Source: Pseudoxanthomonas sp. (GTDB lineage: Bacteria > Pseudomonadota > Gammaproteobacteria > Xanthomonadales > Xanthomonadaceae). Taken from it: a stretch of 64,000 nucleotides of DNA. Position numbers and translations under genes: made by a program. The stretch lies in assembly GCF_002863005.1 (NCBI RefSeq), contig NZ_PKDG01000015.1:372001-436000 (forward strand), given 5' to 3'. The notes under the pieces were generated by a model that saw only the letters and a program-made list of their open reading frames with translations, made no database searches and was not told the DNA's origin. This document shows, one piece after another, positions 1-64,000 of this stretch. The stretch's first letter is position 1; each line of letters begins with the position of its first letter.

Positions 1-417
1 GCCTTGCGCCTGGCGCGCTTCAACACGCAGGTCGGCACGGTGGACAAGCGGTGGTTCATCGGCCTGGCCAGTCCGGCGGCCGCCGGACTGATGATGTCCT
101 TCGTATGGGCGTTCGCCGACGGCGAACTGGGCTGGACGGGCGAGGAACTGCGTTATCTGGCGCTGGCGGTCACGCTGGTCGCGGCGCTGCTGATGGTGAG
201 CCGCATCCGCTTCTGGAGCTTCAAGGGCACTGGCGAGGGCGGGGCGAAGGCCGACCGCATTCCGTTCGTGGTGCTGGCGCTGGTGCCGCTGGTGCTGGCG
301 ATCCTGTTCATCGACCTGCCGCGCACCTTGTTCGCGGTGGGCGTGGTGTACGCGCTGTCGGGCCCCGGTTACTGGCTGTGGCAGCGCGCGCGCCGGCACA
401 AGGATGCTTCCGCATGA
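1..417 (+). CDS. pssA: CDP-diacylglycerol--serine O-phosphatidyltransferase, 3' part
   Basis: The reading frame is open from the first base, so the gene is cut by the window edge; 138 residues remain. The visible start, ALRLARFNTQ, is the conserved stretch just after the CDP-alcohol phosphotransferase signature of PssA enzymes, and the rest forms hydrophobic membrane segments (around residues 20-35, 48-65 and 88-120) with a basic C-terminal end. PssA condenses CDP-diacylglycerol with serine to give phosphatidylserine, the precursor of phosphatidylethanolamine, at the inner membrane. The catalytic CDP-alcohol motif lies outside the window, so the assignment rests on this C-terminal part. The stop codon overlaps the start of the next gene (ATGA), suggesting co-transcription. 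Confidence 0.8.
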   Translation, partial: ALRLARFNTQVGTVDKRWFIGLASPAAAGLMMSFVWAFADGELGWTGEELRYLALAVTLVAALLMVSRIRFWSFKGTGEGGAKADRIPFVVLALVPLVLAILFIDLPRTLFAVGVVYALSGPGYWLWQRARRHKDASA

Positions 418-851
418 CGCTGGCGGCGGACCGTTTGTGGTCGGCCGAGCAGCAGGGCTGGCTTCGCGCACTCGGCCACGCCATCTACCTGCCCGCCGAC
501 TGGCCGACCGAGGCCGGCGCCCCGGCGGCGGCTAGGGTGGATATCCAGGACGTACGCACGGAGGCGGCGACACCGACAACGCCTGCGCCGCGTGCAAGAC
601 CACCGGCACCCGACGCTGACGAGCGACCCGCACCCGTGCGCCAGGCATCGGCGCCCCGGACCGGTGGCGCGAAGCTGCCGGACCGCCTGCATTTCGCGCT
701 GATCCGCGCATCGGGCTGCAATCCCAATGCGCCGGAAGCCGCCGCCCTGATCGCGCAATGGCCGAGTTCGGCGGAATTGCGCGGCAACCCGGCCGCCAAG
801 CGCGCGCTGTGGCCGCTGTTGCGTCGCCTGCGCCGCGGTATCGCGACATGA
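414..851 (+). CDS. holD: HolD-like protein, candidate DNA polymerase III psi subunit
   Basis: A 145-residue protein whose ends resemble E. coli HolD. The N-terminal segment QQGWLRALGHAIYLP matches the HolD opening QLQQLGITQW, and the C-terminal ELRGNPAAKRALWPLL matches DLRANPTARAALWQQI. Between them lies a Pro/Ala/Arg-rich linker (residues about 35-85) that is probably disordered. HolD bridges the clamp loader to HolC (chi), which in turn contacts SSB. Context agrees: in E. coli holD directly precedes rimI, and here the gene overlaps rimI by ATGA (848-851); holC also lies in this window. The start at 414 overlaps the pssA stop. The family is poorly conserved and often annotated as hypothetical; the assignment is my alignment by eye against remembered HolD. 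Confidence 0.65.
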   Translation: MTLAADRLWSAEQQGWLRALGHAIYLPADWPTEAGAPAAARVDIQDVRTEAATPTTPAPRARPPAPDADERPAPVRQASAPRTGGAKLPDRLHFALIRASGCNPNAPEAAALIAQWPSSAELRGNPAAKRALWPLLRRLRRGIAT

Positions 852-1357
852 GCGCGCTGGGCGTCGAGGCCTCGCCGGGGTCCACGTCCAGCCTGCGGCC
901 GATGCGCGAGGGCGACCTCGACGCGGTGATGGCGATCGAGCAGCGCGCCTATCCGTTTCCCTGGACGCGCGGCATCTTCAAGGATTGCCTGAAGGCCGGT
1001 TACCCGTCATGGGTGATGACGGAACACGGACTGGTGATCGGCTACGGCCTGCTGAGCATCGCGGCAGACGAGGCGCATGTGCTGAACGTCTGTGTGGCAC
1101 CGGAACGCCAGGGGCGCGGTCTCGGTCGCCACCTGTTGCGCGCGCTGGTGAAGATCGCCCGCGACCACCGCGCACAGCGCGTCTTCCTGGAAGTGCGCCC
1201 GTCCAATCCGGGCGCGATCGCGCTGTACCACAGCGAAGGCTTCAACGAGATCGGCCGCCGGCCGCGCTACTACCCGGCCCGCGATGGTCGCGAGGACGCA
1301 CTGGTCATGGCGATCGAACTGGTCGCCGACGACATCACCTCGATGCCGCCGCTGTAG
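848..1357 (+). CDS. rimI: Ribosomal protein bS18 N-alpha-acetyltransferase
   Basis: A 169-residue GNAT-fold protein. The acetyl-CoA binding motif A is clear (VAPERQGRGLGRHLL, about residues 82-96), followed by the typical FLEVRPSNPGAIALYHSEGF strand-helix that defines RimI. RimI acetylates the N-terminal alanine of ribosomal protein S18 in the cytoplasm. The ATG at 848 overlaps the stop of the holD-like gene by four bases and gives the normal RimI start at the GNAT domain; an upstream in-frame extension would lie wholly inside the previous gene. The stop codon lies inside a GTAG motif that begins a REP-type hairpin. Confidence 0.9.
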   Translation: MSALGVEASPGSTSSLRPMREGDLDAVMAIEQRAYPFPWTRGIFKDCLKAGYPSWVMTEHGLVIGYGLLSIAADEAHVLNVCVAPERQGRGLGRHLLRALVKIARDHRAQRVFLEVRPSNPGAIALYHSEGFNEIGRRPRYYPARDGREDALVMAIELVADDITSMPPL

Positions 1358-1436
1358 GGCGGAGCTCGCTCCGCTGCTTTCCGGTCAGTCGATGGAAGGG
1401 TAACGCCTGCGCGGAGTCGAGCAAGCTCGACTCTAC
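1354..1436. repeat. Pair of inverted GTAG-headed REP hairpins
   Basis: The gap between convergent rimI and valS holds two REP-like units facing each other. The left unit starts with GTAG at 1354-1357 (containing the rimI stop) followed by a stem GCGGAG/CTCCGC (1359-1364, 1369-1374). The right unit reads on the minus strand: GTAG (complement of 1433-1436) followed by a 9-bp stem GAGTCGAGC/GCTCGACTC (1414-1422, 1425-1433). GTAG-headed hairpins are the hallmark of REP elements in Stenotrophomonas and relatives. The pair may also serve as a bidirectional transcription end. Confidence 0.75.
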
Positions 1437-1457
1437 CGAACCGGAATGACGTGAGCG

Positions 1458-4229
<2,772 letters not shown>

Positions 4230-4298
4230 CGTGTCGGTGTGGTTGCTGCGATCGTGCGAACGCGGATCGCGTGGCCGGCGGCAGCGCCGCCGAGGGCA

Positions 4299-4721
4299 TT
4301 ACATGTCGTGCTTGTTCACGTCGTAGCCGCGCGCCTTGTACTGCTTCCAGCGTTCGCGCAGCGGCTCGCGTGCGGACGGGTCGGCGGGCACCACTTCCAG
4401 CACGCGCTCGCAGGCGCCGGCGAAGGCGTCGTCGCGCAGGTTGATGACCAGCGCGCGGGCGGGTACGTCGACATCGGGCGTGGCGATCAGCACGGGCGTC
4501 AGCTCGTCCTCTTCGTCGCCGGCGATCTGGTGCGGGATGTAGGCGTCCGGGTCGAACTCCCACAACAGTTCGTCGAGCGCTTCGGCCTGCGCCGCGTCGC
4601 GCGCCAATACCAGCGTCCACTGGTTGCTGTCGTAGGCCTTGCGGGCCAGTTCGCAGACCAGCTTGAGCGGTTCCTCAAGGAAGCGCGGCTTGGCGATCAG
4701 GTAGAAGTCGGCACGGGCCAT
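4299..4721 (-). CDS. holC: DNA polymerase III chi subunit
   Basis: A 140-residue HolC-family protein with the conserved features of that family: MARADFYLI start, the ELARKAYDSNQW segment (E. coli has a similar helix with a conserved Trp), the DELLWEFDPDAYIPHQI central motif, and the later LRDDAF turn. Chi links the clamp loader psi subunit to the C-terminal tail of SSB during lagging-strand synthesis. It lies 22 bases downstream of pepA and 69 bases upstream of valS on the same strand, the classical pepA-holC-valS order. Its usual partner HolD has a candidate at 414-851. Confidence 0.9.
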   Translation of the reverse strand: MARADFYLIAKPRFLEEPLKLVCELARKAYDSNQWTLVLARDAAQAEALDELLWEFDPDAYIPHQIAGDEEDELTPVLIATPDVDVPARALVINLRDDAFAGACERVLEVVPADPSAREPLRERWKQYKARGYDVNKHDM

Positions 4722-4743
4722 GGCGTCGGGCTCGCGTCGCCGG

Positions 4744-6213
<1,470 letters not shown>

Positions 6214-6342
6214 TGATCAGATTCCCGGTTCAGTTACGTACAATCGCGGGCCGGATGAAGGTGGCTGACGCCATCCCGGACCGCAGAGACCGCCGCCGCA
6301 GGCGCGGCGCACAAGCCCGAGATTGTAAATCAAGCCCTCCTG
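6214..6342. promoter_or_regulatory. Divergent promoter region between pepA and lptF
   Basis: This 129-base gap separates two divergently transcribed operons, so both promoters should be here. A TACAAT hexamer at 6239-6244 resembles a -10 box for lptF, but no good -35 lies at 16-18 bases, so the exact sites are unclear. No Shine-Dalgarno sequence is evident before lptF. Confidence 0.4.
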
Positions 6343-7422
6343 ATGCCGAAGCTGGACCGCTACCTCTTCCGGGAATTCACCCAGAGCTTCCTGGCCACCC
6401 TGATCATCCTGCTGATGGTCAGCGTGGGCGGCGTGATGGCGGACCTGCTGGGCGACGTCGCCGACGGCAAGGTGCCGGCACGCCTGCTGCTGTCCCAGTT
6501 GGGCCTGCAGTTCCTCAATTACATGCCCTACATCATCCCGCTGGCGCTGATGCTGGGGCTGCTGCTGGCGTTTTCGCGCCTTTACCGCGATTCGGAAATG
6601 GCGGTGCTGACGGCGGCGGGCATCGGTCCGCGCCGGCTGCTGCGGCCGCTGATGATGCTGGTGGTGCCGGTGGTGGTGATCGTCGGCGTGTGCTCGCTCT
6701 GGCTGGGCCCGTGGGCGCTGCGCACCGCGCAGAACATGCTGGAGCATGCCAACCGCAGCCTGGTGGTATCGGGCCTGGACGCGGGCAAGTTCACCGTCCT
6801 GTCCAGTGGTGCCGTGGTCTATGTCAGTGCCCTGTCGCCGGACGGTACCGGGCTGAGCAAGGTCTTCATGCACCGCTCCAACGAGGGCCGCATCGACGTG
6901 GTGACGGCGAAATCCGGGCAGATGTTCTTCGAGGGCGAACGCAACCGTTATCTGCGCCTGGACGACGGCTTCCGTGTCGAAGGCCCGGATGGTGCGGGGC
7001 TGGATTACAGGCTGATCCGCTACAAGTCCAATGAGGTCGCGTTGCCCGACCGGGCCGACACGCTCGACAAGGACGATCCTGCGCTGCAGCCGACGCCTCA
7101 GTTGCTCGGCGATGCACGCCCCGAGGCCAATGCGCAACTGCATGCCCGGTTAACCCCCCCGTTGCTGGCACTGGCGTTCGCTTTGCTCACCCTGCCACTG
7201 TCGCGCAGCTCGCCGCGGCAGACCCGCTACGGGCGCGTGATGCTGGGCTTCCTGGCGTATCTGGTCGGCGTCAGCCTGATGATCAACGGCACCCAGTTGC
7301 TGGTCGACGGCAAACTGCCCGGGCTTGTGGGCTTGTGGTGGCTGACCGTGCCGCTGCTGGCGGCGGCGATCTGGTTCTACCTGCGTGACGGCCGGCTGTC
7401 GCGGCCGCGGAGGCGCGCATGA
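6343..7422 (+). CDS. lptF: LPS export ABC transporter permease LptF
   Basis: A 359-residue LptF/LptG-family (YjgP/YjgQ) permease. It has the expected layout: an N-terminal amphipathic segment (MPKLDRYLFREF), three membrane helices in roughly the first 115 residues, a large periplasmic beta-jellyroll domain (about residues 130-265) and three C-terminal helices. With LptG and the ATPase LptB it extracts lipopolysaccharide from the inner membrane and feeds it to LptC-A-D. The start ATG at 6343 fits the conserved N terminus. It overlaps lptG by ATGA. Confidence 0.93.
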   Translation: MPKLDRYLFREFTQSFLATLIILLMVSVGGVMADLLGDVADGKVPARLLLSQLGLQFLNYMPYIIPLALMLGLLLAFSRLYRDSEMAVLTAAGIGPRRLLRPLMMLVVPVVVIVGVCSLWLGPWALRTAQNMLEHANRSLVVSGLDAGKFTVLSSGAVVYVSALSPDGTGLSKVFMHRSNEGRIDVVTAKSGQMFFEGERNRYLRLDDGFRVEGPDGAGLDYRLIRYKSNEVALPDRADTLDKDDPALQPTPQLLGDARPEANAQLHARLTPPLLALAFALLTLPLSRSSPRQTRYGRVMLGFLAYLVGVSLMINGTQLLVDGKLPGLVGLWWLTVPLLAAAIWFYLRDGRLSRPRRRA

Positions 7423-8522
7423 GGCTGCTGCCGCGCCTGCATGACACCTACGTGGGCCAGGTGGTCCTGGTCACGGTGCTGCTGACCTGGGCGGTGCTGG
7501 TCGGCCTGGACGTGGTGATGGCGCTGTCGGGCGAGATCAGCGACCTGGGCACCGGCAACTACACCTTCGGCCATGCGGTCGCCTGGGTGCTGTACACCGT
7601 GCCGCGCCGCGCCTACACCATGTTCCCCACGGCAGCGGTGATCGGTTCGCTGATGGGGCTGGGCCAGCTCGCGGCCAGTTCGGAACTCACCGCCCTGCGT
7701 GCGCTGGGCCTGTCGCGCCTGCGCCTGAGCATTTCGGTTGCCGCCGCGCTGGGCATCCTGACCGTGCTGATGATCTTCAGCGGCGAGACGCTGGGTCCGT
7801 GGGGCCAGCGCCAGGCCGACGTGCTGAAGATGGCGGCGCGCACCGGCAACGTGGCGATGGACCGCTATTCGGGGCTGTGGGCGCGGGAAGGCAACACCTT
7901 CCTGTATGCGCAGAGCGGTGAAGAGAAGGACCAGGGCGGTGGCAAGGTGTCCCTGCAGCTGCGCGACGTGCGCATGTACGAACTCGCGGACGACGGCAGG
8001 CTCGCCTCGATTGCGCATGCCGCCACCGCCGAACATCTGGACGGTTACTGGCTGTTGAAGAACGTGCGCCGCACCACCTTCAAGGAGCGCTCGGCCGTGC
8101 AGACGACGGTACTGGGCGAGCGCTGGGAATCGGAACTGGACGCGGCGGTGCTGTCGTCCAGCCTGGTGCGCGCACGCAACATGCCCAGCACCGAGTTGAG
8201 CCAGAACATCGATTACCGCAAGCGCAACGGGCTGGACGCGCGCGACTACGAGGACCAGTACTGGGCGCGCTGGTTCTATCCGCTCAACGTGCTGGCCCTG
8301 TGCCTGGCCGCCATCCCGTTCGCGTTCGGCAGCCTGCGCAGCGGAGGCATGGGCAAGCGGTTGTTCCTGGGCATCGTGTTCGCCGTCGGCTTCTACGTGC
8401 TGCAGACGATGTTCGTGCGGCTCGCGGGTGCATTCCGGCTGGACTACCGCATCGCGTACGCCATCCCGCCGTTCGCCCTGCTGGGCATTTCCTGGCTGAT
8501 GTTCCGGCGCAGGAGCCGCTGA
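7419..8522 (+). CDS. lptG: LPS export ABC transporter permease LptG
   Basis: A 367-residue paralogue and partner of LptF. It begins with the conserved basic-hydrophobic LHDTYVGQVVL segment, has three N-terminal and three C-terminal membrane helices and an intervening periplasmic jellyroll domain (about residues 135-265). LptF and LptG form the transmembrane heterodimer of the LptB2FGC lipopolysaccharide extractor. The ATG at 7419 overlaps the lptF stop by four bases, so the two subunits are translationally coupled, as expected for a fixed 1:1 complex. Confidence 0.93.
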   Translation: MRLLPRLHDTYVGQVVLVTVLLTWAVLVGLDVVMALSGEISDLGTGNYTFGHAVAWVLYTVPRRAYTMFPTAAVIGSLMGLGQLAASSELTALRALGLSRLRLSISVAAALGILTVLMIFSGETLGPWGQRQADVLKMAARTGNVAMDRYSGLWAREGNTFLYAQSGEEKDQGGGKVSLQLRDVRMYELADDGRLASIAHAATAEHLDGYWLLKNVRRTTFKERSAVQTTVLGERWESELDAAVLSSSLVRARNMPSTELSQNIDYRKRNGLDARDYEDQYWARWFYPLNVLALCLAAIPFAFGSLRSGGMGKRLFLGIVFAVGFYVLQTMFVRLAGAFRLDYRIAYAIPPFALLGISWLMFRRRSR

Positions 8523-8529
8523 GGCGCCA

Positions 8530-9000
8530 TCAGGCGCGCTTCGGCAACCGCACCACGCGCGTGCCGCTGAAGCGGTCGTGGAAGGCCAGCCGGTCGCGGT
8601 CCAGCCACGCCCACCAGAAGCCCAGGCCCGCGGCCAGCGTCGACAGCGTCGCCAGCGCATAGCGTCGCCACAGCGCGGTCAGCGTCGGTGTGCCGCCGTC
8701 GGCCGCGATCACCTTCAACCGCCACGGCCGCATGCCCAGGGTCTGTCCGCCGCGCAGCCAGCTGAAGGTGGCATACAGCCCGGCGGCGCCCCAGCAGCAC
8801 GTCCATAACAGCCACCACATCGGGCTGAAGGGCTCGATGTTGTGGCGGACGTTGTCGCTGATCACCACGTCCACCAGCACGAACGGAATCGCCACCGCCA
8901 GCCACATGGCCAGCACCGGCCAGAAATCGTAGAGCAGCGCGAGCAGGCGCCAGCCGATCAGGGCGCGGGAGGATGCGGGAGTGGTAGCGGGATCCGTCAT
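8530..9000 (-). CDS. RDD-family membrane protein
   Basis: A 156-residue protein with the RDD domain pattern: an Arg in the first helix (LIGWRLLALLYDFWP, residues 14-28), two further hydrophobic helices, a GGQTLGMRPWRLKVI segment that is the second RDD hallmark, and a terminal DRDRLAFHDRFSGTRVV with the conserved D-x-x-S/T motif. RDD proteins are integral membrane proteins of unclear function, some linked to ion or solute transport. The ATG at 9000 (MTDPATTPAS) is chosen because earlier in-frame codons would run through the REP unit at 9036. It is convergent with lptG, seven bases apart. Confidence 0.8.
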   Translation of the reverse strand: MTDPATTPASSRALIGWRLLALLYDFWPVLAMWLAVAIPFVLVDVVISDNVRHNIEPFSPMWWLLWTCCWGAAGLYATFSWLRGGQTLGMRPWRLKVIAADGGTPTLTALWRRYALATLSTLAAGLGFWWAWLDRDRLAFHDRFSGTRVVRLPKRA

Positions 9001-9035
9001 CGCGACAGGATACCGGCTACGCCCCGTCGACTCTC

Positions 9036-9057
9036 GTGGGAGCGACGTCAGTCGCGA
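9036..9057 (+). repeat. Single REP-like unit, same family as 63219-63283
   Basis: A 22-base element starting GTGGGAGCGACG with an internal hairpin GCGAC/GTCGC. It differs at one position from each arm of the inverted pair at 63219-63283. It sits in the 177-base gap between the divergent RDD gene and xerD, a typical extragenic REP position. Confidence 0.75.
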
Positions 9058-9177
9058 AATGAGCCGGCGACGGCGCATAACGCCTTCGGGTGCGGTACTT
9101 CCATGCATTCTGGGGCGATCGGCATTCGCAACTGCCGTCGCTCCGCAAGAACGATCCGCATCGCCTAAGCTTGCCGC

Positions 9178-10131
9178 ATGACTGCCCGCACGCCCGCCGA
9201 ACGCCGCCAGCAGGCGAGCACATTGCCTCCGGTACCGGACGCCGATGCGAACGACATCGCAGCCTTCCTGGATGCGATCTGGGCCGAAAGCGGTCTCGCA
9301 CGGCCGTCGCTCGACAGCTATCGGCGCGATCTGGAAGGCTTCGCGCGCTGGCGCAACGGGCGCGGGGGAGGGTTGGCGGCGGCGGATCGTGCCGCGCTGT
9401 TCGACTACCTGGCCTGGCGCACGCGCGAGGGCTATTCGCCGCGCAGCAATGCCCGGCTGCTGTCCGCCCTGCGGGCCTTCTACGCCCACCGCCTGCGCCG
9501 GGGCCAGCGTCGCGACGATCCCACGGCACTGCTCGAGCCCCCCCGCCTGCCGCGCTCATTGCCGAAGGCGCTGGCGGAAACCGAGATCGATGCGCTGCTG
9601 GCCGCGCCGGACATTGACACCCCGCTGGGCCTGCGCGACCGCGCCATGCTGGAGCTGATGTACGCGGCCGGCCTGCGCGTCAGCGAACTGGTCACCCTGC
9701 CGGCGACGGCAGTCAACCTGCGGCAGGGCGTGCTGCGGGTCACCGGCAAGGGCAGCAAGGACCGCCTGGTGCCGTTGGGGGAAGAGTCGCAGCACTGGCT
9801 GGAAACCTACCTGGCTCGGTCGCGGCCCGCGCTGGTCGGCAAGCGCAGCGTGCCGGCCCTGTTCGTCGGCGCAACGGGCGAGCCGCCGACCCGGCAGCAG
9901 TTCTGGTCGCTGGTGAAGCGCTATGCGGGCGCCGCGGGCATCGATCCCGTCCGCATCAGTCCACACGGGCTACGCCACAGCTTCGCCACCCACCTGCTGA
10001 ACCGCGGTGCCGACCTCCGCGCGCTGCAACTGCTGCTGGGTCACAGCTCGCTGTCGACCACCCAGATCTACACGCTGGTCGCGCGCGAACACCTGAAGCA
10101 GCTGCACGGACGCCATCACCCGCGCGCGTGA
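9178..10131 (+). CDS. xerD: Site-specific tyrosine recombinase XerD
   Basis: A 317-residue tyrosine recombinase. The N-terminal SAM-like core-binding domain (about residues 22-110) is followed by the catalytic domain with all expected residues: Arg in AAGLRVSEL, Lys in [11 protein letters not shown], the H-x-x-R box in [12 protein letters not shown], the second His in [11 protein letters not shown] and the nucleophilic Tyr in QIYT. XerD works with XerC at dif to resolve chromosome dimers at division. Length, lack of neighbouring phage genes and placement next to housekeeping genes argue for XerD rather than a mobile-element integrase. An N-terminal extension of about 20 residues before the core domain makes it slightly longer than the E. 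coli protein (298). Confidence 0.9.
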
Positions 10132-10144
10132 GCCCGCTCACACT

Positions 10145-10167
10145 GGCGGGCGGTTAAGCCGCCTGCC
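10145..10167 (+). terminator. Possible xerD terminator hairpin
   Basis: A 9-bp stem (GGCGGGCGG with CCGCCTGCC, one G-T pair) and a five-base loop lie 13 bases after the xerD stop. There is no T-run, so intrinsic termination is uncertain. Confidence 0.35.
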
Positions 10168-10231
10168 TGCCACCGTGTGCCAGAATTCCCGCCTGTTCCC
10201 TGCCAGCCAGCCGCGTCGCGGCTCATTCCGG

Positions 10232-11083
10232 ATGCCCCTGATGCCCCGCCTGATCACCGCCGCCCTGCTGGGTGCCCTGAGCCTGACCGCCTGCGCGCAG
10301 GCCCCGCAACCGCCTGCCAAGGACCAGGCCGCGACCGCGTCGCCCGCGCCGGCCTCCGCGCCCCAGCTCAAGCCGGGAACCGGGAGCACGCCCGACGACC
10401 GCGCGCGCTCCGCCGTGGCGCAGTTGAACCCCCGCGCCAAGATCGACTACGTCGGTGCCGCGCCGTTGCCGGGCTTCCGGGAAGTGATCGTGGGCGGGCA
10501 GTTGCTGTACATCAGCGACGACGGCCGCTACGTCATGCAGGGCGCCGTGCTGGACCTGCAGCAGCAGCAGGACGTGATGCAGAACAGCGTCGCCCTGGCC
10601 AAGCACCGCAGCGCGCTGATCGCCACCATTCCGCACAGCGAGAAGATCGTGTTCGCGCCGCCGAACGCCAAGTACACGGTCACCGTGTTCACCGACATCG
10701 AATGCGGCTACTGCCGCAAGCTGCACGAGGAAATCGCCGAGATCAACCGGCAGGGCATCGCGGTGGAGTACCTCGCGTTCCCGCGCATGGGACTCGGCAG
10801 CCAGGACCACAAGGACATGATCTCGGTCTGGTGCGCACCGGATCGCAAGCGCGCACTGACCGACGCCAAGGCCGGCAAGTCCGTCCCCACGCGCGACTGC
10901 AAGAACCCGGTGACGATGGAGTTCGACGTCGGCCAGCGCATCGGGGTCAGCGGAACCCCGGCCATCTATTCGGCGGACGGCGTCCAGCTGGGCGGCTACC
11001 TGCCACCGGCCGCGCTCCGGGCCAAGCTGGATGAACTGGCCGCCAGAAAGGCCCCTGCCGCGCCCGCGGGCGCCGCCCCCTGA
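10232..11083 (+). CDS. dsbC: DsbC-type thiol:disulfide isomerase with lipoprotein signal
   Basis: A 283-residue protein with a DsbC/G-like N-terminal dimerisation domain and a thioredoxin-fold C-terminal domain. The redox motif CGYC is at residues 158-161 (DIECGYCRKLH), and a second cysteine pair (WCAPDRK and TRDCKNP) matches the structural disulfide of DsbC. DsbC reshuffles wrong disulfides of exported proteins in the periplasm, which is relevant to the many secreted products nearby. The signal ends in LTAC, a good lipobox, so the mature protein is predicted to be lipid-anchored, unlike soluble E. coli DsbC; a Pro/Ala-rich tether (about residues 24-55) follows. The start could be 10232 or 10241; both keep the same signal peptide. 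Confidence 0.85.
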   Translation: MPLMPRLITAALLGALSLTACAQAPQPPAKDQAATASPAPASAPQLKPGTGSTPDDRARSAVAQLNPRAKIDYVGAAPLPGFREVIVGGQLLYISDDGRYVMQGAVLDLQQQQDVMQNSVALAKHRSALIATIPHSEKIVFAPPNAKYTVTVFTDIECGYCRKLHEEIAEINRQGIAVEYLAFPRMGLGSQDHKDMISVWCAPDRKRALTDAKAGKSVPTRDCKNPVTMEFDVGQRIGVSGTPAIYSADGVQLGGYLPPAALRAKLDELAARKAPAAPAGAAP

Positions 11084-11089
11084 TCCCGA

Positions 11090-11121
11090 CGAAGCCGGCC
11101 CCGCGCCGGCTTCGCTACAAT
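11090..11121 (+). promoter_or_regulatory. dsbC terminator hairpin followed by purL -10 box
   Basis: A perfect 10-bp stem, CGAAGCCGGC (11090-11099) with GCCGGCTTCG (11105-11114), lies just after dsbC. It is followed immediately by TACAAT (11116-11121), a 5/6 match to a -10 box, 40 bases before purL. The hairpin probably ends dsbC transcription, and purL starts on its own. Confidence 0.5.
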
Positions 11122-11161
11122 AGCGGGCCCCGTCTGACGGCACGCCCCCACGGTTCCGGAC

Positions 11162-14100
11162 ATGATCGTCCTCGAAGGCCAACCGGCCTTGTCGCACTTC
11201 CGCCGCGCGCGGCTCGAATCCAGGCTCCAGTCGATTGTTTCCGACGTCCGCATCTGCGGCGCCTGGCACGTCTATTTCATCGAACCCGAGGCAGGCGCCA
11301 CGCCGGACCTGGCCACGCTGCGCCGCATCCTGCAGGCCGGTGACGGCAGCGAGGCGCTGGCGGCGGGCGCGGTCTCGCGCTTCGTCACCCCGCGCCTCGG
11401 CACGCTGTCGCCGTGGGCCAGCAAGGCCACCGAGCTGCTGCGCGGTGCCGGACAGCCGGTCAAGCGCGTCGAACGCGGCCTGCGCATCGACCTGGAAGGC
11501 TGGAACGACAGCCGGCCGGCACTGGCGAAGGCGCTGCACGACCCGATGACGCAATCGCTGCTGGCGAGCCGCGAGCAGGCGCAGGCGCTGTTCACCGCGC
11601 CGGCGCGCGGCGAACTGGAGCGCATCCCGCTGGCACAGCTGGAAGCCGCCAACGCGCGCCTCGGCCTGGCGCTGGCCGAGGACGAGATCGATTACCTGCG
11701 CACCCGTTACACCGAGCTGGGTCGTGATCCCTCCGACGTCGAACTGATGATGTTCGCGCAGGCCAACTCCGAGCACTGCCGGCACAAGATCTTCAATGCC
11801 ACCTGGACCATCGACGGCAAGGACCAGGACCGCTCGCTGTTCCGGATGATCAAGCACACCCATGCGCAGACGCCCGAGCACACGCTCAGCGCCTACAGCG
11901 ACAATGCGGCGGTGGTCGAGGGTTATCCGGCGGCCCGTTTCCGCCCCGACGGCAGCGGCCAGTACCGCCTCGAGGCGACGCTGGACTCGGCGTTCTGCAT
12001 CAAGGTCGAGACACACAACCATCCGACCGCGATCGCCCCGTTCCCCGGCGCCAGCACCGGGGCCGGCGGCGAGATCCGCGACGAGGGCGCCACCGGCCGC
12101 GGCGGCAAGCCGAAGGCCGGCCTGACCGGCTTCTCGGTCTCGCACCTGCGCATCCCGACACTGCCGCAGCCGTGGGAGATGCCTCGCGCGCTGAATCCGC
12201 GCATGGCGCCGGCGCTGGAGATCATGCTCGACGGCCCGCTGGGAGGCGCCGCGTTCAACAACGAATTCGGCCGGCCGAACCTGCTGGGCTATTTCCGCAG
12301 TTTCGAGCTGCCGGAAGGCGAGGCACTGACCCGCGCCTACGACAAGCCGATCATGCTGGCCGGCGGCCTGGGCGCGATCGACCGCATCCAGGTGGAGAAG
12401 AAGACGCTCTCGGCCGGCGATGCCGTCATCGTGCTCGGCGGCCCGGCGATGCTGATCGGCCTCGGTGGCGGTGCGGCGAGTTCGGTGGCTTCCGGCGAAA
12501 GCGCCGAAGCGCTCGATTTCGCCAGCGTGCAGCGCGACAACCCCGAGATGGAGCGCCGCTGCCAGGAAGTCATCGACCGCTGCGTGGCGATGGGCGAGGA
12601 CAACCCGATCCTGTGGTTCCACGACGTGGGCGCGGGCGGCCTGTCGAATGCGATTCCTGAACTGCTGCACGACTCCGGCGTGGGCGGGGTGATCGACCTG
12701 GGCAAGGTACCCAGCGACGATCCGTCGCTGTCGCCGATGCAGCTGTGGTGCAACGAATCGCAGGAGCGTTACGTGCTGGGCGTGCCGCAGGCGCGCCTGG
12801 CCGAATTCGCCGCACTGTGCGAGCGCGAGCGTTGCCCCTTCGCAGCCGTCGGCGTGGCGACGAAGGAAGAACGCCTGGTAGTCGCGTACGGCGCAACGCC
12901 CGGCAGTATTCCTGCCGATGCGCCTATCGACCTGCCGATGGACGTGCTGTTCGGCAAGCCCCCGAAGATGCACCGCGACACCGCGCATCCGGCGCCGCCC
13001 AAGTGGCCCGCGCTGCAGACCGGGGCGCTGGACCTGCATGAAGCCGGCCTGCGCGTGCTCGCGCATCCGACGGTGGCCTCCAAGCAGTTCCTGATCACCA
13101 TCGGCGACCGCAGCGTCGGCGGCCTGACCGCACGCGACCAGCTGGTCGGCCCGTGGCAGATGCCGGTGGCCGACTGCGCGATCACGCTGAGCGGCTACGA
13201 CGGTTTTGTCGGCGAAGCGATGGCGATCGGCGAGCGTACGCCGCTGGCGCTGCTCGATGCCGCCGCCGCCGCCCGCATGGCAGTGGGCGAAGCGATCACC
13301 AACCTGTGCGCCGCGCCGGTGGAATCGCTGCACCGCGTGAAGCTGTCCGCGAACTGGATGGCGGCTGCCGGGCATCCGGGCGAAGACGCGCTGCTGTTCG
13401 ACGCGGTGAAGGCCGTCGGCATGGAGCTGTGCCCCGACTTGGACATCAGCATTCCGGTCGGCAAGGACTCGCTGTCGATGCAGGCGCAGTGGCATCGCGA
13501 CGGCCAGGCGCAGAAGTCGGTGTCCCCGGTGTCGCTGATCATCAGCGCCTTTGCGCCGGTCACCGACGTGCGCCAGCACCTGACGCCGCTGCTGTCGCGC
13601 GAAGACGACAGCGAGTTGTGGCTGATCGGGCTGGGCGCGGGCAAGAAGCGTCTCGGCGGTTCCGTGCTCGCGCAGGTCTACCCGCAGTCGGGCGGCGAGG
13701 GCGCCTGGCCGGCGTTCGCCGGCGACGGCCACGACGAAAGCGTGCCGGACCTCGACGATCCGCAGCGCCTGCGCGATTTCTTCCACCTGATCGCCGACGC
13801 ACGCGAGGCCGGCCTGCTGCTGGCGTACCACGACCGCAGCGACGGCGGCGCGTTCGCGGCGTTGTGCGAGATGGCGTTCGCCTCGCACCGCGGCCTGGAC
13901 ATCAACCTCGACGGCTGGGGCGACGATGCGTTCCGCACGCTGTTCGCCGAAGAACTCGGTGCGGTGGTGCAGGTGGCCGACGAAGACCGCGCGGCGTTCG
14001 CCGATCTGGTCGAGCGCCACGCGCTGACCGAGTGCGCGCAGCGCATCGCACGCCCGACCACGGCGTCCACGATCCGCGTGCAGCAGGACGGCGACGTGCT

Positions 14101-15058
14101 GGCCGAGTGGCGCTGGGAAGACCTGTTCGATGCCTGGTGGTCGGTCACCCACGCCATGCAGAAGCTGCGCGACAACCCCGAGGCCGCCGACCAGGAGCGC
14201 GATGCCGCGCGCCAGTTCGGGCGCACAGGCCTGAAGCCGAAACTGTCCTTCGACGCCGCCGAGGATGTCGCGGCGCCCTTCGTCGCCACGGGCAAGCGCC
14301 CGAAGGTGGCGATCCTGCGCGAGCAGGGCGTCAATGGCCAGATCGAGATGGCATCGGCCTTCGCCCGCGCCGGCTTCGATGCGTTCGACGTGCACATGAG
14401 CGACCTGATCGCGGGCCGCGTGTCGCTGACGGACTTCAGCGGTCTGGCGGCCTGCGGCGGCTTCAGTTACGGCGACGTGCTGGGTGCGGGCCGCGGCTGG
14501 GCGACCTCGATCCTCGAGCGCGGTGCGCTGCGCGATGCCTTCGCGGCGTTCTTCGCGCGACAGGACGCGTTCTCGCTGGGCGTCTGCAACGGCTGCCAGA
14601 TGATGAGCCAGCTGAAGGACATCATTCCCGGTGCGCAGCACTGGCCGCAGTTCCTGCGTAACCAGAGCGAGCAGTTCGAAGCGCGCGTGGCGTTGCTGGA
14701 AGTGCAGGAATCGCCGTCGGTGTTCTTCCGCGGCATGGCCGGCTCACGCATCCCGGTGGCAGTGGCCCATGGCGAAGGACGTGCCGAGTTCGCCGGCCCG
14801 GTCGACCAGGCCGCGGCGCGCGTGGCGCTGCGCTACGTGGACGGCGATGGTGCGATCGCGACCACGTATCCGCTCAATCCCAACGGCTCTCCGGACGGCA
14901 TCACCGGCCTGACCAGCGACGACGGCCGGGCGACCATCCTGATGCCGCATCCCGAGCGCACACCGCGCAGCGCGAACCACAGCTGGCATCCGGTGGGCTG
15001 GCCGGACGATTCGCCGTGGCTGCGCATGTTCCGCAATGCGCGGGTGTGGGTGGGCTGA
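11162..15058 (+). CDS. purL: Phosphoribosylformylglycinamidine synthase
   Basis: A 1298-residue large-type PurL (FGAR amidotransferase) of the fourth step of purine synthesis, converting FGAR, ATP and glutamine to FGAM. The order is as in the E. coli enzyme: N-terminal PurS-like domain, linker, the two AIRS-like synthetase halves ([13 protein letters not shown] near residue 203; [14 protein letters not shown] near 364), and a C-terminal class I glutamine amidotransferase with nucleophile Cys1142 in GVCNGCQMM and the His/Glu pair in [10 protein letters not shown]. No frameshift or deletion is visible. The ATG at 11162 gives the family N terminus. Confidence 0.97.
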
Positions 15059-15088
15059 GCAGGCGTTGAGGGTTGCCGGTCCGGGCGC

Positions 15089-15661
15089 TTACCGGCGATC
15101 CCGGACCGGGCGATACTGGTCATCCTCTCCAAACGTGTCGCCTGTCGGGTCGATGTTGGCGCACAGCCTGCCATCGCACTGAGTCACGTCGGCAGCGTCA
15201 TAGGCTTTCAGCAACTGCGCCGATAGCTGGTAGTGGCGGATCTCGTCGTAATAGTGGCGGGAAAGCCAGCTGCCGCCCAGAACGATCAGAGTGAGGCTGG
15301 CGAGACAGACGCCGACGACCTTCCACAGTAGATGCCGATAGAGCGCGCGGGCGGCGTGGATCTGCGCAGCCAGTGCCTGCGAGGCCTGCCGTAGATCCTG
15401 TCCGGACGTCTCCAGGCGTGCCTGGTAGGTCGAGACGGATTGTCCGATGCCTGCATCGACGGCGCTCGCGATACTGCCCCGCAAATGCTGCATTTCCGTG
15501 TCGGCAGCCCGGCGGACCGTGTTAGGCAATTGTTGCGAGAGCTCCTGGAGTTGCCGGTGCGCAGCCTGCAGGCTGCCCTCGATCTGCTGCGTACGGCGCT
15601 CGAACCGCTCCATGAGGGCTGACACGCTGGCGACGAGGTCGGTGATTCGGTCAGTGTCCAT
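15089..15661 (-). CDS. Coiled-coil, single-TM protein, possibly relaxation-protein-like
   Basis: A 190-residue protein. Residues 1-105 are Gln/Arg/Ala-rich and helical, probably coiled coil; residues about 113-132 (VVGVCLASLTLIVLGGSWL) form one membrane helix; the rest is a short tail with CDGRLCANID and a terminal YRPVRDRR. The tail recalls small MobB-like relaxation proteins of plasmids, which also combine a coiled coil, one TM helix and a C-x-G-x-x-C motif; that similarity is from memory and not firm. It is the last gene of a four-gene minus-strand cassette, 25 bases after the lipase-like gene, and could help with delivery or immunity. The ATG at 15661 is the first Met of the compact protein. 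Confidence 0.6.
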   Translation of the reverse strand: MDTDRITDLVASVSALMERFERRTQQIEGSLQAAHRQLQELSQQLPNTVRRAADTEMQHLRGSIASAVDAGIGQSVSTYQARLETSGQDLRQASQALAAQIHAARALYRHLLWKVVGVCLASLTLIVLGGSWLSRHYYDEIRHYQLSAQLLKAYDAADVTQCDGRLCANIDPTGDTFGEDDQYRPVRDRR

Positions 15662-15686
15662 CCTGCTTTCCTTGGCAATGTTGGTG

Positions 15687-17078
15687 TCAGATCGAGCGTG
15701 CGATGCCGGCTGACACCGCGACCTGCCGCTGCTCCACACGTTGTTGTTCGGTGACCTGTTCCAGCAGCGCCTGCTGTCGTTCTTCGGCATCCACCTGAGC
15801 CACCGCAGTCGCACTCACCCGCCTCGCATAAGAATCGTTGGCTGCGGCCTGAGTCATCAGGCGGAAGTCGACCTGGTCGCCGGCGTCGTAGGCGGTCACC
15901 ATGCGGTTGATGTAGGCGAGGGGGTCATCGCGTAGCGAGACCGGCGACGATGCGGAATCGCCGGCGGGCCGCGAGGGCCAGCCACTTCCACGCTCCGGCT
16001 TGCACTGGCTGTCTTCCAGCGTGGGAGCCCGACGAAGCTCCTGTATCCGCCCGTCGATCTGTTCCAGGGGGCTGCCGGCACTGTCCCGATAGATCAGCGG
16101 TCGATCGGGCGGCACGAAGTCGCGATTTCTCTCTTCCGTCGCGCGTTGCGCCCCAAGGCGAAGCTCCCGCAACTCGTCGTGAACTTCGTTGCCCATCAGG
16201 CCGTGCCTGACTTTGTGCATCACGTACTGGGAGCCGATCGCGGACGTATAGGCGATGCCCGCGCCGGTGAGCTTCATCGCCAGCGGCACATCCTCCGCAG
16301 CCGAGCGGATGCTCTCCCGGTAGGCGTCGAACTCGGGCTTGTGTTGCTGGTAGAGCGCTTGGTTTTCGTGATTTATAAGTGAGTTCGGGCCGTAGACTGC
16401 CAGTTGTTCGGCGGTGCGGTGGCCGCCATGGAACTGCACTGCACCGTGGGTCGCGTCCGGGCCGAGTGTGCGCAGGTCGCCGATGAGTTCCCATCGGGTC
16501 TGCTGACTGGGTGCCGCACCCTGCTTGAGCAGTACGTCGACGTCCTGCTGCGTGGCATAGACGCGGACCTCGCCGAAGTGTCTGTTCGCCGCGCCTACCA
16601 TGTCGGTGGCACGTACGTGGTTGATGACTTGGTTTCCGCCCTCGGGCACGCCATAGAGTCCGGCTGCGCCATAAGCGTTGAATGTCTCGCCCTTGAGTCC
16701 GTACTCGTGGCACGTGACTTGGGTATGGAATCCTCCCAAGGAGTGTCCGGCGACGGTGACGCGGGTGCCGTCCCTTTTGGCCATCTCGATGGCAAGCTCC
16801 ACCAGGTCTCGGGCGTCGTCCAGTTGCTGGTTCACCTTCAGCAGAGCCATCTGGGCATCGGTGAGCAGCCCGTCGCGGATCTTGTCGGTGTCGAACTCGG
16901 TGCCGGTGTGGGACACGACGTAATCTCTTGTCTTGACATTTCGATAGATCGCTCCGTGGTAGCCGGATGAGGTTCGAACCTCTTTGACCAGTTCAAAAGC
17001 ATCGATATCGATCCGACTATCGTGGGGCGAGTAAGATCTTTCAGACAGCCTTGCATGTGATTCCGTTAGCGTTGACAT
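15687..17078 (-). CDS. Lipase-like alpha/beta hydrolase, candidate secreted effector
   Basis: A 463-residue protein with a class 3 lipase-like core: RDYVVSHTGTEFD (the oxyanion-side strand), a long helix, then the nucleophile elbow GHSLGG with Ser113. The Asp and His of the triad cannot be placed with certainty. There is no N-terminal signal peptide. The last about 85 residues are charged and end in a Gln/Glu-rich helix (AEERQQALLEQVTEQQRVEQ). A Gln-rich C-terminal tail is a feature of XVIPCD domains that target Xanthomonadales type IV effectors (X-Tfe), but the other XVIPCD motifs are not evident. The upstream lipoprotein gene ends one base before this ATG, as in effector-immunity pairs. Antibacterial phospholipase is the leading hypothesis; an ordinary intracellular lipase remains possible. 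Confidence 0.7.
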   Translation of the reverse strand: MSTLTESHARLSERSYSPHDSRIDIDAFELVKEVRTSSGYHGAIYRNVKTRDYVVSHTGTEFDTDKIRDGLLTDAQMALLKVNQQLDDARDLVELAIEMAKRDGTRVTVAGHSLGGFHTQVTCHEYGLKGETFNAYGAAGLYGVPEGGNQVINHVRATDMVGAANRHFGEVRVYATQQDVDVLLKQGAAPSQQTRWELIGDLRTLGPDATHGAVQFHGGHRTAEQLAVYGPNSLINHENQALYQQHKPEFDAYRESIRSAAEDVPLAMKLTGAGIAYTSAIGSQYVMHKVRHGLMGNEVHDELRELRLGAQRATEERNRDFVPPDRPLIYRDSAGSPLEQIDGRIQELRRAPTLEDSQCKPERGSGWPSRPAGDSASSPVSLRDDPLAYINRMVTAYDAGDQVDFRLMTQAAANDSYARRVSATAVAQVDAEERQQALLEQVTEQQRVEQRQVAVSAGIARSI

Positions 17079-17079
17079 G

Positions 17080-17679
17080 TCAGTTCTTCCTTGAAGATAT
17101 CTTCATCTTGTATGAGATGGGGTCCAGTTCCTGAATACGTCCATCGTCGAATGGGGTGAAGCAAGTGGAGTCGTATTTGTCGCGCATCAATGTTCTGCAA
17201 TAGCCCACAGTCACCTCTTTTCCATTGAGTTCAGCGAGGCTCAGTCGCGTAGTCTGGCGAAGAGTGCTGCCGCGTTCGACAATGGCATCTGCATAAGCAA
17301 ACTCCCACTTGCATAACCCCAGACCGTAGTAGTCCTCGTCGATGGGCCAGTCGAGGAAGATGTGACCCCTGTAGGTGTTGTTTCCAGTCGGGACGAGAGA
17401 GAACCCCCTCTCGTAGCGGGAGCCGGGGGTATATCCGGCGATACGGTCCGGCGTAGGCATGCAGATGACATCAGGAATACTGAAATACGCCATTCCGGAG
17501 ATGTTCTCGATGTCGACCGGCGGATCGACCAGTTCCACCGTGATTTCGTAGCGTTGAGTCGGATTTGAGTTGGTTTTTACGGTGGGTGGTTTGAACTCGC
17601 TTGCGCCCCAGCATCCCGCGATCAGAAGGGTTGCGACGATCAGGCAGTAACACGGGAATCGGCGATTCACGGATTGCAT
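17080..17679 (-). CDS. Lipoprotein, candidate immunity protein
   Basis: A 199-residue protein with a lipoprotein signal (CLIVATLLIAGC, lipobox IAGC) and no domain I recognise. The mature part is beta-rich in appearance and has several Cys (CMPTP, LCKWEF, GYCRTL, TCFTP) that could form disulfides in the periplasm. Its stop is one base from the start of the lipase-like gene, so the two are translationally linked. Periplasmic lipoproteins are common immunity partners of envelope-targeting type IV and type VI effectors; the immunity role here is inferred from position, signal and pairing only. Base composition is visibly lower in GC than the flanking housekeeping genes. Confidence 0.65.
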   Translation of the reverse strand: MQSVNRRFPCYCLIVATLLIAGCWGASEFKPPTVKTNSNPTQRYEITVELVDPPVDIENISGMAYFSIPDVICMPTPDRIAGYTPGSRYERGFSLVPTGNNTYRGHIFLDWPIDEDYYGLGLCKWEFAYADAIVERGSTLRQTTRLSLAELNGKEVTVGYCRTLMRDKYDSTCFTPFDDGRIQELDPISYKMKISSRKN

Positions 17680-17800
17680 CCTCGGAAACTGTTCGAGCCG
17701 CCGTTGCTGGCAGCGGAGTCACAACCTTGCACAGGCGCCAAGTTGCCAGGTGGCCGGTCCGTGAGCCTTACATCACGTGCAGGCAGAAAGAACTGCAAGT

Positions 17801-18373
17801 TCAATCCTGGTGTGCCGGGCTTACGTTCGGGCAATCTCTGCCAGGAATGCGTGAGTCGCATATACGCACTTCCGCGAGATGCCGGAGCGCCAGGTGGGTA
17901 TCGCGTTCCGAAGGTACGTGCCGGAACGCGAACTGGACGGAATAGAAGGCATCATTGCCTTCGATGGTCTTCGACCAGAAGTGTTCCGGCGTGCCGGTTG
18001 CAGGATTCAACGGGCAGACGTGCTGCCATAACGCGTACGTGTAGCCATCCTCCTCCCCCGCATCGATCTTGACAGCGTTCGCGCCGGGGCAGGCGCCGGA
18101 AAGGTTGGCTGCAAGCCGTTGCTGGAATCCGTCCGCCGGCATCCGTGCGCCGTGGAAGACCTGTGTGGTGACCATGCGTGTCCAGCGTTCGACGGATTCA
18201 TCCGATGGCACCATTTCGCTCATGCTCATCTGGCCTTGTCGCGTCTGGTAACCGATCTTGTAGCCGTGCGGCAACGCCTGAAGCAGGTTCTCTCCCTGCA
18301 TTGCGCTGTCTGCGATCGCCGTTGCAGTGGGAAAAAGAGCGGAAACAAGAAGTGCGAAGTGGAAATGCGTCAT
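17801..18373 (-). CDS. Secreted protein of unknown function
   Basis: A 190-residue protein with a signal peptide (MTHFHFALLVSALFPTATAIA, cleavage near ADS). The start at 18373 is supported by a strong Shine-Dalgarno AAGGAGG five to six bases upstream; codons further upstream would destroy that spacing. I recognise no domain. Cysteines in SGACPGAN, QHVCPLN, VRICDSR and GRDCPN suggest disulfides. It is the first gene of the minus-strand cassette, with 121 bases before the lipoprotein gene, so it may be in the same transcript; it could be a second immunity or accessory protein. Confidence 0.65.
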   Translation of the reverse strand: MTHFHFALLVSALFPTATAIADSAMQGENLLQALPHGYKIGYQTRQGQMSMSEMVPSDESVERWTRMVTTQVFHGARMPADGFQQRLAANLSGACPGANAVKIDAGEEDGYTYALWQHVCPLNPATGTPEHFWSKTIEGNDAFYSVQFAFRHVPSERDTHLALRHLAEVRICDSRIPGRDCPNVSPAHQD

Positions 18374-18757
18374 AAGGCCTCCTTGGCCAGCGGATAGCAT
18401 GTCAGGGGATGGGGGTCGCCACTTCTTTTGAGTGAGTAAGCGCTCCTGGCGGCCGCGCAGTGCCGCTTGCTGCGTGCGATGTTTCATGCGACTGCTTGGC
18501 GTTTGTATCAGATGCATATCAGTACATGCCATTAACATTCTCGCGGAATGCCCCACGATTGCGTGTGCAGCGTCCATCCATGCACGGGGCGTTTTGGGTC
18601 CGGGGTTGCGGCGTGACGGCATCCTCGCAAGTGACAGCCTGCGCAACAGTCCTCTCCAGGGAGCGAGGGGCTGCCTCGAAAAGCTCCCCTCGCGCCACGC
18701 GTTGCGACAATCCCCCCGTCCGGACCTGATAAAGTCCGGGCCTCAAGGAGGCCTTCC
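18374..18757. promoter_or_regulatory. 384-base intergenic region upstream of xpsE and of the effector-like cassette
   Basis: Both flanking genes read outward, so two promoters should be here. The middle (about 18480-18560) is AT-richer than the surroundings. The xpsE side has a leader-like hairpin with arms GCGAGGGG (18663-18670) and CCCCTCGC (18686-18693), a second stem CCGGAC/GTCCGG (18720-18725, 18734-18739), and a strong Shine-Dalgarno AAGGAGG (18745-18751). No confident -35/-10 pair was found. Confidence 0.4.
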
Positions 18758-20470
18758 GTGGACGCAGCCGCGATCGACAATCCACTTTCCGATGACGAGC
18801 GCATCGTGGCAGCGCTGCTGGCCCGCGGGCGGCTGAAAGAAGCCGACCTGGCGCGTGCGCGCCGCCTGCAGGACGAGGCGGGCGGCGGTCTGCTGGCCTT
18901 GCTGTCGCGGCTGGGACTGGTCTCCGAGCGCGACCATGCGGAAACCGCGGCGGAGGTGCTCGGGCTGCCGCTGGTCAACGCCAAGGATGCGCCGGATGTG
19001 CCGCCGGAATCGGTGGTGATGTCGTTGCGCTTCCTGAAGCAGTTCCACCTGTGCCCGGTGGGTGAGGACGAGAACCACATCGATCTGTTGATGGCCGATC
19101 CGCAGGACCACTACGCGCTCGAGGCCGTGCGGCTGGCGACCGGCCGCATCGTGCGCCCGCAGGTGGCGCTGCGGTCGGAGATCAGCGACCTGATCGAGCG
19201 TTACTACGGGCAGGGACGCAGCGCGATGGGCGCCATCGTCGAGAATGCGGATGGCGAGGCCACCGCAGACCTCGATGATGTCGAGCATCTGCGCGACCTT
19301 GCTTCCGAGGCGCCGGTCATCCGCCTGGTCAACCTGGTGATCCAGCGCGCCGTCGAATTGCGCGCGTCGGACATCCACATCGAACCGTTCGAGAACCGGT
19401 TGAAGGTGCGCTACCGCATCGATGGCGTGCTGGAGGAGGGCGAAAGCCCGCCGGCCAACCTCACCGCGGCGGTGATCAGCCGCGTGAAGATCATGGCCAA
19501 GCTCAACATCGCCGAGCGCCGGCTGCCGCAGGACGGCCGCATCATGCTGCGCGTGCAGGGCAAGGAACTCGACCTGCGCGTATCCACCGTGCCCACGGCG
19601 CACGGCGAAAGCGTGGTGATGCGCCTGCTCGACCGCGAAACGGTGGTGTTCGACTTCAAGAAGCTGGGCTTCACCGATGCCTTCCTGCCGCAGTTCCAGA
19701 AAGTGCTGGAGCAGCCACACGGGATCCTGCTGGTCACCGGCCCCACCGGTTCGGGCAAGACCACCACGCTGTACACCGCGCTGAGCAAGCTCAATACGCC
19801 GGACGTCAAGATCATCACGGTGGAAGATCCCGTCGAGTACCAGATCGAGGGCATCAACCAGATCCAGGCCAAGCCGCAGATCGGGCTGGACTTCGCCCAC
19901 GCGCTGCGCAGCATCGTCCGGCAGGATCCGGACATCATCATGATCGGCGAAATGCGCGACCTCGAGACCGCGCGCATCGCCATCCAGTCCGCGCTGACCG
20001 GCCACCTGGTGCTGTCCACGCTGCACACCAACAATGCGGCCGGCGGCATCACCCGCATGCTGGACATGGGCGTTGAGGACTACCTGATGACGTCCACCAT
20101 CAATGGCATCCTCGCCCAGCGGCTCGTGCGCCGGCTCGAGCCGACGCATGCGGAGAGGTACGCGGCGTCGCCCGAGGAAATCGAAAAGTTCCACCTGCGC
20201 CGCTTCCAGCCCGAAGGCGACATCTTCCTGTACCGCCCGCGTGGCTCCGCCGTCGCGCCGACCGGGTACCTCGGCCGCACGACCATCGTCGAATTCCTGG
20301 TGATGAACGACGACGTCCGTCGCGCCATCATGCGGCACGCGGGCATGGGCGAGATCGAGCAGCTGGCACGCGAGGCCGGCATGCGGACCATGTACGAGGA
20401 CGGCATCGTCAAGGCGCTGTCCGGCGAAACGACCATCGAGGAAGTCCTGCGCGTGACGGAAGAGGGGTGA
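18758..20470 (+). CDS. gspE: Type II secretion ATPase GspE/XpsE
   Basis: A 570-residue secretion ATPase. The N-terminal N1/N2 domains (about residues 1-170) bind the inner-membrane protein GspL; the RecA-like domain has the Walker A GPTGSGKTT at residues 328-336, the Asp box before it, and the Walker B and His-box segments IIMIGEMRD and STLHTNNAAGG. It powers pseudopilus assembly at the inner membrane. Where most GspE proteins carry a four-cysteine zinc motif near the C terminus, this one has none (residues about 445-510 contain no Cys), a feature reported for xanthomonad XpsE. The GTG at 18758 has AAGGAGG six bases upstream. Its partners gspF-D begin 10.8 kb downstream. Confidence 0.95.
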   Translation: MDAAAIDNPLSDDERIVAALLARGRLKEADLARARRLQDEAGGGLLALLSRLGLVSERDHAETAAEVLGLPLVNAKDAPDVPPESVVMSLRFLKQFHLCPVGEDENHIDLLMADPQDHYALEAVRLATGRIVRPQVALRSEISDLIERYYGQGRSAMGAIVENADGEATADLDDVEHLRDLASEAPVIRLVNLVIQRAVELRASDIHIEPFENRLKVRYRIDGVLEEGESPPANLTAAVISRVKIMAKLNIAERRLPQDGRIMLRVQGKELDLRVSTVPTAHGESVVMRLLDRETVVFDFKKLGFTDAFLPQFQKVLEQPHGILLVTGPTGSGKTTTLYTALSKLNTPDVKIITVEDPVEYQIEGINQIQAKPQIGLDFAHALRSIVRQDPDIIMIGEMRDLETARIAIQSALTGHLVLSTLHTNNAAGGITRMLDMGVEDYLMTSTINGILAQRLVRRLEPTHAERYAASPEEIEKFHLRRFQPEGDIFLYRPRGSAVAPTGYLGRTTIVEFLVMNDDVRRAIMRHAGMGEIEQLAREAGMRTMYEDGIVKALSGETTIEEVLRVTEEG

Positions 20471-20475
20471 GGCGC

Positions 20476-20925
20476 ATGAATGGCAGACTGGCGGGTTACC
20501 TGATCCTGGCGGCGTGTGCGTTGCCGACCGTTGCGTTAGCGGCCGAGCCCGCACCGAAGACCCTCGCACGCGGCGAGCTGCCTGCGGGCTTCGCCATCGG
20601 CACGGCCTCGCCCTCGCTGGCGCTGCAGGTCGAGATCGCAGGCGGCAAGGTCATCGCGTCGGCGCCCGCCGGTGACGGGCCCGGCAACCTGCGCGCCACC
20701 CGCAGCGGCGATGCCATGCAGACCACGCTGATGGTGAGCAGTACGCTGGCGGAGGCGGTCAAGTTCGACCTGTACGTCTCGCGGGACGGCGAGCAGTTCA
20801 CCTACGCCAGCAGCTGCGGCGTGACGCCGGGCATCTCCTCGTTCGAGATGTGGGAGAAACCGGTGACGCACTTCGCGATGGGCAATCCGCGCGTCCTGCC
20901 GAAGGGCGGCATGGCCTGCGACTGA
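20476..20925 (+). CDS. Small secreted protein of unknown function
   Basis: A 149-residue protein with a clean signal peptide (RLAGYLILAACALPTVALAA, cleavage before EPAPK). Two cysteines near the end (SSCGVTPG and the penultimate Cys) could form a disulfide. No domain recognised. The ATG at 20476 is preferred; an in-frame GTG at 20467 overlaps the gspE stop and would add three residues. Close packing behind gspE suggests co-transcription with it. Export and position next to gspE are compatible with, but do not show, a link to type II secretion. Confidence 0.65.
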   Translation: MNGRLAGYLILAACALPTVALAAEPAPKTLARGELPAGFAIGTASPSLALQVEIAGGKVIASAPAGDGPGNLRATRSGDAMQTTLMVSSTLAEAVKFDLYVSRDGEQFTYASSCGVTPGISSFEMWEKPVTHFAMGNPRVLPKGGMACD

Positions 20926-21010
20926 GGCCTGGCACTGCGGGTCCGGCTTCCGCCTCGTCCTCCTCCGCTGCGGCGCGGCTTTCCGCCTGCGGGATCCTCG
21001 TGAATACTCC

Positions 21011-21028
21011 GCTGGAATCGTTTCCAGC
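21011..21028. promoter_or_regulatory. LacI-family-like operator palindrome before the GH43 gene
   Basis: An 18-base palindrome with arms GCTGGAA (21011-21017) and TTCCAGC (21022-21028), a central CG and one mismatched pair, lies 28 bases before the GH43 start. A central-CG palindrome of this size is the form bound by LacI-family sugar regulators. No LacI-type gene is in the window. Confidence 0.5.
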
Positions 21029-21055
21029 GGGGGTGGCGTGGACGGGAAGGGATGT

Positions 21056-22885
21056 GTGCGCGTGGCGGTGTTGGCCGCGCTGGCAGTGACGGGTGCGGCG
21101 GCAGCGAGGGAGGACGCAAGGAAGACCTACGCCAATCCGCTGGATATCGATTACCGCTACAACTTCGAGCAGGAAAGCCTGGGGATCTCCTATCGCACGG
21201 GCGCCGACCCGGTGATCGTGCGCCACGGCGACGCCTACTATCTGTTCCAGACCCTGGCCGATGGCTACTGGCGCTCGACCGATCTGGTCGACTGGCGATT
21301 CATCACCCCCGATCGCTGGCCGTTCGACAGCATGGTCGCGCCTGCGGTGATCTCCGATGGCGACCGCATGCTGGTGATGCGGTCGCTGTTCTCGCCGGGG
21401 GCAGTGCTGGTGTCGCGCGATCCCGCCAGGGGGCGGTTCGATTTCCTGACGCGCATGCTGCCGGAACTGCCGAATGCGGTCGCGCCCGGTCGCGATGTCG
21501 GCTTGCCCGGATGGCGCAACGGCGATCCTCAGCCGGCGAAGATTCCGCCCGGTCCGTGGGACCCGGCGTTCTTCAGGGACGACGACGATCGCTGGTACCT
21601 GTACTGGGGTTCGTCCGACACGTTCCCGCTGTACGGCATCGAACTCGACATGTCCAAGGGCATGCGTTACGTCGGTACGCCGCGCGCGCTGCTCGCACTG
21701 GATCCTGACGCGCATGGCTGGGAGCGCTTTGGCCAGGATCATCGCGGCGCGTTCTTCCCCGACGGCAAGCCGGTCGGCAACTACATGGAAGGCGCCTGGA
21801 TGACGAAGGTGCGGGGCCGGTATTACCTGCAGTACGGTGCCCCCGGTACCGAGTACAACGCGTATGCGACCGGCACCTATGTGGGCGACAGCCCGCTGGG
21901 CCCGTTCGCCTATGCGGCCTACAACCCGGTGGGCTACAAGCCCGGCGGCTTCGTGCAGGGGGCCGGCCACGGGTCCACGTTCCAGGATGCGCATGGCAAC
22001 TGGTGGAATACGGGCACGCCGTGGCTCGGCTACAACTGGACCTTCGAGCGGCGCATCGCGATGTTCCCGGCGGCCTTCAGTACCGATGGCCAGATGTCGG
22101 TCAGCACGCGCTTCGGCGATTTCCCCCATTACGTGCCGGCGGGACCGAATGCGGATCCGGCCGACCTGTTCACCGGCTGGATGCTGCTGTCCTGGCGCAA
22201 GCCGGTGACGGCGTCGACTACGCGGGAGGGATATCCCGCCGGCAATGCGACCGACGAGAATCCGCGCACGTTCTGGGTGGCCGGCAGCAACACGGCGGGA
22301 CAGACACTGACGGTGGATCTGGGCGCTTCCAGGACGCTGCGCGCGGTGCAGGTGAACTTCGCTGACTACCAGTCCGGGCGCTACGGTGATGCCGACGACA
22401 TCTACACGGAATTCGCGCTGGAGTATTCGCCGGACGGACGCCGCTGGCGGCCGCTGGCGGCCACCGGCGCACCGCGGCGCGATCGTCCGAATGCGTATTT
22501 CCAGCTGCCCGCGCCGGTCAGTGCGCGCTACGTACGCTACGTGCACGGTCACGTCGGTGCCGCCCATCTTGCGATCAGCGATCTGCGCGTGTTCGGCGAT
22601 GCCGGCGGTCCTGCGCCGCGCGCGCCGCGGGGAGTGGTCGTCCGCCGCGACGCCGATCCGCGCCAGGCGTTCGTCAGCTGGCGCCCGGTACGCGGCGCGG
22701 TGGGCTACAACGTGCGGTGGGGCATGGCGCCGGACCGTTTGAACCTGACCTACCAGGTGTTCGCCGACCGGCCGACCACGCTGGAACTTCGCGCCCTCAG
22801 CCGGGGTGTCGCGTACCACGTGGCGGTCGAGGCGTTCGACGAGAACGGCGTGTCACCGCCGAGCGCAACCGTCGCGCTGCCTTGA
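21056..22885 (+). CDS. Secreted GH43-type glycosidase with discoidin and fibronectin III domains
   Basis: About 609 residues. A short signal peptide (VRVAVLAALAVTGAAAA) is followed by a five-bladed propeller-type GH43 domain (residues about 25-370) with candidate catalytic residues in place: base Asp51 in ADPVIV, pKa-tuning Asp169 in PWDPAFF and acid Glu245 in MEGAWMTK. Next comes an F5/8 type C (discoidin/CBM32-like) domain (about 375-510; ATDENPRTFWVAG, YVRYVHGHVG) and a fibronectin type III domain (about 520-609). GH43 enzymes mostly cleave arabinose- or xylose-containing polysaccharides; the exact substrate cannot be read. GTG 21056 is preferred because GGGAAGGGA precedes it; GTG 21038 is possible. 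Its signal peptide and location inside the xps locus make it a likely type II cargo. Confidence 0.8.
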   Translation: MRVAVLAALAVTGAAAAREDARKTYANPLDIDYRYNFEQESLGISYRTGADPVIVRHGDAYYLFQTLADGYWRSTDLVDWRFITPDRWPFDSMVAPAVISDGDRMLVMRSLFSPGAVLVSRDPARGRFDFLTRMLPELPNAVAPGRDVGLPGWRNGDPQPAKIPPGPWDPAFFRDDDDRWYLYWGSSDTFPLYGIELDMSKGMRYVGTPRALLALDPDAHGWERFGQDHRGAFFPDGKPVGNYMEGAWMTKVRGRYYLQYGAPGTEYNAYATGTYVGDSPLGPFAYAAYNPVGYKPGGFVQGAGHGSTFQDAHGNWWNTGTPWLGYNWTFERRIAMFPAAFSTDGQMSVSTRFGDFPHYVPAGPNADPADLFTGWMLLSWRKPVTASTTREGYPAGNATDENPRTFWVAGSNTAGQTLTVDLGASRTLRAVQVNFADYQSGRYGDADDIYTEFALEYSPDGRRWRPLAATGAPRRDRPNAYFQLPAPVSARYVRYVHGHVGAAHLAISDLRVFGDAGGPAPRAPRGVVVRRDADPRQAFVSWRPVRGAVGYNVRWGMAPDRLNLTYQVFADRPTTLELRALSRGVAYHVAVEAFDENGVSPPSATVALP

Positions 22886-22896
22886 TCGCGCAGAAG

Positions 22897-22920
22897 AAGG
22901 GCCCGGCATGCCGGGCCCTT
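22897..22920. terminator. Bidirectional terminator between GH43 and adhesin genes
   Basis: A fully self-complementary 24-base hairpin (left arm AAGGGCCCGGC, two-base centre AT) lies 11 bases after the GH43 stop and 20 bases before the end of the convergent adhesin gene. It can work for both strands; T-runs are short. Confidence 0.65.
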
Positions 22921-22940
22921 CCGCATTCCACGACAGCGAC

Positions 22941-25900
22941 TTACAGGTCGATACCGAAACCGACGCCGGCCGACTTTTCGTCACCGCTGAACGCACCGCC
23001 GATGCTGAACGATGCGCGCTCGCCGAGCGGCTTCGAGTAGCCCACCGACAGCGCGTTCTCGCCGTTCTGCCAGCCTGCGCCCACGGCGACCCGTCCACGC
23101 GGACTGCGACTGCCCGCCGCGTTGATCGCCATGTTCAGCATCGCCGAGCTCATCGCGCCCATCCGGTCGAGACGACGGTCCTGTTCGGAGAAGCGACGGT
23201 CCACGTCGCCGCGGAAGGCATTGAAGTCGTCCTCCAGCGCCTTGACTTGGAAGTCGGCATACGCCTTCGCGCTCGCCAGCGTGCTTGCCGAGGACTGATC
23301 GGTGTAGGACTGCGCGCTGCTGAGCGTGTTGGCGTCGCCGGCGTCGGCATACGACGCGGCGGCGGCCGGCACGTCCGCCGTGGCGCTGGCGTCGCTTGGG
23401 GCCGCAACCGCCGGCTGGCCACTGGCGACAGCGCCGCTGCCGCCAGCCTCCGTCGTCGTCGCCGTGCCGCGTGTCGGCGACGATGCATTACCACCGGTGC
23501 CGTGCGCGGAGGCCGATTCGCCGGTGGAATGCGCTTGGCTGGCCTGTGCTGGCGGTGTCGCGGCGGTCGATGCGGTGGAGGTGCCGCTGCTCAACCCGTT
23601 GTACATCCCGTAAAGCTCGTTGAGCTTGGCATCGACGGCGGTGAACGCCGCGCCCACATTGTTGTACGACATGCCCTGGATCGTGTAGCTCGGCGCGATG
23701 AACACGCCACCGGAGAAGCCGGCGCCGCCGCCCAGCGAACTGGCGACGAGACTCAGCTGCGACAGGTTGACCGCGTCGGTGGCCTGGGTGCCGGCCGCGA
23801 CATTGGTGATCTGCCGCTCGCTGCCTGCGCTGCCGACCGACACCGTGTCCTCGCGATCAGCGACCGAATCGCCACCGATCGCCACGCTGTTGTCGGCCTC
23901 GGCCGTGGCCAGGTTGCCCAGCGCCACCGAGTTGACGCCGGGCGTGTACGCGCCACCGCCGACGGCGACCGAGTAATCGCCGGAAGCTTCGGTCGCCAGA
24001 GCACCGAAGAACGCGCCGCCGACGGCGACGCTGTTGTCGCCGCTGGCAAGCGCGCGTGAGCCCAATGCCGTGCTGTCGTAGTTGTTCGCGGTCGCACCGA
24101 AGCCCAGTGCCGTCGCGCTCTCTCCGCTGGCATCGGCACCGTAGCCGAACGCCGAGGCGGCGAACTCGGAGGCACTGCTGTATCCGCCCACGGCCGTCGC
24201 GGCATCGCCCGCGGCATCGCTGCGGAAACCGGTTGCCGTGGCTTGCAGGCCGGACGCCGCGCTTTCCGTACCGTTGGCCGTGGCGTACGCACCGGAGGCG
24301 GTGGCTCCCGCACCCGTCGCCGTCGCACCGCTTTCACTGGCGACGGCGCCTGCACCGACGGCCGTCGCGTCGTCTGCTGTGGCTTCCGTGCTGGCGTAGA
24401 CCGGATTGCCGTCCTCGTCGAGGACCTGGTCGCCGTTGTCGTCGAGCAGCGGACGCTGGCCACCGAGCGCGACTGCGCCGGCGCCTGTCGCCTGCGCTCC
24501 CGCGCCGTTGGCAACGCTGTTCTCGCCGGTCGCGGTCGCATTGAACCCGCTGGCCGTGGCGCCGTCCGCGAGGGCGAAGGCGCCGGAGCCCGTAGCAGTT
24601 GCCCCGACGCCGTCCGCCAGTGCGGCGGAGCCCGACGCCGTCGCGTAATCGCCGGTCGCGGTGGCGTCATCGCTGCCGTCGTTCGCACCGTTCGCCTTGA
24701 AGTAGCGCGTGGCGTTTTCCGACGCGTCGGCCAGCGCGTTCAACTGGTCGAGGTTCACCGCATCCGTGCCTTCCGTACCCGCGGCCACGTTGGTGATCTG
24801 GCGTTCGGCCCCCACGTCGCCCACCGAGACGGTGTCGTCGCGGTCGTTCCAGGAGTTGGCGCCGATCGCGACGCTGTTCGTCGCCCCCGCCACGGCGTTC
24901 ACGCCCACGGCCACGCTCTCTTCGCCATCCGCGTAGCTGTTGTGGCCGAGCGCAGTGCTGTACTCGCCCGTGGCCCAGGCTCCGTTGCCGAAGGCCGAGC
25001 TGCCGGTCCCGCTGGCACGGGTGTTGATGAGGCCGAAGAAGGTGGTGCCGCCCACGGCGGTGCTTTCATCGCCGCCAGCGGCGGCCCCTTCGCCGACCGC
25101 CGTCGCGCCGCTGCCGCCTGCATCGGCACCGTAGCCGAATGCCGAAGCGAAATCGCCGCCGGCACTGCTGTAACCGCCGACGGTCGTGGATGCCAGGCCG
25201 CCCGCGCTGCTGCGGAAGCCGACCGCCGTCGCCTGCGTTTCGGATGCCGAGGCTTCCGTGCCCAGCGCCGTCGCGTACGCACCGGACGCATTCGCACCCG
25301 CACCGGTGGCGGTCGCGCCGACTTCGCCCGCGACCGCACCTGCGCCGATCGCCGTGGCATCGTCCGCCGTGGCCGCGGTGCTGGCATAGACCGGGTTGCC
25401 GTCTTCATCCAGCACCGGGTCGCCGTTTTCGTCGAGCAGCTGGCGCTGTCCACCCAGTGCGACCGCACCTGCGCCCGTGGCTTGTGCGCCCGCACCGTTG
25501 GCGACGCTGTTGTTGCCGGTGGCGGTGGCATTGAAGCCGGTCGCCGTGGCGCCGTCGGCGATCGCGAATGCGCCGGAACCGGTCGCCGTCGCGCCGACGC
25601 CGTCGGCCAGCGCAGCCGAACCGGAGGCGGTCGCATACTCTCCGTTGGCGGTGGCGTCGTCGGTGCCGTCGTTCGCACCGTTCGCCTTGAAGTAGCGCGT
25701 GGCGTTTTCCGAAGCTTCGGCGACTGCATTCAACTGATCGACGTTCACCGCGTCGGTACCTTCGGTACCGGCGGCGACGTTGGTGATCTGCCGCTCGCTG
25801 CCTACATCGCCTACCGAGACGGTGTTGTCGCGGTCCGCCGTCGAGTTCGCACCGAGCGCCACGCTGTTGTCGCCCAGCGCCGTGCTGTAGAAGCCGACGG

Positions 25901-28733
25901 CCGTGCTGTTGTCGCCGCTGGCCCAGGATTCCGCGCCCAGTGCCGTGGCGTAGTCGCCCGGCGCGTAGGAGAAGAAGCCGGCCGCCGTGCTTTCCAGGCC
26001 CGACGCCTCCGACAGACTGCCGGCCGCCAGGCTGTAGTCGCCTGCGGCGATCGCGCCCGACCCGAAGGCGGCCGCGCTGAATCCGCTCGCCTGCGTGTAG
26101 ACCAGGAGACCGAAGCCGGGAATCAGGTCCGCCGGCCCACCCACCGCCACGCTGTAGTCGCCGCTGGCGCCGCTGGCGTGGCCGAAGCTCGACGCATACG
26201 ACCCGGTGGCCGTACTGCCATAACCGAAGGCGGAACTCGCTTCACCGCTGGCTTCGCTGAGCACACCGAACGACGAACTGCCGAGCGCCGAGGCGAGACT
26301 GCCGGAACCGACCGCCGTCGCGCCCAGCCCGGAAGCGACCGTATTGACGCTGATCGGATTGCCCTCGGTATCGAAGGCATCGACCGTGCCACCGATGGCG
26401 ATGCTGGAATCGCCGCTGGCTTCGGCGCTGCTGCCGTTGGCCACGCTGTTGCTGCCGGTGGCGGTCGCTGAGAAGCCGGTCGCGGTGGCACCGTCGGCCA
26501 GGGCGAACGCGCCCGAGCCGGTGGCCGTGGCGCCAACGCCTTCGGCCAGTGCGGCCGACCCGGACGCCGTGGCGTAATCGCCGGTGGCCGTCGCGTCGTC
26601 CGAGCCGTCGTCGGCACCGTTGGCCTTGAAGTAGCGCGTCGCGTTCTCCGAGGCTTCCGCCACGGCGTTCAACTGATCGACGTTCACCGCATCGGTGCCT
26701 TCGGTGCCGGCGGCGACGTTGGTGATCTGGCGTTCGCCGCCGGCACTGCCGACGGAGACGGTGTCTTCGCGATCGGCGACCGAGTCGCCGCCGATGGCGA
26801 CGCTGTTGTCGGCCTCGGCCGTGGCCAGGTTGCCCAGCGCCACCGAGTTGAAGCCCGGCGTGTACGCGCCGCCGCCGACGGCCACCGAATAGTCGCCCGA
26901 AGCTTCGGTGGCGAACAGACCGAAGAAGGCACCACCGACGGCCACGCTGTTGTCGCCACTGGCGATCGAGTTCGAACCCAGCGCGGTGCTGTCGAAGTTG
27001 CTCGCGACCGCACCGAAGCCCAGCGCCGTCGCGCTGTTGCCGCTCGCCTCGGCGCCGTATCCGAAGGCCGATGCGCCGAAGTTGGATGCGTTGCTGTAAC
27101 CGCCGATGGCCGTCGCGGCATCGTCGGAGGCATCACTGCGGAAGCCGACGGCGGTGGCCTGGATGCCCGACGCAGCGGCTTCGGTGCCGATGGCGGAGGC
27201 ATAGGCGCCCGACGCATTCGCACCCGCACCGGTGGCGGTCGCCCCGACCTCGCCCGCGGCCGCACCTGCGCCGATGGCCGTGGCATCGTCCGCCGTGGCC
27301 TCGGTGCTGGTATAGACCGGGTTGCCGTCTTCATCCAGCACCGGGTCGCCGTTTTCGTCGAGCAGCTGGCGCTGTCCACCCAGTGCGACGGCACCTGCGC
27401 CCGTGGCCTGTGCGCCCGCACCGTTGGCGACGCTGTTGTTGCCGGTGGCGGTGGCATTGAAGCCGGTCGCCGTGGCGCCGTCGGCGATCGCGAACGCGCC
27501 GGAACCGGTCGCCGTCGCGCCGACGCCGTCGGCCAGCGCAGCCGAACCGGAGGCGGTCGCATAGTCTCCATTGGCGGTGGCGTCGTCGGTGCCGTCGTTC
27601 GCACCGTTCGCCTTGAAGTAGCGCGTGGCGTTTTCCGAAGCTTCGACGACTGCATTCAACTGATCGACGTTCACTGCATCGGTGCCTTCGGTACCGGCGG
27701 CGACGTTGGTGATCTGCCGCTCGCTGCCGGCGCTGCCGACGGAGACGGTGTCTTCGCGGTCGGCCACGGAGTCGCCACCGAGCGCAACGCTGTTGTCGGC
27801 ATTCGCCGACGCGAGATTGCCGATGGCGGTCGCATTCGTGCCCGGCGCCCACGCGCCGCCGCCGACCGCGGTCGAGAAGTCGCCCGATGCTTCGGTCGGC
27901 AGGAAGCCGAGCAGAGATCCACCGACTGCGACGCTGTTGTAACCGGTCGCAAGGGAGCCGGAACCCAGCGCGGTGCTGTCGCCGCCGCTGGCATCGGCAC
28001 CGTAGCCGACCGCCGTGTCGAAATCGCCCGACGCATTGGCGAAGCCGCCGACTGCGACGGTCGCAATGCCGGTCGCCGTGCTGGTGTGGCCCGCGGCCAG
28101 CGCCTGCGTGCCCGAAGCGGTGGACGCGCTGCCGAATGCACCGGCATACGCACCGGTCGCCGTGCTGCCGGTGCCCACCGCGCTGGCGCCCGCGCCCGTC
28201 GCGTTCGCCTGCGTACCGACGGCAGTCGCGTTGGCGCCGGTGGCGTTGCTCTGGCTGCCCAGCGCCGTCGCGCCCTGCGCGGTCGCACTGCTGTCGTAGC
28301 CCACCGCCGTGGCATTCACCCCCTTTGCTTCCGCATAACCGCCAACGGCGGTGGCGCCCGCTTTGTTGGCGATGCTCTTGTAGCCGACAGCGACCGCATG
28401 GCGACCGGACGCGTCGACATCATCGCCGCACGAGACGGCGTTCTCGCCGGGGCGGCCGTCCTTGATCGGATTGCCGCGTGCATCCACGCAGTAGGCGGGG
28501 CCCGTTCCGATCTGCGGCTTGTCGTTCTGCGGTTGGCCCTTGTTCTTGTCGTGGGCCAATGCCGCACCGAACGGTGCACTTGCGAGCAGCGCCGACACCA
28601 GCAGCGTCACGCCGAGGCGCGCACGCACGCGCGCACCGGACGACATCACGCCATGCGCGCGGCGCGCGAACTCGGAGGCGACGACCAGCATGCCCAGGGA
28701 GGGGTTCCACACCTTGCTGTAAATCCTATTCAT
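22941..28733 (-). CDS. Trimeric autotransporter adhesin (YadA/Hia-like)
   Basis: A 1930-residue type Vc adhesin. Residues 1-26 (MNRIYSKVWNPSLGMLVVAS...) are an extended signal peptide region, and the signal core ends near LAHDKN (about residue 62). The passenger is almost all YadA-head repeats of 14-16 residues with the xATAxG/xSVAxG pattern, interrupted by five neck motifs (D-R-E/D-D/N-TVSVG...ERQITNVAAGT). Three copies of an acidic insert, DENGDPVLDEDGNPVY or a close variant, occur in the heads. A short coiled coil (AYADFQVKALEDDFNAFRGD) leads to the C-terminal YadA anchor ending in FGIDL. It should trimerise, insert in the outer membrane and bind surfaces or cells. A Shine-Dalgarno-like AAGGA precedes the ATG. 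Xanthomonad homologues are called XadA. Confidence 0.93.
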   Translation of the reverse strand: MNRIYSKVWNPSLGMLVVASEFARRAHGVMSSGARVRARLGVTLLVSALLASAPFGAALAHDKNKGQPQNDKPQIGTGPAYCVDARGNPIKDGRPGENAVSCGDDVDASGRHAVAVGYKSIANKAGATAVGGYAEAKGVNATAVGYDSSATAQGATALGSQSNATGANATAVGTQANATGAGASAVGTGSTATGAYAGAFGSASTASGTQALAAGHTSTATGIATVAVGGFANASGDFDTAVGYGADASGGDSTALGSGSLATGYNSVAVGGSLLGFLPTEASGDFSTAVGGGAWAPGTNATAIGNLASANADNSVALGGDSVADREDTVSVGSAGSERQITNVAAGTEGTDAVNVDQLNAVVEASENATRYFKANGANDGTDDATANGDYATASGSAALADGVGATATGSGAFAIADGATATGFNATATGNNSVANGAGAQATGAGAVALGGQRQLLDENGDPVLDEDGNPVYTSTEATADDATAIGAGAAAGEVGATATGAGANASGAYASAIGTEAAASGIQATAVGFRSDASDDAATAIGGYSNASNFGASAFGYGAEASGNSATALGFGAVASNFDSTALGSNSIASGDNSVAVGGAFFGLFATEASGDYSVAVGGGAYTPGFNSVALGNLATAEADNSVAIGGDSVADREDTVSVGSAGGERQITNVAAGTEGTDAVNVDQLNAVAEASENATRYFKANGADDGSDDATATGDYATASGSAALAEGVGATATGSGAFALADGATATGFSATATGSNSVANGSSAEASGDSSIAIGGTVDAFDTEGNPISVNTVASGLGATAVGSGSLASALGSSSFGVLSEASGEASSAFGYGSTATGSYASSFGHASGASGDYSVAVGGPADLIPGFGLLVYTQASGFSAAAFGSGAIAAGDYSLAAGSLSEASGLESTAAGFFSYAPGDYATALGAESWASGDNSTAVGFYSTALGDNSVALGANSTADRDNTVSVGDVGSERQITNVAAGTEGTDAVNVDQLNAVAEASENATRYFKANGANDGTDDATANGEYATASGSAALADGVGATATGSGAFAIADGATATGFNATATGNNSVANGAGAQATGAGAVALGGQRQLLDENGDPVLDEDGNPVYASTAATADDATAIGAGAVAGEVGATATGAGANASGAYATALGTEASASETQATAVGFRSSAGGLASTTVGGYSSAGGDFASAFGYGADAGGSGATAVGEGAAAGGDESTAVGGTTFFGLINTRASGTGSSAFGNGAWATGEYSTALGHNSYADGEESVAVGVNAVAGATNSVAIGANSWNDRDDTVSVGDVGAERQITNVAAGTEGTDAVNLDQLNALADASENATRYFKANGANDGSDDATATGDYATASGSAALADGVGATATGSGAFALADGATASGFNATATGENSVANGAGAQATGAGAVALGGQRPLLDDNGDQVLDEDGNPVYASTEATADDATAVGAGAVASESGATATGAGATASGAYATANGTESAASGLQATATGFRSDAAGDAATAVGGYSSASEFAASAFGYGADASGESATALGFGATANNYDSTALGSRALASGDNSVAVGGAFFGALATEASGDYSVAVGGGAYTPGVNSVALGNLATAEADNSVAIGGDSVADREDTVSVGSAGSERQITNVAAGTQATDAVNLSQLSLVASSLGGGAGFSGGVFIAPSYTIQGMSYNNVGAAFTAVDAKLNELYGMYNGLSSGTSTASTAATPPAQASQAHSTGESASAHGTGGNASSPTRGTATTTEAGGSGAVASGQPAVAAPSDASATADVPAAAASYADAGDANTLSSAQSYTDQSSASTLASAKAYADFQVKALEDDFNAFRGDVDRRFSEQDRRLDRMGAMSSAMLNMAINAAGSRSPRGRVAVGAGWQNGENALSVGYSKPLGERASFSIGGAFSGDEKSAGVGFGIDL
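23740..27750 (-). repeat. Long internal tandem repeats in the adhesin gene
   Basis: The adhesin gene repeats a roughly 1-kb module (neck, KANG linker, head repeats, acidic insert). Neck-coding segments lie near 23760-23860, 24720-24840, 25700-25830, 26640-26770 and 27620-27750. The copies around 25390-25740 and 27317-27665 are nearly identical at exactly 1926 bases (642 codons) apart, so recombination between them would delete an in-frame block. Confidence 0.85.
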
Positions 28734-29318
28734 GGATCACGTCCTTCATTCTGTGTTTTCGGGGGAATACGACAGCACCCGGGCTTGGCGGCACGGGGAT
28801 GCGAAGCGGATTGCGTCAGGAAAACGAAAGCCGCCGCATGCGACAGGGGAGACGCATGGACGGGTCGCACGAAGCAAAGGAAGCGGGGAGGAAGTCGCAG
28901 TCGGAGGCCGGCGGCGTCGGGGCGTGCCGCGGCTGGCGCGAAGAACACGACGCAATGGCGTCGCGGAAAAGACATGCAAGCGGATCAGCGAAGAACGATG
29001 TCGCGTCGAAAAGCCATGGCTGCATTCCCCATCCCCTCATCCCGAGATGATGCAAAAAAACTCCGTGTGATCGAACACTACATCCGCGTTGTGCAATTTG
29101 CGAGAGATTTGCTACGTTCGGCGCAACGCGAAGAAAACGCTGAAAACAAGGCGTTAAAGCCATGTGCATTCGTTGTTCTCGTCGCGTGAAGAGTGTCGTG
29201 GCAGGTAAACAGGGGTACCTGCACGATCCGCTTGAAAGGGAAGTCGCAAGTCGTTGAGTACGCACGTCGTAAACGGGTTACCCAGTTCGTTCATCCTTGT
29301 AGACATGGAGCAGGTCCA
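28734..29318. promoter_or_regulatory. 585-base intergenic region between adhesin and protease genes
   Basis: The two genes read outward from here. The protease-proximal part (about 29040-29200) is AT-richer than the rest and probably holds the protease promoter and a long untranslated leader. A lone half-site TGTGA at 29066-29070 is not followed by a good second half. I see no convincing small gene, terminator or repeat. Confidence 0.4.
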
Positions 29319-31118
29319 GTGAATTCATCTTCCTCATTCCGTCGTTCGCGCCGTCATCCCCTCGTTGCTGCACTCGCCGCAATCGTCACCGCCGGCGCGT
29401 TCGCCGGTACCGCATTCGCGGGCGATGTCAGTACCGCCGGTCTTCGCGACGGCCAGACCTACGACCGGTTCATCGTGAAATACCGCGATGGCAGTACCGC
29501 CCGTGCCAGCAACACGACGCTGCAGCGTTCGTTGTCGGGTGCGGTATCGCGCGCTGCGCTGGGTCCGGCGAACGGCAAGGCGGTGAGCGCCGCGAAGCTG
29601 CGCCGCCTGGGCATCGGCGCCGAGCTGGTGCAGACCTCGCGCAAGCTCGATCGCGTCGAGGCCGAGAGCCTGCTGCGGCAGCTGGCGACCGATCCGGACG
29701 TGGAGTTCGTCGAAGTCGACGCGCGCCGTTATGCGCGCCTCGTCCCCAACGACACCTACTACAACCAGTATCAGTGGCACTTCAAGGATCCGGTCGGCGG
29801 CATCAACCTGCCGGCGGCCTGGGACAACGCCACCGGTGCGGGCGTGGTCGTCGCCGTGCTGGACACGGGCATCACCACCCACAGCGATCTCGATGCGAAC
29901 ATCCTGCCGGGCTACGACTTCATCAGCGACACGTTCGTTTCGCGCGACGGCGACCTTCGCGATGCGGACCCGCGCGACGAAGGCGACTGGAATCCGGTGG
30001 CGGGTGAGTGCTATGCGGGTTCGCCCGTGCAGGACAGCAGCTGGCACGGCACCCACGTGGCGGGCACGGTCGCGGAAGTCACCAACAATGCCAAGGGCAT
30101 GGCCGGTGGCGCATTCAATGCGAAGGTCGTGCCGGCGCGCGTGCTGGGACGCTGCGGCGGCTACACCTCGGACATTTCGGATGCCGTCATCTGGGCCTCC
30201 GGCGGCACCGTCGCCGGTGTCCCCGCCAACGCGAATCCGGCCGAGGTCATCAACCTGAGCCTCGGCGGGTCCGGTGCGTGCAGCGCGGTGGAGCAGAACG
30301 CCTTCAACATCGCCATCGCCAACGGCAGCACGGTCGTGGTCGCGGCCGGCAACGATGCAGGCAACGTCACCGGCTACTCGCCGGGCAACTGCGCCGGCGT
30401 CATCACCGTCGGCGCCACCCGCATCACCGGCGGCATCGCGTCGTATTCCAATTACGGCACGCGCGTCGACATCTCGGCACCGGGCGGCGGCGGCAGCGTC
30501 GATGGCAATCCGGGTGGTTACGTATGGTCCACCGGCAACTCGGGCACCACCGTACCCACCACGGAGACCTACTTCGGCCTGGGCGGCACGTCGATGGCGG
30601 CACCCCACGTGGCGGCGGTGGTGGCACTGATGCAGAGCGTGGCCGATACACCGCTGACGCCGGCGCAGATCCTGGCGACGCTGAAGTCGACCGCGCGCCC
30701 GTTCCCCGTCGCGCCGCCGGCCAACCGTCCGATCGGTGCGGGCATCGTCAATGCCGCGGCAGCGGTCCAGGCCGTGATCGGCGGCGGCGAACCGCCCACC
30801 GCGACGCCGTTGACCAACAATGTCGCCGTCGGGGGCAACACCGGCGCCAAGGATGCGGTGGTGCAGTACGCGCTCGTGGTGCCGGCCGGGGCCAGCAACC
30901 TGTCCTTCATCAGCTACGGCGGCAGCGGCAACGCCGACCTGTACGTGAAGTTCGGCAGTGCGGCCACGGCGACGAGCTACGACCTGCGCTCGGTGCGCCC
31001 CGGCAACAACGACGTGGTGAACATCGCGAACCCGCAGGCAGGCACGTACTACGTGTCGCTGGTGGGCAAGACGAAGTTCTCCGGCGTCAGCGTGCGTGGC
31101 AGTTTCACCGCGCCCTGA
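29319..31118 (+). CDS. Secreted subtilisin-like serine protease (S8) with C-terminal PPC domain
   Basis: A 599-residue preproprotease. The signal peptide (RRHPLVAALAAIVTAGAFAGTAFA) is followed by an I9-like propeptide (about residues 30-150; TYDRFIVKYRDGS, then DPDVEFVEVD). The catalytic domain carries Asp182 in VLDTG, His246 in GTHVAGTV and Ser425 in GTSMAAPH. A C-terminal pre-peptidase (PPC) domain (about residues 495-599) is typical of exoproteases and often removed on maturation. The GTG start at 29319 has GGAG eight bases upstream and gives a normal signal peptide; earlier in-frame codons would add a charged, non-signal sequence. It resembles the major extracellular proteases of Xanthomonas, which are type II cargo, and it sits directly before gspF. 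Confidence 0.9.
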   Translation: MNSSSSFRRSRRHPLVAALAAIVTAGAFAGTAFAGDVSTAGLRDGQTYDRFIVKYRDGSTARASNTTLQRSLSGAVSRAALGPANGKAVSAAKLRRLGIGAELVQTSRKLDRVEAESLLRQLATDPDVEFVEVDARRYARLVPNDTYYNQYQWHFKDPVGGINLPAAWDNATGAGVVVAVLDTGITTHSDLDANILPGYDFISDTFVSRDGDLRDADPRDEGDWNPVAGECYAGSPVQDSSWHGTHVAGTVAEVTNNAKGMAGGAFNAKVVPARVLGRCGGYTSDISDAVIWASGGTVAGVPANANPAEVINLSLGGSGACSAVEQNAFNIAIANGSTVVVAAGNDAGNVTGYSPGNCAGVITVGATRITGGIASYSNYGTRVDISAPGGGGSVDGNPGGYVWSTGNSGTTVPTTETYFGLGGTSMAAPHVAAVVALMQSVADTPLTPAQILATLKSTARPFPVAPPANRPIGAGIVNAAAAVQAVIGGGEPPTATPLTNNVAVGGNTGAKDAVVQYALVVPAGASNLSFISYGGSGNADLYVKFGSAATATSYDLRSVRPGNNDVVNIANPQAGTYYVSLVGKTKFSGVSVRGSFTAP

Positions 31119-31138
31119 GTGTCCTCCGATGCATCGCG

Positions 31139-31168
31139 ACGGCCCCGGGAGACCGGGGCCGTTTCGTT
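31139..31168 (+). terminator. Rho-independent terminator after the protease gene
   Basis: A perfect 10-bp stem (ACGGCCCCGG / CCGGGGCCGT, 31139-31162) with GAGA loop, followed by TTCGTT, 20 bases after the protease stop. It separates the protease transcript from the gspF operon. Confidence 0.7.
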
Positions 31169-31244
31169 CCATGACATGATCGCCCCGCATGACGCTGGGC
31201 CGGGGAATACGGTAAGTTGGCGCATTATCCTTTTGTCCTCCGGC

Positions 31245-32459
31245 ATGCCGCTCTACCGCTACAAGGCCCTCAACGCGCACGGTGAAATGCTGGATGGCCA
31301 GATGGAGGCCGCCAGCGATGCCGACGTGGTCGCGCGCCTGCAGGAGCAGGGACACCTGCCGGTCGAAGCCGCACTGGCCGTGGCCGGGGGTGGACGCAGC
31401 CTGGGGCAACTGTGGCGACCGAATGCGTTCGCGGGCGACAGGCTGGTGCAGTTCACCCAGCAACTCGCCACGCTGCTGGGCGCCGGACAGCCGCTCGACC
31501 GTGCGCTCGGCATCCTGCTGGACCTGCCGGAAGACGAGAAAGCGCGTCGCGTCATCACCGACATCCGCGATGCCGTGCGCGGCGGTGCGCCGCTGTCCAC
31601 CGCGCTGGATCGACAGCACGGTCTTTTCTCGCGGCTGTACATCAACATGGTGCGTGCCGGCGAGGCCGGCGGCAGCCTCCACGACACCCTGCAGCGGCTG
31701 GGCGATTATCTCGAGCGCAGCCGCGCGCTGAAGGGACGCGTGGTCAATGCGCTGGTGTATCCGGCGATCCTGCTGGTGGTGGTCGGGTTCGCGCTGCTGT
31801 TCCTGCTCGGTTACGTGGTCCCGCAGTTCGCGGTGATGTACGAGAGCCTGGACGTGGCGCTGCCGTGGTTCACGCGCGGGGTGTTGTGGGTGGGCGCGTT
31901 CGTGCGCGACTTCTGGTTCGTGCTGGTCGCTGTCCCTGCGCTGGCGCTGCTGTGGTTCGATCGCCGCCGCCGCGACCCCGGCTTCCGCAGCCGGCTGGAC
32001 GGCTGGCTGCTGGGGCGCCCGCTCGTCGGCCCGCTGGTCGCCCGGCTGGAAACCGCCCGGCTCGCGCGCACGCTGGGCACGCTGCTGAAGAACGGCGTGC
32101 CCCTGCTCACCGCGCTGGGCATCGCGCGCAACGTGCTGGGCAACCGTGCCCTGGCGGCCGATGTCGACGTGGCCGCGGAGGACGTGAAGAACGGCCACGG
32201 GCTGTCCGCCTCGCTGGGCAAGGGAAAGCGGTTTCCACGACTGGCGCTGCAGATGATCCAGGTGGGCGAGGAGTCCGGTGCCCTCGACGGCATGCTGCTG
32301 AAGACGGCCGAAACCTTCGAGCAGGAAACGGCTCAGGTGCTGGACCGTATGCTGGCCGCCCTGGTGCCTGCCATCACGCTGATCCTGGCGGCGGTGGTCG
32401 GTGTCGTCATCATCGCCGTGCTGGTCCCGCTGTACGATCTGACCGGCGCCATCAACTGA
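31245..32459 (+). CDS. gspF: Type II secretion inner-membrane protein GspF/XpsF
   Basis: A 404-residue polytopic protein with the two homologous T2SSF domains (about residues 70-190 and 275-395), each followed by membrane helices (about 170-190, 220-240, 375-395). The N terminus PLYRYKALNAHGEMLDGQ is the standard GspF start, which fixes ATG 31245 over upstream codons. GspF forms part of the inner-membrane platform on which the GspE ATPase acts. It starts the ten-gene xpsF-D operon. Confidence 0.95.
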   Translation: MPLYRYKALNAHGEMLDGQMEAASDADVVARLQEQGHLPVEAALAVAGGGRSLGQLWRPNAFAGDRLVQFTQQLATLLGAGQPLDRALGILLDLPEDEKARRVITDIRDAVRGGAPLSTALDRQHGLFSRLYINMVRAGEAGGSLHDTLQRLGDYLERSRALKGRVVNALVYPAILLVVVGFALLFLLGYVVPQFAVMYESLDVALPWFTRGVLWVGAFVRDFWFVLVAVPALALLWFDRRRRDPGFRSRLDGWLLGRPLVGPLVARLETARLARTLGTLLKNGVPLLTALGIARNVLGNRALAADVDVAAEDVKNGHGLSASLGKGKRFPRLALQMIQVGEESGALDGMLLKTAETFEQETAQVLDRMLAALVPAITLILAAVVGVVIIAVLVPLYDLTGAIN

Positions 32460-32481
32460 GCATCCTGGAGAGTCCGCCACC

Positions 32482-32916
32482 ATGTCCCGCACGCGCCCGA
32501 TGACTGCGTTCCGCTCCCCGCAATCCCAGCAGGGCTTCAGCCTGCTCGAGATCATCATCGTGCTGGTGCTGATCGGCGGCATCCTGGTGCTGGTTGGCAG
32601 TCGGGTGATGGGCGGTGCCGACAGCGGCAAGGTGAAACTGGCCCAGTCGCAGGTGCAGACGCTGGCCGGCAAGGTCGAGACCTACCAGTTGGACACCGGC
32701 CGGTATCCGGCACAGCTGTCCGACCTGGTGACCAATCCGGGCAACGCGAGCGGGTGGCTGGGCCCGTACGCGAAGGAGAGCGAGTTGCAGGACCCTTGGA
32801 AGAACCCGATCGAATACCGCATTCCCGGCGAGACGCAGCGCTTCGACCTGATCAGCCTGGGCGCCGATGGCAAGGCCGGTGGCGACAGCGTCAACGCGGA
32901 CATCACGAACGAGTAA
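32482..32916 (+). CDS. gspG: Major pseudopilin GspG/XpsG
   Basis: A 144-residue pseudopilin. The prepilin peptidase site is QQG-FSLLEI, giving a mature protein starting at Phe with the conserved Glu at +5 and a hydrophobic helix of about 20 residues. The C-terminal part shows the GspG pattern: WLGPYAKESELQDPWKNPIEYRIPG, then DLISLGADGKAGG, the calcium-binding loop region. It is the main subunit of the periplasmic pseudopilus. GGAG lies before the ATG, 22 bases after gspF. Confidence 0.95.
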   Translation: MSRTRPMTAFRSPQSQQGFSLLEIIIVLVLIGGILVLVGSRVMGGADSGKVKLAQSQVQTLAGKVETYQLDTGRYPAQLSDLVTNPGNASGWLGPYAKESELQDPWKNPIEYRIPGETQRFDLISLGADGKAGGDSVNADITNE

Positions 32917-32959
32917 GCGTGGCCCCGCCGCCGTGGCGCGCCGTGCCGCTACCGTCCCC

Positions 32960-33445
32960 ATGTCTCCGGCCCGCAGGCCTGCCGCGGCGCGGCCGCACGT
33001 GGCCGGCTTCACCCTGCTCGAGACGCTGCTGGTCCTGGCGCTGATCGCGGCGGCGGGCATCCTCGCGGCGATGGCCTTCACCGGTGGCATGGACGGCATG
33101 CGGTTGCGCTCGGAATCCAAGGAAGTCGCTGCGCAGCTGCGCTACACGCGGGCGCGTGCGATCGCGACCGGGCAGCCGCAGCGTTTCCGGATCGATCCGC
33201 GCGCGCATGCGTGGGAGGCGGCCGGTGACCGGCGTGGCGACATCGATCGCGCCCTGGAGGTCCGCTTCACCGGCGTGCGCGAGGCACAGGAGCGGGCGGG
33301 CGAGGGCGCGATCCTGTTCTTCCCCGACGGAGGTTCCACCGGCGGCCGCATCACGCTGGCCGCCGGGACGGCCGCGTGGAGCATCGACGTGGCCTGGCTG
33401 ACCGGCGAGACGCGCCTGCTGCGCGACGAGGTGCGCGCGCCATGA
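32960..33445 (+). CDS. gspH: Minor pseudopilin GspH/XpsH
   Basis: A 161-residue prepilin-like protein with the cleavage site VAG-FTLLETLL and Glu at +5 of the mature form, then a single N-terminal helix and a beta-rich globular part typical of GspH (about residues 60-155). It belongs to the pseudopilus. No clear Shine-Dalgarno supports ATG 32960; an in-frame GTG at 32933 would add nine residues to the leader and cannot be excluded. Its stop overlaps the gspI start. Confidence 0.85.
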   Translation: MSPARRPAAARPHVAGFTLLETLLVLALIAAAGILAAMAFTGGMDGMRLRSESKEVAAQLRYTRARAIATGQPQRFRIDPRAHAWEAAGDRRGDIDRALEVRFTGVREAQERAGEGAILFFPDGGSTGGRITLAAGTAAWSIDVAWLTGETRLLRDEVRAP

Positions 33446-33873
33446 CGCTGGCCAACCGCCGTCATCAGCGTGGCTTCACCCTGCTCGAAGTCATCGTCGC
33501 CTTCGCGCTGCTGGCGCTGGCGCTGAGCCTGCTGCTGGGTTCGCTCTCCGGAGCGAGCCGGCAGGTGCGCGAATCGGCGGACAGCAGTCGCGCGACGCTG
33601 CACGCGCAATCCCTGCTGGCGCAGCTGGGTGCGGGCGATGTCCTGCAACCGGGACGGCAGGAGGGCAGCTTCGAAGGCGATCGTTATCGCTGGCAGCTCG
33701 ACATCGCGCCGTTCGCTGATCCGTTGGCGGCGCGGGCACAGCTCGATCCGGGCGCGCCGCAACTCCTCGATGTACGCCTGGTCGTTCGCTGGGGCGACGA
33801 GCGGGCACAGGCGATGCAATGGCGCACGCTGCGATTGGCGCCGCGCGACGTCAACCAGGCCGTGTCGCCATGA
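33442..33873 (+). CDS. gspI: Minor pseudopilin GspI/XpsI
   Basis: A 143-residue minor pseudopilin. Cleavage motif QRG-FTLLEVIVAF with Glu at +5; short globular domain with the late strands LLDVRLVVRWGDE. GspI, J and K form the initiating tip of the pseudopilus. ATG 33442 overlaps the gspH stop (ATGA) and the next gene overlaps in the same way, pointing to translational coupling. Confidence 0.88.
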   Translation: MTLANRRHQRGFTLLEVIVAFALLALALSLLLGSLSGASRQVRESADSSRATLHAQSLLAQLGAGDVLQPGRQEGSFEGDRYRWQLDIAPFADPLAARAQLDPGAPQLLDVRLVVRWGDERAQAMQWRTLRLAPRDVNQAVSP

Positions 33874-34541
33874 TGCGCGCGCGCACGCAGGGTTTCACCC
33901 TGATTGAAGTGCTGCTCGCGCTGGTGCTGCTGGCGGCAGGACTGGCGCTGGCGTTCGCGACGCTGCGCTCCTCCACCGCGGTGGTCACGCGCGGCGAGGA
34001 CATGGCGCAGGCGAGCGAGCGCATGCGCGCGGTACATGGCTACCTGCGCGCGCGACTGGCATCGGCGCAGCCCATCGTGTTCGCGACGGACCGGGGCACG
34101 CTGCGCCAGGCGCGCTTCATCGGCACGCCGCAGCGCATGCGATTCGTGGCGGACCTGCCGGACTATCTAGGATATGGCGGCCCTTACGTGCACGACCTGG
34201 TCGCGGACGAGGAAGGTCGCCTGCAGGTGGCCTTCGCCGTCGCCCGTCCGGACGCGTCGCTGGAGGACGTCGATCTCGCTGCGCGCGGACAGCGGGCGGA
34301 GCGGCTGGCCGATGGGCTGCGTTCGGTGCGCTTCCGGTATCGCGGCCTGGATGCGGACAATCGCCTCGGTCCCTGGCAGGACCGCTGGGAGACTTCTGAG
34401 ATGCTGCCGCTGCAGGTGAAGGTGGAAATGGTCGCGATCGCCGGCGGGCGCTGGCCGGACCTTGTCGTGACCCTCGCGCGCAGCGAGGGCGGCGCAGGCG
34501 GCGGGCTGTTGCCCGGCGGCACGAATCCGGTACTCCCATGA
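33870..34541 (+). CDS. gspJ: Minor pseudopilin GspJ/XpsJ
   Basis: A 223-residue pseudopilin with the cleavage motif TQG-FTLIEVLLAL and Glu at +5. The globular domain is larger than in GspH or GspI, as usual for GspJ, and contains RFRYRGLDADNRLGPW, a segment often seen in this family. It forms the GspI-J-K tip complex. It ends in a Gly-rich tail (GGAGGGLLPGG), probably flexible. Overlaps gspI and gspK by ATGA. Confidence 0.88.
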   Translation: MMRARTQGFTLIEVLLALVLLAAGLALAFATLRSSTAVVTRGEDMAQASERMRAVHGYLRARLASAQPIVFATDRGTLRQARFIGTPQRMRFVADLPDYLGYGGPYVHDLVADEEGRLQVAFAVARPDASLEDVDLAARGQRAERLADGLRSVRFRYRGLDADNRLGPWQDRWETSEMLPLQVKVEMVAIAGGRWPDLVVTLARSEGGAGGGLLPGGTNPVLP

Positions 34542-35389
34542 AGCGCATGCACGGTGCCGCGCTGTTGCTGGTGCTGTGGCTAGTGGCCCTGCTCACCGCG
34601 CTGGTCGGTGCGTATGCGCTGACGGCGCGGATGGAGGCGTTGCAGGGTCGGGTCGGCAGCCGCGGCGCGATCGCACAGGAGGTCGCGCGCGCCGGCATCG
34701 AGTACGCGCTCGTGCGGGTGGCCGACCGCAATCCGGAAACCCACTGGCAACCCAATGGCCGCCCTTACGCGTGGACGTTCGATGGCCAGCAGGTCCAGGT
34801 GCGCATCGTCGATGAGACCGGCAAGGTTGATCTCAACCAGGCCGACGTGCCGCTGCTGTCGCGGCTGATGCAGGCGCTCGGAGAACCTGCGGACGCCAGC
34901 GATGCGCTCGCGGCGGCGATCGTCGACTGGCGCGATGCCGACAACCTCACCCAGCCGGTGGGCGGGGCCGAGGACAGCGACTACGCGGCGGCGGAGCGCG
35001 AGTACGGTGCCAAGGACGCGCCGTTCGACACGGTTGCGGAAGTCGAGCAGGTCCTGGGCATGACGCCGGACCTGTACGCGCGCCTCGCGTCATTCCTGAC
35101 GCTGTATTCGGGCCGCGCGCAGCCGGACGCGACGTACGCGCCGGGGCCGGTGCTGCAGGCCATGGGCGTGGATGCGGCGGCATGGCTGGCGCAACGCAAT
35201 GCGACCGGCGTCACCGGCGGCCCGCAACTCGTCGGCGCCGGCAGCGGCACGTATAGTATCGAGAGCCGTGCGCGGCTGGCCGATGGCCGCGAAGCGTCGG
35301 TGCGGACAGTGGTGCGCGCGGGGGCCAGCCCGGTGCCGGGTTCGGCCTATACCTTGTTGCGCTGGGAGGAGGGAGCGTCACCACAATGA
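34538..35389 (+). CDS. gspK: Minor pseudopilin GspK/XpsK
   Basis: A 283-residue pseudopilin, the largest of the tip complex. The N terminus (MKRMHG-AALLLVLWLVALL) is a prepilin leader without the Glu at +5, which is the normal state for GspK. The helical domain contains DETGKVDLNQADVPLLSRLM, AIVDWRDAD and YGAKDAPFDTVAEVEQVLGM, the signature of the GspK alpha-domain. GspK caps the pseudopilus. Overlaps gspJ and gspL by ATGA. Confidence 0.92.
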   Translation: MKRMHGAALLLVLWLVALLTALVGAYALTARMEALQGRVGSRGAIAQEVARAGIEYALVRVADRNPETHWQPNGRPYAWTFDGQQVQVRIVDETGKVDLNQADVPLLSRLMQALGEPADASDALAAAIVDWRDADNLTQPVGGAEDSDYAAAEREYGAKDAPFDTVAEVEQVLGMTPDLYARLASFLTLYSGRAQPDATYAPGPVLQAMGVDAAAWLAQRNATGVTGGPQLVGAGSGTYSIESRARLADGREASVRTVVRAGASPVPGSAYTLLRWEEGASPQ

Positions 35390-36525
35390 GCGGCGTACGC
35401 GACACCTTGCAGCGGTTCCGGGCACGGCTCGGTCCCGGGCCACGCAGCTTCTTCGCGTGGTGGGGACAGGCGTTGGCGACCTGGTTGCCCGCGCGCTGGC
35501 GCGTGGTGCTGGGGCTGACGGGCGACCGCCTGCTGTTCCAGCGTCAGGACGACGAGATCGAAATGAGCTGGCTGGAGGGCACGCAGCGGCATCCGCTCGC
35601 ACGCTTGCCGGTCACGGTGAGCCCTGACGATCTGCGTGCGCTGCTCGGCAGCCGGCTGGCCGAACTGCCGCGCTGGTGGCTGGTGCCGGCGGGCATGGCA
35701 CTGCGTCGGCGCCTGTTGCTGCCGGCCGCGGCGGCGGACCGCCTGCGCGACGTGCTGACGTTCGAGCTCGACCGGCAAACCCCGTTCACCGCCAACGATG
35801 CGTGCTTCGACGCGCGCGTGGTGGGTGTGCGCGAGGACGCACAACTCGATGTGGAACTGGCGGCCGTGCAGAAGGTGGCCTTCGTCGATGGCCTGTCGCG
35901 GCTGGGCGCACTCTCGCAGGGTTTGGCCGGCGCGGACGTGGAAGACGCGGGCGGTGCGCCGCTGGGCGTGAACCTGCTGCCCGAGGCATCGCGCGTTGCG
36001 CGCCAGGCACCGCGCCGCGGCCTGCATGCCGTGCTGGCGTCGGTAGCCGTCATCGCCGTGGTGTTCGCTGCCTGGGCCGTCCTGGACAACCGGCGCGCTG
36101 CCGCCGACGCCTTCGCCGCGCAGGTGGACAGCCGGGCCGATGCGGCGCGGCAGGTGGCGGCGCAGCGGCAGCAACTCGTCGACCTCGTCGCTGGCACCAC
36201 CACCCTCAACCAGACCAGTGCGCGCCGGCCGACAGCGCTGGAAGTGATGGATGAGGTCACGCAGCGTCTTCCCGACAACACCTATCTGGAAAAACTCGCC
36301 ATCGAAGGCGACCGGCTGACGCTGATCGGTTTCAGCCCGGAAGCCTCGGGACTGGTCGCGCGCCTGCAAGGCTCGCCGTTGTGGCGCAATCCTGCACTGA
36401 GTGGCGCGCTGCAGCCGGATCCGCGCACGCGCATGGACCGCTTCACGATGACGGCCGAGCTGCTGGGCAAACAGGACCCGGCTGCCGCGACGCAAGGAGG
36501 CGCCGATGCCGCTGGCCGTGACTGA
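35386..36525 (+). CDS. gspL: Type II secretion protein GspL/XpsL
   Basis: A 379-residue bitopic inner-membrane protein. The cytoplasmic part (residues about 1-205, actin-like fold) recruits GspE; one membrane helix (about 212-230, VLASVAVIAVVFAAWAVL) is followed by a periplasmic ferredoxin-like domain with the PilN/GspL segment VMDEVTQRLPDNTYLEKLAIEGD. It joins the ATPase to the platform with GspM. The ATG overlaps the gspK stop and the gene overlaps gspM by 20 bases. Confidence 0.88.
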   Translation: MSGVRDTLQRFRARLGPGPRSFFAWWGQALATWLPARWRVVLGLTGDRLLFQRQDDEIEMSWLEGTQRHPLARLPVTVSPDDLRALLGSRLAELPRWWLVPAGMALRRRLLLPAAAADRLRDVLTFELDRQTPFTANDACFDARVVGVREDAQLDVELAAVQKVAFVDGLSRLGALSQGLAGADVEDAGGAPLGVNLLPEASRVARQAPRRGLHAVLASVAVIAVVFAAWAVLDNRRAAADAFAAQVDSRADAARQVAAQRQQLVDLVAGTTTLNQTSARRPTALEVMDEVTQRLPDNTYLEKLAIEGDRLTLIGFSPEASGLVARLQGSPLWRNPALSGALQPDPRTRMDRFTMTAELLGKQDPAAATQGGADAAGRD

Positions 36526-37126
36526 CCGCGATCGCTGGCTGGCGCTGGCGCTGCTGTTGGCAGCGCTGTTGCTGGGCTATGCGCTGCTCGTGCATCCCTG
36601 GTGGACGGTGCCGATGCAGGAAGTAGGCGCGCGCGTGGATGAGCTGCGCCAGCGCGAACTTCGCATCCGTACCCAGCTGCAGCAGGCACCGCAGGTGCAG
36701 CGCGAACTCGCCGCCGCGCTCGCGCAGCAGGCGCAGCGCCCGGGCTTCCTTCCGGAAGCGACGGTCGAGCTGGCGACCGCGGGCCTGGTGCAGCGGTTGG
36801 AAACCGTCGTCAGGCAAGCCAGCCCCGGCAACCGCAGCTGCGCCATCGCCAACCAGTCGCCGCTGGCGGTCGCGGGACGCGAAATCTATCCGCGCGTGGT
36901 CGTGCAGGTGCGCCTGCGCTGCGGCGCGCCGGAACTGGCATCGGTCCTGCACCAGCTCGAATCCGGCAGCCCGCGCCTGTTCGTGGAGAACCTCAACATC
37001 CTCGCGCAGCGGTACGCCTACCAGGCCAGCGAAAGCGGCGCCGGTGGCCTGGACGTGAACTTCGACCTGTACGGGTACCTCAAGCCATCGCCGGTACTGA
37101 CCCAGGAGCCGTCCGGTGCGCGCTGA
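36506..37126 (+). CDS. gspM: Type II secretion protein GspM/XpsM
   Basis: A 206-residue protein with a short cytoplasmic start, one membrane helix (residues about 11-30, WLALALLLAALLLGYALLV), a helical stalk and a ferredoxin-like periplasmic domain with a Cys pair (NRSCAIAN, LRCGAP). XpsM stabilises XpsL and contacts XpsN. A strong Shine-Dalgarno AAGGAGG lies five bases before ATG 36506, inside the end of gspL. Confidence 0.88.
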   Translation: MPLAVTDRDRWLALALLLAALLLGYALLVHPWWTVPMQEVGARVDELRQRELRIRTQLQQAPQVQRELAAALAQQAQRPGFLPEATVELATAGLVQRLETVVRQASPGNRSCAIANQSPLAVAGREIYPRVVVQVRLRCGAPELASVLHQLESGSPRLFVENLNILAQRYAYQASESGAGGLDVNFDLYGYLKPSPVLTQEPSGAR

Positions 37127-37949
37127 CAGCTGGGGGGTGCGCACGTGGATCCTCGCCGTCGTGGCGGGGTGGGCGGTGGTGGCCGCGCTGATGGCCCTGT
37201 TCGGGCTGGGCAGCCGCATCACGCCCCTGCCTGCCGATCCGGACATGGTGCAGGCGTTGCCGCGCCTGCCGGCGAGCCCGCCCGAACGACTGGGCGCGCT
37301 GGACCAGTATGCAGGCGTCGGCGAGCGGCCCCTGTTTTCGGAGGATCGCCGTCCGAAGCCGTTCTTCCTCTCCGGCGAGGAAGCCGCGGCGCCAGCCTTC
37401 GACCTGGTATTGACCAGCGTGCTGATCACGCCCGCGCTGGAGCTGGCCATCGTGCAGCCCGCGCAGGGCGGCGAGGGCCTGCGGGTGAAGGTGGGCGATT
37501 CGCCGGCCGGCTTCCCGGGGTGGCGGCTGGTCGAACTCGATCCGCGCCGCGCCGTCTTCGAGGGTCCGGAAGGCCGTCGCGAGATGGCGTTGCGTGTCTT
37601 CGACGGTGCGGGAGGACAACCGCCTTCGCCGGTCGCAGGTGTACCTGCCGCCGTGCCGCCCGCCGCGACCGTCGTTCCACCTGCTGCGCCGGGCGGACGC
37701 ACGACCGGCGGCAACAGCGCACCCGCCGCCATGCCCACGGTGGCATCGCCGCCAGGTCCGGCGCAGATGCCGACTCCGGCCCCTGCCGCCAGCCCATCGC
37801 CCTCGTCGACGGCGCCGTCCGTGCCCGTCCAGACGACGGACCAGCAGATGGACGCCATCCGCCAGCGCATCGAGCAGCGCCGCGCGCAGTTGCGGCAGCA
37901 GCAGGCGCAACCCACCACGCCGCCGGCAACGCCCGGCAAGACACAGTAG
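37116..37949 (+). CDS. gspN: Type II secretion protein XpsN (GspC-like)
   Basis: A 277-residue bitopic protein: one N-terminal helix (about residues 10-30), then a GspC-like homology region (GERPLFSEDRRP, VLTSVLITPALELAIVQ, VKVGD and VELDPRRAVFEG, about residues 65-160), then a Pro/Ala-rich tail and a final Arg/Gln-rich helix. In xanthomonads XpsN takes the place of GspC, linking the inner-membrane platform to the XpsD secretin. GTG start 37116 is supported by AGGAG seven bases upstream and overlaps the gspM end. The operon contains no separate gspC. Confidence 0.85.
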   Translation: MRADSWGVRTWILAVVAGWAVVAALMALFGLGSRITPLPADPDMVQALPRLPASPPERLGALDQYAGVGERPLFSEDRRPKPFFLSGEEAAAPAFDLVLTSVLITPALELAIVQPAQGGEGLRVKVGDSPAGFPGWRLVELDPRRAVFEGPEGRREMALRVFDGAGGQPPSPVAGVPAAVPPAATVVPPAAPGGRTTGGNSAPAAMPTVASPPGPAQMPTPAPAASPSPSSTAPSVPVQTTDQQMDAIRQRIEQRRAQLRQQQAQPTTPPATPGKTQ

Positions 37950-37958
37950 AGTGCCGGC

Positions 37959-40166
37959 ATGACGTTACGTGTGATCCTGTTTTCCCTTTGTCTGGGCCTG
38001 CTGGCCGGCTGTGCCAGCGCGCCGTCGCCCGATGTGCGTCGCACGACCGCGCCAGGGACAGGGGAGGTCGTCGCGGGCACCGCGCAGACCACGCCGCTGA
38101 AGGAAGGCGACGCGCCGGTGACCGGGCCGCAGGCGCAGATCCGCCGCGGCAACGGGCAGATGATCAACCGCAGTGCGGCGAGTGCACCGTTGCCGTCGCT
38201 GGGCGGCGCCAGCAGTGGATCGGCCACGTTCAATTTCGAGGGCGAGTCCGTCCACGCCGTGGTGAAGGCGATCCTCGGCGACATGCTGGGGCAGAACTAC
38301 GTGATCGCGCCGGGCGTGCAGGGCACCGTGACGCTGGGCACGCCGAAGCCGGTATCGCCGGCCGAAGCCCTCAACCTGCTGGAAATGGTGCTGGGCTGGA
38401 ACAACGCGCGCTTGGTCTACAGCGGCGGGCGCTACAACATCATCCCGGCCGACCAGGCACTGGCCGGCAGCGTGGCGCCGCGCACCGGGCCTGCCTCCAA
38501 TGCACGCGGCTATGAAGTGCGCGTGGTACCGCTGCGCTTCATCTCGGCCAGTGAAATGAAGAAGGTGCTGGAGCCGTACGCGCGGCCCAACGCCATCGTC
38601 AATGTCGACGGCACCCGCAATGTCATCACTCTGGCGGGCACGCGCACCGAACTGGAAAACTACCTGCGCACCGTCGAGATCTTCGATGTCGACTGGCTGT
38701 CCGGCATGTCGGTGGGCGTGTTCCCGCTGCAGTCGGGCCGCGCTACGCGGGTGGTCGCCGACCTGGAGAAGGTGTTCGGCAACGACAGCAAGACGCCCAG
38801 CGCCGGCATGTTCCGTTTCATGCCGCTGGAGGGCGCCAACGCCGTCCTCGTCATCACGCCGCAGCCGGCGTACCTGGACCAGATCCAGCAATGGCTGGAG
38901 CGCATCGACGGCGCGGGCGAAGGCAGCCGGCTGTTTTCGTACGAACTGAAGTACGTCAAGGCGCGCGAACTCGCGCAGCGGCTGGCGGAAGTGTTCGGCT
39001 CCTCCGGCGGCGGAAGCAGCGGCGACAGCCGGTCGACCGGTGGCGCCGGAAACACCTCGCTGATGCCGGGCACCGATCCCGTGCAGATCAACGATGGCGG
39101 CATGAACAGCAATGGCGGCAGCGTCGATTTCGGCGGCAGCAGTGGCAGCAGCGGGAGTGCCGGGGGCGGGCTCGGCAGCGGGTCGCTTTCGCTCAACCAG
39201 CGCGACAACGGCAACGGCGCCGTGACGCTGGAAGTCGACGGCAACCGCGTCGGCGTGGCCGCCGTGGAAGAAACCAACACGCTGCTCGTGCGCGCCAGTG
39301 CGAGTGCCTGGCAGTCGATCCGCGAAGTGGTCGAGAAGCTCGACGTGATGCCGATGCAGGTGCACATCGAAGCGCAGATCGCGGAAGTGTCGCTGACCGG
39401 CGACCTCAGTTATGGCGTGAACTGGTACTTCGAGCGCGCGGTCACGGACGCGGGCCTGCCCGACGCCGTCGGACGCACCACCTGGAGCCAGCTGGCCGGG
39501 AACATCGCCGGCAGCACGGTCGGCGGCGTGAATCCCGGTGCCAGCTGGACCTTCCTCGGCCGCAACGCCGCGGCGATCATCTCGGCGCTCGACGAGGTCA
39601 CCGACGTCCGCCTGCTGCAGACGCCGTCGATCTTCGCGCGCAACAACGTCGAAGCCACCCTCAACGTGGGCAGCCGCATTCCGATTTCCTCGGTCACCGT
39701 CAATCCGGGGCTGGGCACCGACAACACCTACAGCCAGGTGCAGTACCTGGATACCGGCATCATCCTGAAGGTGCGGCCGCGGGTGACGAAGGACGGCATC
39801 GTCTTCCTCGACATCGTGCAGGAAGTCAGCACGCCGGGCGACGTGCCGGACGACAACGGCAACGTGCGCATCAACACGCGGCGCTTCAAGACCGAAGTCG
39901 CGGTCGAGGCAGGCAACACGGTGATGCTGGCCGGCCTGATCAGCGATGGCGCGACCAAGGGCTCGCGAGGATTCCCGGGGCTGAGCCGCCTGCCGGTGAT
40001 CGGTGGCCTGTTCGGCCGGCAGACCAGCAGCAGCGACCGCAGCGAAGTCATCGTGCTGTTGACGCCGACCATCGTCCGCAACCCGCAGGAAGCCAACGAC
40101 CTGACCGACGAGTACGGCAAGCGCTTTCGCGCGCTGGAACCCCTGCACACGCCGCGCTCCAAGTGA
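37959..40166 (+). CDS. gspD: Outer-membrane secretin GspD/XpsD, lipoprotein
   Basis: A 735-residue secretin with a lipoprotein signal (LFSLCLGLLAGC, lipobox LAGC), as known for XpsD. N-domains occupy residues about 85-430 (ATFNFEGESVHAVVKAILGDMLGQNYVI is N0/N1), interrupted by a Gly/Ser-rich insert (about 345-410). The secretin core (about 470-720) includes VQYLDTGIILKVRPRV, VEAGNTVMLAGLI and the terminal GLFGRQTSSSDRSEVIVLLTPTIV. It forms the outer-membrane channel for folded exoproteins. Last gene of the xpsF-D operon; the following gene overlaps by GTGA. Confidence 0.96.
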   Translation: MTLRVILFSLCLGLLAGCASAPSPDVRRTTAPGTGEVVAGTAQTTPLKEGDAPVTGPQAQIRRGNGQMINRSAASAPLPSLGGASSGSATFNFEGESVHAVVKAILGDMLGQNYVIAPGVQGTVTLGTPKPVSPAEALNLLEMVLGWNNARLVYSGGRYNIIPADQALAGSVAPRTGPASNARGYEVRVVPLRFISASEMKKVLEPYARPNAIVNVDGTRNVITLAGTRTELENYLRTVEIFDVDWLSGMSVGVFPLQSGRATRVVADLEKVFGNDSKTPSAGMFRFMPLEGANAVLVITPQPAYLDQIQQWLERIDGAGEGSRLFSYELKYVKARELAQRLAEVFGSSGGGSSGDSRSTGGAGNTSLMPGTDPVQINDGGMNSNGGSVDFGGSSGSSGSAGGGLGSGSLSLNQRDNGNGAVTLEVDGNRVGVAAVEETNTLLVRASASAWQSIREVVEKLDVMPMQVHIEAQIAEVSLTGDLSYGVNWYFERAVTDAGLPDAVGRTTWSQLAGNIAGSTVGGVNPGASWTFLGRNAAAIISALDEVTDVRLLQTPSIFARNNVEATLNVGSRIPISSVTVNPGLGTDNTYSQVQYLDTGIILKVRPRVTKDGIVFLDIVQEVSTPGDVPDDNGNVRINTRRFKTEVAVEAGNTVMLAGLISDGATKGSRGFPGLSRLPVIGGLFGRQTSSSDRSEVIVLLTPTIVRNPQEANDLTDEYGKRFRALEPLHTPRSK

Positions 40167-41011
40167 CACCGCCGGCCGCATCGTCCCTGCCCATCGTCCT
40201 GTTGCCGATCGGCAGCGACGACGATGCGCTCGACGCCTGCCTCGGGGCGCTGGACGCCGGCACGCCCGTCGGCACGCGCCTGTGGCTGGCCGACGACGCG
40301 CAGGCCGGCCCCCGTGGCCTCGCCATCATCGAGCGCTGGCTCGCCCGCACGCGCCTGCAGGCCGATTACACCCGCCGTCCGCGCATGCTCGGCGAGGTCG
40401 CGCACGTGGACCAGATGCTCGCCGCGTGCGGCGACGCCGACGTAGTGGTGCTCGCGCCCGACGCGCAGCCCTTGCCCGGTTGGCTACAACAGCTGGCAGC
40501 TTGCTTCGCACGCGACGCTGCCATCGCCACCGCCACCCCCTGGTGCAATGCCGGCGAAGCCGCCGCGTGGCCACGCCTGGGCGAAGTGAGCCCGCCACCC
40601 GCCGATGTCGAACGCACGGCGCGCGCCTGTGCCGCGATGTCGCCGCAGCATCCCGAGCTGCCCGCCGCCGTCGCGCACGCCGTCGCGTTGCGCGGCAGTG
40701 CGCGCAAGCGGGTCGGCGGACTGGACGCGGCGAGCTATGGCTCTTGGTATGCCGCGCTGGTCGACCTGTCGCTGCGGCTCGCCGGCCTGGGGTGGCGCAA
40801 CGTGCTGTGCGAGACCGCGTTCGTCGCGCGTGGCGGCGAAGGCGGCCCTGCCGACGGCGACATGGACGCCTTGAATGCACGCTGGCCCACGTTCACGCCC
40901 AGGCTGGCGACGTTCCTGATGGAGGATCCGCTGCGCGTACCGCGCGAACGGTTGCATGTGTTGTATGCGGAAGCAGGATCGCCGGAGCGCCAGCGTGACC
41001 TCTTCGGTTGA
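40163..41011 (+). CDS. Glycosyltransferase family 2-like protein
   Basis: A 282-residue protein with a GT-A-like start (LPIVLLPIGSDDDALDACLGALDAGTP) and a later segment ADVVVLAPDAQPLPGWLQQL, where a GT2 enzyme has its DxD metal site; here the motif is DAQP, so activity is uncertain. No signal or membrane segments. GTG 40163 overlaps the gspD stop (GTGA), and the next gene overlaps its end by 17 bases, so the pair is transcribed with the xps operon. What it glycosylates, if anything, is not evident. Confidence 0.65.
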   Translation: MTPPAASSLPIVLLPIGSDDDALDACLGALDAGTPVGTRLWLADDAQAGPRGLAIIERWLARTRLQADYTRRPRMLGEVAHVDQMLAACGDADVVVLAPDAQPLPGWLQQLAACFARDAAIATATPWCNAGEAAAWPRLGEVSPPPADVERTARACAAMSPQHPELPAAVAHAVALRGSARKRVGGLDAASYGSWYAALVDLSLRLAGLGWRNVLCETAFVARGGEGGPADGDMDALNARWPTFTPRLATFLMEDPLRVPRERLHVLYAEAGSPERQRDLFG

Positions 41012-41804
41012 CGCGTCCGGCATCGCCGCGGTGGTGGTGACGCACGAAAGCGCGTCCAGCATCGACGACTGCCTGATGCGCCTGCGCGTGGCGCATAGCG
41101 TGCACGAGATCCGCGTGGTCGACAACGCGTCCACCGACGACACGATGGAGATCGTGCAGCGGCATGCCTTGCAAGATGCGCGCGTGCGCTTCATCGCCAA
41201 TCCGGACAATCCGGGGTTCGCGGTGGGATGCAACCAGGGCGCGCGCGATACGCAGGCATGCTGGCTTGCGTTCGTGAACCCCGACCTGATGGTGGAAGCC
41301 GACACGCTGGCGCGGTTGCGCGCACACGCGGCCGATGCGGCGACGGACAGGATGCTGGGCGTGGACCTGGTCGACGAGGACGGCGTGCGCGATGCCGCCG
41401 CGCGCCGTCGCGATCCGGTCTTCGCCGCCATGTTGCGCTCGCCCGGTGCGGCGTCGCGGCTGGGAGTGGCCGTCGACGAGGCGACCCCATTGCAGCCGGT
41501 CGACATCATCTCCGGCGCACTGATGCTGATGCCACGCGTGCTGTTCGACAGGATCGGCGGCTTCGACGAAGGCTACCGCCTGCACGCCGAGGACATGGAT
41601 CTCTGCCGGCGCGCGCGTGCGGCGGGCGCCCTGGTCGCCGTCGCCAACGATATCCGCGTGCTGCATATCCGTGGCGTGTCGAGTCGTGCCCGCCCGGTAT
41701 TCGTGGAATGGCACAAGCATCGGGGCCTGTGGCGCTACTTCCGCAAATTCGAGGCCGCGCGCCAGGGTCCGGTCACGCAGCTGGGCGTGTTCGCCGCGAT
41801 CTGA
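40995..41804 (+). CDS. Family 2 glycosyltransferase, apparently C-terminally truncated
   Basis: A 269-residue GT2 enzyme. The nucleotide-binding start IAAVVVTHESASSIDDCL, VVDNASTDDT, the pattern NPGFAVGCNQGA and the acceptor-side GGFDEGYRLHAEDMDLCRRAR (with ED) match rhamnosyltransferase-like GT2 proteins. Such proteins usually end in a hydrophobic helix. Here TGA at 41802 stops the frame, but translation past it would give 15 residues (LHFCAVLARILLRRR) before the next stop at 41850-41852, completing that helix. A single TGG-to-TGA change explains this. The core looks intact, so the protein may remain active without a membrane tail. Start GTG 40995; overlaps the previous gene. Confidence 0.75.
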   Translation: MTSSVDASGIAAVVVTHESASSIDDCLMRLRVAHSVHEIRVVDNASTDDTMEIVQRHALQDARVRFIANPDNPGFAVGCNQGARDTQACWLAFVNPDLMVEADTLARLRAHAADAATDRMLGVDLVDEDGVRDAAARRRDPVFAAMLRSPGAASRLGVAVDEATPLQPVDIISGALMLMPRVLFDRIGGFDEGYRLHAEDMDLCRRARAAGALVAVANDIRVLHIRGVSSRARPVFVEWHKHRGLWRYFRKFEAARQGPVTQLGVFAAI

Positions 41805-41859
41805 CTGCATTTCTGCGCGGTGCTGGCGCGGATCCTGCTGCGTCGTCGTTGACGCGAAG

Positions 41860-42252
41860 CTAGTCGCCCGACACGTGGTGTCCGTGCTCGCGCAACGCCT
41901 GCAGGGTGATGTCCAGTTGGTGGTCCTGCACGAGCACGTAGTCGGTATCGAACGTGGAGATGGCGAAAATGCCCACGCCGGCAGCCGCCAGGGGATCCAG
42001 CACGGCCTTCAGGATGCCGGTCATCGCGAAGTCGAAGGGCCCCTGCAGCTTGAACATGCGCCAGCCGCGCTGGCAGCGGACATCGTCGGGTACGCATGCT
42101 TCTTCGCAGACCAGCGACAGTTCGTCGTCGGTCCAGCCGGCATGGCGCATGCCGTGAGTGGGCCACCACCCAGGTAGCGTGGCGCCGGCCGGCAGTTGCG
42201 CGACGGCGTAGCGGTCGGGCATCAGCACCAGCGTCAGCGAGGGCGGGTTCAC
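41860..42252 (-). CDS. ACT-domain protein
   Basis: A 130-residue protein of two ACT-like halves: PPSLTLVLMPDRYAVAQLPAG, then the conserved DELSLVCEE segment, and FDFAMTGILKAVLDPLAAAGVGIFAISTFDTDYVLVQDH. This matches the small CASTOR/ACT_7 family, thought to sense amino acids. GTG 42252 overlaps the stop of the upstream transporter gene (GTGA), so the two are translated together and it may sense or regulate what the transporter handles. The link is inferred from overlap only. Confidence 0.75.
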   Translation of the reverse strand: MNPPSLTLVLMPDRYAVAQLPAGATLPGWWPTHGMRHAGWTDDELSLVCEEACVPDDVRCQRGWRMFKLQGPFDFAMTGILKAVLDPLAAAGVGIFAISTFDTDYVLVQDHQLDITLQALREHGHHVSGD

Positions 42253-44117
42253 CCGGCGCGTCCGTTCCACCAGAACAGCGCGTTGACGGCCAGCACCACC
42301 ACCAGGGTGTAGATCAGGGACAGCGGCCCGCCGACGCGCCACAGCTGGCGCGAGGTGTAGTTGGCGGGGCCGACGATCATCGAGATCACCGGGTTGGACG
42401 CGGTCATCAGGTTGTTCGATGCGGACAGCGCCACGATCAGCGCGAACGCGGTTGGATTGCCGCCCGCCGCCAGTGCCAGGTTGATCGCCATCGGCACCAT
42501 CACGATGGTCGCACCGACATGGCTGATGACCAGCGAGAACGCGGTCGTGAGCAGCGCGACGGCGATCTCCAGCACCCAGATGGGAATGCCTTCCGGCAAC
42601 CGTTCCACGGTATGCCCTGCCACCCACGCGGCCGCACCGCTGCTGTCCATCGCCCAGCCGAGCGGAATCAGGCCTGCCATCAGGAACACCGTCTTCCAGT
42701 TGATCGCGCCGTAGGCTTCGTCCATGCGCAGCACGCCCGTCAGCAGCATGCCCGCCACGCCGGTCATCAGAGTCAGCGCGACCGGCAGCTTCGACGTCAG
42801 CGCGATGATGATGGTGATGGCGAAGATGGTCATCGCGATCTTGAACTTGTGCGGGCGCTGTTCGCCCTTCGGGTAGTCCGTCACCACCACGAAGTCGCGG
42901 CTTTCCGCCGCCAGGCCGAGGTCCTGCCAGATGCTGTGGAAGACCAGCATGTCGCCGGCGCGCAGCTTCTCCTCGCGCACGTTCTCGCGGATGACCTTCT
43001 TGTCGCGGTTGATCGCCAGCAGGCTGATGCCATTCTGCTTGCGCAGGCGCAGCTCGCGCGCGGTCTTGCCGATGAACTTCGACGTCGGCGGCACCACGGC
43101 TTCGGAAATGCCCGCGCGGCTGGGATTGAACAGGTCGCCGAAGTGGCGCAGGCGCGAGGACATGCGCAGGAACTGGTTCTGCGCGAAGTCGCTGATCTCC
43201 TGCCGCGCACCCATCACGCCCAGCACGCTGCCCACCCAGATGCGCATGTCCGCGGGCGGGGCAAGACGGGTGTCGTTGCCGGTCTGCAGCGCCAGCATCA
43301 GCGGCGCATCGTGCAGGGCTTCCGCCTCGCCGAGCGACATGCCGACGAGCGGGCTCTCGGCGCTGACGACCAGTTCGAACACGTCGCCCTCGATCCCGTA
43401 GGTGTTGGCGAAGTAACTCTCCGTGCGCGCGGGCGTGACCACGCCATCGCTGTCCTGGGTGTCGTCCTTGAGCTTGCGGTCGCCGACGTACCGGAAGTAC
43501 AGGAGCGACGCGATCACCAGCGTCAGCCCGATCGGCCACGGCGCGAACATGCGCAGCGGCTCCAGCGTGGCCATGCCGGAGGGCAGGTTGTTGTTGGCGG
43601 AGACCAGCAGGTCGTTGAGCAGGATCAGCGGCGAGTTGCCGACCATGGTGAACGCGCCGCCCATGACGATCGCGGCCGCGATCGGCAGCAGCAACCGCTG
43701 CATCGACAGGCCGGTGCGCGACGACAATCGCGAGGCGACGGGCATGAACAGCGCCATCACCGACGGGTTCTGCATGAAGGACGAGTTGAGGCTGGCGATG
43801 GCCGTGGTCATCAGCAGCAGTCTCTGCTCGATGCCGTGGCCGCGCCGCAGCAGCCACGAGGCCAGCCGGTTCAGCGCGCCGGTACGGTCCAGGCCGGCGC
43901 CCAGGATCATGGTGGCGATGATGCTCATGACCGCGTTGCCGGAGAAGCCGCCGAAGATTTCCTCCGGGGCGATCAGCCCGGTGATGCCCAGCACCACCAG
44001 CACCACCAGCGCGACCAAGTCCGCGCGGATGCGCTCGAACAGGAACATCGCCATCGTGAAGCCGACCAGCCCGAGGACGAGCTTCATGTCGTTGGTCAGC
44101 GTCAGCGCGTTGTCCAT
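42249..44117 (-). CDS. SLC13-like anion permease with two RCK-C domains
   Basis: A 622-residue membrane protein. Two blocks of helices (about residues 8-215 and 415-620) enclose two TrkA-C/RCK-C domains (about 230-310 and 325-395). The membrane motifs NSSFMQNPSVMALFMPV, MVGNSPLILLNDLL and, in the second half, ALSASNNLMTASNPVISMI are SNT-type motifs of the divalent anion:sodium symporter superfamily. Members with RCK-C domains have been linked to sulfate or other anion transport; the substrate cannot be read. Its ACT partner overlaps downstream. Confidence 0.85.
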   Translation of the reverse strand: MDNALTLTNDMKLVLGLVGFTMAMFLFERIRADLVALVVLVVLGITGLIAPEEIFGGFSGNAVMSIIATMILGAGLDRTGALNRLASWLLRRGHGIEQRLLLMTTAIASLNSSFMQNPSVMALFMPVASRLSSRTGLSMQRLLLPIAAAIVMGGAFTMVGNSPLILLNDLLVSANNNLPSGMATLEPLRMFAPWPIGLTLVIASLLYFRYVGDRKLKDDTQDSDGVVTPARTESYFANTYGIEGDVFELVVSAESPLVGMSLGEAEALHDAPLMLALQTGNDTRLAPPADMRIWVGSVLGVMGARQEISDFAQNQFLRMSSRLRHFGDLFNPSRAGISEAVVPPTSKFIGKTARELRLRKQNGISLLAINRDKKVIRENVREEKLRAGDMLVFHSIWQDLGLAAESRDFVVVTDYPKGEQRPHKFKIAMTIFAITIIIALTSKLPVALTLMTGVAGMLLTGVLRMDEAYGAINWKTVFLMAGLIPLGWAMDSSGAAAWVAGHTVERLPEGIPIWVLEIAVALLTTAFSLVISHVGATIVMVPMAINLALAAGGNPTAFALIVALSASNNLMTASNPVISMIVGPANYTSRQLWRVGGPLSLIYTLVVVLAVNALFWWNGRAG

Positions 44118-44133
44118 CAGAACGGCCGGAATG

Positions 44134-44250
44134 CGGGATTCGGTATACGGGAATGACGGGTCGGCGGGGCCACGCAGCCATGCGGACGCAGGCCATCGCG
44201 CGGTGGTCGCGCGGGGCAGGAGTGCACGCTCCTGCAGATCCCGAATCCCG
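44134..44250. repeat. Inverted GGGATTCGG-type repeats in the gap before the SLC13 gene
   Basis: A 10-base inverted repeat, CGGGATTCGG (44134-44143) and CCGAATCCCG (44241-44250), frames the gap between trmB and the transporter gene. Inside is a hairpin GCAGGAG/CTCCTGC (44216-44222, 44229-44235) that may end the thiS-thiG-trmB transcript. Short GGGATTC-rich repeats are frequent between xanthomonad genes. Confidence 0.45.
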
Positions 44251-44255
44251 AGTCC

Positions 44256-44990
44256 CTAATCCCGGTCATAGACAAGATCCCACACCCCGTGTCCGAGCTT
44301 CTGGCCGCGTGTCTCGAAATGCGTCTGCGGGCGCCAGTCCGGACGCGGCACGCTGCCGCGCGGACCTGCCCGGTTGCGCAGGCCGGGCGTCGCGTCCAGC
44401 ACGTCCCACATGTGCTCGGCATAGGCCTCCCAGTCGGTGGCGCAATGCAGCCGGCCGCCCGGACGCAGCTTGCGCGCGATCAGTGCCGCGAATTCGGGTT
44501 GCACCAGGCGGCGCTTGTTGTGGCGCTTCTTGTGCCACGGATCCGGGAAGTAGATGCGCACTTCATCCAGCGATCCGTCGGCGACTTCGTGCTGCAGCAC
44601 TTCCACCGCATCGTGGTGGTAGACGCGCACGTGGTCGCTGCCGTCCTCGGCCAGCGCGTTGAGCAGTCGACCGACGCCGGGGGCATGCACTTCCAGGCCG
44701 AGGTAGTCACGGTCCTTGTCGTTCGCCGCGGCGAAACGGAGCGCCTCGCCGTTGCCGAAGCCGATTTCCAGCACGCGCGGTGCGCTGCGGCCGAACACCG
44801 CGTCGTAGTCGCGCGGCGCGCCGGTGTAGTCCAGCCCGAAGCGCGGCCATTGGGTATCGAAGGCGCGCTGCTGCGCCTCGGTGAAGCGGCCCTGGCGCAA
44901 CACGAAACTGCGGATTTCGCGCCTTCCGTCGCTGATCGTGAACGGCTTGGGAGGGGTCTTGGCGCCGGGGCTGGAAAACGGATCGGTCAT
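44256..44990 (-). CDS. trmB: tRNA (guanine-N7-)-methyltransferase
   Basis: A 244-residue TrmB. SAM-binding motif [12 protein letters not shown] (about residues 72-83), the acidic [11 protein letters not shown] turn, and the family signature [19 protein letters not shown] (about residues 150-168). It methylates G46 in the variable loop of tRNAs. The ATG at 44990 overlaps the thiG stop, so trmB is translationally coupled behind thiS-thiG, an arrangement common in this family although the functions are unrelated. Confidence 0.94.
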
Positions 44991-45784
44991 CAGCCGATCA
45001 GTCCGTCGATCGGGCTGGAGGCGGACGCGTTGCGCTTGCGCGGGATGCGACCCGCCAGGAAGGCTTCGCGGCCGGCTTCCACCGCTTTCTTCATCGCGCT
45101 CGCCATCAGCACGGGGTGTTTCGCGCCGGCGATGGCGGTATTCATCAGCACGCCGTCGCAGCCGAGTTCCATCGCGATGGCGGCATCGGAGGCAGTGCCG
45201 ACGCCGGCATCGACCAGCACGGGGACTTTCGCGTTCTCGATGATTTCCAGCAGGTTGTACTTGTTCTGCACGCCCAGGCCGGAGCCGATCGGCGCGGCCA
45301 GCGGCATGACCGCCACGCAACCGATCTCTTCGAGGCGGCGGGCGAGGATCGGGTCGTCGCTGGTGTAGACCATCACCTGGAATCCGTCCGCCACCAGCTT
45401 CTCGGCGGCAGCCAGCGTCTGCACCACGTCGGGATACAGGGTCTTCTGGTCGCCCAGCACTTCCAGCTTCACCAGGGTGTGGCCGTCGAGCAGCTCGCGC
45501 GCCAGCCGGCAGGTGCGCACGGCATCGTCGGCGGTGTAGCAGCCGGCGGTGTTGGGAAGAATGGTGTAGCGGTCCGGCGGCAGCACGTCGAGCAGGTTGG
45601 GCTCGTTGGGCGACTGGCCCAGGTTCGTGCGGCGGATGGCGACGGTGACGATCTCGGCGCCCGCAGCCTCGGTGGCCAGGCGGGTTTCCTCGAAATCCTT
45701 GAACTTGCCGGTGCCGGTCAGCAGGCGGGAACGGTAGGACTTGCCCGCGATCACCAGCGGGTCATGGGGGGCGGTGTTGGACAT
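44990..45784 (-). CDS. thiG: Thiazole synthase
   Basis: A 264-residue TIM-barrel enzyme. Family motifs: [42 protein letters not shown], the catalytic-lysine strand LVKLEVLGD, and the phosphate-binding [15 protein letters not shown] and [11 protein letters not shown]. ThiG makes the thiazole ring of thiamine from deoxyxylulose phosphate, dehydroglycine and sulfur from ThiS. ATG 45784 gives the family start; it lies 61 bases after thiS. Confidence 0.95.
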
Positions 45785-45845
45785 GCGGCGATTATCGCCC
45801 ATGAAGCCTCGGCGCGTCCCCCCGGGGTGCGGCAGGCCGAGGCCG

Positions 45846-46046
45846 TCAGCCGCCGCCGAGCGCGTGCACGATCTCGACGCGGTCGCCGGCGCGCAGCACG
45901 TGTTGCGCGTGCTGTCCGCGCGGGATGATCTCGCCGTTGACCTCAATGGCCACGCGTCGCTCGGCCAGCCCCTGCAGCAGCAGCAGGGAGGCGATGGTGC
46001 TCTGGTCCGGCAGCGCCTGCGGCTGCCCGTTCAACTGGATGTCCAT
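45846..46046 (-). CDS. thiS: Sulfur carrier protein ThiS
   Basis: A 66-residue ubiquitin-like protein ending in GGG; the C-terminal Gly-Gly becomes the thiocarboxylate that donates sulfur to ThiG. Typical ThiS features include [31 protein letters not shown], in which [15 protein letters not shown] is the conserved end. First gene of thiS-thiG-trmB, divergent from the esterase gene. Confidence 0.93.
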
Positions 46047-46190
46047 GCCGCCATTGTCGCCGAAGGCCGGCGCGCATGCCGCATTGCAGCGTGTGCGGGG
46101 GCGGCCTTGGTGGAACGATGCGCGCCATGCGCAGCCGTACGGCAGAGCCGGCACGCAGTCCCGTCCATCCTTTCTTGCCCCGGAGATTCC

Positions 46191-48023
46191 ATGAAGCGTT
46201 CCCTTTCGCCTGTCCGTTCCCTGCTGGCCGTGGCGCTGGCCGTGGCGGCGGCCCCCGCCCTGGCGGCGGACAGCCCGTACTCGCAGACGATCTTTTTCGG
46301 CGACAGCCTGACCGACTCCGGCCATTTCCGTCCGGCGCTGGTACAGATCGGTGGTCCTTCCGCCGCCATCCTCGGTCGCTTCACCACCAACCCCGGCCTG
46401 GTGTGGTCCGAGTATCTGGCCGAGTACTACGGCACGGGTGCCGCCAGCGCCAACCAGGGGGGCACGAACTACGCCGTCGGCGGTGCGCGCGTGGGGACCA
46501 ACACCTCCGGCGCCCTCGGCGCGATTCCGTCGATGACCACCCAGCTGAACACCTATCTGTCCGCGAGCGGTGGCCGCGCCGATCCGAACGCCCTGTACAC
46601 CGTCTGGGGCGGCGCGAACGACCTGTTCGCCGTGGTCGCCGGCGCCAACCCCACCGCGACCATCGGTGGCGCCGTCACCGCGCAGGTCGGCATCATCGGG
46701 CAACTGCAGAATGCGGGCGCGCGCTACATCCTGGTGCCGACGGTGCCGGACCTGGGCGTGACGCCCTCGTTCCGCGCCCAGGGACCCACGAATGCGGCCG
46801 CCGGCACGCAGCTGGCCACCACCTACAACACGGCGTTGTTCGGCGCCATCAACACCGCCGGCCTGCGGGTGATCCCGCTGGATACCTTCACGCTGCTGCG
46901 CGAGATCGTCGCCAGCCCCGCGGAGTACGGCTTCGGCAACGTCACCGGCACCGCCTGCAATCCGCAGATCACCGCGTCGTCGGTCACCTGCAGTCCGCTC
47001 AACTACGCCACGCCGAATGCAGCGGACGTCTATGCGTTCGCCGATGGCGTGCATCCGTCGTCGAAGGCCCACGACATCCTGTCGCAGTATGCGGTGGCGA
47101 TGCTCGAAGGTCCGCGCCAGATCGCGCTGCTGCCGTACACCGCGTCGGTGCATGGCCGTGCCCGCGCTGATCGGGTGGCCTCGCACGTTGCGGGCAAGCC
47201 CGAGGCGGACGGCATGCGCTGGTGGGGCGACGTGCGGGGCGACTTCCTGCGTTACGACGACGGCAACCTGTACGACGGCGCGGGCCCCATGGGCACCTTC
47301 GGCGTCGACTGGTCGCAGGGTTCGTGGGTCTATGGCGCCTTTGCCGGCTACGGACGCGCGAAGTACGACTTCGGCCTGCGCCGCGGCAGTTTCGACGAAA
47401 GCGACGCCACGCTCGGCGGGTTCGCCGGCTGGTATGGCGACCAGCTGTGGGCGAACGCGCAGGTCAGCTACAGCTGGCTGTCCTACGACATCGACCGCGA
47501 AGTGCAGCTGGGCGGCGTGACGCGCCGGCACAGCGGTTCGCCGGATGGCACCAACCTGACGGTCGGCGCAAGCGCCGGCTACGAGTTCGGCGACGGCGCC
47601 TTCCGCCACGGCCCGGTGGTGAGCGTGGTATCGCAGACCATCGAGATGGACGGTTACAGCGAGAGCAACGTCAACTCGACGGCGCTGGCCTATCCGGACC
47701 AGGACTTCGATTCGCTGATCGGCAGCGCCGGCTGGCAGGTGAGCTACGCGATCAACGATCACCTGGCGCCGTACGCCCGCCTGACGATCGACAAGGAGTT
47801 CGAAGACCCGGCCGACGAAGTCTTCGCGCAGTCGCTGTCCATGCCCGGCACGGCCCCCTATGCCGTGCCCGGCCTGACTCAGGACGACAGCTACGGCACG
47901 CTGCTGCTCGGCGCGCGCACGCAGCTGTTCGGACTGGACGCGAACCTCGGCGTGAATACCACCGTCAACCAGGGTGGTGGCGCCAACGCCACCGCGTTCA
48001 TGACCCTGAGCGGCAGCTTCTGA
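46191..48023 (+). CDS. estA: GDSL esterase autotransporter (EstA-like)
   Basis: A 610-residue type Va autotransporter. Signal peptide (MKRSLSPVRSLLAVALAVAAAPALAA), then an SGNH/GDSL esterase domain with nucleophile Ser39 in FFGDSLTDSG, Gly in GGTNYAVGGAR, Asn in WGGANDLF, and the Asp285-x-x-His288 pair in FADGVHPSS. Residues about 335-610 form the 12-strand beta-barrel ending in LSGSF, with a terminal Phe. It is displayed on the outer surface and hydrolyses short-chain or glycerol esters; in Pseudomonas EstA affects rhamnolipid production and motility. GGAG precedes ATG 46191. Confidence 0.93.
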   Translation: MKRSLSPVRSLLAVALAVAAAPALAADSPYSQTIFFGDSLTDSGHFRPALVQIGGPSAAILGRFTTNPGLVWSEYLAEYYGTGAASANQGGTNYAVGGARVGTNTSGALGAIPSMTTQLNTYLSASGGRADPNALYTVWGGANDLFAVVAGANPTATIGGAVTAQVGIIGQLQNAGARYILVPTVPDLGVTPSFRAQGPTNAAAGTQLATTYNTALFGAINTAGLRVIPLDTFTLLREIVASPAEYGFGNVTGTACNPQITASSVTCSPLNYATPNAADVYAFADGVHPSSKAHDILSQYAVAMLEGPRQIALLPYTASVHGRARADRVASHVAGKPEADGMRWWGDVRGDFLRYDDGNLYDGAGPMGTFGVDWSQGSWVYGAFAGYGRAKYDFGLRRGSFDESDATLGGFAGWYGDQLWANAQVSYSWLSYDIDREVQLGGVTRRHSGSPDGTNLTVGASAGYEFGDGAFRHGPVVSVVSQTIEMDGYSESNVNSTALAYPDQDFDSLIGSAGWQVSYAINDHLAPYARLTIDKEFEDPADEVFAQSLSMPGTAPYAVPGLTQDDSYGTLLLGARTQLFGLDANLGVNTTVNQGGGANATAFMTLSGSF

Positions 48024-48035
48024 TATTGCCGTGAG

Positions 48036-48063
48036 ATGCGGCGCCGGACCGCCGGCGCCGCAT
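48036..48063 (+). terminator. Terminator hairpin after the esterase gene
   Basis: A perfect 12-bp GC-rich stem (48036-48047 with 48052-48063; arms ATGCGGCGCCGG / CCGGCGCCGCAT, loop ACCG) 12 bases after the stop codon. No long T-run. Confidence 0.6.
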
Positions 48064-48091
48064 TGCCTTGCCGCCCGTCGCGGCATAGACT
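48063..48091 (+). promoter_or_regulatory. Likely tRNA-Gly promoter
   Basis: TTGCCT (48063-48068) and TAGACT (48086-48091) with 17-base spacing resemble a sigma-70 promoter 11 bases before the tRNA. The -35 box touches the end of the esterase terminator. Confidence 0.45.
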
Positions 48092-48102
48092 CGCGCCATC
48101 GT

Positions 48103-48176
48103 GCGGGTGTAGTTCAATGGTAGAACTGCAGCTTCCCAAGCTGCTAGCGTGGGTTCGATTCCCATCACCCGCTCCA
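48103..48176 (+). tRNA. tRNA-Gly (anticodon CCC)
   Basis: A complete cloverleaf: acceptor stem GCGGGTG/CACCCGC (48103-48109, 48166-48172), D arm GTTC-AATGGTA-GAAC, anticodon stem GCAGC/GCTGC with loop TTCCCAA (anticodon CCC, reading GGG), T arm GTGGG-TTCGATT-CCCAT, discriminator T and encoded CCA (48174-48176). No integrase or repeated tRNA 3' end lies nearby. Confidence 0.95.
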
Positions 48177-48255
48177 GTCCGCGCCACCCCCTTCCTGTCA
48201 TCGGCCCATGCAGCGGGCATGGCATGCTGTGCCCGACCCCCGTGAACGATTCCCC

Positions 48256-49137
48256 ATGAAGCTCGCCATCCTGTCGCGCAACGGCAAGTTGTACTCGACG
48301 CGCCGCCTGGTCGAGGCCGCGCGCCAGCGCGGCCACACGGTCCGCGTGCTGGACCCGCTGCGCTGTTACATGCGCATTGCGTCGACCGGCTTCCAGTTGC
48401 ACTACAAGGGCCGTTCGCTGGCGGGCTACGACGCGGTGATTCCGCGCATCGGCGCTTCCATCACGCGCTATGGCACGGCCGTCCTGCGCCAGTTCGAGCT
48501 GATGGGCACGTACAGCCCGAATCCCTCCGATGCCATCCTGCGCGCGCGCGACAAGCTGCGCGCGCACCAGTTGCTGGCCGCGCAGGGCATCGACCTGCCG
48601 GTCACCGTCTTCGGCGACAACCCCGACGACACCAGCGACCTGCTGTCGATGCTGGGTCCGCCACCGCATGTGATCAAGTTGAACGAGGGCGCGCAGGGCG
48701 CCGGCGTGATGCTGACCGAAAAGCCTTCGGCTTCCCGCAGCGTGGTCGAGGCCCTCCGCGGTCTGTACGCCAGCTTCGTGGTGCAGGAATTCATCGCTGA
48801 AGCCGACGGTGCCGACCTGCGTTGCTTCGTCGTGGGCGACGAGGTGGTGGCCTCGATGCGCCGGCAGGCGCCGGAGGGCGATTTCCGTTCCAACCTGCAT
48901 CGCGGCGGGACCGCCCTGCATGCGGTGGCATCCGATGAGGAGCGTGCCGTGGCGATCCGGGCCGCGAAGGTACTGGGGCTGGGCGTGGCGGGCGTGGACC
49001 TGATCCGTGCCCAGCGGGGTCCCCTGGTCCTGGAGGTCAACTCGACGCCGGGGCTCGAGGGCATCGAATCCGTATGCGGCGTGGACGTCGCCGGGAGGAT
49101 CGTGGAGCACCTCGCGAGGCAGGCTGAACAGGGCTGA
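48256..49137 (+). CDS. rimK: ATP-grasp ligase RimK
   Basis: A 293-residue ATP-grasp protein very similar to Rim[23 protein letters not shown] start, [19 protein letters not shown], the ATP-binding [46 protein letters not shown], and the metal-binding [26 protein letters not shown]. RimK adds glutamate residues to the C terminus of ribosomal protein S6 and can make poly-glutamate. ATG 48256 is fixed by the family start. Confidence 0.92.
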
Positions 49138-49168
49138 CCCGACGCGGCCGTGTCTTTTTCACGTGGAA

Positions 49169-49196
49169 TTAACGCACTCTTTAACGGTCGTTTAAT
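49169..49196 (+). promoter_or_regulatory. Promoter upstream of candidate small RNA
   Basis: TTAACG (49169-49174) and TTTAAT (49191-49196), 16 bases apart, in an AT-rich patch after rimK. The -10 matches 5 of 6 positions. Confidence 0.5.
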
Positions 49197-49202
49197 CGAA
49201 GG

Positions 49203-49332
49203 CCGCGTAGCCTTGGCCGGACCGCAGCTCTGCGTTCCTCCCGGTCTTTGCATCTGGAAAGCACAGGATTACGGTAATCGGGGCATTAGTTTGGCCCAGG
49301 CGGGCGACCACCCGCCTGGGCCTTGTTTTTTT
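49203..49332 (+). ncRNA. Candidate intergenic small RNA
   Basis: About 130 bases between a promoter-like sequence and a very strong intrinsic terminator, with no open reading frame that looks coding. It contains a CCTCCC tract (near 49236) that could pair with Shine-Dalgarno sequences, and the terminator ends in a T-run, both usual in Hfq-type small RNAs. It starts about 65 bases after the rimK stop and ends about 100 bases before the next gene. A long rimK 3' untranslated region is the alternative. I do not recognise a known family. Confidence 0.5.
49293..49332 (+). terminator. Strong Rho-independent terminator
   Basis: A perfect 12-bp stem, GGCCCAGGCGGG (49293-49304) with CCCGCCTGGGCC (49311-49322), followed by TTGTTTTTTT (49323-49332). 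This is the clearest intrinsic terminator in the window. Confidence 0.93.
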
Positions 49333-49434
49333 GCACGCGGCTGTCGCCACGCGCTATGGCAGAATCCGGATTATCCCCATGCCTGACCTCTGCTGGGTGG
49401 GGCAGATCCTTCAACCTGACGAACGAGGTGTTGA

Positions 49435-49917
49435 ATGTACAAGGTGGTACTCGGCTCCCTGCTGGCACTGGCCGCTCTCACCGCACACGCCAAGATCGAC
49501 GCCGGCAACGACGGCGCCCCGGCCAAGGTGAATATCAACGGATCGTTCGAGGAACAGCGGCTGGCCATCATCAAGGATCTCGATGGCGGCAAGGTCTATT
49601 CCGAGATCAGCCAGAAGGAGCGCAGCGACGTCAAGGATGCGCTGAACCGCATCTCCGGTGCGTTGGAGGCGACGAGTGGCGTGCAGGGCCTCAGCGAAGA
49701 ACAGAAAGCCCGCGTATTCAACGACCAGGAACTGGTCAACAGCATCCTCACGCGCGCCGGTGAGGACAGCCGTCTGGTATGCACGCGGGAGAAGGTGGTC
49801 GGCTCGCATCGTCCCACGACGCAGTGCCAGACCGTAGCGGAACGTCGCCGTATCCGGGAAAACGACCAGAACACCCTGCTCAAGAGCAACCGGGTCATCC
49901 TGCGCGGCAACAACTAA
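49435..49917 (+). CDS. Small secreted protein upstream of a two-component system
   Basis: A 160-residue protein with a signal peptide (MYKVVLGSLLALAALTAHA, cleavage before KIDAG). The mature part is charged, mostly helical by composition, with two Cys (LVCTREK, TTQCQTV) that may pair. No domain recognised. It ends nine bases before the response regulator gene and is probably in the same operon, so it may be a periplasmic accessory or a target of the sensor kinase. Close equivalents are common before this regulator in xanthomonads, as far as I recall. Confidence 0.7.
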   Translation: MYKVVLGSLLALAALTAHAKIDAGNDGAPAKVNINGSFEEQRLAIIKDLDGGKVYSEISQKERSDVKDALNRISGALEATSGVQGLSEEQKARVFNDQELVNSILTRAGEDSRLVCTREKVVGSHRPTTQCQTVAERRRIRENDQNTLLKSNRVILRGNN

Positions 49918-49926
49918 GGCGTCCTG

Positions 49927-50610
49927 ATGCGTATTCTCGTCATTGAAGACAACAGCGACATCGCCGCCAACCTCGGCGATTACCTGGAGGAGCGCGGACA
50001 CACCGTCGACTTCGCCGCCGACGGTGTGACCGGCCTGCACCTTGCCGTGGTGCACGAGTTCGATGCGATCGTCCTCGACCTCAACCTGCCCGGCATGGAC
50101 GGGCTGGAAGTCTGCCGCAAGCTGCGCAACGAAGCGCGCAAGCAGACGCCGGTGCTGATGCTGACCGCCCGCGATTCGCTGGACAACAAGCTGGCCGGTT
50201 TCGATTCCGGCGCCGACGACTACCTGATCAAGCCGTTCGCGTTGCAGGAAGTGGAAGTGCGCCTCAACGCGCTGTCCCGTCGCGGCAAGGGCGTACAGAC
50301 GCGGGTGCTGGAAGTGGGCGAGCTGGAATACAACCTGGACACGCTGGAAGTCCGCCGCCAGGGCAAGCTGCTGCAGCTGAATCCCACGGCGCTCAAGATC
50401 CTGCAGGCCCTGATGGAGGCGTCGCCCGCCGTGGTGACGCGCCAGGAACTGGAGACGCGCGTCTGGGGCGAGGAATTGCCGGATTCGGACTCGCTGCGCG
50501 TGCACATCCACGGCCTGCGCGCCGTGGTCGACAAGCCGTTCGACTCGCCCTACATCCAGACGCGCCATGGCATCGGATACCGCATCGCCGCGCCCGATGC
50601 CAGCAGCTGA
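49927..50610 (+). CDS. OmpR/PhoB-type response regulator
   Basis: A 227-residue regulator. The receiver domain (residues 1-115) has the acidic pair after IEDNSD, phosphoacceptor Asp51 in IVLDLNLPGMDG, Thr in MLTARDS and Lys in YLIKPF. The C-terminal winged-helix domain (about 125-222) contains LNPTALKILQALMEASPAVVTRQELETRVWG and HIHGLRAVVDKPF. It would bind DNA once phosphorylated by the kinase encoded next. The receiver is close to xanthomonad ColR-like regulators in my recollection, but I do not commit to a symbol. Confidence 0.92.
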   Translation: MRILVIEDNSDIAANLGDYLEERGHTVDFAADGVTGLHLAVVHEFDAIVLDLNLPGMDGLEVCRKLRNEARKQTPVLMLTARDSLDNKLAGFDSGADDYLIKPFALQEVEVRLNALSRRGKGVQTRVLEVGELEYNLDTLEVRRQGKLLQLNPTALKILQALMEASPAVVTRQELETRVWGEELPDSDSLRVHIHGLRAVVDKPFDSPYIQTRHGIGYRIAAPDASS

Positions 50611-51958
50611 GTCGTCGAAACCCCGCCGCCACCGCCGCTTCCGGCGGCGGCTGCGCACCCGCATCATCCTGTCGTTCGTGCTGCTGGGGTTCGGGCTGAC
50701 GCTGCTGCTCGCGTTCTCGGCGAACTGGGTTCGGAATCGCGTCGAAGAAGATCTGGTGGTCGACGCGATGAACCAAAACATCGGCGAGTATCAGCGCCGC
50801 TACGTCGAGAGCGGCGGACAGCAGCGGGATCTCCGGGTGCAGACGATGCGCGCGTATGCGTTCGCATCCGACAAGTTCGAGCAGCTGCGGCAGGACGAGC
50901 CCGACTGGTACGAGCTTCCCAACGGTATTCATGCGCTGAGTGGCCAGGAGGCGGACGGCTCCCTCTTCTCCTATTGGCTAGCAGTGCAGAAGACCCCGGA
51001 GGCCTGGTTCTTCCTCGCGTACGACATGACGGAGTCCACCAAGGGCAAGGCGAAATTCAATCAGGCGCTGGTGGGTGTGGTGGTCGTCTTCACCGGTATT
51101 TCCCTTCTGATCGGCTGGTGGTCCGCTTCCCGGGTCATGAGTCCGGTGTCCGAACTCGCTGCGCGTCTGCGTGCCTATCGTGGCAGTAGCAATCCCAGGC
51201 CATTGGCGCCGCACTTTCCGCAAGACGAAGTCGGCGAACTTGCCAAGGCCCTGGACGACTATTCCAGCCGCCTTACCGACGTCGTCCAGCGCGACCGCGA
51301 ATTCAATGCCGATGTCAGTCACGAACTGCGCACGCCACTTGCCATCATCCGCGGCTCGGTCGAGCTTATGCTGTCGCGGCCCGACATGGACGAGAAGACG
51401 CGCACACGCATCCAGCGCATCCAGCGTGCCGAGCAGCAGTGCACGGACCTGATCAGTGCACTGCTGCTGCTGTCCCGCAACGAGCGTGGCCACGGCAACA
51501 CGGACGTCGCGCGCGTGGTCGACCAGTTGCTCGATGCGCATCGCGCCACGCTGGGCGGCAAGCCGCTGATCCTGCGCGTCGAAGGCGAAGGGGGGGCAAC
51601 GGTCGATTCGCCGGAAGCCGCGCTGTCGGTGGCACTCGGCAATCTGATCGGCAATGCCGTCAAGTACACGAAGGAGGGCGAGGTGGTCGTGCGCCTGCTG
51701 CCTGATGCGGTCGAAGTCGTGGATTCGGGCCCGGGGCTCAGCAAGGAAGACGCCGCGCGCCTGTTCGAGCGTGGCTACCGCGGCACGCATGCGGGCCATT
51801 CGCAAGGGGGCGGCATCGGACTGTCCATCGTCAGCCGCCTGTGCGCGCTGTACGGATGGCAGGTAGGCGTGCGCCCGGGCGAGCAGAAGGGCGTGATCGC
51901 CACGCTGCGATTTTCACTCGATCGCGAGTCGGGCGACGGATCGCGGCCGCGCCCCTGA
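50597..51958 (+). CDS. Two-component sensor histidine kinase
   Basis: A 453-residue membrane kinase. Basic N terminus, membrane helix 1 (about 23-43), a periplasmic sensor of about 115 residues, helix 2 (about 162-182), a HAMP-like linker, the phosphoacceptor His242 in DVSHELRTPLA, N box NLIGNAVKY, G1 box VEVVDSGPGLS and G2 GGGIGLSIV. It phosphorylates the regulator whose gene it overlaps by 14 bases. ATG 50597 is the likely start. The ligand is unknown. Confidence 0.92.
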   Translation: MPAAESSKPRRHRRFRRRLRTRIILSFVLLGFGLTLLLAFSANWVRNRVEEDLVVDAMNQNIGEYQRRYVESGGQQRDLRVQTMRAYAFASDKFEQLRQDEPDWYELPNGIHALSGQEADGSLFSYWLAVQKTPEAWFFLAYDMTESTKGKAKFNQALVGVVVVFTGISLLIGWWSASRVMSPVSELAARLRAYRGSSNPRPLAPHFPQDEVGELAKALDDYSSRLTDVVQRDREFNADVSHELRTPLAIIRGSVELMLSRPDMDEKTRTRIQRIQRAEQQCTDLISALLLLSRNERGHGNTDVARVVDQLLDAHRATLGGKPLILRVEGEGGATVDSPEAALSVALGNLIGNAVKYTKEGEVVVRLLPDAVEVVDSGPGLSKEDAARLFERGYRGTHAGHSQGGGIGLSIVSRLCALYGWQVGVRPGEQKGVIATLRFSLDRESGDGSRPRP

Positions 51959-51973
51959 CCCCACCGACTGCTG

Positions 51974-52567
51974 TCAGAGCGTGATCCAGAAGCAGTTGTA
52001 GGCGCGGCGCAGGCCGAACGTGGTGTCGGCCGGCGTGGCGCTGTTCTTCAGCGTCTGCACGACGCGCAGTCCCGTCGGCCGTTGCCGTTGCGTTGCGGTC
52101 TGCGGGTAATAGCCGTCCCGGTTAGCGTCGACGACGGAGCCTTCCGCATCCAGTATCGGGGCCGGCGCGGGACGGACCGGCACGATATCGACCAGCGGGC
52201 GTTGGACCACCACGTCGAGCCGGTCGAGGATGCGCAGGGCACCCGCATCCGACGTGCCGGCCCAGTGGTAGACCCCCGCGAGCCTGTTCACGTCGCCTGC
52301 CTGGATCGCCGACGACACCTGCATCACCAGGTCGCTGAGCGTGCGCGAACAGCCGCCGCGGTAAAGCGCGCCGGTGGCGGCGGTCGTCGTCGTGGAAGGC
52401 AGACGGTCCATCGCGCCTACGTCCTCGCAGCGCTTGTCGGTGTAGACCGTCTCGCCGGACATCGTCGTGCAGCGTTGGACGCCCTGCTGTTGCGCCCGGG
52501 CGGTGGGCGACCCGGCACCGGGACACAAGAGGAGGCCGGCGAGGGCGAGGAGAAAGAGGGTCCGCAT
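51974..52567 (-). CDS. Secreted DUF4124-type protein
   Basis: A 197-residue protein with a signal peptide (MRTLFLLALAGLLLCPGAGSPTARA). Just after it, VQRCTTMSGETVYTDKRCEDVGA matches DUF4124, a short periplasmic domain with two Cys. The rest (YRGGCSRTLSDLVMQVSSAIQAGDVNRLAGVYHWAG) is a helical region also seen in xanthomonad relatives, without known function. Convergent with the kinase gene, 15 bases apart. Confidence 0.72.
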   Translation of the reverse strand: MRTLFLLALAGLLLCPGAGSPTARAQQQGVQRCTTMSGETVYTDKRCEDVGAMDRLPSTTTTAATGALYRGGCSRTLSDLVMQVSSAIQAGDVNRLAGVYHWAGTSDAGALRILDRLDVVVQRPLVDIVPVRPAPAPILDAEGSVVDANRDGYYPQTATQRQRPTGLRVVQTLKNSATPADTTFGLRRAYNCFWITL

Positions 52568-52665
52568 GTCGCCAGCCTAATCCGGCATGCGCGCCGCGGT
52601 CATGGGACGTGCGCACGGAATGAGGGGTTGTTCACCTGCCGGTCGGATGCCCGCTGTGGAGAGCG

Positions 52666-53499
52666 TCAGGCGGACCAGCCGAGCCGCGACAGGACTGTCT
52701 GCGTAGGCTTGGCTAAGTTGAGCGTGTAGAAGTGCAGCGACGGCGCTCCCCCGGCGACCAGTCGTTCGCACAGGTTGGCCACGACGTCCGCGCCGAAGTC
52801 GCGGATCGCCTCGGCATCGTCGCCCAGCGCCTGCATTCGCTTGCCGATCCAGCGGGGAATTTCGGCGCCGCAGGCTTCGGAGAAGCGGCGGAGCTGCGAA
52901 AAGTTCGAGATCGGCATGATGCCCGGGATGATCGGGATCTCGACGCCGAGCTTGCGCACCGCATCGACGAAGTGGAAATAGGCATCCGGGTTGTAGAAGT
53001 ACTGCGTGATTGCGCCGTTGGCGCCGGCATCGACCTTGGCCTTGAAGTGGCGCAGGTCGGTCAGCGCGTCCTCGGCCTGAGGGTGCGTCTCGGGGTAGGC
53101 GCCGACTTCGATGTGGAACGTGTCGCCATGTTCGGCACGGATGAATTGGATCAGTTCGGAGGCATAGCGCAGGTCGCCGGTGAAGCCCATGCCCGACGGC
53201 AGGTCGCCGCGCAACGCGACGATGCGTTTGCAGCCCAATGCCCGGTAGAGCCGCAACAGTTCCCGTATTTCTTCGCGGCTGCCGCCCACGCAGGAGAGAT
53301 GGGGCACGCCTTCGAAACCGTGATGCTGGCTGAGATGGCGGACCGTCTCCGAGGTATAGCTCAGCGTGGACCCGCCGGCACCGAACGTGCACGACACGTA
53401 TTCGGGCTTGTACGCCTTCAGCCTGTCCGCGGTGCGATCGAGCTGCGCGCGCTGCTCATCGGTCTTGGGAGGGTAGAACTCGAAGCTGAGGGAGGGCAT
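52666..53499 (-). CDS. metF: 5,10-methylenetetrahydrofolate reductase
   Basis: A 277-residue FAD-containing TIM-barrel enzyme that reduces methylene-THF to methyl-THF for methionine synthesis. Motifs: FEFYPPKTDEQ (catalytic Glu), TFGAGGSTLSYT, HLSCVGGSREEI, RGDLPSG, EVGAYPETHP, and ITQYFYNPDAYFHFVD with the substrate-binding Gln. ATG 53499 is chosen because it gives the family start and because a -10 box at 53527-53532 would put the transcript start downstream of the two earlier in-frame ATGs. Confidence 0.95.
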   Translation of the reverse strand: MPSLSFEFYPPKTDEQRAQLDRTADRLKAYKPEYVSCTFGAGGSTLSYTSETVRHLSQHHGFEGVPHLSCVGGSREEIRELLRLYRALGCKRIVALRGDLPSGMGFTGDLRYASELIQFIRAEHGDTFHIEVGAYPETHPQAEDALTDLRHFKAKVDAGANGAITQYFYNPDAYFHFVDAVRKLGVEIPIIPGIMPISNFSQLRRFSEACGAEIPRWIGKRMQALGDDAEAIRDFGADVVANLCERLVAGGAPSLHFYTLNLAKPTQTVLSRLGWSA

Positions 53500-53526
53500 G
53501 GACGGCGCCGTTCGGGTCGAGAGCAT

Positions 53527-53550
53527 ATTGTATCTCTTCATCCGGATGAA
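53527..53550 (-). promoter_or_regulatory. metF -10 box with adjacent operator palindrome
   Basis: On the minus strand TACAAT (53527-53532) is a 5/6 -10 box. Four bases upstream is a perfect 14-base palindrome TTCATCCGGATGAA (53537-53550) that would cover the -35 region. A near copy sits at the same distance before ahcY. It does not match the MetJ box (AGACGTCT) or the MetR pattern (TGAA-N5-TTCA). A SahR-type (ArsR-family, SAH-responsive) repressor is a possible binder. Confidence 0.6.
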
Positions 53551-53651
53551 TGTGTATGGCTGGTGGCGTCCCGTCCTTCGTGACGGGAATTCGGCCAGGT
53601 GTGATGGCTCCGGGGCGGGTACGCTGTCCGCCTTCCGCCACTGGCTGCCGC

Positions 53652-54209
53652 ATGACCATCGTCCTCACTCCCTTCGCCCGCACCCGGTTGTTCCCGACCG
53701 AGCCACGTCGCAACGCCATCCAGGACTGCACGCCTCAGGCCTTCGAGCAGCGCCTGAACTCGGAGCCGCCGGTGGCGGTGCTGGCGGGCTATGCGCCGTT
53801 CTGCCGATTGCACGTGCATCGCAACTGGACGTCGACACGGTGCCTGACCGTACCGATCACCGACGACAACCGGTCTCTGTTGCGATCAGGCTACGAAGCG
53901 CGGTCCTCGAAGGAGCTGCCGGTGCTGGTGCGCTGGTTCGAAGGCGTCGACCCGCCGGTGGCGGACTACCTGGTCGTCATCCTGTACAGCGCGGCGCAAT
54001 TGGCGCACGAGCGCGCGCCGATCGAAGGTGACTGGGGCATCGTCGGATGCCTGTACACGCAGGCGCCCGAAGAAATTCCGATGGCGCCCATCACGATGAT
54101 GCGCAATGCGCTGGGCGTGGAGGAAGGCGGTTCGGGCGTGCCGATCAACCGCGAGGCATACCGGCGCAGCGTCGCGTTCTGGGAGCTCAACGCCAACTGG
54201 CGCCCGTAG
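53652..54209 (+). CDS. DUF3228-like protein
   Basis: A 185-residue cytoplasmic protein without signal or membrane segments. Conserved-looking stretches are RTRLFPTEPRRNAIQDCTPQAFEQ, GYAPFCRLHVHRNWTSTRCLTVPIT and ELPVLVRWFEG, which I associate with DUF3228, a family without known function. The CRLHVHRNW segment, with Cys and two His close together, might bind a metal; this is speculation. ATG 53652 is the first codon consistent with that family start. Divergent from metF. Confidence 0.65.
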   Translation: MTIVLTPFARTRLFPTEPRRNAIQDCTPQAFEQRLNSEPPVAVLAGYAPFCRLHVHRNWTSTRCLTVPITDDNRSLLRSGYEARSSKELPVLVRWFEGVDPPVADYLVVILYSAAQLAHERAPIEGDWGIVGCLYTQAPEEIPMAPITMMRNALGVEEGGSGVPINREAYRRSVAFWELNANWRP

Positions 54210-54227
54210 TCCGCGCCGGGTTGCCGC

Positions 54228-54740
54228 TCAGCGCGACGCCAGCGCGGACAGGGCGCAGCGCAACTGGGCGGCGGGCGCCCGGGCCACGTCGATCCGTACA
54301 ACGTCCGCTTCGTCCGTCGGAACTTCGAGGGTGGCGAACTGGCTGTCCAGCAGCGAGGCCGGCATGTAGTGGCCCTGGCGATCATGCAGACGTGCGGCGA
54401 TCAGGGCCGCGTCGCCCGCCAGGAACAGGAAACGCATCGGCACGCCGGTCGCGCGCAACGCCTCGCGGTGGCGCCGACGCAGGCCCGAAAAGGCCAACAC
54501 GACGCGCTCGCCCGATGCCGCGCGTTGCCGCAGGTCGGTGGCGATGCGGCGTACCCACGGGGCGCGCATCCGGTCGGTCAGCGGGTGGCCACTGGCCATG
54601 CGCGCCTTCGCTGCCGTGCCGTGGAAATCGTCAGCATCCAGGAATGTCGCCTGCCATGCGCCTGCCAGTGCACGTGCGAGCGTGGTCTTGCCACTGCCCG
54701 ACACGCCCATGACCACGACGACGTGGACGTGGCCGCTCAT
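54228..54740 (-). CDS. gntK: Gluconokinase
   Basis: A 170-residue P-loop kinase: Walker [10 protein letters not shown] at about residues 12-20, [22 protein letters not shown] (substrate-binding, with the conserved DxDxxH), the LID segment [13 protein letters not shown] and [34 protein letters not shown], all typical of GntK. It phosphorylates gluconate to 6-phosphogluconate. The ATG overlaps the stop of the GH94 gene, so it would act on the gluconate released by that enzyme. Confidence 0.93.
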
Positions 54741-57109
54741 GCCGGGAGCTCGATGCGCACCTGGTAGGTGCGGCCGGCCTCGATGCCGTGCAGCAGGGAA
54801 TCTTCCAGCCACGCGCCATCCACGGCGACCCGCGTCGTCGCGACACCCGCAACGCGTTCCATGGCGACATCGAACCAGGCACCCCGGAAACGACGCGCCG
54901 CGCGCGCGGATGGCCAATGCGAGGGCAGCTGCGGCGCGATCCTCAACGCATCGCCCTCGCCGCGCAGGCCGAACAGGTGCTCCACCAGGCAGCGATACAT
55001 CCACGCCGCCGTGCCCGTGTTGAACAACTGGCTGGAACGGCCCGCGGTACGCGGGTGCAGGCGCCATGCGCCACGGTAGTAATTGGGCACGAACACCGGC
55101 AGCTGGCCGCGCTGCAGGCAATCCTCCGGTGCGGGCGACGGCAGCATCGCACGCAGCACATGCCAGGCACGGTCCGCGTCCCCGGCCTGGTACAGGCTGT
55201 AGAGATAGAACGCCGCGGCATGGTTGTAGACCGCGCCGTTCTCGGCGGTGCCGGGGAACTTCTGCGTCACCCGTCCCACGTCCTCGCGCATGCGCGTGTA
55301 AGGCGGGTCGTACATCGCCACGCCGTAGGGCGAGACCAGGTGCGCATCGACCGCCGCGAGCATGCGCGTGCGCTTGTCGTCATCCGGCGCACCGCTGAGC
55401 AGGGCCCAGCTCTGCGGATTGAGGAAGATGCGGCCTTCCGTGTCGGCGGCGATGCCGAAGGGGACGTCGTCGTCGGTGATGCCACGGCCATACCAGTCGC
55501 CATCCCACAGGTGCGCGTTCATCGCCGCGTTGCAGGCGTCCGCGCCCGCGTGGAATTCGTCGGCGAGCGCGTCATCGCCGCGGCGTGCGCAGACCGCCGC
55601 CCATTCCTTCAGGGCGTAGGCGCTGGCCAGCGTCAGCCATCCGGACACACCGCGCCCGCGCCAGCCGACCATGTTCATCGGATCGCACCAGTCGCCCTGC
55701 GCGATGTAGCTCAGGCCGCGCGCATCGCGTGCCTTCAGCAGCCAGCGCATGGCGCGATCGATGCGATCGGCGACCGGAGCGGCATCGCCCTCGCGGGCAG
55801 TGACCAGTTCGTCGAGGATCGTATCGTCGCCCGTCTCGTCCAGATACGCGCGCAGGCAGATCGGCAGCCATACGCAATGGTCGGTATGCGGGATCTGGTT
55901 GATGTATTTCAGTTCTGCACCTTCGGACAGCAGGATCCCATCGGGCATCGCGCCGGACGGCTCCTGTTGCGACAGCGCATGCAGGAACGCCGCCCGCGCC
56001 ACCTCGGGCCGCAGGAAGCCCATGCCCATGTGGTCCTGCAGGTAGTTGCGCGTCTGCGGATCGGTGGTCAGGCGGTTGACGTCGCCGTGGTAGTACACCT
56101 GCCGCGGCAGCCAGTGGTTGGCGAACGCATCCAGCCACGGATCCGGCGTTTCGATGCGCAGGCAGCCCGCGCCGGCCCCGATGTACGCAGTGCTTGCGCG
56201 CCGGGCTTCGGTGAACCCGTCCGGTGAAAGATGTCGCGCGCGCAGCTGGCGGATCTCGTCGTCATCGCGTGCGGGCGCGAACACGAAGCGGAACTCCTGA
56301 ACGTCGTCGTCGTCGAGCGTCACGCGGTATTGCAGCACCGCCGTCGGCATCTCGTACGCTGCCTCGCCACCGCCCAAGTGCTCGCCGTCCACGATGCCCT
56401 TCGGGGCATGCAGCCCGCCTTCACCCTCGAATGTCGCCTGGTTCGCTTCCCAGGCGTCCGGCGCGCGCGCGTGCAGCAGCACGGTACGGTCCTTGAAATC
56501 GCGCTGGCGGAAATAGTCCTCGACTTTCTGGTATGGCGCGACGCTGTCGCAGACGATGGCGCCCAGGTCGGAGCGATAGCGTCCGGACTGGTTCATCCAC
56601 GACATGTAGCCGACCGGGAAATACGGGTACAGGCTAAGCCGTCGCCGCCGGCCCGACCGGTTGCGCACGCGCAGCGTCCACAGTTCGGCCACGTCGTCGA
56701 CCGGCAACACGACGCACATCTCCACGTCGATGCCCGCGCACTGCACGCGCCACGCCACGTCGTCGAGGCCGACGGAGAAGGCGAACGAATCCGGTGCACG
56801 GCGCACGGGTTCGTGCGGCACGGAGAACAGGCCGCCATCGTCCTCGTCCTTCACGTAGCAGAAGCGTCCCGGATGGTGCGCGTAGTACGGCTGCTCCGGC
56901 TGCATGAAGCTCCTGGCTTCCAGCGTCGGCGCATGTGCGTACTTGGCCGGTTCCGGCTGCATGAACTGCGCGGTGGCGAAGCCGCGGCAGTTAAGCTGCA
57001 GCAGCATCCGCCGGTTCCACAGGAAGGTGGATGCCGCGGGCATGGCGGTGGGGCTGGCGAGGACGAAGCGGCGGCCGTTTTCCTCGAAGCCGTACGGTGC
57101 CTCCGTCAT
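54737..57109 (-). CDS. GH94 phosphorylase, probable cellobionic acid phosphorylase
   Basis: A 790-residue GH94 enzyme: N-terminal beta-sandwich (about residues 1-280), linker helices, an (alpha/alpha)6 barrel and a C-terminal jellyroll. The catalytic Asp is probably Asp476 in GDWCDPMN, the position of the GH94 WND motif; [18 protein letters not shown] (about residues 620-640) is the phosphate-binding end. The length and this version of the motif fit cellobionic acid phosphorylases described in Xanthomonas campestris and others, rather than cellobiose phosphorylase. It would split cellobionate with phosphate into glucose-1-phosphate and gluconate. Context is strong: gluconokinase follows and a sugar transporter precedes it, each overlapping by four bases. 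Confidence 0.85.
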
Positions 57110-58506
57110 GCCGCCGCCTCGCGGCGCGATCGCAGCTCGGCCTGCACCTGCGCCAGCGTGGCGTCATCCAGCGGGTAGAACCGCATCACCCCCGCCGCGA
57201 GCAGGGCGACGCCCCCCGGAATCACCGTCAGCAGCAGCACGATGCCGAGCCGCGACGCATCCGACTGGGCGGCGTTGGCCACGTAGCCCATGCCGGCCAG
57301 GATCCACGCGATCGTCGCCGACGCCAGTGCGCCGCCGAGCTTCTGCGAGAACGTCGCTGCCGCGAACGTCATCGCGGTGGCGCGGCGTCCTGTCTTCCAT
57401 TCGGTGTAGTCGGCGCAGTCGGCGTACATGGAGAACGCCAACGGCGATTTCGGTCCCAGCATCAGTCCCACCAGCAGGTTGAGGGCGAACATCCACCACA
57501 CGGACTCGGGCGGAATGAAGAACATCGCACAGCTCACCACGCCGACGCCCGCCATCAACCCCGCCATCAGTCGCCGCTTGTCCACGTAGCGCGTCATTAG
57601 CGGCGTCAGCCCGGCGCCCACGGCGAGGGCGAGCGCGTACGCACCCAGGAACAGACCGGTCAGGTCAGGCCGACCCAGGTGGTACTTCAGGTAGTAGGCC
57701 AATGAACCACCGCGCATCACGATGGTCACCATGATGACCAGCGCGAGCGCGAACAGCACCATCCACGGCCGGTTGTGCAGCAGGTCGACGATATCCTGGC
57801 GGACGTCGCTGGCCTGTTGCGGCGGCGGCGACACGCGTTCGCGCGTGGACAGCGCTACGGTGACGAAGGCCGCCGTGGCGATCACGCCGTACAGCGAGAG
57901 CGTCAGTTGCCAGCCCAGCACGTCGTCGCCACGTCCCAGCCAGCGCACCAGGTCCAGCGTCAGCCAGTTGACCGCCATCGTCCCCGCGAACGCGGCGATG
58001 AAGCGGAAGCTGATCAGCTGCGTGCGCTGCTGGCTGTCGCCGGTGATCACGCCCGACAGCGCGGAATAGGGGATGCTCACCACGGTGTAGGCCAGCATCA
58101 TCAGCGTGAAGGTGGCATAGGCCCACACCAGTTTCGCGCCCTGGCCGAGGTCGGGCACGGTCCACGTCAGCACACCGGTGAACGCCAGCGGCAACGCGCC
58201 GTACAGCAGGTACGGACGGAAGCGGCCGAAGCGGCTGCGGGTGCGATCCGCCAGCGCGCCCATCAGCGGGTCGGTGACGGCATCCACGATCTTGGTGACC
58301 AGCATCATGGTGCCGACGGCCGCAGCGGCCAGGCCCATCACGTCGGTATAGAAGATGAGCAGGAACGCGGAAATGTTCGCCCAATAAAGGTTGAAGCCGA
58401 AGTCGCCGACGCCGTAGCCGATCTTTTCGCCCAACCGGGGTTCCGTCGAGGGTAGTGCCTTGTCGGCGGGGTGCGCGGTGCCGCCGCTCCCCTGGTCGCG
58501 TTGCAT
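57106..58506 (-). CDS. GPH-family sugar:cation symporter, probable cellobionate importer
   Basis: A 466-residue MFS-like transporter of the glycoside-pentoside-hexuronide type. Motifs: [40 protein letters not shown] (the GPH cytoplasmic signature) and the second-half [29 protein letters not shown]. About 12 membrane helices. ATG 58506 is preceded by GGGAG at a suitable distance. First gene of the transporter-GH94-gntK operon, so its likely cargo is cellobionate; the family alone does not tell the substrate. Its promoter should lie at 58507-58668, where I see no obvious operator. Confidence 0.85.
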
Positions 58507-58668
58507 GTCCACTCCCGGTGCTGGGTCATTGCGCCGCAGGCCGGGTACCGGCTGGGGCGATGTACGGCGGCCAAGCTTGCGATGATCGCCGGAGCGAGGC
58601 AAGCGCCCGGCGGTATGGAAATGGTTGTGAACGAGGGCGCGCGCCGGACCCTCGCTGCACGGAATGCA

Positions 58669-58694
58669 GAACGGGCGCCCTGGGGCGCCCGTTC
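58669..58694. terminator. Palindromic terminator after ahcY
   Basis: A perfect 12-bp stem, GAACGGGCGCCC (58669-58680) with GGGCGCCCGTTC (58683-58694), 25 bases beyond the ahcY stop. On the plus strand it is followed by TTTCAT; on the ahcY strand the T-run is weak. Confidence 0.65.
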
Positions 58695-58719
58695 TTTCAT
58701 CGCAGTGATGACGCGGTGA

Positions 58720-60162
58720 TCAGTAGCGGTAGTGATCCGGCTTGTACGGGCCTTCGACCGCCACGCCGAGGTAGTCGGCCTGGTCCTTGGTGAGGGTCGT
58801 CAGCTTCACGCCGATCTTCTCCAGGTGCAGGCGCGCGACTTCCTCGTCGAGCTGCTTCGGCAGGCGGTAGACGGTCTTCTCGTACACGTCCTTGTTCGCC
58901 CACAGGTCGATCTGCGCCAGCGTCTGGTTGGCGAAGGAGTTCGACATGACGAAGCTCGGGTGGCCGGTGGCGCAGCCCAGGTTCACCAGGCGGCCTTCGG
59001 CCAGCAGGAAGATCGCATTGCCGTTCGGGAACACGAACTTGTCGACCTGCGGCTTGATGTTGATGCGCTTGGCGTCCGAGGCGTACAGCGCATCCACCTG
59101 GATCTCGTTGTCGAAGTGGCCGATGTTGCAGACGATGGCCTGGTCCTTCATCGCCTTCATGTGCTCGAGGGTGATGATGTCCTTGTTGCCGGTCGTGGTG
59201 ACGTAGATGTCGGCCTGGCCCAGGCTGTCCTCGACGGTGTTGACCTCGAAGCCTTCCATCGCCGCCTGCAGTGCGCAGATCGGGTCGATCTCGGTGACGA
59301 TGACGCGGGCGCCATACGCGCGCAGCGAGTGCGCCGAGCCCTTGCCGACGTCGCCGTAGCCGCAGACCACGGCGACCTTGCCGGCCAGCATCACGTCCAT
59401 CGCGCGCTTCAGGCCGTCGGCCAGCGACTCGCGGCAGCCGTACAGGTTGTCGAACTTCGACTTGGTAACCGAGTCGTTGACGTTGATCGCGGGCACCAGC
59501 AGCTTGCCCTGCTCGGCGATCTGGTACAGGCGATGCACGCCGGTGGTGGTCTCTTCGGAGACGCCCTTCCAGTCCTTGACCACGCGGGTCCAGTAGCCGG
59601 GACGCTCCTTGGCGACGCGCTTCAGCAGGTCCTTGATCACCTGCTCCTCATGGCTGCCCGACGCGCTGTTGACCCACGTCGTGTCGCCCTGCTCCAGCTC
59701 ATAGCCCTTGTGGATCAGCAGCGTGACGTCGCCACCGTCGTCCACCACCAGCTCCGGGCCCGTCAGGGTGCCGTCGGGCAGGGTGAAGGTCAGCGCGTCG
59801 AGCGTGCAGTCCCAGTACTCTTCCAGCGTCTCGCCTTTCCAGGCGAACACCGGCGTGCCGCTCGCGGCGATCGCGGCGGCGGCGTGGTCCTGCGTCGAGA
59901 AGATGTTGCACGAGGCCCAGCGCACGTCGGCGCCGATGTCCTTCAGCGTCTCGATCAGCACGGCGGTCTGGATGGTCATGTGCAGCGAGCCGGTCACGCG
60001 CACGCCCTTCAGCGGCTTGGTGGCGGCGTGCTTGCGGCGGATCGACATCAGGCCGGGCATCTCGTGCTCGGCGATGTCCAGTTCCTTGCGGCCCCAGTCG
60101 GCCAGGGAGATGTCGGCGACCTTGTAATCGCCTTCGGTGGAAAACTTGCGTACTGCGTTCAT
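58720..60162 (-). CDS. ahcY: Adenosylhomocysteinase
   Basis: A 480-residue S-adenosylhomocysteine hydrolase, NAD-dependent and cytoplasmic, splitting SAH to homocysteine and adenosine. Motifs: [36 protein letters not shown], the catalytic Asp/Lys/Asn region [12 protein letters not shown], the NAD-binding [13 protein letters not shown], and the C-terminal KPDHYRY, whose Lys and Tyr reach the neighbouring subunit. It removes a strong inhibitor of methyltransferases and returns homocysteine to the MetF-fed methionine cycle. Preceded by an SAH riboswitch. Confidence 0.97.
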
Positions 60163-60202
60163 GGCTCTTGCTCCGGTCTGTGCGATCAGGGTCGCAGGGT
60201 AT

Positions 60203-60320
60203 CCGGGCGCCGTTGCAGGTTCATTCCACCGAGCCTGGCCGGACTATGTGGAGAGTCCGCACAGGATGTGCAGGCTCTTGCGGAAGGATCCGCACATGTC
60301 ACGGTCGCAGCGCCCCTCGG
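60203..60320 (-). promoter_or_regulatory. SAH riboswitch upstream of ahcY
   Basis: On the minus strand the leader begins CCGAGGGGCGCTGCGACC (from 60320), later has GGCCAGGCTCGG, then AACCTGCAACGGCGCCCGG (ending at 60203). This is the conserved SAH riboswitch plan: P1 formed by CCGAG/CTCGG, the GCGCTGC core, and the downstream GGCGCCC strand pairing back with GGGCGC as the pseudoknot. The aptamer is 41 bases before the ATG. SAH binding turns ahcY on in known examples. An internal hairpin (GTGCGGA/TCCGCAC region) forms the variable arm. Confidence 0.88.
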
Positions 60321-60332
60321 CGAAGGGTCGCC

Positions 60333-60356
60333 ATTATATCGCTTGTTCCGGATGAA
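60333..60356 (-). promoter_or_regulatory. ahcY promoter -10 box with operator-like palindrome
   Basis: On the minus strand TATAAT (60333-60338) is a perfect -10 box, putting transcription start about at the 5' end of the riboswitch. Four bases upstream is TTGTTCCGGATGAA as read on the plus strand (60343-60356), matching 12 of 14 bases of the metF palindrome. The -35 is poor. Confidence 0.6.
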
Positions 60357-60478
60357 ACGATGGCGCACGGCTCACGCCTGATCGGGTAGGCTCAGGCATG
60401 CTGCCCTGCAGCAGACCAGTTGTCTGTCCGAACAATACCAATCCAGACCAAACCGAACGACGGGATCCACGCCCCCGC

Positions 60479-63202
60479 ATGAACAGCCCCCGCAGTCTCG
60501 AATTCGCCCCACCCGATGTTCCCCTGCGTGAAGACGTGCGCCGGCTCGGCACGCTGGTCGGTGACATGCTGGCCGAGCAGGTTTCTCCGGAGTTTCTGGC
60601 AGGCGTGGAGCGGGTGCGCACCACGGCGATCGCGCGCCGCCAGGGCGGGGAGCCGCCCCAGATCCTGGCTGGACTGCTGGAGGGTCAGGCGCCCGAAGAG
60701 GCGGAGTCCCTGATCCGCGCGTTCAGCACGTATTTCCAGGTCGTGAACATCGCCGAGCGCGTGCACCGCATTCGCCGGCGCCGGGACTACCAGCGCGCCG
60801 GCAGTGCCCGTCCGCAGCCCGACGGCCTGCACGACACGCTGGCCAAACTGAAAGCGCAGGGCGTGAGCCTGGCGGAACTCGCGGAGTGGCTTCCGCGCAT
60901 CGACGTGGAGCCCGTCTTCACCGCGCACCCGACCGAGGCCGTGCGCCGCGCGCTGCTCGAGAAGGAGCAGTTGATGGTCGCCAGCCTGATCAACGGCCTG
61001 GACGGCACGCGTACGCCCGGCGAGCTGGCCACCGACACCGCGCGCTTCCGCATGGCGCTGACGTCGGCGTGGCAGACGGCCGATTCGTCGCCGGTGCGTC
61101 CTGGCGTGGAGGACGAGCGCGAGCATGTCGGCTTCTACCTGATCGAGGTGCTCTACCGCGTCATCCCCGTACTGTACGAAACGCTGGAAAGCGCGATCAC
61201 CGAGGTCTACGGCGCCGCACCCGAGGTGACCGCCCGGCTTCCCCGTGTGCTGCGCTTCGGTACCTGGGTCGGCGGCGACATGGACGGCAATCCGAATGTC
61301 GACGCGCGCACGGTTACCGCAACCCTGGACACGCAGCGACGCGCCATCCTCACGCGCTACCTCAAGGAACTGCGCCAGCTCACGACGCTGCTCAGCCAGT
61401 CGAGCTCGATCATCGGGGTGTCGGACGATGTCGTCGCACGCCTCGATCATTACCGCGCCCTGATGCCAGAGGCTGCGAAGAAGTCGCGACCCCGCCATGG
61501 CGACCAGCCGTACCGGCTGCTCAACGACCTGATGCGTGCGCGCCTGCAGGCCACGCTGGAAGACCGCCCCGAAGGGTATGCGTCGCCGGACGAACTCGCG
61601 CAAGACGTCGATCTCATCCTGCACAGCCTGGAAGCCAATCGCGGCATCCACGCGGGCTGGTTCGCGGTGCGCCGGCTGGCGTGGCGGGTGCGCACGTTCG
61701 GTTTCCACCTCGCGCGGCTCGACGTACGGCAGGAATCCAGCGTGCACGCACGCGCGGTGGCGGCCGCGCTGGGCGACGGTGACTGGGAGCAGCGCGATGC
61801 GGTCGAACGCGCTGCGTTGCTGGGTCCGTACGCCAGCGGCGATGCGGTGCTGCCGGCGTCCGACCAGGAAGGCAACGAGCGCCTGGATGCGGTGTTCGCG
61901 GCCCTCGCCGATGCGCGCGCGCGCCACGGCACGGATGCCCTGGGGACCTACATCATCAGCATGGCGCACAGCCGCGCCGACGTACTGACCGTGCTCGCGC
62001 TGGCGCGCCGGGGTGGGCTGGTCGACGACGCAGGTCAGGTGCCGCTGGATATCGCGCCGCTGTTCGAAACCATCGACGACCTCGGCCACGGTACCGACGT
62101 CCTGCGCGACCTGCTGGCCGATCCGGTCTACCGCGCCCACCTGGCCGCGCGCGGCAACGTGCAGATGGTGATGCTGGGCTATTCCGACAGCGGCAAGGAC
62201 GGCGGCATCGCCGCCTCGCGCTGGGGCCTGCAGCGCGCGCAGGTGGACCTGGTCGACGCGGCGCAGGAGCTGGGTATCCGGCTGACGTTCTTCCATGGCC
62301 GCGGCGGCTCGATCATCCGTGGCGGCGGCAAGACCACGCGGGCGCTGGAAGCCGCGCCGCGCGGCAGCGTCGACGGCCGCCTGCGCGTGACCGAGCAGGG
62401 CGAGGTGATCCATCGCAAGTACGGCATCCGCGCGCTCGCGTTGCGCTCGCTGGAACAGTCGGTGGGTGCGGTGCTGCTGTCCAGCCTGCGGCCGCGTCCC
62501 CCCGAGCCGCGCGAGACGCGCTGGCGCGAGATCACGGCGCTCGTCGCGCGCGAGAGTTCGCAGGCCTATCGCGCCTTCGTGCAGGCGCCGCGCTTCATGG
62601 ACTATTTCCGCAACGCCACGCCGATCGACGTGATCGAACGGATGACGCTGGGCTCGCGTCCATCGCGACGGCTCGGACAGGATGCCGCGCTCAGCAACCT
62701 GCGTGCGATTCCCTGGGTGTTCGCGTGGAGCCAGGCGCGTGCCGTCATTCCGGGGTGGTACGGCGTGGGGACCGGCCTGCAGGCGGCGGTCGTTACGTAT
62801 GGTGAAGAGGCATTGCTCGAAATGGCGCGCGACTGGCCCTTCTTCAAGACCTTCCTTGACGACGTGTCGATGGTGCTCGCCAAAGGCGACCTGAGCATCG
62901 CCGAGATGTACTCGAAGATGGCCGGCGACCTGCATGGAGAGTTCTTCCCGAAGGTGCAGCAGGAGCATGCCGCCGTCCTGCGCTGGGTGCTGGCGCTCAA
63001 TGGCAACGACTGGCTGCTGCAGCACGACCAGCGATTGGCGCTGTCGATCCGGCTGCGCAACCCCTACATCGACCCCATCAGCGTGATGCAGGCCGACCTG
63101 CTGAAGCGCTGGCGCGCCAGCGACCGCGAAGACGACGCGCTGCTGCATGCGCTCGTCGCCAGCATCAACGGCGTGTCGCAGGGCGTGCAGAACACCGGGT
63201 GA
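60479..63202 (+). CDS. ppc: Phosphoenolpyruvate carboxylase
   Basis: A 907-residue Ppc carboxylating phosphoenolpyruvate to oxaloacetate, refilling the TCA cycle. Catalytic His in [31 protein letters not shown] (about residues 563-579), the [15 protein letters not shown] loop (about 605) and the C-terminal [22 protein letters not shown] and QGVQNTG ending, both conserved and involved in aspartate inhibition. ATG 60479 gives the usual xanthomonad N terminus and length; an in-frame ATG at 60398 would add 27 residues and is unlikely. No Shine-Dalgarno is evident. Divergent from ahcY. Confidence 0.95.
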
Positions 63203-63218
63203 GCGCGAGATCTGTGGC

Positions 63219-63283
63219 GTGGGAGCGACGTGAGTCGCGATGAGGCGTTACTGGCGTGCCATCGCGACTCACGTCGCTCCCAC
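63219..63283. repeat. Perfect 23-bp inverted repeat (REP pair)
   Basis: Arms at 63219-63241 and 63261-63283 are exact reverse complements (starting GTGGGAGCGACGTGAGTCGC), with a 19-base spacer. Each arm also holds a small hairpin GCGAC/GTCGC. It lies between convergent ppc and uup, where it could end both transcripts. A one-mismatch single copy is at 9036-9057. Confidence 0.85.
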
Positions 63284-63300
63284 ATCGGCATCACTGCGCT

Positions 63301-64000
63301 TCAGCCATCCAGCTCCGACCATCGCTGGTAGGCGAGGTCCAGTTCCGCCTGACGGGCGGCAAGTTCATCGTTCGCGCGCTGCAGGTCGGCCGGCGCTTGC
63401 TGATAGTAGGCCGCATCGTTCATCGCGGCGGTGCGTGCGGCGATGTCGGTTTCCAGGGTTTCGATGCGCGCCGGCAGCTGTTCCAGCTCGCGCGCTTCCT
63501 TGAAGCTCAGCTTGCGCTTGGCGGCGGCCACCGGTTCGGGCTGTTTCGACAGCGCGGGTTTGACCGGTGAGGATGCCGTGGCGGTCGCGCCGGGCACGCG
63601 GCGCTGGCGCAACCAGTCCGAGTAACCGCCGACGTAATCCCCCAGTCGTCCTTCGCCCTCCAGCACCAGGGTACTGGTGACCACGTTGTCGAGGAAGTCG
63701 CGATCGTGGCTGACCAGCAGCAGCGTGCCCTTGTAGTCGAGCAGCAGCTCTTCCAGCAGCTCCAGCGTCTCGACGTCCAGGTCGTTGGTCGGTTCGTCCA
63801 TCACCAGCAGGTTGGAGGGCTGGGCGAACAGCTTGGCCAGCAGCAGCCGGTTGCGCTCACCGCCGGACAGGCGGGTGATCGGCGCACGCGCGCGTTCGGG
63901 CGAGAACAGGAAATCCTGCAGGTAGCCGATGACGTGCTTGCGACTGCCATTGATCTCGACGAAGTCGCTGCCCTCGGCGACGTTCTCCAGCGTGGTGCGG
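63301..64000 (-). CDS. uup: ABC-F family ATPase Uup, 3' part
   Basis: The frame is open to the window edge, leaving about 232 C-terminal residues. Visible are the second ABC cassette signature LSGGERNRLLLAKL, Walker B LLVMDEPTNDLD, and the H-loop LLLVSHDRDFLDNVV. After an Ala/Pro-rich linker comes a charged coiled coil (KLSFKEARELEQLPARIETLETDIAARTA to the end), the C-terminal DNA-binding domain of Uup. Uup is a soluble ATPase linked to transposon excision stability and ribosome-associated functions. The C-terminal coiled coil separates it from EttA. Confidence 0.88.
   Translation of the reverse strand, partial: RTTLENVAEGSDFVEINGSRKHVIGYLQDFLFSPERARAPITRLSGGERNRLLLAKLFAQPSNLLVMDEPTNDLDVETLELLEELLLDYKGTLLLVSHDRDFLDNVVTSTLVLEGEGRLGDYVGGYSDWLRQRRVPGATATASSPVKPALSKQPEPVAAAKRKLSFKEARELEQLPARIETLETDIAARTAAMNDAAYYQQAPADLQRANDELAARQAELDLAYQRWSELDG

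Follow-up and report, generated by a model that had tools for sequence, protein, structure and literature searches.

What is a small cassette of low-GC genes doing between two core genes of a Pseudoxanthomonas genome, and how would the lipase that it encodes leave the cell? The window is the whole stretch of DNA analysed, 64,000 nucleotides of contig NZ_PKDG01000015.1. Gene order and comparison with relatives suggest, as the probable answer, that the cassette is an X-T4SS module in which the membrane protein CCTM docks effectors carrying a short C-terminal domain to VirD4. CCTM is a working name, based upon a coiled coil, one membrane helix and an invariant C-x4-C. The features of the locus are as follows.

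11162..15058, plus strand: purL, which we take to be such from its sequence; left flank of the insertion site (purL–xpsE locus comparison)
15089..15661, minus strand: CCTM, 190 aa, coiled coil and one membrane helix, proposed membrane adaptor between short-domain effectors and VirD4 (ORF, prediction, gene association)
15687..17078, minus strand: lipase-type effector, 463 aa, GHSLGG, no signal peptide as judged by eye (ORF, motif, relatives)
15690..15914, minus strand: last 75 lipase residues, short domain and Gln-rich tail, proposed secretion/docking signal (sequence, profile comparison)
16731..16748, minus strand: nucleophile elbow G-H-S-L-G-G, lipase residues 111–116 (invariant in an alignment of 27 sequences)
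17080..17679, minus strand: lipoprotein, 199 aa, lipobox-like LIAGC by eye, proposed immunity protein (ORF, homology)
17801..18373, minus strand: secreted protein, 190 aa, signal-like N-terminus by eye, accessory (ORF, locus comparison)
18758..20470, plus strand: xpsE (T2SSE, MshEN), right flank of the insertion site (Pfam)

The four cassette ORFs are all located on the minus strand and fill the interval between purL and xpsE (15089–18373). A single base (17079) separates the stop of the lipoprotein gene from the start of the lipase gene, and 25 nt lie between the lipase stop and the ATG of CCTM, which is preceded by AAGGA. In 500-bp windows the GC content is 0.68–0.73 in purL, 0.52–0.65 across the cassette with a minimum at 16750–17999, and 0.65–0.69 in xpsE, so that the left part of the cassette lies just slightly under xpsE. 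The sequence-only reading, which saw four same-strand genes of atypical composition separating two core genes, with one base between the lipoprotein stop and the lipase start, is thus borne out by the ORF coordinates and by the GC scan that it proposed, in which the GC falls to 52%. The cassette is present between purL and xpsE in six of 30 Pseudoxanthomonas loci, homologous cassettes adjoining xpsE in five genomes besides this one, while the purL–xpsE gap is merely 76–121 bp in ten of the 30; this indicates an insertion. Many relatives are without it, and the cassette is not the feature of normal composition, present at this site in all relatives, that would have counted against that reading. 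The secreted-protein gene, which was also taken to be a member, is present here but is common to just two of the six cassettes.

The lipase and lipoprotein resemble an effector/immunity pair directed against bacteria, in which the lipase would attack the membranes of prey and the lipoprotein would protect the producer. The lipoprotein is homologous to that adjoining the second lipase of the genome (BLASTP 3e-16), which itself comes after a virD4. The lipase profile matches PDB 7ubz_B, from the lipase effectors of T6SSs, weakly (E 0.0013), and Pfam hydrolase matches to the lipase fall under the cut-off. The lipase has a Gln-rich C-terminal tail, as in X-Tfe, and the adjoining lipoprotein gene is placed as expected of the immunity gene of a putative X-Tfe acting in the periplasm.

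The genome also contains the X-type VirB/VirD4 system that such an effector would use, one of the two systems that the sequence-only reading had proposed to look for. VirB3, B4, B5, B6, B8, B9, B10, B11 and VirD4 were identified with Pfam, VirB2 was assigned from position only, and VirB1 was not identified in this system. The cluster encodes a B7-like protein of 152 aa, within the 130–185 aa given for X-type VirB7 in the text drawn upon (PMC6536674). Together with the lipoprotein homology, this supports the proposed effector/immunity pairing. The XVIPCD to be sought at the C-terminus of the lipase was not found. There is no PF20410 match in the lipase at E ≤ 1 (HMMER filters discard most matches above 0.1), and comparison of the short-tail profile with an eight-sequence XVIPCD profile gave a probability of 0.1%, i.e. 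no similarity. XVIPCD was therefore rejected as the export signal of this lipase; in its place are a short, dissimilar domain and a Gln-rich tail, and the one PF20410 match of the genome is at another locus. A T6SS, the other system to be sought, is likewise not supported. VipB (PF05943), the sole T6SS family searched, has no match in the genome, and of 14 control genomes that of E. coli gives one; T6SS delivery of the lipase was rejected on this one marker.

The CCTM gene, which the sequence-only reading named just as a flanking coiled-coil/TM protein, is the most informative part of the cassette. Its coiled coil of ~110 aa is predicted to be cytoplasmic, followed by the membrane helix (best window residues 111–129) and a C-terminal part of ~60 aa with the invariant C162-x4-C167. 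The AlphaFold model is poor (pLDDT 61.5, pTM 0.29). When 51 CCTM members were compared with Pfam no family matched more than four, and no curated family of adaptors or of T4SS components matched CCTM. In NCBIfam, 20 of the 51 matched NF052375 ('anti-sigma factor'; best 9.4e-07), at 21–22 bits against a cut-off of 100 in the three members checked; no Pfam or NCBIfam model reaches its cut-off in the members checked. XAC2622 was considered as the X. citri counterpart and rejected, as it is VirB7.

In its own genome a CCTM gene is located immediately upstream of virD4. Of 38 genomes in the genus, 17 have 53 CCTM matches between them, 39 of which have a short-domain match ≤450 bp upstream. Thirteen of the remaining 14 lie in the T4SS cluster, each adjoining virD4, and at the last an XVIPCD sits between the short domain and CCTM. 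The short-domain profile was built from 35 tails of these genus loci, so tests outside the genus and on further matches weigh more. Outside the genus, 40 CCTM loci were hand-picked among the matches listed so as to cover genera; 32 of them have a profile match upstream (31 with E ≤ 1e-3), none has one downstream and one has an antisense match. Six of the other eight precede virD4, and two (L169 and L194) fit neither setting. Of a further 55 short-domain matches in the genus (E ≤ 0.01), 23 fall within the T4SS cluster of these 13 genomes, which carry 25 more at other sites. The proteins preceding CCTM genes are of several kinds: lipase, GH19, lysozyme/RTX, Tle1-like and (below cut-off) M23. The position of CCTM relatives, after short-tailed effectors with toxins of many kinds or ahead of virD4, points to a role as a secretion partner. 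Among short-domain effectors with no CCTM listed for them, 20 were sampled and 18 proved to have none downstream, so a neighbouring copy is not always required. CCTM is located downstream of just four of 104 XVIPCD matches in the genus, and those four proteins carry a short domain too, the two domains occurring together at four genus loci.

One lipase family provides a control, since its members differ in their tails. A CCTM gene is next door to 0 of 10 XVIPCD-tailed, 9 of 22 short-tailed and 0 of 5 unclassified lipases, and 11 further short-tailed lipases are located in the virD4–CCTM cluster. The 37 lipases have frames of at least 400 aa, being 47 matches minus nine with shorter frames and one that is a second segment of a counted gene. 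The comparison drew on the full sets of XVIPCD (104) and CCTM (53) matches and on the subset of the short-domain list near lipases; a version of the control with 45 rows and hand-chosen parts of the remaining lists gave the same classes.

The divergence of CCTM follows the tail rather than the toxin. Across different toxins tail distance predicts CCTM distance (r = 0.751, 0 of 2000 permutations; 60 loci, 12 toxin clusters), with R2 for CCTM distance of 0.15 for toxin alone, 0.64 for tail alone and 0.641 for both. The test left out 33 of 93 loci: those adjacent to virD4, the four XVIPCD loci, those with no frame of 250 aa or more upstream, and L122, L168, L176 and L194 (L168 and L176 do have an upstream short domain). 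The tails of L174 and L177 were taken 50 residues inwards owing to a glycine run. Transfer of the module without binding may account for part of the co-divergence.

The secretion systems divide in the same manner. VirB4 partitions 26 genus genomes 13:13, one group having virD4–CCTM and 0–1 XVIPCD matches and the other 4–13 XVIPCD matches. Two CCTM-bearing genomes, G003 (six genes) and G029 (one, with a stop), have the XVIPCD-type system. Differences in VirD4 between the groups do not cluster sharply enough for a docking site to be named. In the family, where the best few candidates per genome were scored and absences are therefore soft, 110 of 124 CCTM-bearing genomes have a VirB4 match; the other 14 include G023 (one contig, 100% completeness) and some that are fragmented. 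XVIPCD is also found in 96 of the 124, so its replacement is exceptional. XVIPCD is unmatched in the other 28, of which 26 have a VirB4 match.

These associations suggest the following mechanism. The cassette would be exchanged horizontally as a module of the X-type VirB/VirD4 T4SS, made up of lipase effector, lipoprotein immunity protein and CCTM as membrane partner, with the short domain and Gln-rich tail standing in for XVIPCD as the export signal. CCTM would be an inner-membrane protein whose coiled coil faces the cytoplasm; it would capture the short domain by direct binding and then present the effector to VirD4. The virD4-operon copy, which has no adjacent effector in 13 of 13 short-type genomes, could serve as a shared docking subunit for those short-domain effectors that lack a CCTM of their own.

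Could the short domain bind VirD4 directly, with CCTM regulating the T4SS or serving it as a structural accessory, and not as an adaptor? The 18 sampled effectors without their own CCTM would be explained, and the tails are Gln-rich as in XVIPCD effectors. Yet neither co-divergence with the tail across toxins nor repeated effector-linked copies would be expected of a general regulator, and we consider this unlikely. The copies in toxin operons, here 25 nt past the lipase, and the membrane helix would also suit a further immunity protein that guards the membrane by blocking the neighbouring toxin. This is distinctly improbable given the range of toxins accompanied, the copy in the virD4 operon and the tracking of tail rather than toxin; moreover the same lipase family with an XVIPCD ending is without CCTM, and the bulk of the protein is predicted to be cytoplasmic.

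Being a membrane protein encoded with the effector and paired with its tail, CCTM might alternatively travel with the effector or help it in the prey as a translocation partner, and not act in the donor; the effector-free copy beside virD4 makes this very improbable. We give equally little credence to the lipase exiting by another route or being a housekeeping enzyme in an ordinary low-GC island. Secretion is predicted from sequence context, which leaves room for such a view, but VipB is absent, 10 of the 37 members of the lipase family end in XVIPCD, and the lipoprotein is related to that beside the second, virD4-associated lipase.

With CCTM taken as adaptor, the cassette may be set beside known systems. 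Sharing Tle1-like catalytic domains (PF09994) with two other short-domain effectors, T6SS lipase effectors nonetheless belong to a system whose VipB this genome lacks. IcmSW, from a T4BSS, are soluble general adaptors. In the Legionella DotL coupling complex they bring a subset of effectors to the T4SS coupling ATPase, as is proposed for CCTM (PMC3441705). CCTM differs in its membrane helix and frequent linkage to effectors, and the likeness is one of proposed role. The X-Tfe/X-Tfi of Xanthomonas citri and Stenotrophomonas maltophilia, in the parts of the reports drawn upon, share with the cassette a toxin N-domain, a Gln-rich C-terminus, an adjacent lipoprotein immunity-type gene and an X-type VirB/VirD4 (PMC6536674, PMC6759196, PMC11253643). 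The cassette lipase differs in having no XVIPCD, ending instead in a short domain of another kind and having a membrane partner encoded alongside. Atypical T4Es without XVIPCD are known as homologues of T4SS effectors, as here; Le1637 of Lysobacter enzymogenes is a phospholipase with an adjacent neutralising protein, similar to the cassette pair, its neighbours being Le1636 (hypothetical) and a gamma-glutamyltranspeptidase, and, unlike the cassette, the passages on Le1637 describe no membrane partner or alternative signal (PMC10989847).

On balance we favour a second recruitment route for bacteria-killing T4SSs, based upon a short docking domain and a membrane adaptor that is encoded beside it and diverges with it; in one lineage of X-T4SSs, which several genera apparently share, XVIPCD would be largely replaced and the adaptor encoded in the virD4 operon. 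X-T4SS arsenals have been found through XVIPCD, and a 2024 paper, in the portion consulted, has all X-Tfes carrying it (PMC10933484). If the route is real, arsenals have been missed, for example in the 28 of 124 CCTM genomes without an XVIPCD match among the best few candidates per genome. Substrate selection by T4SSs would then become testable, with two unrelated signals for related machines and a candidate adaptor for one. The window's CCTM has no match in phages, and its plasmid matches are two X. fragariae records.

The cassette comprises four minus-strand genes between purL and xpsE, encoding a secreted protein, a lipoprotein, a lipase and CCTM, a protein with a coiled coil, one membrane helix and a C-x4-C motif. 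The sequence-only reading had placed these genes correctly, and its lower GC content and single base between lipoprotein and lipase genes were confirmed. In 500-bp windows the GC fraction is 0.52–0.65 in the cassette against 0.68–0.73 in purL and 0.65–0.69 in xpsE, with a strong dip at 16750–18500. A gap of 25 nt separates the lipase and CCTM genes, with AAGGA preceding the ATG. The cassette looks like an ordinary toxin–antidote set, but its fourth gene likely opens a new recruitment route of a bacteria-killing type IV secretion system (T4SS).

Pfam hydrolase families match the lipase weakly, below the cut-off; in NCBIfam it matches SA1320, with a score far short of the cut-off. GHSLGG is invariant across 27 aligned homologues, the profile of which matches the structure of a T6SS lipase effector (E = 0.0013). 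Better structure matches (9p3h, 7r6s and 7mu9) lie towards the C-terminal part, and presumably stem from members bearing XVIPCD (PF20410), the known effector signal of the X-type VirB/VirD4 system (X-T4SS). The lipoprotein is homologous (3e-16) to that beside a second lipase of the same genome. This second lipase lies downstream of an orphan virD4 and has by eye an XVIPCD-like tail, without a PF20410 match:

L010:7729-11883 (contig C21 of this genome), orphan virD4, then lipoprotein, then lipase with XVIPCD-like tail; also at loci L133 and L246

No virB gene was recognised by eye beside the orphan virD4 of L010, which may serve as coupling protein for a single effector. The trio also occurs in genome G032, and in G027 virD4 is near a lipase.

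With the first 150 residues of xpsE as query, the gene was found in 37 of 38 Pseudoxanthomonas genomes, and 30 loci were examined. The purL–xpsE site holds the cassette in six (this genome, G000, together with G007, G009, G016, G021 and G028). In ten loci purL is 76–121 bp from xpsE and in four 155–209 bp; two contain 741–922 bp of other DNA, and in eight the end of purL was not seen within the 1.5 kb examined. The named relatives are Pseudoxanthomonas japonensis, P. sp. 3HH-4 and P. mexicana. Identity to the five other cassettes is 81–88% for the lipase, 82–88% for CCTM and 54–91% for the lipoprotein. Divergence is usually greatest in the lipoprotein, as would be expected of an immunity gene, except in G028, where the lipoprotein is the best conserved of the three. 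The secreted-protein gene, also assigned to the cassette in the sequence-only reading, belongs to it in G000 and G028 but not in the other four. The G021 lipase orthologue (L082) has an internal stop, and in G016 (L079/L215) a further lipoprotein-type gene and a truncated N-terminal copy of the lipase lie next to the cassette.

CCTM has 53 matches in 17 of the 38 genus genomes, and occurs in at least 124 of 395 Xanthomonadaceae genomes and 17 of 54 genera (best eight candidates per genome scored). The C-x4-C after the helix is kept in all 51 aligned members, and at the threshold applied 45 of them show a single hydrophobic segment. The mean net charge is +2.0 before the helix and +0.7 after it, which fits a predicted cytoplasmic location of the coiled coil. 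The AlphaFold model, which is of low confidence, shows long helices with a small pair of strands at the C-terminus. No Pfam family matched more than four of the 51; the NCBIfam 'anti-sigma factor' model matches 20, but in three members checked its score is 21–22 bits, where the cut-off is 100.

The association of CCTM with virD4 and with the short domain, a non-XVIPCD C-terminal effector domain with a Gln-rich tail, is strong. Within the genus a same-strand short-domain match lies ≤450 bp upstream of CCTM in 39 of the 53 cases. Each of the 13 short-type genomes (virD4-CCTM, few XVIPCD) has one further copy beside virD4 in its T4SS cluster, and the last of the 53 (G012) is preceded by a short domain and then XVIPCD. 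Since 35 of those upstream tails went into the profile, more weight falls on three further checks. In 40 hand-picked CCTM loci outside the genus the short domain is upstream in 32 (31 at E ≤ 1e-3) and, at E ≤ 0.1, downstream in none and antisense in one. In 30 of these 32 its frame stops ≤111 nt from the CCTM match; that of L176 stops 1015 nt away and is separated from CCTM by a gene, and that of L173 overruns the CCTM start. Of the remaining eight, six lie upstream of virD4, while L169 and L194 fit neither setting. The L176 layout recurs on the Xanthomonas fragariae mobilizable plasmid NZ_CP071956.1 (L268:871-4267), where all three genes, for the short-domain effector-like protein, the one in between and CCTM, carry the annotation hypothetical.

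At E ≤ 0.01 the profile detects another 55 matches in the genus, of which 23 belong to T4SS clusters and 25 lie at other places in the 13 short-type genomes; five are in genomes without VirB4 (one being the G012 locus) and two in XVIPCD-type genomes. Among 20 inspected, two have a CCTM missed by the search and 18 have none. The toxin domains of short-domain effectors are unrelated to one another (lipase, M23 with SLT, lysozyme with RTX, GH19 and Tle1-like); three of ten scanned in one family search matched no family. At L014, L104, L118 and L125 one protein has both signals, the short domain then XVIPCD, followed by a CCTM gene. G023 (one contig, 100% complete) has short-domain effectors and CCTM but no VirB4 match.

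CCTM follows the tail rather than the toxin. Removing nine frames <400 aa and one second segment from 47 lipase matches left 37. None of the ten XVIPCD-tailed lipases has an adjacent CCTM; nine of the 22 short-tailed lipases adjoin one, 11 are in the virD4-CCTM cluster and two elsewhere, and none of the five unclassified has a CCTM. CCTM is downstream of four of 104 genus XVIPCD matches, and all four proteins bear a short domain before XVIPCD. Among different-toxin pairs from 60 loci (12 toxin clusters), the distance between tails correlates with that between CCTMs (r = 0.751; 1498 pairs; 0/2000 permutations), with r of 0.762 within Pseudoxanthomonas, 0.734 between genera and 0.680 in single genomes (32 pairs). 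Toxin cluster gives an R2 for CCTM distance of 0.15, tail 0.64 and both 0.641. Shared ancestry of linked genes contributes to this correlation, and co-divergence does not prove that tail and CCTM bind. We infer that CCTM would recruit short-domain effectors, as an adaptor to VirD4. Among open-access papers, the titles, abstract openings and passages covered (PMC6759196, PMC6536674, PMC3093366, PMC3953393, PMC10432156, PMC10933484, PMC11253643 and PMC10989847) describe no co-encoded adaptor or second signal in X-T4SSs.

Two kinds of X-T4SS are found. VirB4 is present in 26 of the 38 genus genomes, 13 at 94–100% identity to the copy of this genome and 13 at 75–82%. All 13 of the former have virD4-CCTM, with 0–1 PF20410 matches; the latter have 4–13, and no CCTM except in G003 (six) and G029 (one, with a stop). 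VirD4 of this genome is 75–83% identical to six CCTM-following VirD4s of two other genera, and 53–69% to five XVIPCD-type VirD4s sampled within the genus, from five of the 13 genomes and one of them partial. In the family, where the best few candidates per genome were scored for CCTM, XVIPCD and VirB4, VirB4 of any type, not necessarily X (E ≤ 1e-100), matches in 110 of the 124 CCTM genomes and in 69 without CCTM, presence counts that ignore kinship. XVIPCD accompanies CCTM in 96 of the 124; 26 of the remaining 28 have VirB4.

Of the secretion systems that the sequence-only reading had proposed looking for, VirB/VirD4 is present in this genome, while T6SS VipB gave no match. The virD4 and virB cluster is on contig C1, where Pfam confirms VirD4, VirB3, VirB4, VirB5 (T4SS), VirB6 (TrbL), VirB8, VirB9 (CagX), VirB10 (TrbI) and VirB11 (T2SSE). 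VirB2 was assigned by position, a B7-like protein of 152 aa has a sub-cut-off match, and no VirB1 was identified. The same VipB-lacking genome encodes a Tle1-like (PF09994) protein with a short tail and no CCTM downstream (L263:976-2307, contig C8), perhaps a T6SS-type toxin domain served by a T4SS. Elsewhere in the window, a 1930-aa minus-strand ORF (22941–28733) has by eye many adhesin-head-like repeats, and we take it to resemble a trimeric autotransporter.
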